The notes beneath the pieces were generated by a model that saw nothing but the letters and a program-made list of their open reading frames with translations, ran no database searches and was not told the origin of the DNA. 40,761 nucleotides of DNA from Clostridia bacterium. GTDB lineage: Bacteria > Bacillota > Clostridia > Christensenellales > CAG-138. How positions within the stretch are numbered: the stretch's first letter is position 1; every line of letters begins with the position of its first letter. Of the stretch, positions 1 to 40,761 are shown one piece after another. The DNA lies in the NCBI GenBank assembly GCA_017514685.1, contig JAFWJN010000003.1:1-40761 (forward strand), read 5' to 3'. A program made the position numbers and the translations under genes.

Positions 1-175
1 CCTCGATGACTTCCGGCACCAGCTTGCTATCCGGCAGAAGCAATACAATGATTTTCCCATGCGTCCTTTGCTTTGGCACTCGCCTTTGGATACGCTTCTT
101 TCTTTTCCTGACTTTGTCACATATCATTGACAAACCTACAAAACATAAAAGCAATGATAGAGTCAGTTCGAACAT
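1..175 (-). CDS. Partial unrecognised ORF, N-terminus of a possible membrane-anchored protein
   Basis: An open minus-strand frame runs from an ATG at 175 to the window edge without a stop (58 codons). The translation begins MFELTLSLLLCFVGLSMICD, a single hydrophobic helix, followed by a very basic stretch (KVRKRKKRIQRR) and then a beta-strand-like segment (KIIVLLLPDSKLVPEVIE). This resembles a signal anchor with a positively charged border before a folded domain. I do not recognise a family. No clear ribosome binding site precedes the ATG, and the terminator of the operon to the right ends about eight bases upstream, so an internal start at 127 or a chance frame is possible. Confidence 0.35.
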   Translation of the reverse strand, partial: MFELTLSLLLCFVGLSMICDKVRKRKKRIQRRVPKQRTHGKIIVLLLPDSKLVPEVIE

Positions 176-182
176 AGTCGTC

Positions 183-226
183 AAAAAATCCCAAAGATAA
201 AATCTATGTAGGATTTACCTTTGGGA
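183..226 (-). terminator. Rho-independent terminator of the M20 peptidase operon
   Basis: Read on the minus strand, TCCCAAAG (226-219) pairs with CTTTGGGA (196-189) across a 22-base AT-rich loop and is followed directly by a run of six T (188-183). It lies about 40 bases past the stop of the M20 peptidase gene. Confidence 0.75.
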
Positions 227-263
227 ATGGAAATTATATCGAATGAAAAGTGGCGAGAGAATG

Positions 264-1454
264 TTAACTACAGGTTTCGGGCTTTAAAAGAGCATACAAT
301 GCGGCTAGGTAACAGTCTGCCGCAGCGTACAGATCGGAGAGGGCTACGTACTCGTCAACCGTATGTGCAAGATCCTCGCGTGACGGTCCGAATCCGAATG
401 TCGGAATATGAGCCTCACCGGCATAGTAGCTTCCGTTGGTGCAGAAACTGTAACCGGTGAATTTGGGATCGTAGCCGCGCTTCTGCATAGCGGCCTGTAC
501 GCGAAGCATCGTTTCATCCGGCTCATACAGCCAGGGAGCGAAGAACCGTTCTGCTTCGACTGTTTCGCCGGTAGAACATACGGCACTGCCGTGCGGATAA
601 AAGACGCGCGCATTCAGTGTCGGATCGAGTTCTTTTTCTCTGTCGATGATTGCCTGGATCGGCGCAAGAACATTTTCCCGGGTTTCTCCGACCAGCAGAC
701 GGCGGTCGAACGTGGCTTTGCAGTAATGAGGAACAACGGAAGCACCGGGATAAGGTTCTGAATGAAGGTCGGTCAGAACTAAAATTCCGTCGCCTTGCAT
801 ACGGGGATCCTTTGACGGTGGGAGCTTTAGGATTTCCGTGATCAGCTTGCACATTTGCGCAGCGGCGTTGACACCTTTCTGAGGATTGGAACTATGGCAG
901 GGAACCCCAAAGGTTTCAAGAGTGATTTCCGCCCTGCCGCGCTGGGAAAGCTTCAGATTTCCTTCCGAGGCTTCGCCGATGATAACAAGGTCGGGATGAA
1001 CACGGTGATCAACTTCTTTTGCACAGACACCTTCAAAGCACTCTTCCTGAACAACACCTGCATACCATAACTCACCTGAAAAATCAGTCCCTACTTCCCG
1101 CAAAAATGTTGCGGCAGCAACAGCAAATGCAGCATCGGCGCCTTTCATATCACTTGTTCCTCTGCCGTACAGTTTTCCGTCACGGACAGACGGTTCAAAA
1201 GGAGGCGTTGTCCAGGCCGAGGCATTTTCTGCAGGCACGGTATCGATGTGTCCGTCAAAAAGAATCCGCTTTCCGGGACGTGAACCTTTTACACCTGCAA
1301 CCAGACTGCCGTAGCGGTCAGTTTCCGCCGACTGAAATCCATTCTCTTTAAGATAATTCTGGAGAATATCAGCCACGCCCTGTTCTTCTCCGGAAAGACT
1401 TTTACACCGGATCAGATCTTTCAGAAGTGATAGGACTTCTTCATTCATAGACAT
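264..1454 (-). CDS. M20 family metallohydrolase, YgeY-like
   Basis: Predicted cytoplasmic di-zinc amidohydrolase of the ArgE/DapE/CPG2 (M20) family, 396 aa, of normal length. Metal-binding motifs are in order: GHIDTVP with H69 and D71, GRGTSDMKG with D102, and the QEE pair at 137-138. A GEAS...QRGRAEI segment leads into the dimerisation domain, and a His near residue 365 (EDLAHTVDEY) closes the site. The GEAS-NLK-QRGRAE wording is like the YgeY group of M20 proteins, which is annotated only by linkage to selenium/purine genes; the substrate here is unknown. I chose the ATG at 1454 because GGAGGGGAG (1463-1471) sits eight bases upstream; the start is one base past the deacylase stop, so the two genes are translationally coupled. 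Together with the D-aminoacylase and symporter it probably completes hydrolysis of imported acylated amino acids or peptides. Confidence 0.85.
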   Translation of the reverse strand: MSMNEEVLSLLKDLIRCKSLSGEEQGVADILQNYLKENGFQSAETDRYGSLVAGVKGSRPGKRILFDGHIDTVPAENASAWTTPPFEPSVRDGKLYGRGTSDMKGADAAFAVAAATFLREVGTDFSGELWYAGVVQEECFEGVCAKEVDHRVHPDLVIIGEASEGNLKLSQRGRAEITLETFGVPCHSSNPQKGVNAAAQMCKLITEILKLPPSKDPRMQGDGILVLTDLHSEPYPGASVVPHYCKATFDRRLLVGETRENVLAPIQAIIDREKELDPTLNARVFYPHGSAVCSTGETVEAERFFAPWLYEPDETMLRVQAAMQKRGYDPKFTGYSFCTNGSYYAGEAHIPTFGFGPSREDLAHTVDEYVALSDLYAAADCYLAALYALLKPETCS

Positions 1455-1455
1455 T

Positions 1456-3042
1456 TTACAATCTCCCCTCCAATACTTTTCCGGCACAAGTACCGGTTTT
1501 TATACCATTTTCGATTGCCGGAACACCGTTTACCAGGACATGATCCATTCCAAGTGACGGCTGATGCGGGTCATCGTAGGTTGCACAAACATGGATCTTA
1601 TCAGGATCGAAAACCAAAATATCGGCATCCGCACCTACGGAAATCCGGCCTTTGGAAGAAAGACCGTACCGGTCTGCGGGCAGCATCGTCATTTTATGAA
1701 TCGCCTGTTCCAGTGTCAGAGCATGCCGTTTGTTAACATACTCCTCGATCACAGTGGAGAACGCTCCGTATACGCGCGGGTGGAGTTTTCCACCGGTCGG
1801 GAAAGTGGAATCGGAAATGACATAGGAAAAAGGACTCTGAAGAATGGTTGCGATATCCGATTCAGAAGTGATGAAATCGATCATTGTGACTTCACAGTCG
1901 TTACGCGCAAGAAGATCAAGCGCAAATACTGCCGGGTCTCCGTTCCCAGCCGAATCCGCCAAAGAACGGCCGACATACACGGTATCTTCCGGATTTTTCA
2001 CAGCGGAAACCAGGATGTTTTCCCAGCCGACAAGGAGAGAATAATTGTCAAAATCAAGATCGTTTTTCAATCGTCTCAAGAGTTCTTTTCTCAGTGAAGG
2101 ATCCTTCAGCCGTGCGGTTACGGCAGAGGTGCCGCCTTTCAGGAACTCCGGAGGAAGAATATGCATCAGCTGAGTACTTCCGGCAGTATACGCATATACA
2201 TCACAAAAGACATCAATGCCTTCTTCCCGAGCCTGCTCAATCCGATGCAGGGCAATCGGAGCGAGACGGTTCCAGTTTTCTTTGCCCGTAGCTTTCAGAT
2301 GACTGATCTGAAGAGGAATTTTCAGCCTTTTTGCGACAGTCAGCATTTCATCAATGGAAGGCAGGAGTTTCATGGCTTCTTCCCGCATATGGACAGAGAC
2401 GACGGTCTTTGTACCGGACAGGGGCTGCAAGGCACGGATCAGTTCCTCGGTGGAATAGAAACATTCCGGAGCATATCCAAGGCCCAAAGATACGCCGCCT
2501 GCACCTTCTTCCAATGTCTTTTCCAGCAAAAAATGAATCTGTTTAAAGTCTTCTTCTTCGAGCCTGGTCTTCTGAAATCCGGCTACGGCGGCACGGATCG
2601 TTCCTCCGCCGGCAAGCATTAGCGCATTGACTGCCATGGGATGCTTTTTCAGGGCTTCGTGATAAGAGCTGAGTGAATCCACGGGAATGCCGTCGAAAGT
2701 ACCGGTGACGGGTTTCAGATAAGCAGCAATTGCTTCGGTATGAGATCCGTATTGCGGAATCAGAGAAAGACCGCAGTTTCCGTTCCCGATGGAAGTAATG
2801 CCCTGGAAAAGGTCGCAGTCTCCGTAATTCTCTCTGAAAATTGCCGCATCGGCATGCCGGTGCAGATCCAGAAAACCGGGGCACACAAATTTTTGAGCAG
2901 CATTCAGATCTTTTACGGCAGGAATTTTGGAAAGATCGCCCATAGCAACGATTTTTCCATCCAGAATTCCAAGATCCATCCGCATTGCAGGAGAACCGCT
3001 TCCGTCAAGAACGGAACCGTTTCGAATACAGAGATCCAGCAT
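1456..3042 (-). CDS. N-acyl-D-amino-acid deacylase family amidohydrolase
   Basis: Amidohydrolase-superfamily enzyme of 528 aa. The N-terminal beta-sandwich strands (LDLCIRNGSVLDGSG) and the C-terminal GMDHVLVNGVPAIENG are typical of D-aminoacylase/dihydroorotase-like proteins. Metal-site residues visible are the HRH motif (H61, H63) after CPGFLDL, a Cys at 90 in GNGNCG that matches the bridging Cys of D-aminoacylases, VHMREE and ISHLKATG His residues, and YVISDS near the C-terminus. Known members release free D-amino acids from N-acyl-D-amino acids; the exact acyl and amino acid are not predictable here. It is preceded by GGAGG and its own promoter, and runs directly into the M20 gene. The symporter upstream is a likely importer of the substrate. 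Confidence 0.88.
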   Translation of the reverse strand: MLDLCIRNGSVLDGSGSPAMRMDLGILDGKIVAMGDLSKIPAVKDLNAAQKFVCPGFLDLHRHADAAIFRENYGDCDLFQGITSIGNGNCGLSLIPQYGSHTEAIAAYLKPVTGTFDGIPVDSLSSYHEALKKHPMAVNALMLAGGGTIRAAVAGFQKTRLEEEDFKQIHFLLEKTLEEGAGGVSLGLGYAPECFYSTEELIRALQPLSGTKTVVSVHMREEAMKLLPSIDEMLTVAKRLKIPLQISHLKATGKENWNRLAPIALHRIEQAREEGIDVFCDVYAYTAGSTQLMHILPPEFLKGGTSAVTARLKDPSLRKELLRRLKNDLDFDNYSLLVGWENILVSAVKNPEDTVYVGRSLADSAGNGDPAVFALDLLARNDCEVTMIDFITSESDIATILQSPFSYVISDSTFPTGGKLHPRVYGAFSTVIEEYVNKRHALTLEQAIHKMTMLPADRYGLSSKGRISVGADADILVFDPDKIHVCATYDDPHQPSLGMDHVLVNGVPAIENGIKTGTCAGKVLEGRL

Positions 3043-3069
3043 TCAAATGCCTCCAATAATACAACTTTC

Positions 3070-3083
3070 TGTGCTTTTGCACA
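3070..3083. promoter_or_regulatory. Short palindrome at the transcription start of the deacylase gene
   Basis: TGTGC-TTTT-GCACA is a perfect 5-bp inverted repeat lying 6 bases downstream of the -10 box, in the untranslated leader. It could be an operator or a small leader hairpin; nothing in the sequence decides which. Confidence 0.35.
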
Positions 3084-3088
3084 GGTTC

Positions 3089-3117
3089 ATGCTATCACTA
3101 GGAAAATGCGATGTCAA
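3089..3117 (-). promoter_or_regulatory. Sigma-A-type promoter of the deacylase-M20 operon
   Basis: On the minus strand TTGACA (3117-3112) is followed after 17 bases by TAGCAT (3094-3089). The -35 is a perfect consensus, the -10 matches at four of six. It lies about 50 bases before the deacylase ATG at 3042, so this gene pair can be transcribed apart from the symporter. Confidence 0.65.
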
Positions 3118-3120
3118 TTG

Positions 3121-3148
3121 GAAAGAGCCGATTTTCATCGGCTCTTTC
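3121..3148 (-). terminator. Hairpin after the symporter gene
   Basis: GAAAGAGCCGAT and ATCGGCTCTTTC form a perfect 12-bp stem with a four-base loop between the symporter stop and the deacylase -35 box. There is no T run beyond the CTTTC within the stem, so it may be a weak terminator or an mRNA-stabilising hairpin. A GC-rich imperfect repeat at 3159-3180 lies beside it. Confidence 0.55.
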
Positions 3149-3196
3149 AAGTAGGTTAGCGGGCGGCCAAAGCCGGCCGCATGATTTGTTTAGGAA

Positions 3197-4678
3197 TTAC
3201 ATCTCTTCTGATTCTTTTGCAAGAACCGCAGCTTCTTCTTCAGCGGTCAGATATGCGGACGGAGCCGGTTCAACACCGCGTGCCCATTCAATCCAGTTGA
3301 CTACGAAGAACGTAATCACGGAGACCAAGCAGCCGAATACGACAGGCATCATAAGAAGGATGGTCGCGCCGTTGCCGATTAACTGCCATACGATGAAGCC
3401 GATCGTACCGGTGATGATGGAGATCAAGCCGGAGTTCTTCGTGGCTTTCGGCACGACAAGGCCTAAGCCGTATGCAGCAAACGGTCCGGCGCAGCGGATG
3501 CCGAACGCGAAGGTGTTCATTGTAACGATGGAAACACCGAGCAGGGAGATCAACATTGCGACAAGAGCAGCGGCAACGTTGCAGAAACGTGTCCAGAAGA
3601 TGATCTGCTTTTCAGAAAGCTCTTTCTTTCCTCCGAAGCCCTTGTAGAGGTCGTTGATAATCATCGTGGACATACATAGCAAGTTGGAATCTGCGGAGGA
3701 CATTGTCGCGCAGATGATGGCAGCGGAGATCAAGCCGGTAATAAGGCCAGGTGCAAAGTGTCCGGTGACTGTCATCATCGCGTTGGAACCGTTGGCTGCG
3801 AGGCCGGGGAGCTCTTCTTTCATAGCATATGCTGCAAGACCGAGCAGAGTCGGGAAGATGGACATGGCGGCCATCAGGACAGCTGCGAGGAAGGAAGCGT
3901 TGCGGGCGGTCTTTTCGTCTTTTGCAGTCTCGAAACGGGATACCATTTCAGGACCGGCAAGGAACGTGCAGAAGTAGTTGAAGATGTAGCCAATGATGGT
4001 CGCCCAGCCGATAGCGGTGAAGTCAAGTTTGACATCCGGGAGCTTGGAAGCGATAACATCCCAGCCGCCTGCTTTGGTCAGAACGATCGGGGTGGCGATT
4101 GCAAGACCGAGCAGGATAATGATGAACTGCACAAGGTCGGAAATCTGGTCAGCGATCATGCCGCCGAGCGTCGTATACAGGATGATAACGATACCGGCGA
4201 AAATGAGGCAGACATTCATCGGGATCGACGGGATCAGGGCGTTGATAACGGAACCGGAAGCTGCAATCTGGGATGAAGTCAAGCAGAACAGAGACAGCAC
4301 GGAGAGGATTGCGGTAAAGTTGCTGGAGAGTTTGCCGAAGCGGCGGCCGACAACTTCAGGAATCGTGACAGCGAGCGTCTTACGGATTTTCGGAGCGAAA
4401 TACGCAAGAGGTATCATCGCGACCGAGCAGGCCAAAACGTACCATGTTGCTGAAAGACCCCAGTCTCCGAATGCTTTCTGAGCAACACCGGTCGTACAAC
4501 CACCGCCGATGTTGTTTGCAGAAAGGGAGAATGCTACCATGAACAAGCCCATACGGCGTCCTGCAACCAGGTAGTCTTTGGAATTCTTGATCTTCAGTTT
4601 GCTGACGATAAAACCGACAATCAGCATACCGACCAAGTACGCACATACGATTATGAGCGGCAATACTTGAATTTCCAT
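3197..4678 (-). CDS. Sodium:solute symporter (SSS family)
   Basis: Integral membrane transporter of 493 aa with about 13 hydrophobic segments. It begins outside-in with a helix at 5-25 followed by KLKIKNSKDYLVAGRRMGL, a hallmark of the SSS family, then SANNIGGGCTTGVAQKAF around the first substrate/sodium site, and IICATMSSADSNLL in the eighth core helix. The C-terminus is a short acidic tail. The family imports amino acids, sugars, carboxylates or osmolytes using the sodium gradient; the neighbouring deacylase and M20 peptidase suggest an N-acyl amino acid, dipeptide or related compound. It has a strong GGAGGAG site just upstream of the ATG. It is separated from the deacylase by a hairpin and a promoter, so the set is partly polar and partly independent. 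Confidence 0.9.
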   Translation of the reverse strand: MEIQVLPLIIVCAYLVGMLIVGFIVSKLKIKNSKDYLVAGRRMGLFMVAFSLSANNIGGGCTTGVAQKAFGDWGLSATWYVLACSVAMIPLAYFAPKIRKTLAVTIPEVVGRRFGKLSSNFTAILSVLSLFCLTSSQIAASGSVINALIPSIPMNVCLIFAGIVIILYTTLGGMIADQISDLVQFIIILLGLAIATPIVLTKAGGWDVIASKLPDVKLDFTAIGWATIIGYIFNYFCTFLAGPEMVSRFETAKDEKTARNASFLAAVLMAAMSIFPTLLGLAAYAMKEELPGLAANGSNAMMTVTGHFAPGLITGLISAAIICATMSSADSNLLCMSTMIINDLYKGFGGKKELSEKQIIFWTRFCNVAAALVAMLISLLGVSIVTMNTFAFGIRCAGPFAAYGLGLVVPKATKNSGLISIITGTIGFIVWQLIGNGATILLMMPVVFGCLVSVITFFVVNWIEWARGVEPAPSAYLTAEEEAAVLAKESEEM

Positions 4679-4701
4679 ATTTACTCCTCCTAATGAAACT
4701 A

Positions 4702-4717
4702 ATCGGAATAGTCCGAT
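4702..4717. promoter_or_regulatory. Palindromic operator candidate before the symporter gene
   Basis: ATCGGA-ATAG-TCCGAT is a perfect 6-bp inverted repeat just downstream of the -10 box and 24 bases before the symporter ATG, a position at which a bound repressor would block transcription. No regulator gene is adjacent. Confidence 0.45.
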
Positions 4718-4723
4718 ATATAT

Positions 4724-4751
4724 ATTATATCGAATTGTGACAAAATTGCAA
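4724..4751 (-). promoter_or_regulatory. Promoter of the symporter gene
   Basis: On the minus strand TTGCAA (4751-4746), a 16-base AT-rich spacer and a perfect TATAAT (4729-4724) lie about 45 bases before the symporter ATG at 4678. Confidence 0.65.
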
Positions 4752-4862
4752 CATTTAATTTTACAATCCCTTTACTATCTACGCCATTCACAGGAAGAAG
4801 AATAATCTGGTCATACTGTATGCCGGAAACCGTTCCAATCGGAAGACAGACTGATTCCGACG

Positions 4863-6449
4863 CTAACGCCGCCATCCGGCGACATCACACTGACCGGAGC
4901 TGTTCTCACCGCAGGCAAGATAGGAACCGTCTTGAAGCAAGACTGCGGCGTGTGTTCCTGAATAAGCAATTGCAATGATATCACTGCGATCCGATAGGAC
5001 GGAAATATCCATGTTTGCGGCCTGAGTCAGCCGGACGGAACCGTCCGCCATAAGACCGAGGATTCCGTTTGCCGTTGCTTCTATAGAAAGAACATCATTC
5101 CATTCTGCAACAAAGGGGGAACTGGAAACAAGGTGCCCGTCCGCGTTGATTCCTGCCGCGTATCCGTTTGCGGCGTCGATTGCAATCAGATTTTGAAACT
5201 CCCGGTTCAGATAGGATGCAGAAGTTGCCATAGCGGATCCGTCTTCTGATATTCCTACTAATGCGTATCCGCCTGCTGAAAGATCTTTGATATTTGTCCA
5301 TCCGGAAACAAGCGGGGCATAGTTATGGAAACCGAAGCAGAGAATCGAACCGTCCTTCAGGCGGACAACCGTATCAAAACCATGGGCTTCGATCTCGATT
5401 GCATCATGAATCCCGTCTGTTTCACACTGACCGTAGCGGTTGTCCCCTGTCGCCACGACTGTTCCATCTTTTTTCAATCCGATGGTATGAAAAGCGCCGG
5501 CAGAGACCGAAACAATATCTGTCCACCCGGACACATCACACTGTCCGTAAGAATGATCTCCGGCTGCAAGCACGGTTCCGTCTTGCCGCAAAGCCACCGT
5601 GTGCAAATTACCGACCGCGAGGACCTGCTTTGGAAGCTTATTTTGCTGTTTAAGCAGTTCATTACGCTTTTCTGCCTGGGCGGCATTCGTCACACGTGCG
5701 GCTTCCAGAATTTCGTCATCGCTTCTATTTTCATATAGATAGGGATAGCATGTTCTTTCCGCCCGGATCAGATCGGAATCATTCATCTTTCCTTTCTGCC
5801 AGAGTTCGAGAATGATTTTCAGACCGGCTTCCGGAGACTCGGATTGGAGCAGTTCCTCCGCCTGTACGATTATGATCTTTTCATTCAGTTCCTGCATGGA
5901 AGGATCTGTCGGATTTTTAGCGATATAATCAAGAGCGGTCTTAAGATCTCCGGCTTCAAAAGCGGCGGCGGCAATCTGCTTTCCGCATTCACGGTACCGT
6001 TCCGCAGCATCCTGATAGGACAGAACATAGGAAAACTGCTTTTCTGCTTCCGGGTAATCGCCCTTTTTCATCCACAAACACGCAAGTTCATACCGGCACA
6101 TCAGGATACGCTCATCCTCCTGAAGGGAATCTGTGTTGTCCAGAAGCGCAGCAAGCGCTTCTTCATACCGTTCTTCGCTCATCAGCCGGTCGATTTCCCG
6201 ATTAATTGCCTGTTCCAGAAGTTCGGATGCTTCCTTGGGCGTTTCATTCTTCTGTTCTGTTTCCCCGGCACGGGTAAGCCACAAAACCGCTTTTTCCGTA
6301 TCGCCTCTTTCCGCTGCCCGCGTTCCGATCTGCAGACAGATATAAGGATACAGCCACAGAACTGCTGCCGCAAAAGCCAAAAGCAGCAGAAACGCCAGCA
6401 GACTGACTCGCATCGCAGGATATGAAATTTCTTTCGACCGGTGTTTCAT
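4863..6449 (-). CDS. Membrane-anchored TPR plus RCC1-like seven-bladed propeller protein, copy 1
   Basis: A 528-aa protein without a name known to me. Residues about 13-36 form a single N-terminal membrane anchor with basic residues before it. Residues about 40-270 are TPR-like helical repeats (for example RYRECGKQIAAAAFEAGD). Residues about 280-528 hold seven RCC1-like repeats; the clearest read HTVALRQDGTVLAAGD-YGQCDVSGW and HTIGLKKDGTVVATGDNRYGQC, with the middle blades decayed. The last blade again ends GQCDVAGW, as if closing the ring. Seven blades is the count of a classical RCC1 propeller. By topology the repeats would lie outside the cytoplasm. The gene overlaps the DHHW stop by ATGA, so it is coupled to the MBOAT and DHHW genes. 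A paralogue sits in the same place in a second cassette (38644-40080). A scaffold or polymer-binding role is my inference. Confidence 0.8.
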   Translation of the reverse strand: MKHRSKEISYPAMRVSLLAFLLLLAFAAAVLWLYPYICLQIGTRAAERGDTEKAVLWLTRAGETEQKNETPKEASELLEQAINREIDRLMSEERYEEALAALLDNTDSLQEDERILMCRYELACLWMKKGDYPEAEKQFSYVLSYQDAAERYRECGKQIAAAAFEAGDLKTALDYIAKNPTDPSMQELNEKIIIVQAEELLQSESPEAGLKIILELWQKGKMNDSDLIRAERTCYPYLYENRSDDEILEAARVTNAAQAEKRNELLKQQNKLPKQVLAVGNLHTVALRQDGTVLAAGDHSYGQCDVSGWTDIVSVSAGAFHTIGLKKDGTVVATGDNRYGQCETDGIHDAIEIEAHGFDTVVRLKDGSILCFGFHNYAPLVSGWTNIKDLSAGGYALVGISEDGSAMATSASYLNREFQNLIAIDAANGYAAGINADGHLVSSSPFVAEWNDVLSIEATANGILGLMADGSVRLTQAANMDISVLSDRSDIIAIAYSGTHAAVLLQDGSYLACGENSSGQCDVAGWRR

Positions 6450-7945
6450 TTTCCGTCTCCTATGGATTTCCTGAGTTCTGTTCGATACAGATCTGCCGTA
6501 AAGAAGTTGGACTGTACAACATAGATATCATCGATTCCATAGTGATCGATATATTCTTTGATGGTTCCTCCAGCCTGTTCAACGGAATAATAGGTTGAGT
6601 GAGGACGGACAATATGGACCTCATCATAGTAATTCAGCATAAACGGAGCGAAAGCCATTCCCATGGAGTCACACACAAGCAGCATTTTTCTGCCGGTATT
6701 CTCATATCCGCGGATCATTTTCCATGGACGCATGTTCAGCCAGAGGATTGCCTGATAGCCGTTTGCGTCCGGATTGTTTAACGGATAGGGGGTTAATTCG
6801 GTAATATCGGTGACACGATAAAAGTCGTATGGGATGGAAGGCTCGATCATATCCACATAGTCTTTTGTTCCCTTTGGAAGCATATGCTCTACAGTTTTTG
6901 TGTTGGAACCCGAATACGGTTTGCTTTGGCGGATGATTTTATAATCTTCATAAGCCGCGGCTTTTTGCCCCATGGATTCTATCATCGCTTTGTGTACATA
7001 GTATGCTCCAAGCGTTGTCCAGTGATGATCCGTGAAGAAATAAACATATTCTCCGCTCCGGATATGGGGCTCGAGGATCTCCATTGTACGGAACACCGTA
7101 ATCTTTTCTTTGAGAAGCGGTTCAAGATAGTCTTCGGCTTCCGATTCATAGGCAGCATACTGATCCAGAGCCTGCGTATACTGAACCACATGTTCTCCGC
7201 GCTGAGCCAGAGCAACAAACATATGACCGTCCTTTGGCAACAGATCCGCCAGCCGGTTGAACAGATTTGCCGCATCGCGGATATGCCATTTCCGGTATTC
7301 CGAAATTTTCACTTTTGAACCATCATGCTTGATCAGATTGACAGAAACCATCTCGTCCCTGTTGGTGTCTTTGCGGTAGTCATAGTTGATGAGAGGGTTT
7401 CGCGCCATGGAAGATATGGATTGCGGCTTTTCGGAAAGATTTGCCGGTTGTTCCGGAGGTTCCGTTTGCTCAGCGGCCAGCGGTTCCGGGCTGGAATCAT
7501 AGGACGCAGCCGGTGCATCTTCCGAGTTTATTTCCGGACTCGGCTCCGGTGTGGAGGAGACCGGCTCCGGAGAAGAGGCAGGCGAAACTTCCGGCTTGTC
7601 AGGAACCGCTTCAGGCAGATCTTCTTCTGCATCAAGGGGAGTATCCATTGCAGCTAATTTGGTTTTTTGCTCTTTGGACAGAAGTGACAGTGAGTCCATA
7701 ATACGGTCGGAAAGATCGATCAGCTTCTGCCTGCCGATAAAACGGTCCGACAGATAGCGTTCCATTCCAAGCGCAAATTCTCCTGAGAAGACTGTTTCTG
7801 CGTCATGGGACGGAAAGGCTTCCAGCATGCGATTTTCAAATTCGGATGCTGTCGCTTCTTTCGGAGAAAAGGCAATTGTAAGGACACCGCAGCCCAAAAG
7901 CAGCAGCAGACACCACGTATACAAGATGACCCGGAACTGTTTCAT
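6446..7945 (-). CDS. DHHW family protein (AlgJ/AlgX-like), copy 1
   Basis: A 499-aa extracytoplasmic protein of the DHHW group, SGNH-hydrolase-like proteins related to the AlgJ/AlgX factors that transfer acetyl groups to exopolysaccharides. Residues 7-27 form an N-terminal anchor. Residues about 105-175 are a Pro/Ser/Glu-rich low-complexity spacer. The signature TDHHW lies at 305-309, and the CDSMG at 425-429 occupies the place of the usual GDS nucleophile motif, with S427 as candidate nucleophile and Cys for the Gly. The gene starts 11 bases after the MBOAT stop, with the stop lying inside the AGGAGG site, and overlaps the propeller gene by four bases. It presumably receives acyl groups passed across the membrane by the MBOAT protein. 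Confidence 0.82.
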   Translation of the reverse strand: MKQFRVILYTWCLLLLLGCGVLTIAFSPKEATASEFENRMLEAFPSHDAETVFSGEFALGMERYLSDRFIGRQKLIDLSDRIMDSLSLLSKEQKTKLAAMDTPLDAEEDLPEAVPDKPEVSPASSPEPVSSTPEPSPEINSEDAPAASYDSSPEPLAAEQTEPPEQPANLSEKPQSISSMARNPLINYDYRKDTNRDEMVSVNLIKHDGSKVKISEYRKWHIRDAANLFNRLADLLPKDGHMFVALAQRGEHVVQYTQALDQYAAYESEAEDYLEPLLKEKITVFRTMEILEPHIRSGEYVYFFTDHHWTTLGAYYVHKAMIESMGQKAAAYEDYKIIRQSKPYSGSNTKTVEHMLPKGTKDYVDMIEPSIPYDFYRVTDITELTPYPLNNPDANGYQAILWLNMRPWKMIRGYENTGRKMLLVCDSMGMAFAPFMLNYYDEVHIVRPHSTYYSVEQAGGTIKEYIDHYGIDDIYVVQSNFFTADLYRTELRKSIGDGK

Positions 7946-7956
7946 TCCGTTTCCTC

Positions 7957-9396
7957 CTAAAACCGGAAATAGATGAAGGGGTTATAACTCTGTCCGATCA
8001 GGGTTATGACCGAAAGCGCGAGAAGCAGAATGGAAATAAGCCCGGCCGCCGGCTCGAATCCGCACCGTTTCTGCCGGTCCCTCTTTTTCCAACGATCTGA
8101 GATCAGCCTGCAGGCCGGCGTGCTGAAGAACATCATCACAAGAATTACCAGCCCGTATTTACCCATCAGAAGAATCTGCTTTTCGTTGATAACAGGTATG
8201 ACATGAACCGCTCCATTTTCTGCTGTCATGCCGAACATGGCTAAAAGATGTGTCCATGCAAAAGAAATATCTTCATAGTAGAACAGGACCCAGCCGATCA
8301 GCACAAAAAACAGAGTGACAATATGGCGGATCACAGCGGGAATCGTATCGATCTTTTTGCCAAGCACGAGCTTTTCAATGATCAGAAGAATCCCGTAGAA
8401 GAGTCCCCAGATCAGAAAATTCCAGCTTGCTCCGTGCCACAATCCGGTAAGTCCCCAGACAATCAGAAGATTCAATACCAGGCGTACGGTACCTTTTCTG
8501 TTTCCGCCTAACGGAATATAGACATAATCGCGGAAGAAGGCTCCGAGCGACATATGCCATCTGCGCCAGAATTCTGTGATTGATGCTGAAAGGTATGGAT
8601 AATCAAAGTTTTCTTTATAAATAAAACCAAGCATCCGGCCGATTCCGATTGCCATATCGGAATATGCGGAAAAATCAAAATAGATCTGTAAACCGTAGAG
8701 AATCGCGCTGATCCATGCACCCAGAACGGTCATCGAGGTTGTGTCAGCGGTACCGAACGCGCTAAGAGCTGAGCCGCAAAGATTGGCGAGAAGCACTTTT
8801 TTTGCCAACCCAAGCGTAAACCGGCGGAAACCAAGGATGTATCCGGTTTTTGAGATTGTCCGGTGATCCAGCTGCTGTTCGATATCAGCATATTGAACGA
8901 TCGGCCCTGCGATCAGCTGAGGAAAACAGGAAACATATAATAAAAGTTTGAAAGGATTATTCTGGACTCTTGCTTTTCCCCGGTAAACATCCACGGTGTA
9001 AGTCAAGGCCTGAAAGGTATAAAAAGAGATACCGATCGGGAGAGGAAGCTTCTCCATGAGTTTTTCCTGATGAAAGAGACTGCCGAACGCGTTGACAAAA
9101 AAAGCGCAGTATTTGAACCAGAACAGAAGACCGAGTCCGGAGGTAATTCCCAGAATCAGAAGAACTTTCTTCCATCTCGGCGAGAGATCGTCTTTTTGCA
9201 TGGGAAGTGCGCAGAAATAGTTGACAGCAGTAACTGCAATCATGGCCAGGATCCACTTAGGCTCACCCCAGGCGTAAAAAATAAGCGAAGCCGCCAATAA
9301 TATACCGTTCTGATACCTGATATTGCCGGAAAGCAATACCAATGTGATCACAACCGGAAAAAAGAGCAATAAAAAAGTGAGTCCTGAAAAGACCAT
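7957..9396 (-). CDS. MBOAT family O-acyltransferase (AlgI/DltB-like), copy 1
   Basis: A polytopic membrane acyltransferase of 479 aa, typical of the AlgI group. It carries YAWGEP near residue 41, LPIGISFYTFQ at 119-129, CFPQLIAGPIV, DFSAYSDMAIG, FWRRWHMSLG, YIPLGGNRKG and LTGLWHGASWNF with the catalytic His at 321. The C-terminus IGQSYNPFIYFRF is identical to that of the second copy. The family moves acyl groups, usually acetyl from acetyl-CoA, across the membrane to extracellular polymers. I chose the ATG at 9396 because GGGAG lies six bases upstream and the encoded start MVFSGLTF matches the other copy; a longer open frame extends upstream without support. It leads the MBOAT-DHHW-propeller operon. 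Confidence 0.9.
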   Translation of the reverse strand: MVFSGLTFLLLFFPVVITLVLLSGNIRYQNGILLAASLIFYAWGEPKWILAMIAVTAVNYFCALPMQKDDLSPRWKKVLLILGITSGLGLLFWFKYCAFFVNAFGSLFHQEKLMEKLPLPIGISFYTFQALTYTVDVYRGKARVQNNPFKLLLYVSCFPQLIAGPIVQYADIEQQLDHRTISKTGYILGFRRFTLGLAKKVLLANLCGSALSAFGTADTTSMTVLGAWISAILYGLQIYFDFSAYSDMAIGIGRMLGFIYKENFDYPYLSASITEFWRRWHMSLGAFFRDYVYIPLGGNRKGTVRLVLNLLIVWGLTGLWHGASWNFLIWGLFYGILLIIEKLVLGKKIDTIPAVIRHIVTLFFVLIGWVLFYYEDISFAWTHLLAMFGMTAENGAVHVIPVINEKQILLMGKYGLVILVMMFFSTPACRLISDRWKKRDRQKRCGFEPAAGLISILLLALSVITLIGQSYNPFIYFRF

Positions 9397-9435
9397 CCGA
9401 ATCTCCCGATTTATATGAACAGGATTATGAAAGGT

Positions 9436-9464
9436 ATTATAACATGGTAACCTATCCGGGGCAA
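9436..9464 (-). promoter_or_regulatory. Promoter of MBOAT cassette 1
   Basis: On the minus strand TTGCCC (9464-9459), a 17-base spacer and a perfect TATAAT (9441-9436) precede the MBOAT start by about 40 bases. The -35 box is part of the inverted repeat listed next. Confidence 0.6.
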
Positions 9465-9481
9465 GGAATAAGTATTGCCCC
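9458..9481. promoter_or_regulatory. Operator candidate overlapping the cassette 1 promoter
   Basis: GGGGCAA (9458-9464), a 10-base spacer and TTGCCCC (9475-9481) make a perfect 7-bp inverted repeat covering the -35 box. Its 17-base centre-to-centre layout suits a dimeric repressor. No matching repeat is seen before the second cassette. Confidence 0.5.
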
Positions 9482-9531
9482 ACGATGATATTGACAGTGA
9501 AAGAGAATCAGAGCAGAGAAGTGTTTCGATG

Positions 9532-9561
9532 TTGCCCATGCTGGATGAGCTGTGATATGAT
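9532..9561 (+). promoter_or_regulatory. Likely promoter of the HAD phosphatase gene
   Basis: TTGCCC (9532-9537), an 18-base spacer and TATGAT (9556-9561) precede the ATG at 9597 by about 35 bases; an AGAGGAAG ribosome binding site follows. Confidence 0.45.
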
Positions 9562-9596
9562 GATATCAATCGTGGCAGGAAAAGAGGAAGCAAAGA

Positions 9597-10424
9597 ATGA
9601 GAGCGGACCAGACAGCAATATTCTGTGATTTGGACGGCACGCTGTTCGACTGCAAAGGTGAGGTCAGCATCCGTAATAAAGAAGCGATTTCCCGGTATGT
9701 CCGGCAGGGAGGTCTGTTTGCAATCGCTACGGGACGCTGCCCGGATAATATGATCCAATATCTGGACGGAGTGGATTATAACGCGCCTTGTATCCTGCTG
9801 AACGGAGCGGGCGTCTATGACTTTGCGCGGAATTGTTATTTGTATACAAAGTTCGTAAATCAGGAAGCTGTTTCCAAAGTGCTCCGCCGCGCACGAAAAC
9901 GATATCCGGCTGCTGATCTGCAGATATACACGGAAGAGAGCATTTTTTACGTTTCCCCGAAAGAAACAGTTTATCTGCCGTTCTGGGAATTGCATCAGAA
10001 GAGCAGATTCATAACGATTGAGGAAGCAGAAACGAGATCCTGGTTCAAAGCCCTGTTTTTCGGAACTCGAAGTGAAACAGATGAGATGGAGAACTGGATT
10101 GCTGAGCAGGGATTGAATCACATGTTTGATTGGGTGATCGGAACGACAGATATTGTTCCGGGTTCGAGATATCTTGAGATGCTGCCGAAAAACACCAACA
10201 AAGGAAGCGCGCTGAAAGAATGCAGAAATCTTTCCGCTTACCGGGGAAGAAAATTGATCGGTGTCGGAGATTATTTCAATGACCTGGAGCTGCTTGAAGA
10301 GGCAGATATTGCAGCATGTCCATGCAATTCTCACCCGGATGTGATTGCGATATCGGATTGGATCCTTTCTTCCAACAACGACAGTGCAATTGCGGACCTG
10401 ATTGGAAAAATAGAAAACGCATAA
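9597..10424 (+). CDS. Cof-type HAD-IIB family phosphatase
   Basis: A cytoplasmic phosphatase of 275 aa, normal for the Cof/YbiV group. HAD motif I is FCDLDGTLFD at residues 9-18 with two aspartates; motif II is the ATGR near residue 43; motif IV is GVGDYFNDLELLEEA near 221-235, followed by the CPCNSHPDV loop. The lysine of motif III is probably in the NTNKGSAL segment near 200. Such enzymes dephosphorylate sugar phosphates, FMN or nucleotide intermediates with overlapping specificity, so the substrate is not assignable. It is transcribed divergently from MBOAT cassette 1 and lies 54 bases upstream of the AEC transporter gene. Confidence 0.88.
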   Translation: MRADQTAIFCDLDGTLFDCKGEVSIRNKEAISRYVRQGGLFAIATGRCPDNMIQYLDGVDYNAPCILLNGAGVYDFARNCYLYTKFVNQEAVSKVLRRARKRYPAADLQIYTEESIFYVSPKETVYLPFWELHQKSRFITIEEAETRSWFKALFFGTRSETDEMENWIAEQGLNHMFDWVIGTTDIVPGSRYLEMLPKNTNKGSALKECRNLSAYRGRKLIGVGDYFNDLELLEEADIAACPCNSHPDVIAISDWILSSNNDSAIADLIGKIENA

Positions 10425-10478
10425 GAAAAACATGCTGGATGGACAACGTTTTTCTTGATATGAGGTTATTGGCTTAAA

Positions 10479-11393
10479 ATGGGAGATATATTAATTCAGG
10501 CGGGAATGCTGATTGCGGTGATTGCGCTTGGATACCTGCTGAAACGGACAGGCATATTGCCGAGGGAAGCATTCGGAATTGTATCGAAAATCGTATTATG
10601 GGTAACGCTGCCCAGTGTTGTGATCTGCAATTTCGCAAAGACCAACATGGATGCCGCGTATCTGTGGATGATCGTCATAGGATTCGGAACTATGGCGCTT
10701 CTTGCCTGGATCGGGTACTGGATCAACCGGAAGAAAAGCGTGGATGAGCAGGTGTTTGACATGCTCAATCTAACGGGATTCAACATCGGGTGCTTTGCGC
10801 TGCCTTATATTTCCGGACTTTTAGGTCCTGCGGCAGTGACTGCAGTCTGTATGTTTGATGCAGGGGGCGGGCTCGGTTCCGGTGGCGGAGTAAATGCTTT
10901 ATGCGCGTCCATGCAGGAGAATGGAAGATTCCGACCAAAGGAAATGCTCATAAAACTTGGAAAAAGCTTCCTATTAGTAGTCTATGTTGTTATGATCCTG
11001 TTGAGATCATTTGCAATACCGATACCTTCCCTGGTTGTTCGCTTTTGTGAACTGTGCGGAGCGGGAAACCGGTTTCTGGCGATGCTGATGATTGGACTTG
11101 GACTTTCCTTTACAATTCCAAAGAATCAGATGAGATGGATCGGAAAAGCGATTCTTATCCGGTACGGTATAGCGATTGCTTTGGGATTTCTGTTCTATCA
11201 GTTCCTTCCTTTTTCTGAGGATGTGAGATTAGGGGCGGTCATTGCGGTGCTGGCCCCGGTTGCTTCTCTGGCTCCGCCGTTTACGCAGGAACGAGGAGGC
11301 GATTACGAGCTTTCAAGCGGCTGGAACACATTGACGATTATCATCTCGCTTGGTCTAATAACAGCCGTGATGCTGCTAAAAGCGGGCATATGA
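10479..11393 (+). CDS. AEC (auxin efflux carrier) family transporter
   Basis: Integral membrane protein of 304 aa with about ten hydrophobic helices. The N-terminal AVIALGYLLKRTGILPREA followed by a VSKIVLWVTLPSVVICNF helix is the usual opening of bacterial AEC transporters, and LAPVASLAPPFTQERGGDYELSS near the C-terminus corresponds to the second half's crossing motif. Bacterial members export or exchange malate, other carboxylates or amino acids; the substrate here is unknown. The ribosome binding site is weak. The stop overlaps a possible start of the lipoprotein esterase gene, so the two are likely cotranscribed. Confidence 0.85.
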   Translation: MGDILIQAGMLIAVIALGYLLKRTGILPREAFGIVSKIVLWVTLPSVVICNFAKTNMDAAYLWMIVIGFGTMALLAWIGYWINRKKSVDEQVFDMLNLTGFNIGCFALPYISGLLGPAAVTAVCMFDAGGGLGSGGGVNALCASMQENGRFRPKEMLIKLGKSFLLVVYVVMILLRSFAIPIPSLVVRFCELCGAGNRFLAMLMIGLGLSFTIPKNQMRWIGKAILIRYGIAIALGFLFYQFLPFSEDVRLGAVIAVLAPVASLAPPFTQERGGDYELSSGWNTLTIIISLGLITAVMLLKAGI

Positions 11394-11407
11394 TGGAGAG
11401 ACGAAAA

Positions 11408-12559
11408 ATGATACAGCGAAAAAAGCCCCGGTTTCTCTTTCTCAGAATGGCAGTATTCTTTTTTGCGGTTTTCCTGATAAGTGCATGCACAACAGAAAAA
11501 ACGCCTGTTTTCCCGGAATCATCATCCACGCCAATCGTCGTTACCGCGTCTGCGAGCGACACGGAAAAAACAGATGGTTCTTTCTCTGCCATACCGGATG
11601 AAGCATCCGAAATACCGAAAAAGGAAAAACAGCAGGAAGAGAAACTGCATACTCCGTTTGAAACGATATCACCGTCGCCGGCTCCGTTCTATGAGCCTGA
11701 AATAGAAGAGGATCCATCGATACAGTATCTGAAGGAGCCCGATCAGATCAGTACTGATACAGGAAAGCACAAACCGATTCCATTATGGCATTCAAAAGAA
11801 TATCTGCCGTACGGAACAAACAGCTATATGCCTTCCATTACCCCTTATCTGGCGGAAGGAGAAGAAACAAAGATATCCGTAATCATCTTTCCGGGCGGAG
11901 GATATGAAACGGTTTCAATGGGAAGGGAAGGAACGGAAGCAGCGGAGTATCTATGCGAGAAACTGAATGTGAACGCATTTGTGGTAAAGTACCGTGTTGC
12001 TCCGAGTAATTACCGGGCGATTTTAAGTGATGCACTGCGTGCGGTTCGTTTTGTTCGTTTCTATTCGGAACAGTTCCATACGGATCGGAACAGGATTGTT
12101 GTTCTTGGCTTTTCTGCGGGAGGGCATCTTGCTATGATGACGGGAGAACACTTCGATTACGGAAAAACCGGAGATGATATCGATGCCGAATCATCACGTC
12201 CGGATGCCGTATTTCTTTGCTATCCGGTCGAAACCATGCTTGAAAGCTTTACACATAAAGGATCGAGAAAAAACTTTCTCGGAAAAGAAGATACACAGGA
12301 TAACAGAGTACGGTTTTCAGCAGAAAAAGGACTGCGGCCGGATATGCCTCCTGTATATATCGTTCATAGTGAAGATGATCGCATTGTTCCGATTGAGAAC
12401 AGTATCGAGACCGTAAGAGCCATGGAAAAAGAAGGCCTTGACATCACTTACCGGTGGTTTCCAAAGGGAGGACATGGATATGGTATTGCAGGTATAAAGT
12501 GGTATCAGATCGATTGGCCGATGATTCTGAAAGAATGGCTTGAAGAGCGTGGCTGGTAG
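11408..12559 (+). CDS. Secreted lipoprotein alpha/beta hydrolase (acetyl esterase-like)
   Basis: A 383-aa serine esterase. It starts with a lipoprotein signal peptide (basic MIQRKKPR, hydrophobic core, lipobox ISAC), then a Ser/Thr/Glu-rich linker of about 100 residues, then an alpha/beta-hydrolase domain like the BD-FAE and acetylxylan esterase group: FPGGGYETVS as the oxyanion motif, GFSAGGHLAM with the nucleophile Ser, HSEDDRIVP with the Asp, and KGGHGYGI with the His. It is therefore predicted to deacylate a carbohydrate or similar ester at the cell surface. I chose the ATG at 11408 because GGAGAG lies seven bases before it; two ATGs at 11390 and 11393 overlap the AEC stop and are less well placed. 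Confidence 0.82.
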   Translation: MIQRKKPRFLFLRMAVFFFAVFLISACTTEKTPVFPESSSTPIVVTASASDTEKTDGSFSAIPDEASEIPKKEKQQEEKLHTPFETISPSPAPFYEPEIEEDPSIQYLKEPDQISTDTGKHKPIPLWHSKEYLPYGTNSYMPSITPYLAEGEETKISVIIFPGGGYETVSMGREGTEAAEYLCEKLNVNAFVVKYRVAPSNYRAILSDALRAVRFVRFYSEQFHTDRNRIVVLGFSAGGHLAMMTGEHFDYGKTGDDIDAESSRPDAVFLCYPVETMLESFTHKGSRKNFLGKEDTQDNRVRFSAEKGLRPDMPPVYIVHSEDDRIVPIENSIETVRAMEKEGLDITYRWFPKGGHGYGIAGIKWYQIDWPMILKEWLEERGW

Positions 12560-12585
12560 AAATTCATTAATCCAAATGTGAAAAG

Positions 12586-12613
12586 ATCCCCGGAGTTTTA
12601 AAACTCCGGGGAT
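12586..12613. terminator. Bidirectional terminator between convergent genes
   Basis: ATCCCCGGAGTTT and AAACTCCGGGGAT form a perfect 13-bp stem with a two-base tip. It sits between the stop of the esterase gene (plus) and the stop of the ECF S component gene (minus). Confidence 0.8.
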
Positions 12614-12635
12614 TTGTCAATAACAGGATTAAGGC

Positions 12636-13196
12636 TTACTGTTCTTTGGAAAGAGTGCCTTTTCCGGAACGGGTCTTCGAGTAGAGGAAGAGAAGAAGCG
12701 TTCCGATTACGCCCATGGAGATCGCATTCCACAGAGCTGCAACGGCACCCTGAGTGAAGACGAGGTTGGCAGGTTCGCTGTAGATGATGATGTCAAGCAG
12801 CGGAGCGACAACGATCCAGGAAATAACGTTTGCGGCAATCTGGAAGATGTTGAACACCAGAATATCTTTCCAGCCGAAAACCCCTTCATCCACTTTCAGA
12901 CGCGGATAGGCGAGGCCGACGATGCAGCAGGAAATGCCGGATGCAATAACCCAGCTCCACCACGGAGAACCGTACTGAACGGCATCAGAAATCGCATGCC
13001 CGATGAAAGCGATCAGGAAGCCGGCAATCGGGCCGAACATGGCGGCGAAGAAAGAACCGACACCGTATGCAGTCTGGATGGATGTTTCGGGAATGCCGGT
13101 CGGGATTTTTACATACATGAACAGAAGGGTAAACAATGCGGCACCGATACCGGTTGCCACGAGAGTCCTGGTTTTGAATTCAAACAGTTTCTTCAT
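12636..13196 (-). CDS. ECF transporter S component, UPF0397/COG4720 family
   Basis: Substrate-binding membrane subunit of an energy-coupling factor transporter, 186 aa, matching the family's usual 180-190. The N-terminal FKTRTLVATGIGAALFTLLF carries the short motif that docks EcfT, then KIPTGIPET and FGPIAGFLIAFIGHAISDAVQYG follow, all family hallmarks, with about six membrane helices. Members are usually labelled riboflavin-type, and some have been assigned to vitamin precursors such as hydroxymethylpyrimidine; the substrate cannot be read from sequence. It is the last gene after double ATPase, EcfT and SAM hydrolase, and may also have its own promoter. Confidence 0.85.
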   Translation of the reverse strand: MKKLFEFKTRTLVATGIGAALFTLLFMYVKIPTGIPETSIQTAYGVGSFFAAMFGPIAGFLIAFIGHAISDAVQYGSPWWSWVIASGISCCIVGLAYPRLKVDEGVFGWKDILVFNIFQIAANVISWIVVAPLLDIIIYSEPANLVFTQGAVAALWNAISMGVIGTLLLFLYSKTRSGKGTLSKEQ

Positions 13197-13236
13197 TTGA
13201 AAAGTTCCTCCTCATTAATATTATATATCATTTATT

Positions 13237-13265
13237 ACAATACTCCCCGGGGAAAGGCTTGTCAA
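13237..13265 (-). promoter_or_regulatory. Possible internal promoter for the S component
   Basis: On the minus strand TTGACA (13265-13260) is followed after 17 bases by TATTGT (13242-13237). The spacer contains a CCCCGGGG palindrome (13245-13252). The -35 lies across the SAM hydrolase stop codon. Confidence 0.35.
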
Positions 13266-14113
13266 GATTTGACAATATCCAGAATCCATTCCGGACCGAA
13301 GGAGACACCGTACTGTTCTTCAAACGATCCCTGTGTAACAGCAATCGCAAGTTTCATCATTTCATTGTTGTACAGCATCGGAGCACCTTTTTCGGCAAAG
13401 CCGAAGCTCTGATGAAACAGAATATCCTGTTCAAAAACAGGGATGTTGCCGTGCAGAATCGTGGCATGAACATAATCCCCGTAGGAAAAACCGGCCTTGT
13501 TAAAATCTTCCAGGGGAATATTGGACCATAGATTTCCGAAATTCGGATCATCGATTTCGAAAATTCCACGGACATGTCCTTCCTCTATACAAGGCTGAAG
13601 AATCGGAAGCTCTATGATTTCATCTACCGGGTAGGAAGGTCCGACACCCTCATAGTCAATGATACCGGAGGCAAGACGCGCAGCGGTGTATCCGAATAGA
13701 TCCCGCCCGTGGAAGACTGCCACTCCGCGCGTGGAGCGGAGACGGTTTACAGTCTCGTCAATCTGACGTACTTCCGTGATGCCGAATTCTTCTTTGATGT
13801 GAGTCAGGGAACCATTATCAGGGGTCACAATATAATAGCCGTTTGCTGTTTTTGCGACGCATGCCCTGCGAGAGGTTCCGACCCCCGGGTCAACGACTGA
13901 AACGAAAATGGTTCCTTTCGGCCAGAAAGGTACAGACTGAAGAAGACGGTAACTGGCAGACCAGATATCGTACTGGGGGATTTCATGGGTTCCGTCAAAG
14001 ATCTCGAGCTCACGGTCTACGGATTTTACCACACCGTACATTGCGCAGACAGCGCCTTCCTTGTAAGTAAAATCGGTCTGAAAGACCAGAATCGGCTTGT
14101 TGCTTTTGTCCAT
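13262..14113 (-). CDS. SAM hydroxide adenosyltransferase (SAM hydrolase, DUF62 family)
   Basis: A 283-aa enzyme of the fluorinase/chlorinase-like fold. Characterised DUF62 proteins split S-adenosylmethionine with water to adenosine and methionine; the halogenases are rarer relatives. Hallmarks are QTDFTYKEG with D14, VVDPGVGTSRRA, TPDNGSLTHI and FHGRDLFGYTAARLASG. I see no feature arguing for halide chemistry. It sits inside an ECF transporter operon, between EcfT and the S component, with only 19 bases after EcfT. That position suggests the transported compound and SAM or adenosine metabolism are linked. Confidence 0.85.
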   Translation of the reverse strand: MDKSNKPILVFQTDFTYKEGAVCAMYGVVKSVDRELEIFDGTHEIPQYDIWSASYRLLQSVPFWPKGTIFVSVVDPGVGTSRRACVAKTANGYYIVTPDNGSLTHIKEEFGITEVRQIDETVNRLRSTRGVAVFHGRDLFGYTAARLASGIIDYEGVGPSYPVDEIIELPILQPCIEEGHVRGIFEIDDPNFGNLWSNIPLEDFNKAGFSYGDYVHATILHGNIPVFEQDILFHQSFGFAEKGAPMLYNNEMMKLAIAVTQGSFEEQYGVSFGPEWILDIVKS

Positions 14114-14132
14114 TTCTTTCTCCTCCTGAGGT

Positions 14133-14969
14133 TTAGTGTAAAAAAGGATTCCAGAATCTTCCGTGATTAATAAACAGGGTAACAGCCAGTGATATCAGAA
14201 GAATAACGCCTGAAACAATGATAGCAGCAGCATCCCCTTTATGAAGCGGCTTGAAGGAATACCAGGTTCTTTTTTTGTGCTTGCCGAATCCTCTCAGATC
14301 CATCGCATTACTGACAATTTCTACCCGATCAAGAGAGGAGAAAACCAGCGGAACAAAAATATTCATGATGTTTTTGATTCGCGTACCGAGCTTTTCTTTC
14401 CTGGAAAGGTCGAGACCTCTTGCCTGTTGTGCGAGAGCAATGTCGTTATAGTCACGGATCATATCCGGGAAATAACGGAGCGTCAGAGCGACTGCGAATG
14501 AAGCCTTGTACGGAACTCCGATGGAACTCAGGGACGCTGCGAATTCGCTTGGGTTGGTGGTCAGCAGGAACATCATTCCCAAGGGGATGACAGAAAGGTA
14601 TTTAAGGACTTTCGTCCCCTGATAAAGAAGCTGCTCCGCAGTAACGGTATATCGGTCCGTGATGGAAAACAGGTCGTGCTCCGTGCCGTATATTTCTACA
14701 CCGTATTTCGGACTGAACAGAAAAGTCAGGACAAAATTGATCGCGAGGAAGATCATAACATAATAAAGCATGACTTTGATCTGGGAAAACCGTATTTCGG
14801 ACACATGCAGAATCCAGAAAGAAAAAATCAGGACGAAGATGATGACCCTTGCATCATAGGAGAACATGACGGTAAATGTCAGGATCAGGAAGCAGACAAG
14901 TTTTGTCATGCCTGACAGATTAAAGACGAAATTATCACGCTCTACATAATCAAACAGTTTAGACTTCAT
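14133..14969 (-). CDS. ecfT: ECF transporter transmembrane subunit EcfT
   Basis: Membrane coupling subunit of 278 aa. It starts MKSKLFDYVERDNFVFNLSGMTKL and contains several membrane helices followed by LRYFPDMIRDYNDIALAQQARGLDLSR and SNAMDLRGFGKHKKRT; the two alanine/arginine-glycine coupling-helix motifs (QARG and DLRG) contact the two ATPase halves. I chose the ATG at 14969, which overlaps the ATPase gene by 11 bases and has GAGGAGG nine bases upstream. A longer open frame to 15050 lies wholly inside the ATPase gene and is unsupported. Confidence 0.88.
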   Translation of the reverse strand: MKSKLFDYVERDNFVFNLSGMTKLVCFLILTFTVMFSYDARVIIFVLIFSFWILHVSEIRFSQIKVMLYYVMIFLAINFVLTFLFSPKYGVEIYGTEHDLFSITDRYTVTAEQLLYQGTKVLKYLSVIPLGMMFLLTTNPSEFAASLSSIGVPYKASFAVALTLRYFPDMIRDYNDIALAQQARGLDLSRKEKLGTRIKNIMNIFVPLVFSSLDRVEIVSNAMDLRGFGKHKKRTWYSFKPLHKGDAAAIIVSGVILLISLAVTLFINHGRFWNPFLH

Positions 14970-16674
14970 GGCGGTTGGCCTCCTCATAGTCGATAAACTG
15001 CTGGACAAACCCCTGCGGATCGGAAAGTCCGACACGGGTTGCAAGCTCATACAGCGATGTCAGCTTCAGGTTGGCGCGTTCCGCTAAAGATGCGTTTGTC
15101 AGGACAGCGACGGAACTGTCATCTCCGATCTTTTTTCCTCCGGCAATAACGATTGCATGCGGAGTATATTCCAGCATCAGATGCATATCATGCGTGATCA
15201 TAATAATCGTGATTCCCTGGCGGTTCAGCCCCCGCAGGAATTCCATGATATCGGTATAATGCCGATAATCCTGTCCGGCGGTGGGTTCATCCAGAATCAG
15301 AATCTCGGGATCCATAACAAGCATCGAGGCGATCGTTACACGCTTTTTCTGCCCGAAGGATAATGCGGAGATCGGCCAGTTCCGCATCGGATACAATCCG
15401 CAGATCTTAAGCGCATGCTCAACTTTCTGCCGGATCTCATCTTCCGGATATTTACGGATTTGCAGACCAAGCGCAACTTCATCATAAATCATCGCTTTTG
15501 AAATCATCTGATTTGGATTCTGCATGACATATCCGATTTTAAGAGAACGCTCTTTAATGGTCCAGTCTTTTATGTTCTCACCATTAAAATAAACGCTTCC
15601 GGAATCTTCCTTTACAAAACCGCAAAGTACTTTGGCCAGGGTACTTTTCCCTGCGCCGTTTGTTCCGACAATGGATACCATTTCTCCGCGCTGGATGTCG
15701 AAACTGATATCCTGCAGTATTTTTCGTTTTGAGGTGTACTGGAAGTACAGATTCTGCACAGAAAGAATGATGTTACCTGGAACTTTTTCTTCATGCGGCG
15801 GCCGGGAAGTGTGCCACTCGGTAAGCGGTTCCCGAATTTTATCAACATCCAGTGTTTCCAGATAACCTGGATGCAGATCCGGCGTAAGGGTAACTCCGGC
15901 ATATTTGAGAGCGGTGGCATAGAGCGGTTCGCGGTTTCCGAGCTTTTGAAGGGTATCAGATGAGATCAGTTCATCCGGAGTGCTGTCGGAAACGATTCTT
16001 CCGTCGCTGATTACAATAATACGATCGACATGGCGGTAAAGGACATCTTCCAAACGGTGCTCGATGATCAGGATTGTCTTGTGATAGTCTTTCTGGATTC
16101 GATCAATCAGATCGATTGCAGTCTTACCGGTAAGCGGATCCAGATTTGCGAGCGGCTCATCAAAGAGCAGAACCTCGACATCATCCACCATAACGCCGGC
16201 GAGAGCAGTGCGCTGTTTCTGCCCTCCGGAAAGCTCAAAGGGAGAGGAATTAAGAAGGGTACCCATATCAACCATGTCCGCAACTTTTTGAACGGTTTCT
16301 TTCATTGCACTCTGTTCAATCCGGTCATTCTCCAGAGAAAATGCGATGTCTTCTCCGACTGTCAGACCGACGAACTGTCCGTCCGAATCCTGCAGGACTG
16401 TTCCGATTCTTTTGGACCGATCGAAAAGATTATCCTTAGAAGCGTCTTTACCGTCAATCAGAAGACTTCCGGTAATCGTACCTTTATAGGAAAAGGGAAT
16501 CAGTCCGTTAATGCAATGCGCGAGAGTGCTTTTTCCGCATCCGGAAGGCCCGACAATCAGAATTTTTTCTCCCGGATAAATATCCAGATTGATATTGTAA
16601 AGTGTTGGTTCACTTTGACTGAAATATTGAAAGGAAAAATCCCGGAATGAAATTATGGGTGTTATGGTTTCCAT
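14959..16674 (-). CDS. ECF transporter double ATPase (fused EcfA-EcfA')
   Basis: A 571-aa cytoplasmic ABC ATPase with two complete nucleotide-binding domains in one chain. Domain 1: Walker A GPSGCGKST at 42-50, signature LSGGQKQR, Walker B VLLFDEPLANLDP. Domain 2: Walker A GTNGAGKST, signature LSFGQKKR, Walker B ILILDEPTAGQD. The fusion replaces the usual EcfA1/EcfA2 pair, as in some YkoD-type modules. Two ATGs six bases apart are possible; the second (16674) lies eight bases from AAGGAG and is preferred to 16680. It leads the operon, divergent from the AbiE relic. No riboswitch is evident in the AT-rich leader. Confidence 0.9.
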   Translation of the reverse strand: METITPIISFRDFSFQYFSQSEPTLYNINLDIYPGEKILIVGPSGCGKSTLAHCINGLIPFSYKGTITGSLLIDGKDASKDNLFDRSKRIGTVLQDSDGQFVGLTVGEDIAFSLENDRIEQSAMKETVQKVADMVDMGTLLNSSPFELSGGQKQRTALAGVMVDDVEVLLFDEPLANLDPLTGKTAIDLIDRIQKDYHKTILIIEHRLEDVLYRHVDRIIVISDGRIVSDSTPDELISSDTLQKLGNREPLYATALKYAGVTLTPDLHPGYLETLDVDKIREPLTEWHTSRPPHEEKVPGNIILSVQNLYFQYTSKRKILQDISFDIQRGEMVSIVGTNGAGKSTLAKVLCGFVKEDSGSVYFNGENIKDWTIKERSLKIGYVMQNPNQMISKAMIYDEVALGLQIRKYPEDEIRQKVEHALKICGLYPMRNWPISALSFGQKKRVTIASMLVMDPEILILDEPTAGQDYRHYTDIMEFLRGLNRQGITIIMITHDMHLMLEYTPHAIVIAGGKKIGDDSSVAVLTNASLAERANLKLTSLYELATRVGLSDPQGFVQQFIDYEEANRHEV

Positions 16675-16870
16675 CTCCATATCTCCTTGAGAGAGAAGGC
16701 TCAAGAATTTGAACCTATAATAAATAAGTTTAGCATAATTGTTGATGAAAAAACATATAGATATCAAAAACAATTAAACTTTTGTAAGATAAACAATCTG
16801 AAGAAGACAGCAAAAAACGGAGGAAAAGAAGAGGATCAAAAAGTTATAAATGACAATAGTATCGATTTTT

Positions 16871-16898
16871 GTGCTAATATCATTTATAATATTAGCAC
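16871..16898. promoter_or_regulatory. Palindromic operator of the AbiE relic
   Basis: GTGCTAATAT and ATATTAGCAC are perfect 10-bp arms around an 8-base centre. A TATAAT (16885-16890) lies within the repeat, so a bound dimer would cover the -10 box. AbiEi antitoxins are known to repress their own promoter by binding inverted repeats, which fits this site 17 bases before the antitoxin start. Confidence 0.65.
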
Positions 16899-16914
16899 AA
16901 AGGTGGTGTACAGC

Positions 16915-17507
16915 TTGAATACTTATCAACGACTGAAAGAATTGTCAGAACAAAACAATGGGATGCTAAAAACTATGGAGTAGTTAATGCAGGTATTTCC
17001 AAGTCTGCTTTAGCGAAATATGTGAAGAATCAAAACCTGGAAAAAGTATGTCATGGAATCTATAGGGATCCGGATAAATGGATGGATCAGATGTATCTTC
17101 TTCAACTTAGATGCCCCCAAACGGTATTTTCTCATGACACAGCTTTATTTCTTCATGACCTAACAGACCGAGATCCTCTATATTATTCAGTAACTGCCAA
17201 AACAGGATATAATCCTTCATATTTATCAAAAGAAAAAATCAAAGTATATACAATTAAAAAAGATCTATTTGAGCTGGGTCTTTCAAATATAGTAACACCA
17301 TTTGGCAATAAAGTACGTGTTTATGATATAGAACGTACTATCTGCGATATTGTTCGTAGTCGGAGCACAATCGAAATACAGATTTTCCAAGATGCATTGA
17401 AAAACTATTCTAGGCGCAGAGATAAAAATTTATTGAGACTTGAGGAATACGCAATTCAATTTCATGTTGAGCGGATTATACGACGATATTTGGAGGTGCT
17501 TTTGTAA
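16915..17507 (+). pseudogene. Frameshifted AbiEi-type antitoxin (type IV toxin-antitoxin)
   Basis: Remnant of a 197-codon AbiEi antitoxin: N-terminal winged helix followed by the AbiEi C-terminal domain. Translation starts at a TTG after AGGTGG and reads NTYQRLKELSEQNNGMLK, then stops after KTME (TAG near 16981). The second part is in another frame: GVVNAGISKSALAKYVKNQN-LEKVCHGIYRDPD, then FSHDTALFLHDLTDRDP and, at the end, FHVERIIRRYLEVLL, all typical of the family. One base is missing. Restoring one A in the run AAAAA near 16970 would give GMLKNYGVVNAGIS, a natural join. The region is visibly AT-richer than its neighbours, suggesting horizontal origin. An internal ATG at 17022 leaves the C-terminal 161 residues open but would lack the DNA-binding part. 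Confidence 0.82.
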
Positions 17508-17543
17508 ATGATTCATTCATCGAGACAATTAAAGGAACGGTAA
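17508..17543 (+). pseudogene. AbiEii toxin stub (11 codons)
   Basis: Directly after the antitoxin stop, behind GGAGGTG, the frame MIHSSRQLKER ends at a TAA. The first residues resemble the start of AbiEii nucleotidyltransferase toxins (…QLK…), and the position is right, but the remaining roughly 280 codons are absent: the lysA terminator follows within 40 bases. The toxin therefore appears deleted. Confidence 0.6.
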
Positions 17544-17573
17544 GCAATCATTATTTAGGTTAATTTGAATATA

Positions 17574-17617
17574 AAAATCCTGACTTCATAGACATTCATC
17601 TATGGAATCAGGATTTT
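17574..17617. terminator. Bidirectional terminator between AbiE relic and lysA
   Basis: Two 18-base arms (17574-17591 and 17600-17617) pair at 16 Watson-Crick positions plus one G-T, around an 8-base loop. Each arm carries a terminal AAAA/TTTT, and T-rich sequence follows on both strands. It would end the long minus-strand operon after lysA. Confidence 0.8.
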
Positions 17618-17642
17618 CTTTTGGCAGTATTAGGCTGAGATT

Positions 17643-18950
17643 CTAAACATCAAGTCGAAGGAGGTCCTCCAGAGTCTCTCTGCGAACGGCGATAAATGAC
17701 TCTCTGTTTTTCAGCATGACAATTGGAGGACGCGGAAGACGGTTGTAATTTGAAGCCATGGAATAATTGTAAGCCCCTGTTGTGCAGACAGCAATCAGAT
17801 CTCCTCTGCGAACCGTTTCCGGTAAAGAGACATTTGGCTGGATAATATCACCGCTTTCGCAGCAGCGCCCTACAACTGTGTAATGCCCGGTGAAAGGTTC
17901 ATCCATGCGTGTGGCCGGAAGCACGGTATATGGTGCACTGTAAAGAGCATAGCGGATATTATCCGCCATCCCTCCGTCTACGGAAACATAATTGATAAGG
18001 CCGGGAATGTTCTTTACCATGCCGACCGTATAGAGAGTCATGCCTGCCTCTGCGACAATGCTCCTTCCCGGTTCCAGAAGAATAACAGGCTGTTCAATCC
18101 CCAATGCAGCGCATTCCTTCGTGATATAACGCCCGATTTCCCGGATATACTGTTCCAGATCCGGTCTGGGATCAGTCGGAAGATAACGGACCCCAAATCC
18201 TCCCCCCAGGTCAAGCTGCTGGGTGGAAAACCCAAAGGCATCTTTGACTTTTGCGATAAAGTCCAGCATGATTTTTGCTGAGGAGATGAACACGTCGGAT
18301 TCAAAGACCTGGGAACCGACATGGCAGTGAAAACCCAGAAGGCGCACATTCTCACACTGCAGAGCCCGCTTGGTGGCTTCCCATGCATAACCGGTTTCGA
18401 TGCCGAAACCAAATTTGGAATCCACTTTTCCGGTAGCGACCGCGGCAAACGTATGGGGATCTATTCCGGGAGTTAGCCGCAGAAGAATATCGGGACGGAC
18501 ATTCTCCAATGCAGCGAGCCGGTTCAAAGACTCCAATTCCTCCAGACAGTCCACAACCCAGTATCCGACTTTGCTGCGGAGACCGTAAAGAATGTCATCA
18601 TCGGTTTTATTGTTGGAATGAAAATAGATACGCTCCGATGGAAATCCGGCTTTTTGCACGGTTGCGATTTCCCCAATCGAAACGGTATCGAGGTACATGT
18701 TCTCCTCTTTCATAATACGGGCCATGTGAGCAAAAGCGGCAGCTTTTGACGCGTATGCAACACGGTACCTGGAACCGAACGCTGCATGCATGGCAGACTG
18801 ATAGGTCCTGCACTGCTCGCGGATTTTTGCTTCATCCATCAGGTATAAAGGTGTTCCGTATTTTTCAGCAAGCCGGACGGTATCCTGCCCTGCAAACAGA
18901 AGACGGGAACCGGAGGAAGAAATATTGTCAGAGATAAAACGTGAATGCAT
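17643..18950 (-). CDS. lysA: Diaminopimelate decarboxylase
   Basis: PLP enzyme of 435 aa that makes L-lysine from meso-diaminopimelate in the cytoplasm, the last step of lysine synthesis. Residues: the PLP lysine K69 in VAYASKAAAFAHM, GFHCHVGSQ, LGGGFGVRY (phosphate-binding glycine turn), LLEPGRSIVAEAG, and CESGDI, which supplies the active-site Cys from the second subunit. The ATG at 18950 lies five bases after GGGAGG; a longer frame to 19028 overlaps the permease gene. It is the last gene of the array that includes the ABC transporter, 40 bases downstream of the permease. No lysine riboswitch is seen before it. Confidence 0.92.
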   Translation of the reverse strand: MHSRFISDNISSSGSRLLFAGQDTVRLAEKYGTPLYLMDEAKIREQCRTYQSAMHAAFGSRYRVAYASKAAAFAHMARIMKEENMYLDTVSIGEIATVQKAGFPSERIYFHSNNKTDDDILYGLRSKVGYWVVDCLEELESLNRLAALENVRPDILLRLTPGIDPHTFAAVATGKVDSKFGFGIETGYAWEATKRALQCENVRLLGFHCHVGSQVFESDVFISSAKIMLDFIAKVKDAFGFSTQQLDLGGGFGVRYLPTDPRPDLEQYIREIGRYITKECAALGIEQPVILLEPGRSIVAEAGMTLYTVGMVKNIPGLINYVSVDGGMADNIRYALYSAPYTVLPATRMDEPFTGHYTVVGRCCESGDIIQPNVSLPETVRRGDLIAVCTTGAYNYSMASNYNRLPRPPIVMLKNRESFIAVRRETLEDLLRLDV

Positions 18951-18990
18951 GAGAACCTCCCGGTTTCTTGAGTGGAACGAAGGGGAACGG

Positions 18991-20049
18991 TCAGCGTTTG
19001 TCCCGATCGATAAATTCGAGAAGGACAACCGCTAAAAACGCATAGGCGAAAGCAAACAGAATCAACATTTTCCAGCAATGATAAATGTTGTCTTTTGTCA
19101 TTACGTAGTCCCGATTGACATACGCTTTGGTGGTTCTTTCCTGGATTTCTTTTTTTGCAGTTTCTTCACCGACGGTTTTGAGAATATCGTTAATCGTAAA
19201 GGTGAAGTCAACAGGCTTATCTTCAAGGGCGGCCTTGAGAAGATCAGGATCCATATCTGTCATCCGGGCAATGTCATCCGCACTCAGTTTGACGTTGATT
19301 TTTTCATACCGTACAAGTGAAACCTGATCCCAGCCGAGATCCATTTTCAGAGAGTTGTAATTCGCCTGTGATGCAAATGCAACCATGCCGTAGCGGGCTG
19401 TCGTAAAATCAGAAATCGGTCTGAGACTGGACGGAAGAGTAAAGAATCCGCCCGAAAAAACAAGCTGGAAGATTAGAAGGAACGGCATGACCGTCATAGC
19501 GGCAGTGGTCGTACGCACGATACTGGAGATCAGAAGAGAAAGCATATCCGCCGCATAGGAGGTCAGCAGAACCGTAATCCCCAGATCCAGAATCATCCAC
19601 GGTGTGATGAATCCCTCCACCGGAAATGGCACGCCGGAGATTCTCAGGGTATACATTGTCACAACAGTCTGCAAAAGACAGAGAAGGAACTGATAGAGCA
19701 TGTGGGAAGCGATATAGGAAGAGATATGCATACCGGACCGGTGCTCTCTTTTGATGATCGCGCGTTCCCTGCAGACTACCTGAATTGAGTTGAAGCAGCC
19801 GTTCCAGATCGCAACGCAGGTCAGAGCGAATGCTCCCTGATAAGTACCTTCCATGGAAACGCAATAGCCGTCCTTGATGACCATCGCAACCAATCCGGCG
19901 ATGATTGCGGCCATCGGAAGCGCTTTCCAGTCGTTCTCGTAAATGAACATCCGGAGCATTTTTCCATAGTAAGTGAAAAGCTGCGAAAGACGTCCGCGGT
20001 GACGGATCTGAACGCGGGGCAGTTTTGGTAAATGAATTGTCTTAGGCAT
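18991..20049 (-). CDS. ABC-2 type permease (ABCG-like)
   Basis: Membrane subunit of 352 aa partnering the ATPase encoded just upstream. About six membrane helices are seen: MAAIIAGLVAMVIK, GAFALTCVAIWNGCFNSIQVVCRE with the following ERAIIKREHRSGM (the coupling segment typical of ABCG/White transporters), then the QFLLCLLQTVVTMYTL, PWMILDLGITVLL, and MTVMPFLLIFQLVFSGGFF helices, a soluble loop of about 110 residues, and a last helix before the LEFIDRDKR end. The exported substrate is unknown. I chose the ATG at 20049, overlapping the ATPase gene by eight bases, with GGAGGTG four bases before it. Confidence 0.83.
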   Translation of the reverse strand: MPKTIHLPKLPRVQIRHRGRLSQLFTYYGKMLRMFIYENDWKALPMAAIIAGLVAMVIKDGYCVSMEGTYQGAFALTCVAIWNGCFNSIQVVCRERAIIKREHRSGMHISSYIASHMLYQFLLCLLQTVVTMYTLRISGVPFPVEGFITPWMILDLGITVLLTSYAADMLSLLISSIVRTTTAAMTVMPFLLIFQLVFSGGFFTLPSSLRPISDFTTARYGMVAFASQANYNSLKMDLGWDQVSLVRYEKINVKLSADDIARMTDMDPDLLKAALEDKPVDFTFTINDILKTVGEETAKKEIQERTTKAYVNRDYVMTKDNIYHCWKMLILFAFAYAFLAVVLLEFIDRDKR

Positions 20050-21391
20050 GCTGCACCTCCGCGTATCTGCTGATGTATTCATCGGCGAGACCTTCGCCGC
20101 CTTCTTCTTTCCGGTTCACTGCTTTCACGATTTCTTCCATGCTCTGTTTTCCGAAGAATTTCTGCGCTTCACTGATGCTTCCGTAGAAGGCCAGACGCCC
20201 TGTGCGGTGTGAGTCCTTCGCTAAAACGATCAGATCGTCGAACAGGTCGATGACGCGGTCGGGAGTATGCGTAATGACGATAACAATCTTTCCGGAGTCT
20301 GCGATTTCCCGGAGCTGCTGCATCAGGGCCCGGGCCATAACACCGTCAAGCCCGGAGTCTGGCTCGTCCAAAATGAAAAGTTGCGGATTGGAAAGGAATT
20401 CCATCGCGATGGAAAGGCGTTTGCGCTGTCCTCCGGACAATTTGGAAACGAAACTGTTTTTGACCGGAAGGAGGCCGAAAATGCCCATTACTTCTTCCAC
20501 ACGGTTTCTGCGGTCTTCTGCAGTGAGATCCAAAGGAAGTCTTAATGCGGCGGCATCATTGAGCGTATGAAGCACGGTATCATTTCCACGCATCAGGTCC
20601 TGCTGAGGAACAAAGCCGATGTTGTAGAGCATTTTCTTGTACTCTTTATAGACGTTTTCACCATTCAGGGTAATGTCCGCCTTCGCGCGCTCATAGCCGT
20701 TGATGGCATTGATCAGAGTGGTTTTGCCGGCCCCCGATCCGCCGAGAAGAAGAACCATGCTGGATGGCTTGATGTACATGTGAATATCACGGAGGAGATA
20801 TTTCCGCTTGAAGAAGTCCGGAACAGTCCGTGATTCGATGTTGACGGTAAGCCCCTCTTCCATCGCGGAAATGTGCGTGTTTGAAAAAGTGTTCAAAGCG
20901 TCCGCACGGAAATCATCGACCTGTCTGGACGGCTGGAATTTTTTGGAATAACCCCAGATCAAAGCAGGCAGAGACGGAACAAGAGCCCAGAGAATCCACC
21001 ATGCTTTCTTCCGGCCGAACACTTCACACAGTCCAAGAGAGATACGAATACTGTAAATGATCTGAATGAGAAGCACCGCGGCGGTGACTGTCAGAAGGAT
21101 CAGCTGGAGATTGGAGCCTTCCGCTCCGACGAAGATGTTCAGTATCGCAATAGAAGTTGAGACGAGATCGGTTAGAAAAACGACGCGGCCTTCTGTTTCA
21201 CGCCCTGCGCATCTCGCAAGAACATATGAACGGTAAAAAGGAATCAGTGCGTAGCCGGGCTTTGTTCCGCACTTTTTGAAAAGACCGAATAATCCGACGA
21301 TTTCCAAGGCAATCAGAATCATGATGACGACTTCATGCGGACCGAAAAACAGATACATGAGAGCCTTAATGAATTGTTGCACAGTTGGCAT
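20042..21391 (-). CDS. ABC transporter ATPase with N-terminal membrane domain
   Basis: A 449-aa fusion. Residues about 1-160 form four membrane helices with the motif PGYALIPFYRSYVLARCAG, like the small membrane proteins grouped as DUF5684; a linker of about 35 residues follows. Residues about 195-420 are an ABCG-type nucleotide-binding domain: Walker A GGSGAGKTT, KLSGGQRKRLSIAMEFLSNP and LFILDEPDSGLDGVMAR, all characteristic of the White/ABCG group. Its permease is encoded next with an 8-base overlap. The N-terminal domain is an unusual partner for an ABC ATPase; it might anchor or regulate the complex. The ATG at 21391 has AAAGGA eight bases upstream. Confidence 0.83.
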   Translation of the reverse strand: MPTVQQFIKALMYLFFGPHEVVIMILIALEIVGLFGLFKKCGTKPGYALIPFYRSYVLARCAGRETEGRVVFLTDLVSTSIAILNIFVGAEGSNLQLILLTVTAAVLLIQIIYSIRISLGLCEVFGRKKAWWILWALVPSLPALIWGYSKKFQPSRQVDDFRADALNTFSNTHISAMEEGLTVNIESRTVPDFFKRKYLLRDIHMYIKPSSMVLLLGGSGAGKTTLINAINGYERAKADITLNGENVYKEYKKMLYNIGFVPQQDLMRGNDTVLHTLNDAAALRLPLDLTAEDRRNRVEEVMGIFGLLPVKNSFVSKLSGGQRKRLSIAMEFLSNPQLFILDEPDSGLDGVMARALMQQLREIADSGKIVIVITHTPDRVIDLFDDLIVLAKDSHRTGRLAFYGSISEAQKFFGKQSMEEIVKAVNRKEEGGEGLADEYISRYAEVQHA

Positions 21392-21412
21392 AAAGCGAAT
21401 CCTTTCTTTCAA

Positions 21413-21838
21413 TCAGATATTGTACAGATCCTCAGGGGAGGCAAGCCTGACCCCGTTTCTTTGGAGACATTCCTCAGCAACGGCATTATCTGGAACGCGA
21501 AGAACACAATAGGCGCTGCCGTCTATAGGGGCAACGAAAGCGTACAGGTATTCGAGGGTAATCTGCTCATCGCGAAGAAGATTTAAAATCTCTGCCAGTT
21601 TACCTGGAGAGTCATCAATCCGGACTGCGATGACATCCGTAATGCCTGCAGCATATCCCTTTAGCGCGTTCAGCGCTTTCTGGGGATCATTTGCAATCAG
21701 GCGCATGACACCGTATTTGCTTGAATCTGCCACAGTCAGAGCGTTAAGATCCACACCGGCATCGGTCAGAACGTTCAGAACTTCTGAGACGCTTCCGGGC
21801 TTGTTGGCTAAAAAAATCGAAATCTGCTGAATGCTCAT
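21413..21838 (-). CDS. Tandem ACT-domain protein
   Basis: A 141-aa protein of two ACT domains: residues 4-70 (ISIFLANKPGSVSEVLNVLTDAGVDLNAL) and about 71-141 (VIAVRIDDSPGKLAEILNLLRDEQITLEYLY). Each begins with the beta-strand and the N-K/S-P-G turn that binds small ligands, usually amino acids. Proteins of this size often follow paaK-type genes next to iorAB in Firmicutes and Archaea, where they are thought to sense an aromatic or branched amino acid; that role is unproven. It lies 16 bases after the CoA ligase stop. Confidence 0.88.
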   Translation of the reverse strand: MSIQQISIFLANKPGSVSEVLNVLTDAGVDLNALTVADSSKYGVMRLIANDPQKALNALKGYAAGITDVIAVRIDDSPGKLAEILNLLRDEQITLEYLYAFVAPIDGSAYCVLRVPDNAVAEECLQRNGVRLASPEDLYNI

Positions 21839-21854
21839 AAGTCCCTCCTGCTTA

Positions 21855-23162
21855 TCAGGTTAGTTTTCTGTGGTCAATTACGCGGACAGCTTTTCCTTCA
21901 CTGCGGGGAATCGTATGCGGCGGAACGAGCTGGACTTTCGGCGTGATGCCCAGCATGTCACGCATCGAAGCAATGAGATGATCCTCTCTTTTCTGAATGT
22001 CGCCAAGCAGGTCGGTGAAATGCTCAGGCGGAAGTTCCACCTGGATCAGAAGCGTATCGGTATTTCTGACCCGGTCAACTTCGATCATATAGTTCGGCGG
22101 ATAGCCCTCTTTCAAAAGAACCGTCTCGATCTGGGAGGGGAATACATTGACGCCGCGGATGATCAGCATGTCGTCGCTCCGACCCATCGGACGGGCCATT
22201 TTTACAAATGTTCTTCCGCAGGAACATTCTGTCCGAACCAGCCGGCAGATATCTCTTGTGCGGTAACGAAGAAGCGGGAAGGCTTCTTTGTCTAAAGAAG
22301 ACAGAACGAGTTCTCCGATCGATCCTTCCGGAAGAACTTCTCCGGTATCCGGATCGATGATCTCCGCAAGGAAATGATCCTCGTTGATGTGCATTCCCTT
22401 CTGTTCCTCACATTCGAATGCCACACCCGGCCCGCTGAGTTCGGTCAGTCCGTAGATGTCATAAGCCTTAATGCCGAGCAGACTCTGTATTTCCTGGCGC
22501 ATCTCCTCAGTCCATGGTTCTGCCCCGAAGATTCCCGCTTTCAGGCGGTTATCATCCGGACCAAGTCCGCGGCTTTTCATGCTTTCTCCAAGGTATGCAG
22601 CGTAGGAAGGCGTGCAGCACAGAATTGTGGAACTGAGATCTTGCATAAACTGAATCTGCCGTTCAGTATTTCCGGAAGACATCGGAAGCGTCAAAGATCC
22701 AAGCTTCTGGCTGCCTCCGTTGAGCCCGGCTCCTCCGGTAAACAGACCGTATCCGTAACTGACGTGAACCACATCTTCGTTGCTTCCGCCGGCGGCGACA
22801 ATAGCACGGGCGCAGCAATCCTCCCAAAGATTCACATCGCCTTTGGTATAGTAAGCGATGACCCGCTTTCCGGTCGTTCCTGAAGTGGACTGGATACGGA
22901 TACAGTCAGACAGTGGAACTGCCAGAAAACCATATGGATACTCGTCCCGCAGGTCTGATTTTGAAAGGAACGGAAGGCGTGAAATATCTTCCAACGTTTG
23001 GATGTCATCGGGAGTGACACCTGCGGCTTCCATTTTTGCACGGTAGCATGCCACATGATTCCACATATGAAGAACCTGATGCTTCAGTTTTTCAAGCTGG
23101 AGAGTACGCAGCTGCTCTAAGGGCATGGTCTCAAGAGACGGTTGATAGAAACGTTTTTTCAT
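21855..23162 (-). CDS. paaK: Phenylacetate--CoA ligase family protein
   Basis: An adenylate-forming CoA ligase of 435 aa, the usual length of PaaK. Motifs: the P-loop QSTSGTTGKRVIAYYT at 91-106, YGYGLFTGGAGLN, DIYGLTELSGPGVAFEC (A5-type aromatic binding region), LRYRTRDICRL, and MGRSDDMLIIRGVNVFPSQIE, the hinge. The C-terminal HRKLT lacks the usual catalytic lysine position only ambiguously. Next to iorAB it probably converts aryl-acetyl-CoA to the acid with ATP gain, or the reverse. Start overlaps the iorB stop (ATGA). The symbol denotes the family; phenylacetate itself is not proven as substrate. Confidence 0.88.
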   Translation of the reverse strand: MKKRFYQPSLETMPLEQLRTLQLEKLKHQVLHMWNHVACYRAKMEAAGVTPDDIQTLEDISRLPFLSKSDLRDEYPYGFLAVPLSDCIRIQSTSGTTGKRVIAYYTKGDVNLWEDCCARAIVAAGGSNEDVVHVSYGYGLFTGGAGLNGGSQKLGSLTLPMSSGNTERQIQFMQDLSSTILCCTPSYAAYLGESMKSRGLGPDDNRLKAGIFGAEPWTEEMRQEIQSLLGIKAYDIYGLTELSGPGVAFECEEQKGMHINEDHFLAEIIDPDTGEVLPEGSIGELVLSSLDKEAFPLLRYRTRDICRLVRTECSCGRTFVKMARPMGRSDDMLIIRGVNVFPSQIETVLLKEGYPPNYMIEVDRVRNTDTLLIQVELPPEHFTDLLGDIQKREDHLIASMRDMLGITPKVQLVPPHTIPRSEGKAVRVIDHRKLT

Positions 23163-23749
23163 TTTTCCTCCAAAGGGGCTTTTTCGCGCCCAAGCGCGAA
23201 TGCTTTACGATTGATTTCCAGAAACTTGGGCGGCACAACACGCTCCAGAGCCTGATACCAGATTTCTTCCGGATAGTCGAAATAACGGGAGAGTCTGCCT
23301 AAAAGTACGATGTTGACTGCTTTTACAGAACCTGCAAGGCCGGCAAGAGAGAGGCAGTCCAGAAGATCCGCTTCAACACCGAGAGATTCAAACTGCTCTT
23401 TCAGATCCTGCGGATAGGATTGTTTTCCGGTGATGACAGGCATGGGATCGATCTGCTGGGTATTTGCGATGATCCTTCCGCCTTTGCGCAGATAAGGGAG
23501 ATATCGGGCAGCTTCAAGCAATTCGAAGGACAGGATGTAATCAGCTTCTCCAAAGTCAATCAAAGGGCTTGCGACCTGCTGCCCGAAGCGGACATAGGTG
23601 ATAACGCTCCCGCCCCGCTGACTCATCCCGTGAACTTCGGAAAGTTTCACGTCATATCCGAGAGATACGAACAGTTCTCCCAAAAAACGGCTTGCAAGAA
23701 GGGAACCCTGCCCTCCGACACCGACGATGATGATATTACCGCTTTTCAT
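23159..23749 (-). CDS. iorB: Indolepyruvate:ferredoxin oxidoreductase beta subunit
   Basis: The gamma-type domain subunit of IOR, 196 aa. It has GVGGQGSLLASRFLGELF at residues 9-26, SEVHGMSQRGGSVITYVRFG and the DYILSFELLEAARYLPYLRKGG segment, the family's hallmarks. Together with IorA it oxidatively decarboxylates aryl pyruvates (from Trp, Phe, Tyr transamination) to aryl-acetyl-CoA, reducing ferredoxin. Both ends overlap neighbouring genes by four bases (ATGA), with iorA upstream and paaK downstream. Confidence 0.92.
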   Translation of the reverse strand: MKSGNIIIVGVGGQGSLLASRFLGELFVSLGYDVKLSEVHGMSQRGGSVITYVRFGQQVASPLIDFGEADYILSFELLEAARYLPYLRKGGRIIANTQQIDPMPVITGKQSYPQDLKEQFESLGVEADLLDCLSLAGLAGSVKAVNIVLLGRLSRYFDYPEEIWYQALERVVPPKFLEINRKAFALGREKAPLEEK

Positions 23750-25491
23750 GACAATTGTTCCTCTTTTCCCAGAAATGCATCAAATCTGCAGAGCTGCGTG
23801 CAGACAGAGCAGCCGACGCAGAGAGTTTTGTCAATATGAGCCTTGCCGTCTCTGAAACTGATCGCGGGACAGCCGAGCTTCATACATGATTTACAGCCGC
23901 GGCATTTATCCGAATCAACCGAAAGCGGAGCTTTTTTCGGAACGCCTTTTAACAGAACACAAGGCCGACGGCAGATAATGACGCTTGGTGCAGAAACCGC
24001 GAGTTCTTCCGTCACGGCTTTTTTTACGGATTCAAGATTGTAGGAATCCACAACGCGTACGCGATCAATTCCGATTGCCCGGCAGAGCGCTTCCAGATCG
24101 ACTTTTCCGGCAGGGTCACCGTGGATATCCAGCCCGGTGGATGGGTTCTGCTGATGTCCGGTCATGCCGGTGATGGAATTATCCAGAATCAGAACGGTTG
24201 AATCTGACTGGTTGTAAGAGATATTCACCAGTCCGGTGATACCGGAGTGCATGAAAGTGGAATCACCGATGACTGCGACTGTTTTTTGTGCGGAAGAAGC
24301 GCCGGAAGCCTTGTTGAACCCGTGCAGGCCGGATACGGACGCTCCCATGCAGAGCGTGGTGTCGATCGCGTTAAGCGGCGCAGCTGCTCCAAGTGTATAA
24401 CAGCCGATATCTCCGAGGACCGTCAGTTTCAGAGAGGAAAGCGTGTAGAAAACGCCTCTGTGCGGACAGCCGGGGCACATAACCGGGGGCCGTTCGGGAA
24501 CAGGATCGGACAGCCTGACCGATTCCGGGACGGGAACGCCGAGCTTTTCCGCAACCAGCTTCTGAGAAAACTCGCCGCAAAGGGGGAAAAGATTCTTTCC
24601 CTCTACTTTCAGACCAAGCTTTGTGCAGTGCGTTTCGATAATGGGATCCAGCTCTTCTATCACCACAAGACGCTTGACGGATTTCGCAAAGTCAAGGATC
24701 AGGCGGTCCGGAAGAGGATTGACCAGTCCGAGTTTCAGATAAGAAGCATTCTTGCCGAGCACTTCCTTCGCGTACTGATAAGCGGTTCCGGAAGCGATAA
24801 TGCCGAGGGAGGGATCTCCCGTTTCCACCCGGTTGAAATCGCAGCTGTTGCCAAGTTCCGACAGCTTTTTTGTCCGTTCCTCAACGATGGGGTGACGGAC
24901 TCTTGCGGGTCCCGGCATCATGACGTATTTTGTCCACTCTTTGTGATAAGGCTTTGGCTGAACATCCTTGCGTTCGCCGACCTCCGCAATGCTTCTCGAG
25001 TGAGCGATACGGGTGCACATCCGGAGAAGTACAGGGGTATCGTATTCTTCGGAAAGTTCAAATGCCGCTTTGGCAAATCGGAGCGCTTCATCGGAATCAG
25101 CCGGTTCCAGCATCGGGACCTTGGATGCGATGGCATGATGCCTGGAATCCTGTTCGTTCTGGGAAGAATGCATTCCGGGATCGTCGGCGACAGCGATCAC
25201 AAGACCTGCATTGACACCGGTATAGGACATTGTGTACAGAGGATCCGCCGCGACATTCAGACCGACATGTTTCATGGCGCAGAAACTCCGAACGCCTGCT
25301 AAAGATGCGCCGAAAGCTGTTTCCAGCGCGACTTTTTCGTTTGGCGCCCATTCGGAATAGATATCCCGATGCTCCGCAAGACATTCTGTGATTTCTGTGC
25401 TCGGAGTGCCGGGATAGCTGGACACGACTGCGACACCGGCTTCGTAAAGCCCCTGGGCAACCGCTTCGTTACCCATCAACAATTTTTTCAA
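23746..25491 (-). CDS. iorA: Indolepyruvate:ferredoxin oxidoreductase alpha subunit
   Basis: Large TPP and Fe-S subunit, 581 aa, normal for the family. Order: N-terminal pyrimidine domain with GNEAVAQGLYEAGVAVVSSYPGTPSTE, then the TPP pyrophosphate domain with DIGCYTLGAAAPLNAIDT, GDSTFMHSGITGL and LDNSITGMTGHQQNPSTG, and a C-terminal ferredoxin domain with two clusters, CRGCKSCMKLGCPA and CVGCSVCTQLCRF. It carries out anaerobic aryl-pyruvate oxidation. It lies in the order acyl-CoA synthetase, iorA, iorB, paaK, which implies coupled aryl-acetate production and CoA handling. Confidence 0.94.
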   Translation of the reverse strand: MKKLLMGNEAVAQGLYEAGVAVVSSYPGTPSTEITECLAEHRDIYSEWAPNEKVALETAFGASLAGVRSFCAMKHVGLNVAADPLYTMSYTGVNAGLVIAVADDPGMHSSQNEQDSRHHAIASKVPMLEPADSDEALRFAKAAFELSEEYDTPVLLRMCTRIAHSRSIAEVGERKDVQPKPYHKEWTKYVMMPGPARVRHPIVEERTKKLSELGNSCDFNRVETGDPSLGIIASGTAYQYAKEVLGKNASYLKLGLVNPLPDRLILDFAKSVKRLVVIEELDPIIETHCTKLGLKVEGKNLFPLCGEFSQKLVAEKLGVPVPESVRLSDPVPERPPVMCPGCPHRGVFYTLSSLKLTVLGDIGCYTLGAAAPLNAIDTTLCMGASVSGLHGFNKASGASSAQKTVAVIGDSTFMHSGITGLVNISYNQSDSTVLILDNSITGMTGHQQNPSTGLDIHGDPAGKVDLEALCRAIGIDRVRVVDSYNLESVKKAVTEELAVSAPSVIICRRPCVLLKGVPKKAPLSVDSDKCRGCKSCMKLGCPAISFRDGKAHIDKTLCVGCSVCTQLCRFDAFLGKEEQLS

Positions 25492-25542
25492 AATACAGGA
25501 CTCCTTCCTGACAGGATATTTAATAGAAAAGGGAATGATCGG

Positions 25543-27183
25543 TTACGCCTTGTTCTGAAGATCGACAAGGCGGGTTGCTCCGTATCTTTCGCGCAGTTTC
25601 GGCTTTTCAATCTTTCCGGTAGCATTGCGGGGGACATCTGCGAAAATGATTCTGCGCGGACGCTTATAGCGGGGCATACCCTGACAGAAGGCATTGACCT
25701 GTTCTTCAGACAGAGAATATCCTTCCTTTACCTGAATCACGGCTGCGCAGATTTCTCCGAGTCGGGCATCGGGAAGACCGATAACGGCAACATCGTGTAT
25801 TTCGTTCATTGCGGCCAGATAGTTTTCGATCTCAACGGGATAGAGATTTTCTCCGCCGGAGATGATAACGTCCTTCTTCCGGTCAACGAGATAAATAAAT
25901 CCGTCCTCATCATAGATGGCCATGTCTCCGGTATAGAGCCAGCCGTCCTTCAGGACTTCCGCAGTCGCTTCCGGATTCCGATAGTAGCAGACCATGACAC
26001 CGGGACCCTTTACGCAGAGTTCGCCGACTTTCTGAGGTCCATTGATCTCGTTGCCGTGATCATCGACGATTTTGACCTGCCATCCGTAGCCGGCCTTTCC
26101 GATCGCTCCGACTTTGTGCACGTTTTCAACACCAAGATGGACAGCGCCGGGGCCGATGGATTCCGAAAGACCGTAATTGGTATCGTATTGCTGGTTCGGA
26201 AAAATCATAAGCCAGCGGCGGATCAGACTCTGCGGGACGGGCTGAGCTCCGATATGCATCAGCCGCCACTGGGAAAGCGTGTAATCGGAAAGATTCAAAC
26301 GGCCGGATTCCAGTGCGTTCAGAATGTCCTGCGCCCACGGGACTAAAAGCCATACGATTGTACACCGCTCGGCTGAGACGGTGTGAAGAATCAGAGCGGG
26401 ATCGACACCGCGGAGCAAAACCGCTTTCGAGCCGCTGATCAGGCTCCCGAACCAGTGCATTTTTGCGCCGGTGTGATAAAGCGGCGGGATACAGAGAAAC
26501 ACATCCTCATGTGTCTGTCCGTGATGAGCCTGCTCCGTTTTGCAGGAATGGGTCAGGGAACGGTGATGATGGAGAATTGCCTTGGGAAAACCTGTGGTGC
26601 CGGAGGAGAAATAAATCGCGGCATCATCTTCTTCTTCCAGAGGAATACCGGGATTCTCGCTGGAATAACTCAGAACCAGATTTGCGTAATCATACGCGAA
26701 TGTCGGACATGCAAAATCACCGCAGTAAATCAGAATGACATCTCTGCCGATATTGTCCGCAATCTCCTCGATACGGCCGATAAACTCAGGACCGAATACC
26801 AAAATATCGATTTCCGCCAGGTTGATGCAGTAGCGGATTTCTTCTGCCGCATAACGGAAATTCAAAGGAACGGCGACGGCTCCGGTCTTGAGAATGCCGA
26901 AATACACGGGAAGCCATTCCAGACAGTTCATCATCAGGATGCCGACTTTGCTGCCCCTGCCGATCTTATGATCGAGCAGCGCGTTGGCGAAGCGGTTGGC
27001 TTTTTCATTGAAAACACCCCAGGTGATCTCCTGGCGATAGTAGGGACGGTTGGAGGCCTCGATCAGGCTGTATTCCTTCCAGGTACCCCTGCGGATTCCC
27101 CGCTGTTCCGGGTTGATTTCCACAAGGGCGGTTTCGCTTTTATATTGGACGGCGTTCCGTTCCAGATATTCTGTGATAGGCAT
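25543..27183 (-). CDS. AMP-dependent acyl/aryl-CoA synthetase
   Basis: Class I adenylate-forming enzyme of 546 aa, first gene of the array. P-loop YFSSGTTGFPKAI at 191-203, TNYGLSES in the acyl site, GWLYTGDMAIYDEDGFIYLVDRKKD hinge near 405-430, and the C-terminal catalytic lysine in RNATGKIEKPKL. It forms acyl-CoA with ATP to AMP and pyrophosphate in the cytoplasm. Position upstream of iorAB suggests an aryl or branched-chain acid as substrate; medium-chain acids are equally possible from sequence. It has its own promoter (27233-27261). Confidence 0.85.
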   Translation of the reverse strand: MPITEYLERNAVQYKSETALVEINPEQRGIRRGTWKEYSLIEASNRPYYRQEITWGVFNEKANRFANALLDHKIGRGSKVGILMMNCLEWLPVYFGILKTGAVAVPLNFRYAAEEIRYCINLAEIDILVFGPEFIGRIEEIADNIGRDVILIYCGDFACPTFAYDYANLVLSYSSENPGIPLEEEDDAAIYFSSGTTGFPKAILHHHRSLTHSCKTEQAHHGQTHEDVFLCIPPLYHTGAKMHWFGSLISGSKAVLLRGVDPALILHTVSAERCTIVWLLVPWAQDILNALESGRLNLSDYTLSQWRLMHIGAQPVPQSLIRRWLMIFPNQQYDTNYGLSESIGPGAVHLGVENVHKVGAIGKAGYGWQVKIVDDHGNEINGPQKVGELCVKGPGVMVCYYRNPEATAEVLKDGWLYTGDMAIYDEDGFIYLVDRKKDVIISGGENLYPVEIENYLAAMNEIHDVAVIGLPDARLGEICAAVIQVKEGYSLSEEQVNAFCQGMPRYKRPRRIIFADVPRNATGKIEKPKLRERYGATRLVDLQNKA

Positions 27184-27232
27184 GTCAGTTCCTCATATCA
27201 GATGATTATATATTTTGGGTATTATTTTCATT

Positions 27233-27261
27233 ATTATATTCTGCAGAAGAGCAAAAATCAA
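27233..27261 (-). promoter_or_regulatory. Promoter of the aryl-acid operon
   Basis: On the minus strand TTGATT (27261-27256), a 17-base spacer and a perfect TATAAT (27238-27233) lie about 50 bases before the synthetase ATG at 27183. Confidence 0.65.
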
Positions 27262-27440
27262 TAATTATACGGAGTTTTTGCATAGCGGGTGTATAGCGGA
27301 AACCGGAAGCAAAAATCCGTGTGAAACGGACGAGCTTCAGTAAAAACGGAACCCGGAGGAAAGTCCGGGCTGAAGAATCGATATTTCGTTTTCTTTTTTC
27401 GTTATTGGACAGAAAAAGGAGAAGACAATGATTACAGAAA

Positions 27441-27459
27441 GTATCAAATATGATACAAT
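27441..27459 (+). promoter_or_regulatory. Operator and -10 box of the glycan operon
   Basis: GTATCA-AATA-TGATAC is a perfect 6-bp inverted repeat (27441-27456) overlapping a TACAAT -10 box (27454-27459). A weak -35 (ATTACA/TTACAG) lies about 17 bases upstream. A repressor here would control the symporter-esterase-GH31 operon; no regulator gene is nearby. Confidence 0.55.
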
Positions 27460-27510
27460 AAAACAATAAGGTTATTTGTTTGATCTCGAACGACGGAGGA
27501 AGAAGCAAAC

Positions 27511-28971
27511 ATGGAAAAGGATAAAAGCAGTCTGATTGCCAAGGCGAGTGGACTGAAGACAAAAGAGTACATCGCGTATGCGCTCGGCGACGCCGGCGGC
27601 TGTCTGGCGTTTTCACTGGTGACATCCGTTTTGCAGACTTACTATACGGATGTCCTGATTTTAAGCCCTCTTTTTATCATGATCATGCTCGTCGCGGCAC
27701 GTATCTGGGATGCGATCAACGATCCGATCATGGGACGCATCTGTGATACGGTCAAAGCTTCCCGGCACGGAAGATACCGTGTATGGCTTCTTTATGCGGC
27801 AGTTCCGCTGGCTCTCAGCGCGGTGATTCTGTTTATCCGGTTTCCGGGCTTCGGGAAGGATCCGGCGAACAATCTTCCGGCATATGTCTATGCGGCAGCA
27901 ACATACATCCTGTTCGGAATGGTGTATACCGTGCTGCAGATTCCGTACGGATCCCTGGCTTCCGTCATCACCCTGGATGTGCGGGAACGGTCCAGACTTT
28001 CCGTATTCCGCTCGGTCGGAGCCGCCTTCGGGAGCATTCCGGTCATGGCGCTGTCCATGCTGTGCTTCACGACTGATAAAATGACAGGGGAAGCCATTGT
28101 GAAATACAACGTGCTTCTGACCGGCGTCATTGTTATGGCGGGGCTTTCACTGATCTGTCTGGTCTTTTCTTTCCTCGGAACAAAGGAGCGGGTCAGAACG
28201 GAACCGAAAACTCCGGCGAAGGGAGATACCAGGCGCGCTGTGAAAATCGTGCTGCAAAGCAGGCCACTGCTCTCTTTATCCATCGCCGCTATGCTGCTTT
28301 TGGCAGGTCAGATGTTTACCCAGAGTTATTATGTCTATCTGATTCGTTACTATTTCGGAAAAGGCGGCATTTTCGTCTCGCTTCCGACGATTCTGACCTA
28401 TTTTCCGATGGCGATCCTTATGCTGTTCACTCCGAAATTGGCCCGTCGTTTCGGTAAGAAAGAGATTACGGCATGGGGAATGGCAGCCGCGGCGGCCGCA
28501 AACTTCTGCATGTTCTTTCTGAAGTTCCTTCCGGCAGAAAAAGCACTGATGCCTTTTATGGCGCTGTGCCTGATCAGCGGATTCGGACTGAATTTCTTTG
28601 TTCTTCAGCTGTGGGCTATGGCAACTGATGCCATCGATGATATCGAGGTAAAGACCGGAAGCCGCGACAACGGAACGGCATATTCGTTTTTGAACTTCTT
28701 CCGGAAACTGGGTCAGGCTGTTTCCGCAATTGCGGTCAACGGCGCGCTCCTTGCGATGGGATACTTTTCAACCGCAAGCAGCGGGAAATTTGTTTTTACC
28801 GGAGAGCAACTGGAAACAATGTACGTCATGGCGACCATTATTCCCGCTGTGATGTTCACGCTGATGGCGCTGATTCTGCTGCTGTGGTATCCGCTGTCAA
28901 AGGACAAAGTGGAAACACTTCAGGAGCAGAAAGAAGAGTATCTCAGAAATACAGCAGGTGATCCTCAGTAA
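27511..28971 (+). CDS. GPH family glycoside/pentoside/hexuronide:cation symporter
   Basis: A 486-aa sugar symporter of the MFS-like GPH family with 12 predicted helices. Family marks: EYIAYALGDAGGCLAFSLVTSVLQTYYTDVLIL near residues 20-52, the D-A-x-N-D-P-I-M-G-R motif (ARIWDAINDPIMGRICD) in the first loop, RHGRYRVWLL, and QLWAMATDAIDDIE with GTAYSFLNFFRKLGQA in the second half. Known members take up melibiose, xylosides or glucuronides with Na+ or H+. Paired with an esterase and a GH31 enzyme it likely brings in an acylated or plain alpha-glycoside. GGAGGAAG ribosome binding site. Confidence 0.9.
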   Translation: MEKDKSSLIAKASGLKTKEYIAYALGDAGGCLAFSLVTSVLQTYYTDVLILSPLFIMIMLVAARIWDAINDPIMGRICDTVKASRHGRYRVWLLYAAVPLALSAVILFIRFPGFGKDPANNLPAYVYAAATYILFGMVYTVLQIPYGSLASVITLDVRERSRLSVFRSVGAAFGSIPVMALSMLCFTTDKMTGEAIVKYNVLLTGVIVMAGLSLICLVFSFLGTKERVRTEPKTPAKGDTRRAVKIVLQSRPLLSLSIAAMLLLAGQMFTQSYYVYLIRYYFGKGGIFVSLPTILTYFPMAILMLFTPKLARRFGKKEITAWGMAAAAAANFCMFFLKFLPAEKALMPFMALCLISGFGLNFFVLQLWAMATDAIDDIEVKTGSRDNGTAYSFLNFFRKLGQAVSAIAVNGALLAMGYFSTASSGKFVFTGEQLETMYVMATIIPAVMFTLMALILLLWYPLSKDKVETLQEQKEEYLRNTAGDPQ

Positions 28972-28999
28972 AATAAGTCCCGGGAAGGAGCGGAATCAT

Positions 29000-30316
29000 A
29001 TGGATTGTTATTTGGAAACAGGATGCGGAAAACTCCGGGGAAACATAAGAGAAGACTGCAAAGAATATCTAGGCATTCGCTATGCGAAAGCGGAAAGATT
29101 CGAGTATGCAAAGCCGGTCGAACACTGGGACGGCACGCTGGACGCGACCGCCTTCGGTCCTGTCTGCATGCAGTACAGAGCCTTCTTCCCGCATCTGGAT
29201 GTCCCCGAAAGGCTGTTTTACTATAGAGAATTCCGGGAAGGGCAGGAGTTTGAATACAGCGAAGATTGCCTGAATCTGAACATCTATACTCCGCTTACAC
29301 CGGGAACCTATCCGGTTATCGTATACATTCACGGCGGCGGATTCAATTCCATGGCGAATTCGGAAGGATATCTGGACGGAGCCGGGTATGCGAAAAGAGG
29401 AGTGATCCTGGTAACGATCAATTATCGAGTCGGGGTGTTCGGATATTTCACCCATGAAAAAATATATGAGAAGTATGGCCGTGACGGAAACTTCGGACTG
29501 GATGATCAGCTGACGGCACTCAGATGGGTCAGAGAGCATATCGCTGATTTCGGGGGAGATCCGAAACGGATCACTGTCATGGGGCAGAGTGCCGGAGCGC
29601 TGTCCATTCAGTATCTGTGTCTGAGCGATAAAGTCAAAAAAGATCCGCCGTTCCAAAGAGCCGTTATGATGTCCGGCGCCGGAGCGTTTCCAAAGTTTGC
29701 ACTTCCGAAACAATATACCGCAACAAGAGAATACTGGAAAAAGGTGATTGAATTAAGCGGAGCAAAGGATTATGAATCATTTTTAAAAGCGGACGGAAGG
29801 ACCGTTCTTGCAGGAGTGGAGGAAATCAAAAAACTTCGCAGGGACAGTCAGACCGTAACCCAGCCTGTTGTTGACGGATACCTTCTGACGGATTCTGTGG
29901 ACCGGCTGATCAAAGATCCGCTTCCTGCCGATTACCTGATCGGTTATACAAACAACGATATGTTTACAGCGGTACTAGCGCGAATGGCGCATAAGTATGC
30001 CAGAAAGAATCACGCGTATCTGTACTATTTTGATGTGGATGCGCCGGGAGATGACCATAAGCAGGCTTTCCATTCAGCGGATCTTCGATACGTATTCGGG
30101 ACATTGGACAAAAGTTTCCGTCCATACGGGGAGCAGGATGTCCGGATATCCGAGATGATGATGGATTATATTGCTTCTTTTACAAAGACCGGAGATCCGA
30201 ACGGAGAAGGGCGTCCGGTCTGGGAAAGAGGAAAAGGAGCGCTTGTGATCAGCAAAAACGGAACGAAGATGGGAAAACCGGATGTATGGAAACTGATCCG
30301 GAACACGTTTTCCTGA
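29000..30316 (+). CDS. Carboxylesterase family protein (type B-like)
   Basis: A compact serine carboxylesterase of 438 aa; the family commonly has about 500, so several surface loops are short. Triad and oxyanion motifs: YIHGGGFNSM (H111 onward), EDCLNLNIYTP, GQSAGALS with the nucleophile S197, LIGYTNNDM where the acid residue is expected (Asp), and FHSADLRYVFG with H358. No signal peptide is seen, so it is cytoplasmic. It probably removes acyl groups from the sugar imported by the GPH symporter before cleavage by the GH31 enzyme. The start at 29000 follows GGGAAGGAG by nine bases; a longer frame overlapping the symporter stop is unsupported. Confidence 0.84.
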   Translation: MDCYLETGCGKLRGNIREDCKEYLGIRYAKAERFEYAKPVEHWDGTLDATAFGPVCMQYRAFFPHLDVPERLFYYREFREGQEFEYSEDCLNLNIYTPLTPGTYPVIVYIHGGGFNSMANSEGYLDGAGYAKRGVILVTINYRVGVFGYFTHEKIYEKYGRDGNFGLDDQLTALRWVREHIADFGGDPKRITVMGQSAGALSIQYLCLSDKVKKDPPFQRAVMMSGAGAFPKFALPKQYTATREYWKKVIELSGAKDYESFLKADGRTVLAGVEEIKKLRRDSQTVTQPVVDGYLLTDSVDRLIKDPLPADYLIGYTNNDMFTAVLARMAHKYARKNHAYLYYFDVDAPGDDHKQAFHSADLRYVFGTLDKSFRPYGEQDVRISEMMMDYIASFTKTGDPNGEGRPVWERGKGALVISKNGTKMGKPDVWKLIRNTFS

Positions 30317-30335
30317 GAAGAAACCGGAGGGGAGT

Positions 30336-32549
30336 ATGCAGTTCAATCATTTGTTCCGGGTAACAGACCATAATGAAACCACGTACCATTTTGCGTCGGA
30401 AAACAACCATGCCAGAATCGATTTTCTGAAGAACATGGTTCGGATCGCGCTCTATCGGGACGGGGAGCGTATTTTTCCGACTTTTTCTGTTTGTCCGGAT
30501 GACAGAATGCCGGAGAGCGGACGGGATAAACTGTCTGTGGACGGTTTCGAAACGGAAGCGCCGAAAGCTGATATGGAGGAAGGTGCTGTCCGGTTTACGG
30601 TCGGTTCTAGAGAAATCAGAGTTCTCCTGAAAAATTTGGAAATCAGTTATTCGGAAAACGGGAAGTTGCTTTTTAAGGACAGGGGCTATCTGGCTTACAA
30701 CTTCGGGCACGAGTACGGAAAAGGAAGCTGCCATTTTATCACGAGAGAGAAGGAGGAACAGATCTTCGGCCTCGGAGATAAAACGGGAGACGTCAATAAA
30801 AACGGAAGATCCTTCCGCCTTTCGGTATCCGATGCGATGGGGTTTGACGCAAGGTCTTCCGATCCGCTCTATAAGCACGTTCCGTTCTACATCTGCCGGA
30901 ATTCCGTTGGCGCATATGGCTTATTCTATGATACCTATTCGGAAGGATCATTCGATTTCGGACGGGAGATCAACAACTATTACGCTCCTTACAAGTCTTT
31001 CCGGTGTGAAGAAGAAACGCTGGTCTATTATGTCATCTTCGGAGATGTGAAGCAGATTCTCAGAACGTTTGTGGCATTGCACGGACATGACTGTCTGCCT
31101 CCGCTGTGGACGGTCCGATATTGCGGGAGCACAATGGCGTATACAGATGCGGACGACGCCGACCGGCAGCTTCGTGGATTTGTGAAACGGTGCGATCAGT
31201 ATGGTTTCCGGGCAGGCGGCTTCTATCTTTCCAGCGGATATACTCAGATCGGGACGAAAAGATATGTTTTTCACTGGAATACAGACAAGATCCCCTCACC
31301 GGAAAAACTTGCCGAAGATTTCAGAGAGCATGGAATCGAGTTTATACCGAATATCAAGCCCTGCTTTTTAACAGATCATCCATTGTATGAGACGATTGCC
31401 CGGAACGGCTGGTTTTTGAAGAATGCGGCAGGAGAGCCTGCGGTGTTCCCGTTCTGGGGAGGAATGGGAAGCTATCTTGACTTTACGAATCCCAAAGCCG
31501 CGGATTTCTGGACGGACTGCGTGAAAGAGAATCTGGTCGATAAAGGATACGAATCCATCTGGAACGACAATAATGAATATGACGTGCTGGATGAAGAAGT
31601 CTATGCGGACGGCTTCGGAAGCCCCATCCGCGCAAGACTGATCCGGCCGCTGTTTTCCTACCTGATGACCAGGGCGAGTCAAAAAGCCCAGCCGGGAAAC
31701 GGGCGCGATGTATCGGTATCGCGGTGCGGAATCGTCGGAACCTCCCGAATCGCATCCACCTGGACCGGTGACAATACAACCGACTTTGAGGATTTTCTCT
31801 ATCAGCACAAAATGGCGATGACGATGAGCCTTTCCGGAATCTACAATTTCGGACAGGATATCGGGGGATTTGCCGGACCGAAACCCGGAAAGGAACTGTT
31901 TCTGCGGTGGATCCAGTATGGGATCTTTACTCCGCGGTTCGTGCTTCATTCCTGGAACGAGGATGGCAGTTCCAATATGCCGTGGCTGTATGAAGATGAA
32001 ATTCCTACGGTGAAAAAGCTGTTTGATCTGAGGGAGCAGCTGGTTTACTATCTGTACAACCAGATACGCCGTTCCACTGAAGATCTGTTACCGGTCATCT
32101 ACCCGGTGTTCCTGAACGTGCCGGATTATGACCCGGAGAGCTGTATGTTCTTCTGCGGGAACGATATTCTGGCATGCCCCGTGTATGAGCCGGGAAAAGA
32201 CATTGTGGAGGCGGAGCTCCCGGCCAATAACGGCAACTGGTACTATAACGAACAGATGATCAGCGGGAAAGCAGTCTGCAGATGCGGGATTCATGATTTG
32301 CCGGTGTTCTTTGTAAAGGGCGGTTCCGTGGTGAGATTCGGTGATGAATACAGAGTCTATCCGCAAAAAGAAGGAGCTTTCAAGGAAACCTATTATATGG
32401 CGGATGAACAGAACCTCTCGGATCGCAGGGAAGTGACATTCACCGTTGAATCAGACGAGCGGACCGTTCGCGTCAGGACGGACTGCGACTGTAAAAAAAG
32501 AATCCGCGTAATCGACGGATTCCACAGAAACATCCTGATAGAGAACTGA
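30336..32549 (+). CDS. Glycoside hydrolase family 31 (alpha-glucosidase/xylosidase-type)
   Basis: A 737-aa cytoplasmic retaining alpha-glycosidase. An N-terminal beta-sandwich (1-240) includes FGLGDKTGDVNKNGRSF, a GH31 mark. The barrel carries the nucleophile motif ESIWNDNNEYD with D411 and the acid/base STWTGDNTTDFED with D479, then GIYNFGQDIGGFAG and the C-terminal sandwich (DILACPVYEPG). The WNDNNE nucleophile context resembles alpha-glucosidases, but alpha-xylosidase or sulfoquinovosidase specificity cannot be excluded. Last gene of the symporter-esterase operon. Its final 50 bases contain, on the other strand, the terminator of the convergent HAD operon. Confidence 0.9.
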   Translation: MQFNHLFRVTDHNETTYHFASENNHARIDFLKNMVRIALYRDGERIFPTFSVCPDDRMPESGRDKLSVDGFETEAPKADMEEGAVRFTVGSREIRVLLKNLEISYSENGKLLFKDRGYLAYNFGHEYGKGSCHFITREKEEQIFGLGDKTGDVNKNGRSFRLSVSDAMGFDARSSDPLYKHVPFYICRNSVGAYGLFYDTYSEGSFDFGREINNYYAPYKSFRCEEETLVYYVIFGDVKQILRTFVALHGHDCLPPLWTVRYCGSTMAYTDADDADRQLRGFVKRCDQYGFRAGGFYLSSGYTQIGTKRYVFHWNTDKIPSPEKLAEDFREHGIEFIPNIKPCFLTDHPLYETIARNGWFLKNAAGEPAVFPFWGGMGSYLDFTNPKAADFWTDCVKENLVDKGYESIWNDNNEYDVLDEEVYADGFGSPIRARLIRPLFSYLMTRASQKAQPGNGRDVSVSRCGIVGTSRIASTWTGDNTTDFEDFLYQHKMAMTMSLSGIYNFGQDIGGFAGPKPGKELFLRWIQYGIFTPRFVLHSWNEDGSSNMPWLYEDEIPTVKKLFDLREQLVYYLYNQIRRSTEDLLPVIYPVFLNVPDYDPESCMFFCGNDILACPVYEPGKDIVEAELPANNGNWYYNEQMISGKAVCRCGIHDLPVFFVKGGSVVRFGDEYRVYPQKEGAFKETYYMADEQNLSDRREVTFTVESDERTVRVRTDCDCKKRIRVIDGFHRNILIEN
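32494..32522 (-). terminator. Terminator of the minus-strand operon, embedded in the GH31 gene
   Basis: Read on the minus strand, GAATCCG (32522-32516), a 9-base loop and CGGATTC (32506-32500) are followed by seven T. It lies about 40 bases past the HAD hydrolase stop and inside the coding end of the convergent GH31 gene. Confidence 0.75.
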
Positions 32550-32558
32550 CAGGGCAGA

Positions 32559-33272
32559 TCAGGAAAGCATTTTCAGAACACGTTTCAGATCCATTCCGGA
32601 AAGGGAGAAAGTGGAAGGGACGTGTTCTTTCTGTTCTTTCGGGGAAAGTGCGGACCGGATATAAAAAGTATCCATTCCGACAGAGGAAGCACCCCCGATA
32701 TCACAGACGGGATCGTTGCCGATCATCAGGCAGCGGGAGGGTTCGAGATCGAAATCCGACAGCGGCTTCTGAAAAAACAACGGGGAAGGTTTTTTTATTC
32801 CGTAATCGGAAGAAAGATAAACGGCGTTAAAGCAATCTGTTAAGCCGAGAAGTTCAAGCTCCGGAAGCGTGAAAAGACTCTGGGCATTTGACAGAAGAAT
32901 GACAGGGGATTTTTTGCGGAGTGCATAGAGCAAGTCTTTTGCCCCTGCATACAGACGGAGATGTGTTGTCGTATCTTTTCGAAGTTCCCATGCTGCAGCC
33001 TGAATCTGATAAGAAGAAGGGGACACACCGCGAACTGTAAATAGCTTTTTCAGAACGGTCTTCAGATCCGGTTCGTACCAGGGATCCGGATGCTGCCTTA
33101 CCAGCTCGGACAGGATGGTCCAGTATGCATTCCGAATGTCGGCAGGGCTCCAGCTCGCACCGTTCCGGGAATAAAATAACGCCAGATTCCGCCAGGCGGA
33201 AGGCGTTTTCGGTTCTGTATGAATATCGACCAGTGTTCCGTACAGGTCAAACAGATAAGCGGAGTAATCCAT
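32559..33272 (-). CDS. HAD superfamily hydrolase
   Basis: A 237-aa haloacid-dehalogenase-like phosphatase of the YjjG/GPH-type subgroup. Motif I FDLYGTLVD at 8-16 (DLYGT in place of DxDGT, common in this subgroup), a helical cap, motif II ILLSNAQS, motif III lysine in YGIKKPSPLFFQ, motif IV MIGNDPVCDIGGASSVGM. The substrate is unknown, likely a small phosphate ester. It is four bases after a signal peptidase gene and ends the operon, converging on GH31. Confidence 0.85.
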   Translation of the reverse strand: MDYSAYLFDLYGTLVDIHTEPKTPSAWRNLALFYSRNGASWSPADIRNAYWTILSELVRQHPDPWYEPDLKTVLKKLFTVRGVSPSSYQIQAAAWELRKDTTTHLRLYAGAKDLLYALRKKSPVILLSNAQSLFTLPELELLGLTDCFNAVYLSSDYGIKKPSPLFFQKPLSDFDLEPSRCLMIGNDPVCDIGGASSVGMDTFYIRSALSPKEQKEHVPSTFSLSGMDLKRVLKMLS

Positions 33273-33275
33273 AAA

Positions 33276-33848
33276 TCAGTTTCCGTTCTGGAAGATGGTA
33301 AACCGGTTCAGACGGATGCGGACGACTCCGAGGACTTCGGATGAATTGATGCATCCGATTTTCGGGTTTCGGCTGTCTCCTCCGTAATTGCGGTCATCTG
33401 ACAGAACAAACAGACAGCCTTCCGGAACGGTAACCGGCTCAAAACTGTACTGCATGGGAGTCAGATAATCATATTCGCTGAGTCCGTATTCCCCATCGAT
33501 CATAACTACGCCGTTATTTGCAGAAACGGTTTCGCCGGAAAGACCAACAATCCGCTTAATGATCAATGATCCGCTCTCCCGATCGGCAAAAACGACGATA
33601 TCGCTTCGATGCAGACGGAAGAAATACTTATAAATCCGGTCAAACAACACGGTTTCCCCGCTCATTAAAGTAGGTTCCATGGAATGATCTGAAATCATTA
33701 CCGGGGAAAACCACCCAAAGAGCAATGCAAACACAATCGCGAACCCGATGACGATCGCGCTGATATTTCTCAGCAGGGTCTGCTGCTTATGTGAGCGCTT
33801 GAACCTTTTGGTCCGGCTCTCAATGATTTCCACATCATTCGTTTCCAT
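33276..33848 (-). CDS. lepB: Signal peptidase I, second copy
   Basis: A 190-aa membrane-anchored serine protease that removes signal peptides from exported proteins. One membrane helix (about 28-48), then box B SDHSMEPTLMSGETV with the nucleophile S56, box D LIIKRIVGLSGETV with the general base K98, and box E FVLSDDRNYGGDSRN. It begins two bases after the other signal peptidase stop. The two are only moderately alike, so they are old paralogues or different specificities rather than a fresh duplication. Confidence 0.92.
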   Translation of the reverse strand: METNDVEIIESRTKRFKRSHKQQTLLRNISAIVIGFAIVFALLFGWFSPVMISDHSMEPTLMSGETVLFDRIYKYFFRLHRSDIVVFADRESGSLIIKRIVGLSGETVSANNGVVMIDGEYGLSEYDYLTPMQYSFEPVTVPEGCLFVLSDDRNYGGDSRNPKIGCINSSEVLGVVRIRLNRFTIFQNGN

Positions 33849-33850
33849 GT

Positions 33851-34468
33851 TTATACCAGGTGAAAATTTGAAAACGGAAAGAGAACAAAATGCGCTTTTC
33901 CGATAATCCGCTCAAGAGGGATCGCTCCTACCAGATTGTTGCGGCTGTCGTTGGAATTGATCCGGTTGTCACCGAGAACAAAAACCTCTCCATCCCGGAC
34001 GGTTACTGGACTGTCGATTCCAATGGTGGTATCTCTGTCTTCCGACAGATACGGTTCATCGACCATGATACCGTTGACATAAAGCTTTCCACCGATTGTC
34101 TGCAGGGTATCACCGGCTACCGCGACAACTCTTTTGACGCGGGTCTGATAAGATAGCCCTTTGGTTTCATAGTAGAGATCCGGATAATAGCAGATTACGA
34201 TATCTCCGGCCTTGGGAGCGGAAAACGCATAGGTCAGTTTTTCCGTAAAAAGATAATCATTATTTTGGAGCGTTTCTGTCATGGAAGTTCCGTTGACACG
34301 GATCGGCTCCAGAATTGCGGCGCGCACGGCAATGGTTATCACTATGACAAGCAGCAGGTAGAAAACCGTATCAAAGACACGCCAGAAAGCTCCGCCATTT
34401 AAACGTTCGTTCCGCTTCTGTGCGATCTGGCACATTGTATTCTGTTCAGGAGAAAGATCCTTTCTCAT
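33851..34468 (-). CDS. lepB: Signal peptidase I, first copy
   Basis: A 205-aa signal peptidase with one membrane helix (about 30-50). Box B NGTSMTETLQNNDYLF with the nucleophile S62, box D TRVKRVVAVAGDTL with the base K112, and box E FVLGDNRINSNDSRN. The chosen ATG (34468) forms an ATGA overlap with the DUF951 gene upstream, with AAGGA six bases before it. A longer frame runs back through DUF951 and is unsupported. Confidence 0.92.
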   Translation of the reverse strand: MRKDLSPEQNTMCQIAQKRNERLNGGAFWRVFDTVFYLLLVIVITIAVRAAILEPIRVNGTSMTETLQNNDYLFTEKLTYAFSAPKAGDIVICYYPDLYYETKGLSYQTRVKRVVAVAGDTLQTIGGKLYVNGIMVDEPYLSEDRDTTIGIDSPVTVRDGEVFVLGDNRINSNDSRNNLVGAIPLERIIGKAHFVLFPFSNFHLV

Positions 34469-34674
34469 GCGTTTTCCTTTTCTTCTTCTCTGTGCGCAAG
34501 AATCTTTTTCGCAGCGCGCACAAAGTCCTGCCTGTCCAGCATTACGAGCCTGCCGCAGGCAGCACATTTGATCTTGATATCCGCGCCCACTCTTGTGATC
34601 AGCCATTCGTTGCTGCCGCAGGCGTGAGGTTTTTTCATCTGTACGGTATCACCGAGTGAAAACTGTTCCAGCAA
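34465..34674 (-). CDS. DUF951 family small protein
   Basis: A 69-aa protein of the DUF951 (YyzM-like) family found across Firmicutes. The body carries VQMKKPHACGSNEW, RVGADIKIKCAACGRLVML and three cysteines arranged like a small zinc-ribbon or knuckle. The function is unknown. It sits two bases after the alpha/beta hydrolase stop and overlaps signal peptidase by four bases. Confidence 0.88.
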   Translation of the reverse strand: MLEQFSLGDTVQMKKPHACGSNEWLITRVGADIKIKCAACGRLVMLDRQDFVRAAKKILAHREEEKENA

Positions 34675-34676
34675 AC

Positions 34677-35552
34677 TTATTCCCCTTCGTATTGAAGATA
34701 ACGGTCGATGATATCAGCAAGCATTTCCGGCTTCTCTTCGTGCATCCAGTGCCCGACGTTCCTCAGACTGTAATAGACTCCGTTCGGAATCTTTTCGCGG
34801 AGTTCGGTCAGCTTATCCATGGGAACGAGCTTGTCTTCTTCGCCCCACAGAACGAGAATCTCATGATCGGAACCGGCAATCGCTTTTAAGACAGGTTCTT
34901 CGTCAAAATTCCGCACGGCGTACATGATTGCCTGGCGAGAGGCAAAGTCATCGCACGTGGAAAAATACTGGTCCACGACGGCATCGGTGCAGATCGTTCC
35001 GTCATAATAGAACAGGGGCATGTATTTTTTGAAATCCTTTTTGCTGTAGGATTCCCGGAAGAAGAATCCGAACGGACCTTCCAGCCCACGGATGCGCAGA
35101 GGATAATTCTTGCTGATTCCGCTCGGAGTCAGCACAACGACCTTGTTGAACCGAATCGGCATTTTTGCCATGGCATAAAGCGCATACATTCCGCCCATGG
35201 TACAGCCGAGGACATGCGTGTTTGAAAGGTGAAGCGCGTCCATGGTCCAGAGCAGGATATCTGCCATTTCATCCATGGAATAACTCAAAGAATACGGCCG
35301 GTCGGAATGACCGAACCCGGGCAGATCGATTGCGATGACGCGGTAATACCGCGCAAAAAGCGGCATCAGTTCCCGCCAGGTATAAATAGACTGCCCTACT
35401 GAATGAACCAGAAGAAGGGGCTCGCCTTTCCCCATTTCGAGATAGTGAATCCGGCACTTCTCGGGCTTTTTTTTCGCTCCCGGAAAACCGGGAAGTTCGA
35501 TCGTAACGAAAGATCCGATCAGATCGGAATTGACAATCGGTTTCTGCTCCAT
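34677..35552 (-). CDS. Alpha/beta hydrolase with Thr at the nucleophile site
   Basis: A 291-aa alpha/beta-hydrolase fold protein. The oxyanion loop reads LLLVHSVGQS, where family members usually have HG. The nucleophile elbow is VLGCTMGGMYA with T118 in the place of the usual Ser (GxSxG). The acid D240 (LWGEEDKLVP) and His 268 (NVGHWMHEEKP) are intact. The cap is helical. Whether it is a slow enzyme with a Thr nucleophile, uses the neighbouring Cys, or is a non-catalytic relative is open. The start at 35552 follows AGAGGTGA by eight bases; a longer frame to 35603 lies in the promoter. It heads the DUF951-signal-peptidase-HAD operon. Confidence 0.8.
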   Translation of the reverse strand: MEQKPIVNSDLIGSFVTIELPGFPGAKKKPEKCRIHYLEMGKGEPLLLVHSVGQSIYTWRELMPLFARYYRVIAIDLPGFGHSDRPYSLSYSMDEMADILLWTMDALHLSNTHVLGCTMGGMYALYAMAKMPIRFNKVVVLTPSGISKNYPLRIRGLEGPFGFFFRESYSKKDFKKYMPLFYYDGTICTDAVVDQYFSTCDDFASRQAIMYAVRNFDEEPVLKAIAGSDHEILVLWGEEDKLVPMDKLTELREKIPNGVYYSLRNVGHWMHEEKPEMLADIIDRYLQYEGE

Positions 35553-35574
35553 AACTTTTTCACCTCTTGTCCCG

Positions 35575-35603
35575 ATTATAACGCGGGCGATTTCGTCTTG
35601 CAA
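35575..35603 (-). promoter_or_regulatory. Promoter of the alpha/beta hydrolase-signal peptidase operon
   Basis: On the minus strand TTGCAA (35603-35598), a 17-base spacer and a perfect TATAAT (35580-35575) lie 22 bases before the ATG at 35552. Confidence 0.7.
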
Positions 35604-35722
35604 GGCGGAGGCGGAATTCTTTGCATTTCGGACACAATATCCGAATAACCAGATGGTTCCGCTTTATCCGTATACGGGAGACATTGCCTCTCCGTTTTTC
35701 TTTTTGCTCCAGGGAACCCGAA

Positions 35723-35751
35723 TTGACGGAAAACAGGACGGGTGATATACT
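35723..35751 (+). promoter_or_regulatory. Promoter of MBOAT cassette 2
   Basis: TTGACG (35723-35728), a 17-base spacer and TATACT (35746-35751) precede the TTG start at 35777, giving a very short leader. This differs from the promoter of cassette 1, which has a palindrome over its -35. Confidence 0.65.
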
Positions 35752-35776
35752 GTTACCATTCGCGGAGGATGAATTC

Positions 35777-37180
35777 TTGGTCTTTTCCAGTCTGACTTTC
35801 TTATTGCTGTTTTTACCGGCATTGCTGCTCCTGTATTTTCTGAGTGAAAATATTCGTTGGCGCAATGGCGTTCTTGTTGCTTTCTCTTTATTGTTCTACG
35901 CATGGGGAGAGCCGGTGATGGTTCTTCTTCTGATCGGAACAACCTTGTTCCAGTATTTGGCAGCCATTCGGATCTCCCGGGCAAAAGAATCCGCAGCGAA
36001 AAAATTCTGGCTTGCGCTTGCGCTTCTGGTATCTTTAGGGGCGCTTATCTATTTTAAATATTCCTGGTTTCTCGTTGACTCTCTGGCGAAACTGTTTCGT
36101 ATCGAAACTGCATTCAGCGGACCTGTGCTTCCAATCGGGATTTCATTTTATACGTTTCAGATTCTGACCTATACCATCGATGTCTATTACGGACGTGTTC
36201 CGGAACAGAAAAACCCGTTTCGGCTGCTTCTTTATGTGAGCTGTTTTCCGCAGCTGATAGCAGGACCGATCGTAAAATATGCAGATATCGCGGAAGCTCT
36301 TGACGGAAGAACGGTTTCCAAACGGGATTTTGCTTTCGGAATCAGACGTTTTCTGGTCGGCCTTTCCAAGAAAGTGCTTCTTGCAAATATTTGCGGGAAA
36401 GCATTGTCGGCGTGTATGGAAGGAACCGGTATTTCCGTGCTTGGCGCATGGTTTACAGCGTTGCTGTATGCGCTTCAGCTGTACTTTGATTTTTCCGCCT
36501 ATTCCGACATGGCAATCGGGCTGGGTCGCGTTCTGGGCTTTTCATACCGGGAAAATTTCCGCTATCCGTACATCTCCCTCAGTGCAAGTGAATTCTGGAG
36601 AAGATGGCACATCTCGCTTGGTTCATTTTTCAGAGAATATGTTTATATTCCTCTAGGAGGGAACCGAAAAGGAAAGGCAAGGACAATTCTGAATCTTCTG
36701 ATTGTCTGGATATTGACAGGACTCTGGCACGGTGCCGCCTGGAACTTTGCACTGTGGGGGCTTTACTGGTTTGTGCTTCTGCTGGTTGATAAAATGCTTC
36801 AAAGCGTCTGGGAACGTTTCCCGAAGCCTGTTCTGTGGGTCGGAACATTTCTTTTGACGCTGATCGGCTGGGTGCTGTTTTATCATACGGATCTTTCAGC
36901 AGCGGGAATGCATCTCGGAGCAATGTTCGGGATTCACGCTTCAGGGCTGGCCGACAAAACGGTTCTCAACGTTCTGAAACAATATGCGCTGTATCTTCCT
37001 GTGGCGGTTCTGTGCTGTCTTCCGATTGTTCCAACGGTGAAAAAGCTTCTCAAAAAACATCCTGCGCTGCTGGCTGCTTCGGAACCTGCTTTTGCGGTAT
37101 GCGCTGTATTGCTCGGCGTAGTGTCTCTTTTGTTCCTGATTGGGCAAAGTTATAATCCTTTTATCTACTTCCGGTTTTGA
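35777..37180 (+). CDS. MBOAT family O-acyltransferase (AlgI/DltB-like), copy 2
   Basis: Paralogue of the MBOAT protein at 7957-9396, 467 aa. Same motifs: YAWGEP, LPIGISFYTFQ, CFPQLIAGPIV, DFSAYSDMAIG, FWRRWHISLG, YIPLGGNRKG and LTGLWHGAAWNF with the catalytic His at 318, and the identical end IGQSYNPFIYFRF. Start: GGAGGA lies 9 bases before a TTG, and the encoded VFSSLTFLLLFLP matches the start of copy 1 (MVFSGLTFLLLFFP), so TTG is the likely start codon. An ATG at 35621 opens a longer frame across the promoter and is rejected. Confidence 0.9.
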   Translation: MVFSSLTFLLLFLPALLLLYFLSENIRWRNGVLVAFSLLFYAWGEPVMVLLLIGTTLFQYLAAIRISRAKESAAKKFWLALALLVSLGALIYFKYSWFLVDSLAKLFRIETAFSGPVLPIGISFYTFQILTYTIDVYYGRVPEQKNPFRLLLYVSCFPQLIAGPIVKYADIAEALDGRTVSKRDFAFGIRRFLVGLSKKVLLANICGKALSACMEGTGISVLGAWFTALLYALQLYFDFSAYSDMAIGLGRVLGFSYRENFRYPYISLSASEFWRRWHISLGSFFREYVYIPLGGNRKGKARTILNLLIVWILTGLWHGAAWNFALWGLYWFVLLLVDKMLQSVWERFPKPVLWVGTFLLTLIGWVLFYHTDLSAAGMHLGAMFGIHASGLADKTVLNVLKQYALYLPVAVLCCLPIVPTVKKLLKKHPALLAASEPAFAVCAVLLGVVSLLFLIGQSYNPFIYFRF

Positions 37181-37187
37181 TCTGATT

Positions 37188-38630
37188 ATGAAAAAACGAT
37201 TATCATTCTACATTACATTTGCGTGCATCGCTGTTTTCGGGTCGCTTGGTCTGATGCTTCTGATCCGCGGAGAAAAGGAAGCGCGTCCGTCCGACTCGGA
37301 GAACCGTATGCTGGCCGGATTCCCGGTGTTTTCATTGAGCTCTGTTGCAGACGGGAGTTTCATGGAAGGGATGGAATCCTATCTTTCCGATGCAATGCCG
37401 GCAAGAAATACGATTATTGTCCAGACTGCTTCCTGGATGAATACGCTTTCCGTCGGACGTCCGGTTTCTTCTGACGAGGATATCTATATGGAAGTAGAAG
37501 AATTCGGCAGAGAAGATGATACATTTGAACAGGTCGAAACCATTCAGATCGTGCATGACCCGGAGGAAGAGGTATTGCCGGAGACGGTTCAGACCACAGA
37601 GGGACAATCTTCTTTCTTTGAGGAAGCGACGGCGGCTCCGTCGGCGGAACCGGAGGAAACAGCCGCACTGGTTTCAGAAGGTGAGCCGGTTCAAACCCCG
37701 GCGGCTTTGGAAATAAAAGATCCTTCCGTTGCAATCAGGACTTGCACGTTTGTTCAGCTTATGGATGACGGCGGCTCCAGACTCGTTTATACGTTTCCGA
37801 AGGAACATGTCGCAAATGCGGTCAAAGTCCTGAACGCTTATCGGAAAGCGCTTCCCGAGGACGGGCATGTTTTCTTTTCCCAGATACCGTTCCCGGGAAC
37901 GGCGTTCGCGCTTCAGACTGATAAATATACCGGCTGGAAGAGCGAACTCGAAGAAATTTTATCCGCAAACACCTATACCGGCGTGGAAATCGTGAGTGCG
38001 CTGGAAGTACTGGAGCAGCCTCTTTTGAGCGGAGAAGATCTTTATTTTCATAACGATCATCACTGGAAACCCCGGGCAGCAAGTTATGTCGCGCAGGCGA
38101 TGCAGGAACAGATCGGAATCAACGCACTGAGTTATGACGAGTATTCCTTCCAGCATCTGGGCGGGTTTTACGGGTCAAAAGCGAATGCGAGTCCGGAAGA
38201 GAAGAAGAAAACAAAGCCGGACACGATCGATGTTCTGATTCCGAATCTACCGGTAAAAGGATACCTGATCGACTGGAACAAAAAGGAAACGGACGGGGTA
38301 TTCATGGTTCTGAATAGGCATAGTTATCTGGCTTACCTCGGAGGAACATTGGGACCGTGGCGCAGGTATGAGACCGGCGTCGACTGCGGAAGGAATTGCC
38401 TTGTGATAGGGGACTCGTATATCTGCGCGTTTGTTCCGTTCCTTGCCCCGTATTATGAAGAGGTCCATACCACTGATATGCGTCAGGCATATTTTGATGC
38501 AGCTCACCGGAAATGGTCCGTTTCCGACTATCTGAAATGGAATGAAATCGATGATGTCTATATTGTGCTTTCGACATCATCCGGAGTGAACTCATCCTAT
38601 ATGCTCTCATATCTGATGAGATATCTGTAA
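37188..38630 (+). CDS. DHHW family protein (AlgJ/AlgX-like), copy 2
   Basis: A 480-aa paralogue of the DHHW protein at 6446-7945. An N-terminal anchor at about 8-27, the shared SENRML...FPVFS segment, an acidic/proline-poor spacer at about 95-175, NDHHW at 289-293, and an intact GDS at 408-410 in LVIGDSYICAFVPF. In copy 1 the same place reads CDS. The gene begins seven bases after the MBOAT stop without a clear ribosome binding site, which suggests coupled translation. Role presumed to be acyl transfer to an extracellular polymer. Confidence 0.82.
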   Translation: MKKRLSFYITFACIAVFGSLGLMLLIRGEKEARPSDSENRMLAGFPVFSLSSVADGSFMEGMESYLSDAMPARNTIIVQTASWMNTLSVGRPVSSDEDIYMEVEEFGREDDTFEQVETIQIVHDPEEEVLPETVQTTEGQSSFFEEATAAPSAEPEETAALVSEGEPVQTPAALEIKDPSVAIRTCTFVQLMDDGGSRLVYTFPKEHVANAVKVLNAYRKALPEDGHVFFSQIPFPGTAFALQTDKYTGWKSELEEILSANTYTGVEIVSALEVLEQPLLSGEDLYFHNDHHWKPRAASYVAQAMQEQIGINALSYDEYSFQHLGGFYGSKANASPEEKKKTKPDTIDVLIPNLPVKGYLIDWNKKETDGVFMVLNRHSYLAYLGGTLGPWRRYETGVDCGRNCLVIGDSYICAFVPFLAPYYEEVHTTDMRQAYFDAAHRKWSVSDYLKWNEIDDVYIVLSTSSGVNSSYMLSYLMRYL

Positions 38631-38643
38631 GGAGGCACCGGAA

Positions 38644-40080
38644 ATGAAATCTAAAATCCGAACAATAATAGGTGCCGTCGTTGTCACAGTTGCGGCAATG
38701 ATACTGGTATCCTGCCTGTGGTCGCTTGAGGAAAAGGCCACGCAGTCTTTGGAGGAGAAGGCTATTTCCGCCGCAGAACAGGAAAACTGGGAGCTGGCGT
38801 ATAGTTACGCGGAGGAAGCAGATAAATCGGGGAGTACGGAAATGCTTTCCGAAATCGGATACCGTAATGCCGAAAAAGCGCTGCAAAGCGGTGAATATCT
38901 TTCCGCCCAAGAACAGTTTGAGGCGCTCGGAGCGTTTCGGGACGCGCAGGAACGTGTCCGTGAATGCAGATATCTTTGGGCGGATTCACTGGAAGCAGCA
39001 GGGGATGATTCTGCGGCAAAAGAAGCCTTTTTTGCGCTGATTCCTTATTCTGATTCACTGGATCGGTATCGCGCATGCTGCTATAAACTTGCGGAACAGG
39101 AACTGGAATGCGGAAACAGCAGGGAGGCCTTTTTGGCGTTTTCAGAATTAATTCCTTTCAGCAATTCTGAAGAGCGGGCGGTTGCAATCGCAATAGAATT
39201 AACGGGCGAATCGGATCCGGAGAAAGCGGTTGCATTCGCAAAGGGCTTTTCCGAAGAGCAGTGGGAGCAGATTGAGGCACTGGGAAAAGCAAGAGACGGC
39301 TTGCGAATGAATTACATTGCCGCGGGCAAAATGCATGCTGCGATACTGCTGCCGGACGGAACGGTAACGGCGTTTGGGGATAATACATTCGGTCAATGTT
39401 CGACAGATTCTTTCCGGAATATAAAAGCAATCGCAGCCGGATTTCAGCACACTTTGGGATTGCGCACAGACGGGACGGTAGCAGCGACAGGAGATAATTC
39501 CTGCAGTCAATGCGAAGTCGGTTCCTGGACGGATGTCGTTTTTATTGCATGCGGTGCATGGGACAGTTACGGAATCCGTTCAGACGGTACACTGCTTCAT
39601 TGCGGCTTCTCAGATTTGAATCTGGATGGATGGACTGAGCTGATGTCAATCCATGCCAGTGAAATCTCTGTTATCGGAGTGAGAAAAGATAGCACGGTTC
39701 TCTGCACTTCTGACCGTGGCCGGTTCTCCGGAAGTGATTACTGCAATGCGGAAATAGCGATAGGATCGGCGTATGCATTAAAGGAAGATGGAACAGTACA
39801 GTCAAACGATTCTGATCTCGCAGAATGGAAGAACATTGTTGCCTTGGAATGCAGTGCAACCATACTGGTAGGAATATCTGCTGACGGAACGCTTGAAGTA
39901 AAAGAACTCTTGCCGGTTTCTTCTTCTTTTATCTCTCAACTTCTGAATGAGCAAAAGGTCATAGGTGTTACCTGTGCAGGGACATATGCATTGATTCTTC
40001 ACGAAGACGGGACTATAAGCACCTGCGGTGAAGCCCCGGCAGAAATATCGGAAAATCTTTCGCACATTAAGATTGTTTGA
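38644..40080 (+). CDS. TPR plus RCC1-like seven-bladed propeller protein, copy 2
   Basis: A 478-aa paralogue of the protein at 4863-6449, in the same position after DHHW and with AAGGAGG just upstream. The N-terminus has a hydrophobic segment ending ILVSC (C24), a plausible lipobox, so this copy may be a lipoprotein where copy 1 has a plain membrane anchor. Residues about 30-210 hold TPR-like helices (RVRECRYLWADSLEAAGDD, RYRACCYKLAEQELECGNS). Residues about 220-478 contain seven RCC1-like repeats; the second is clearest (HTLGLRTDGTVAATGDNSCSQC), and the middle blades are decayed as in copy 1. Function unknown. Confidence 0.8.
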   Translation: MKSKIRTIIGAVVVTVAAMILVSCLWSLEEKATQSLEEKAISAAEQENWELAYSYAEEADKSGSTEMLSEIGYRNAEKALQSGEYLSAQEQFEALGAFRDAQERVRECRYLWADSLEAAGDDSAAKEAFFALIPYSDSLDRYRACCYKLAEQELECGNSREAFLAFSELIPFSNSEERAVAIAIELTGESDPEKAVAFAKGFSEEQWEQIEALGKARDGLRMNYIAAGKMHAAILLPDGTVTAFGDNTFGQCSTDSFRNIKAIAAGFQHTLGLRTDGTVAATGDNSCSQCEVGSWTDVVFIACGAWDSYGIRSDGTLLHCGFSDLNLDGWTELMSIHASEISVIGVRKDSTVLCTSDRGRFSGSDYCNAEIAIGSAYALKEDGTVQSNDSDLAEWKNIVALECSATILVGISADGTLEVKELLPVSSSFISQLLNEQKVIGVTCAGTYALILHEDGTISTCGEAPAEISENLSHIKIV

Positions 40081-40101
40081 TTCTGATGTTCTTTTTTATC
40101 C

Positions 40102-40130
40102 TTGCATCACAGTTTTTCCTATGATATAAT
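40102..40130 (+). promoter_or_regulatory. Promoter of the tRNA-Arg region
   Basis: TTGCAT (40102-40107), a 17-base spacer and a perfect TATAAT (40125-40130). Transcription would pass first through the tRNA-like fragment and then the intact tRNA. Confidence 0.7.
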
Positions 40131-40195
40131 ATGCGTCGGTCAGAAATGATCCATAAATTTGCAGGATGGTTTTTACATTATCACTGCATTGAAAT

Positions 40196-40252
40196 GTGCC
40201 TGTAGCTCAGCTGGATAGAGTGACAGACTCCGACGCTGTAGGCCTAAGGTTC
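40196..40252 (+). pseudogene. Damaged partial copy of tRNA-Arg(CCG)
   Basis: The first 25 bases equal the 5' end of the intact tRNA 83 bases downstream (acceptor 5' strand and D arm). The anticodon loop CTCCGAC is also the same. The anticodon stem differs at three base pairs by changes on both strands that keep pairing (ACAG/CTGT instead of TTGG/CCAA), with one mismatch next to the loop. From the T stem onward pairing is lost: there is no T-stem partner, no acceptor 3' strand and no CCA. It cannot form a mature tRNA. Confidence 0.7.
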
Positions 40253-40278
40253 TTGAAAAATGCATAAACACTGTATAT

Positions 40279-40355
40279 GTGCCTGTAGCTCAGCTGGATA
40301 GAGCGTTGGACTCCGACTCCAAAGGTCGCACGTTCAAATCGTGTCAGGCACGCCA
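40279..40355 (+). tRNA. tRNA-Arg, anticodon CCG
   Basis: Full cloverleaf in 77 bases: acceptor GTGCCTG/CAGGCAC, D arm GCTC-GAGC, anticodon stem TTGGA/TCCAA with loop CTCCGAC (anticodon CCG, reading CGG codons), T stem GCACG/CGTGT with loop TTCAAAT, discriminator G and encoded CCA. A tyrosine recombinase gene lies downstream facing it, so the 3' half is a likely integration site. Confidence 0.93.
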
Positions 40356-40356
40356 T

Positions 40357-40391
40357 GAAAGCCCCAAAAACACTACGTTTTCGGGGCTTTC
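40357..40391. terminator. Hairpin directly after tRNA-Arg
   Basis: GAAAGCCCC (40357-40365) pairs perfectly with GGGGCTTTC (40383-40391), with an inner AAAAC/GTTTT extension. It starts one base after the CCA. The T run is short, but the position fits a tRNA terminator. Confidence 0.6.
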
Positions 40392-40500
40392 ATATTTCCT
40401 TTGATCCTTGTGTTTAATAGCTGATCTTCGCCTATGGTTAGTTGTATATTGTTTCCTGTATATACATCAAAATATGCATTCATTTTCTTTCAAAAACCAT

Positions 40501-40522
40501 TTTTGACTGCATTTTGACTGCA
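40501..40522. repeat. Tandem 11-bp direct repeat next to the integrase gene
   Basis: TTTTGACTGCA occurs twice head to tail (40501-40511, 40512-40522), 20 bases past the recombinase stop and between it and the tRNA. Arm-type integrase binding sites have this layout, but chance is possible. Confidence 0.5.
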
Positions 40523-40542
40523 CTTTTTTTAAAAATGCATTC

Positions 40543-40761
40543 TCACAGTACTCGCAGTAAACATATTTCTGGATCTTTTTTCCTCTCTTTGAGATGTTCG
40601 TCAAGGGCTTGAATCGCTTGCTCTTCTTTAAATTTCGAAAGGTGTGTGTATATCTCCAAGGTAACTTCTATGTCTGAATGACCAAGGAATTTTTGTGCCG
40701 ACTTAACATCAACTCCTGCATCGAACAGCATTGTAGCATATGTATGCCGGAGCATGTGCGC
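40543..40761 (-). CDS. Tyrosine recombinase/integrase, C-terminal part (cut by window edge)
   Basis: The last 72 or so residues of a phage- or ICE-type integrase; the frame is open to the window edge, so the rest lies to the right. It carries [21 protein letters not shown] with the catalytic Arg and His, [19 protein letters not shown] with the second His and the nucleophile Tyr. The gene faces the tRNA-Arg, as integrases next to attL usually do. The remainder of the element should lie beyond the right edge. Confidence 0.88.

Follow-up and report, generated by a model that had tools for sequence, protein, structure and literature searches.

A membrane-anchored TPR-RCC1 propeller protein accompanies MBOAT and DHHW-family enzymes in three-gene cassettes of a gut Clostridia genome

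The MBOAT-SGNH pair is usually regarded as a system of two parts, and to our knowledge little has been settled about how such pairs select the polymer that they acylate. The locus described here raises the question of what a third protein, an RCC1-type propeller behind a TPR-like stack, may be doing beside such a pair. The window, that is, the whole stretch of DNA analysed (40,761 nucleotides), comes from a gut Clostridia genome and holds two three-gene cassettes, each encoding an MBOAT, a DHHW-family SGNH enzyme and a membrane-anchored TPR-RCC1 propeller protein. The features are as follows.

9436..9464, minus strand: promoter-like site 5' of the copy 1 MBOAT gene, weak (6 sites found against 6.2 expected in shuffles)
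7957..9396, minus strand: copy 1 first gene, MBOAT (AlgI/DltB/PatA-like membrane O-acyltransferase; PF03062, E 9.3e-31)
8434..8436, minus strand: His321 of the MBOAT WHG motif, presumed catalytic from sequence conservation
7960..7977, minus strand: C-terminal FIYFRF of the MBOAT, an FxYxxF acyl-shuttle motif by sequence, with Tyr476
6446..7945, minus strand: copy 1 second gene, DHHW-family SGNH enzyme (PF14286, 60.6 bits against a cut-off of 25, E 2.2e-16)
7412..7648, minus strand: disordered linker in the DHHW protein, rich in Pro/Glu/Ser/Thr/Ala, residues 100-178 (pLDDT < 50)
7019..7030, minus strand: DHHW motif with Asp306 and His308 of the presumed triad (sequence conservation)
6665..6667, minus strand: Ser427 of the DHHW enzyme in its CDS context, presumed nucleophile (sequence conservation)
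6599..6607, minus strand: RPH, replacing the Block II DxR motif of the DHHW enzyme (sequence)
4863..6449, minus strand: copy 1 third gene, TPR-RCC1 propeller protein (hydrophobic N-terminus followed by RCC1_2 repeats; PF13540, E 4.5e-27)
6309..6422, minus strand: N-terminal helix of the third protein with the hydrophobic anchor, residues 10-47 (model)
5637..6299, minus strand: TPR-like helical stack, residues 51-271 (model helices; consensus TPR chains match the profile)
4908..5621, minus strand: seven-bladed RCC1 propeller, residues 277-514 (model)
4702..4717, minus strand: terminator-like hairpin 3' of the copy 1 third gene, weak
35777..37180, plus strand: copy 2 MBOAT (PF03062, E 4e-30; likely TTG start after GGAGG, longest frame from 35621)
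37188..38630, plus strand: copy 2 DHHW enzyme (PF14286, 72.2 bits; likely ATG start, longest frame from 37140)
38644..40080, plus strand: copy 2 TPR-RCC1 propeller protein (PF13540, E 2e-19; falls in the cassette propeller clade)

In copy 1 (4863-9396, minus strand), the order is MBOAT, DHHW, TPR-RCC1, with 11 bases (7946-7956) between the first two genes and a 4-base overlap (6446-6449) between the second and third; a ribosome-site-like AGGAGG precedes the DHHW start and AGGAG the RCC1 start. Profiles and coordinates thus confirm the trio and the tight junctions that the first-pass annotation had read at this place. Its label of "copy 1" was also apt: copy 2 occupies 35777-40080 on the plus strand of the same window, and copy 3 lies on another contig of the genome, C53. 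Three DHHW genes were found in this genome, and each lies inside such a cassette (3/3).

We propose that the cassette probably encodes a three-component, membrane-anchored polymer acyltransferase. The MBOAT would load the tyrosine of its own C-terminal FxYxxF tail with an acyl group (probably acetyl, taken from acetyl-CoA), a step modelled on PatA and DltX; the motif itself is seen here. The copy 1 MBOAT domain scores 107.8 bits against a family cut-off of 27, and the MBOAT profile matches DltB structures (E 1.4e-26). The WHG histidine is unchanged across the three copies of this genome and WHG is present in 44/44 cassette MBOATs, while F.Y..F ends 39 of the 44 distinct cassette MBOATs and NIYYNF the remaining 5; roles for this histidine and for FxYxxF as an acyl shuttle are described in the available part of PMC12148441. 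A similar relay is found in lipoteichoic acid D-alanylation, where, in the source text available, DltB works through a tyrosine motif toward an SGNH-type enzyme in the DltB/DltX/DltD system, but here the tyrosine motif sits on the MBOAT itself. D-alanylation as such was rejected, as the DltB equivalog (TIGR04091) scored 134.6 bits and its cut-off is 375.

Outside the cell, the membrane-anchored DHHW enzyme may then receive the acyl group from the tail on its serine and would transfer it onto a surface-polysaccharide hydroxyl; the transfer step is modelled on PatB1, and the triad is seen here. The predicted structure of the copy 1 enzyme matches 4nzk and PatB1 (5v8d/5v8e), the latter being its nearest characterised relative with a solved structure (E 1.2e-23; Foldseek E 2e-13), and an adjoining SGNH-type enzyme with the Ser-His-Asp triad, the pattern shared with PatB1, is present beside the MBOAT. 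Family membership therefore supports the MBOAT and DHHW proteins as a putative polymer acylation pair. This part of the first-pass annotation, which had placed the pair among those acetylating exopolysaccharides such as alginate, stands, but the nearest relative is PatB1 and not an alginate enzyme. Alginate as the likely polymer was rejected, since the AlgX-family (PF16822) score was 24.6 bits, below the cut-off of 26.5. PatA1/PatB1 of Bacillus cereus, which O-acetylates the secondary cell wall polysaccharide, likewise joins an MBOAT to a DHHW-family SGNH enzyme; no propeller partner is described for it in the available text of PMC9487903, whereas the cassettes here have one. A pyruvylated S-layer wall polysaccharide was considered, and SLH domains (PF00395) and pyruvyl transferases (PF04230) gave 0 matches in this 82.6% complete genome.

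A single N-terminal helix is predicted to anchor the third protein, leaving the TPR stack and the seven-bladed propeller outside. Its AlphaFold model has a mean pLDDT of 89.8 and a pTM of 0.59, so that the mutual placing of the TPR-like and propeller parts is unsure. The hydrophobic N-terminus recurs in 45 of 46 homologues; the TPR_2 score (18.2 bits) is below the Pfam cut-off of 27, and comparison of the family profile with consensus TPR proteins gave a match at E 4.5e-9. Both the model and the structure and profile matches point to a seven-bladed RCC1-type fold. We suggest that this protein is a dedicated partner, holding the polymer and/or docking the DHHW enzyme, and that, as a separate protein, it would fill the role played for alginate by AlgK together with AlgX's carbohydrate-binding module. 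The AlgI/AlgJ/AlgX system with AlgK and AlgF also combines an MBOAT, a circularly permuted SGNH enzyme and a TPR partner, and AlgK binds both AlgX and the polymer, which makes AlgKX a precedent for a polymer-binding TPR partner of a polymer O-acetyltransferase; in the accessible part of the same source, AlgK is an outer-membrane lipoprotein, AlgX has its own carbohydrate-binding module and no RCC1 part is named, unlike in the cassettes here (PMC9734138). By this analogy we infer that the third protein may position the polymer or the enzyme. The earlier remark that RCC1 repeats have no described role in polymer acetylation agrees with the best literature matches, in whose available text we found no published role for them in polymer acylation.

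A less likely reading is that the propeller binds the DHHW enzyme and not the polymer, regulating this serine enzyme or giving it a docking platform and so setting where or when it acts. The model for this is BLIP-II, whose RCC1-like propeller clamps serine beta-lactamases. BLIP-II and other RCC1 propellers have the seven-bladed RCC1-type fold in common with the third protein; BLIP-II is a free secreted propeller, whereas that of the third protein is joined to a TPR stack and a membrane anchor.

Returning to the three-component acyltransferase, we next consider the active site of its DHHW enzyme. The Asp, second His and Trp of the DHHW motif are kept in 47/47 members of the propeller-cassette clade and in 83/83 other DHHW proteins; copy 1 has a TDHHW block, and the motif reads DHHW in 45 of the 47 clade members and DYHW in 2. 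The presumed nucleophile Ser is present in 130/130 proteins, mostly as KDS or KES outside the clade. The KDS form of block I is missing from the clade: the position two places before Ser is K in 76/83 others but in 0/47 clade members, where DS follows C, G, S, A or T (47/47). PatB1 has KDS and DxRY; besides the K, which is absent throughout the clade, copy 1 lacks DxR. Block II reads DMR in copy 2 and DLR in copy 3, and RPH in 8 of the 47 clade members, all of the copy 1 type. Since this motif is that of the oxyanion hole, formed in PatB1 by Arg359 according to the available text of PMC9487903, the activity of the copy 1 enzyme is less sure. Copy 1 and its seven relatives may therefore be catalytically altered or use another acyl group, which we regard as rather unlikely: RPH in 8/8 of the subgroup, set against D.R in the 39/39 other clade members and 83/83 proteins outside, speaks for such a change, but Ser-His-Asp is retained in all, and the MBOAT with its FxYxxF tail is retained in copy 1. 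As for the long low-complexity linker, it was rejected as a mark of the propeller class, being present in 44/47 clade members but also in 57/83 DHHW proteins without a propeller.

The search of other genomes for RCC1 proteins beside MBOAT-DHHW pairs, a check proposed in the first-pass annotation, showed that the propeller gene is conserved in relatives, so the refuting outcome named there (lack of such conservation) did not arise. We found 47 distinct DHHW-propeller loci in Clostridia, covering three family-level groups (f1, f17, f4), with an MBOAT in view at 44 and up to three cassettes per genome. Propeller matches of at least 300 bits in 61 genomes, including one cut by a contig end and one with an in-frame stop, abut a DHHW gene in 33/33 cases and also come with an MBOAT in 32/33, the exception lying 83 bases from a contig end; the linkage is therefore not due to chance. 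An order scan gave ten further DHHW-propeller loci, eight with an MBOAT in view, and eight of the best 80 DHHW loci in named genomes carry the propeller, four of them repeating contigs already counted. At two loci (L243, L245), where the contig ends ~0.5 and 0.96 kb upstream, that remainder showed no MBOAT match. Among the listed matches below 300 bits, those inspected were G031:C40 (L128), a few from the order scan and the two of this genome; G031:C40 showed no DHHW or MBOAT within the stretch examined. In a phylum sample of 398 genomes, this one included, with at most four candidates scored per genome, one other genome had a propeller-profile match at E <= 1e-45, limited to profile positions 229-330 and lying in a frame of 1383 residues. 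The propeller is thus a constant partner, as had been supposed, but in one lineage only: 83 of the 130 DHHW rows examined are loci without it, so that the chemistry does not generally depend on it.

The DHHW proteins of the 47 loci are compatible, on their sequences, with one clade (a tree constrained in this way beat the unconstrained quick tree by 19 log units; p-AU 0.727). When 45 cassette rows are set against 11 further RCC1 proteins, the cassette propellers form one clade (SH-aLRT 96). Over 42 cassettes, Mantel r was 0.83, 0.74 and 0.87, with 0/2000 permutations as high. Within the 10 genomes holding two or three cassettes, 0/2000 shuffles scored as high, and judged in this way there is no partner swapping among the genes of co-resident cassettes. 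Given MBOAT, the partial Mantel correlation of DHHW with propeller was 0.05; specific DHHW-propeller co-evolution is thus unsupported, and no coupling of the two shows beyond inheritance of the whole cassette. An ancestor of this Clostridia lineage probably acquired the propeller gene a single time, after which the cassette would have been duplicated and diversified. It is improbable that the third protein shares a transcript with the pair but works on its own at the surface, for instance as an adhesin or wall-binding factor, and plays no part in acylation: TPR-RCC1 proteins in these genomes are also found alone and in other architectures, which suggests a general surface part, and the flanking genes of the cassettes are not conserved (no flanking family at more than four propeller cassettes, with profile annotation mostly confined to the flanks in the window), but the spread over three family-level groups, the lack of partner swapping and the separate propeller clade among those compared all count against it.

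If the three-component acyltransferase is real, it would give a first function to bacterial TPR-RCC1 proteins, for which we found no assigned role. Genomes of this lineage that naturally carry two or three cassettes, each propeller staying with its own pair, would allow acceptor choice and partner specificity to be approached through one small extracellular protein, swapped or deleted. As a speculation in which we place little confidence, the RCC1 propeller could be an acceptor-recognition subunit: each co-resident cassette would keep its donor MBOAT, paired with its own faster-diverging DHHW enzyme and propeller, so that a cell could carry several acylation marks that differ in polymer or site; copy 1, whose oxyanion motif is altered, would transfer a non-acetyl group or act on another kind of acceptor. 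Of additional note, a family 2 glycosyltransferase (PF00535, E 1.4e-36), for which no tie to the cassette was established, is encoded near copy 3 on the opposite strand, at a distance of ~4.7 kb and beyond two other genes.

The genome that contains the window (2.37 Mb in 61 contigs, 82.6% complete) carries three copies of the cassette, two of them on the window, which is the entire contig C49:

4863-9396, minus strand: cassette copy 1, MBOAT, DHHW and TPR-RCC1 genes
35777-40080, plus strand: cassette copy 2
on contig C53 of the same genome: cassette copy 3

The three genes of copy 1 are packed as the first-pass annotation had claimed: 11 bases separate the MBOAT and DHHW genes, and the DHHW and TPR-RCC1 genes overlap by 4. 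All 3 DHHW genes of the genome lie inside a cassette; among its 5 MBOAT genes and 5 RCC1-repeat genes, 2 of each lie outside, the former with different neighbors and the latter of different architecture. A tRNA gene (40279-40352) stands immediately downstream of copy 2. Upstream of this copy, and divergent from it, is an adjacent pair of signal peptidase genes (33276-34606; PF10502, E 9.3e-30 and 1.2e-39), with a single hydrolase gene intervening. Elsewhere in the window (12636-16773), genes for an ECF transporter S component (PF07155), SAM hydroxide adenosyltransferase, CbiQ and ABC stand in a row.

In a search of 61 genomes, a DHHW gene adjoined the propeller gene in 33/33 matches of at least 300 bits, and an MBOAT gene was present too in 32; at the sole exception, locus L103, the contig ends 83 bases away. 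The propeller frame contains a stop at L096 and leaves the contig at L120. An order-level scan of 396 genomes led to 20 stretches. Ten of these added DHHW-propeller loci to the set, drawn from three family-level groups and with MBOAT in view at eight; at L243 and L245, the approximately 0.5 and 0.96 kb remaining upstream on the contig gave no MBOAT match. The others were one locus already counted, L246, where a fragment of a propeller lies at the end of the contig, and eight stretches that encode RCC1 proteins but lack a DHHW gene. Among the best 80 of at least 453 DHHW loci from named genomes, the propeller gene was found at eight and was absent from 72; four of the eight duplicate contigs already counted (checked over 3-4 kb each). 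The total is 47 distinct DHHW-propeller loci, some of them near-copies from sister species, with MBOAT at 44; 398 genomes across the phylum gave no further full-length propeller match at E <= 1e-45. From 135 DHHW frames, removal of four duplicates and one frame of <300 residues left 130, with a propeller gene beside 47 (L096 included) and none beside 83, of which 67 have MBOAT directly upstream. The earlier proposal that the propeller gene is a constant partner of the MBOAT-DHHW pair is therefore upheld by the 33/33 matches and the 47 distinct loci, but does not extend to the 83 DHHW loci without it. The propeller is probably a lineage-wide third component, joined to an already known two-component acyltransferase.

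The MBOAT of copy 1 ends in FIYFRF. Of 44 distinct cassette MBOATs, 39 end in F.Y..F and 5 in NIYYNF, and the WHG motif is present in 44/44. According to PMC12148441, C-terminal motifs of this kind are acetylated at their tyrosine by PatA, the acetylated tyrosine peptide is the acetyl donor to PatB, and the same relay is proposed for other MBOAT-SGNH pairs. In the model of the DHHW protein (mean pLDDT 79.9), a membrane helix at the N-terminus is followed by a disordered linker (100-178) and then by an SGNH-type domain. The best solved matches of this domain are 4nzk and Bacillus cereus PatB1; PatB1 is described in a review (PMC9487903) as the characterized DHHW enzyme, an O-acetyltransferase of wall polysaccharide. 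The Asp, His and Ser of the triad are present in 130/130 aligned DHHW rows. Two positions before the serine, the 47 propeller-linked enzymes have C, G, S, A or T, and 76/83 others have K; directly before it, all 47 have D, and the others D (41), E (39) or N (3). Since this K is also absent from three relatives without a propeller (L121, L126 and L127), its loss is not tied to the propeller. At Block II, 8/47 enzymes (copy 1 and seven relatives) carry RPH in place of DxR, whose Arg makes the oxyanion hole in PatB1 according to the same review; the D.R pattern is kept in the remaining 39 and in 83/83 others.

On the quick DHHW tree, the propeller label requires two changes. Because a tree holding the 47 enzymes together was 19 log units better than this free tree (p-AU 0.727), the sequences are compatible with, though not proof of, a single propeller-linked clade. 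The profiles were built from that clade, so that class separation by DHHW score is partly by design; the presence of a neighboring propeller gene is independent of how they were built. L121 (6627-9494), L126 (6104-9033) and L127 (4728-7604), MBOAT-DHHW pairs with a linker and without the propeller gene, lie near the propeller clade by this score, and their motif reads DIHW or DMHW rather than DHHW; they perhaps represent the state preceding propeller recruitment. Compared in a quick tree with 11 other RCC1 proteins, several of which sit on long branches, the cassette propellers are set apart by a branch with SH-aLRT 96.

The three genes appear to have been inherited together. Across 42 cassettes, gene distances correlate at r 0.83 (DHHW-MBOAT), 0.74 (DHHW-propeller) and 0.87 (MBOAT-propeller), values reached by 0/2000 permutations; with partners swapped within the 10 genomes having two or three cassettes, 0/2000 reached the observed value for each gene pair. 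When cut into six clusters, the labels of the three genes match for most cassettes; a few (L132, L247 and the D3 group) lie in clusters whose sharing differs from gene to gene. A tighter DHHW-propeller coupling is counted against by a correlation of 0.05 once MBOAT is given. Relative to MBOAT, median distances are 1.75x for DHHW and 1.46x for the propeller, which fits change on the acceptor side but would also be expected if membrane enzymes generally change slowly.

Beyond the gene order, conservation, motifs and predicted folds established here, we suggest a plausible mechanism from the protein families. An acyl group would pass from acyl-CoA to the MBOAT tyrosine, and then to the DHHW serine and a hydroxyl of the polymer. 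The propeller protein may place the polymer or the enzyme, by analogy with the TPR protein AlgK, reported to bind AlgX and polymer (PMC9734138) in a pathway where AlgF mediates interactions (PMC10641220). Judged by title and start of abstract, none of the open-access papers naming MBOAT together with RCC1 concerns bacterial polymer acylation, and among the matches listed for open-access papers on O-acetylation and AlgI, none mentions RCC1; the matches listed on RCC1 repeats and the cell wall likewise describe no part for the repeats in polymer acylation. As to the polymer, SLH and pyruvyl-transferase families had no match in this 82.6% complete genome, and no flanking gene family is common to more than four cassettes. 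A family 2 glycosyltransferase gene lies 4.7 kb from copy 3.

Outside the cassettes, one MBOAT of this genome (L027 4648-9343, contig C51) lies between two larger proteins without RCC1, of which the first carries BspA-type leucine-rich repeats (PF13306, E 1.5e-11) and the second gave no Pfam match. In another genome, a lipoprotein-like frame (L257 166-2259, contig C24) has RCC1 repeats followed, by eye, by dockerin-like and sortase-like stretches; Pfam at 0.001 gave the RCC1 part alone. In the genome of the window, a 358-residue protein that stands alone (L030 5584-6660, contig C10) has a zinc ribbon and membrane helix, by eye, and then RCC1 repeats. A 777-residue protein (L029 5521-7854, contig C46) is another case in this genome of an enzyme joined to an RCC1 propeller: its N-terminus is hydrophobic, RCC1 repeats follow, and a phosphodiester glycosidase domain (PF09992, E 1.3e-20) lies at the C-terminus.
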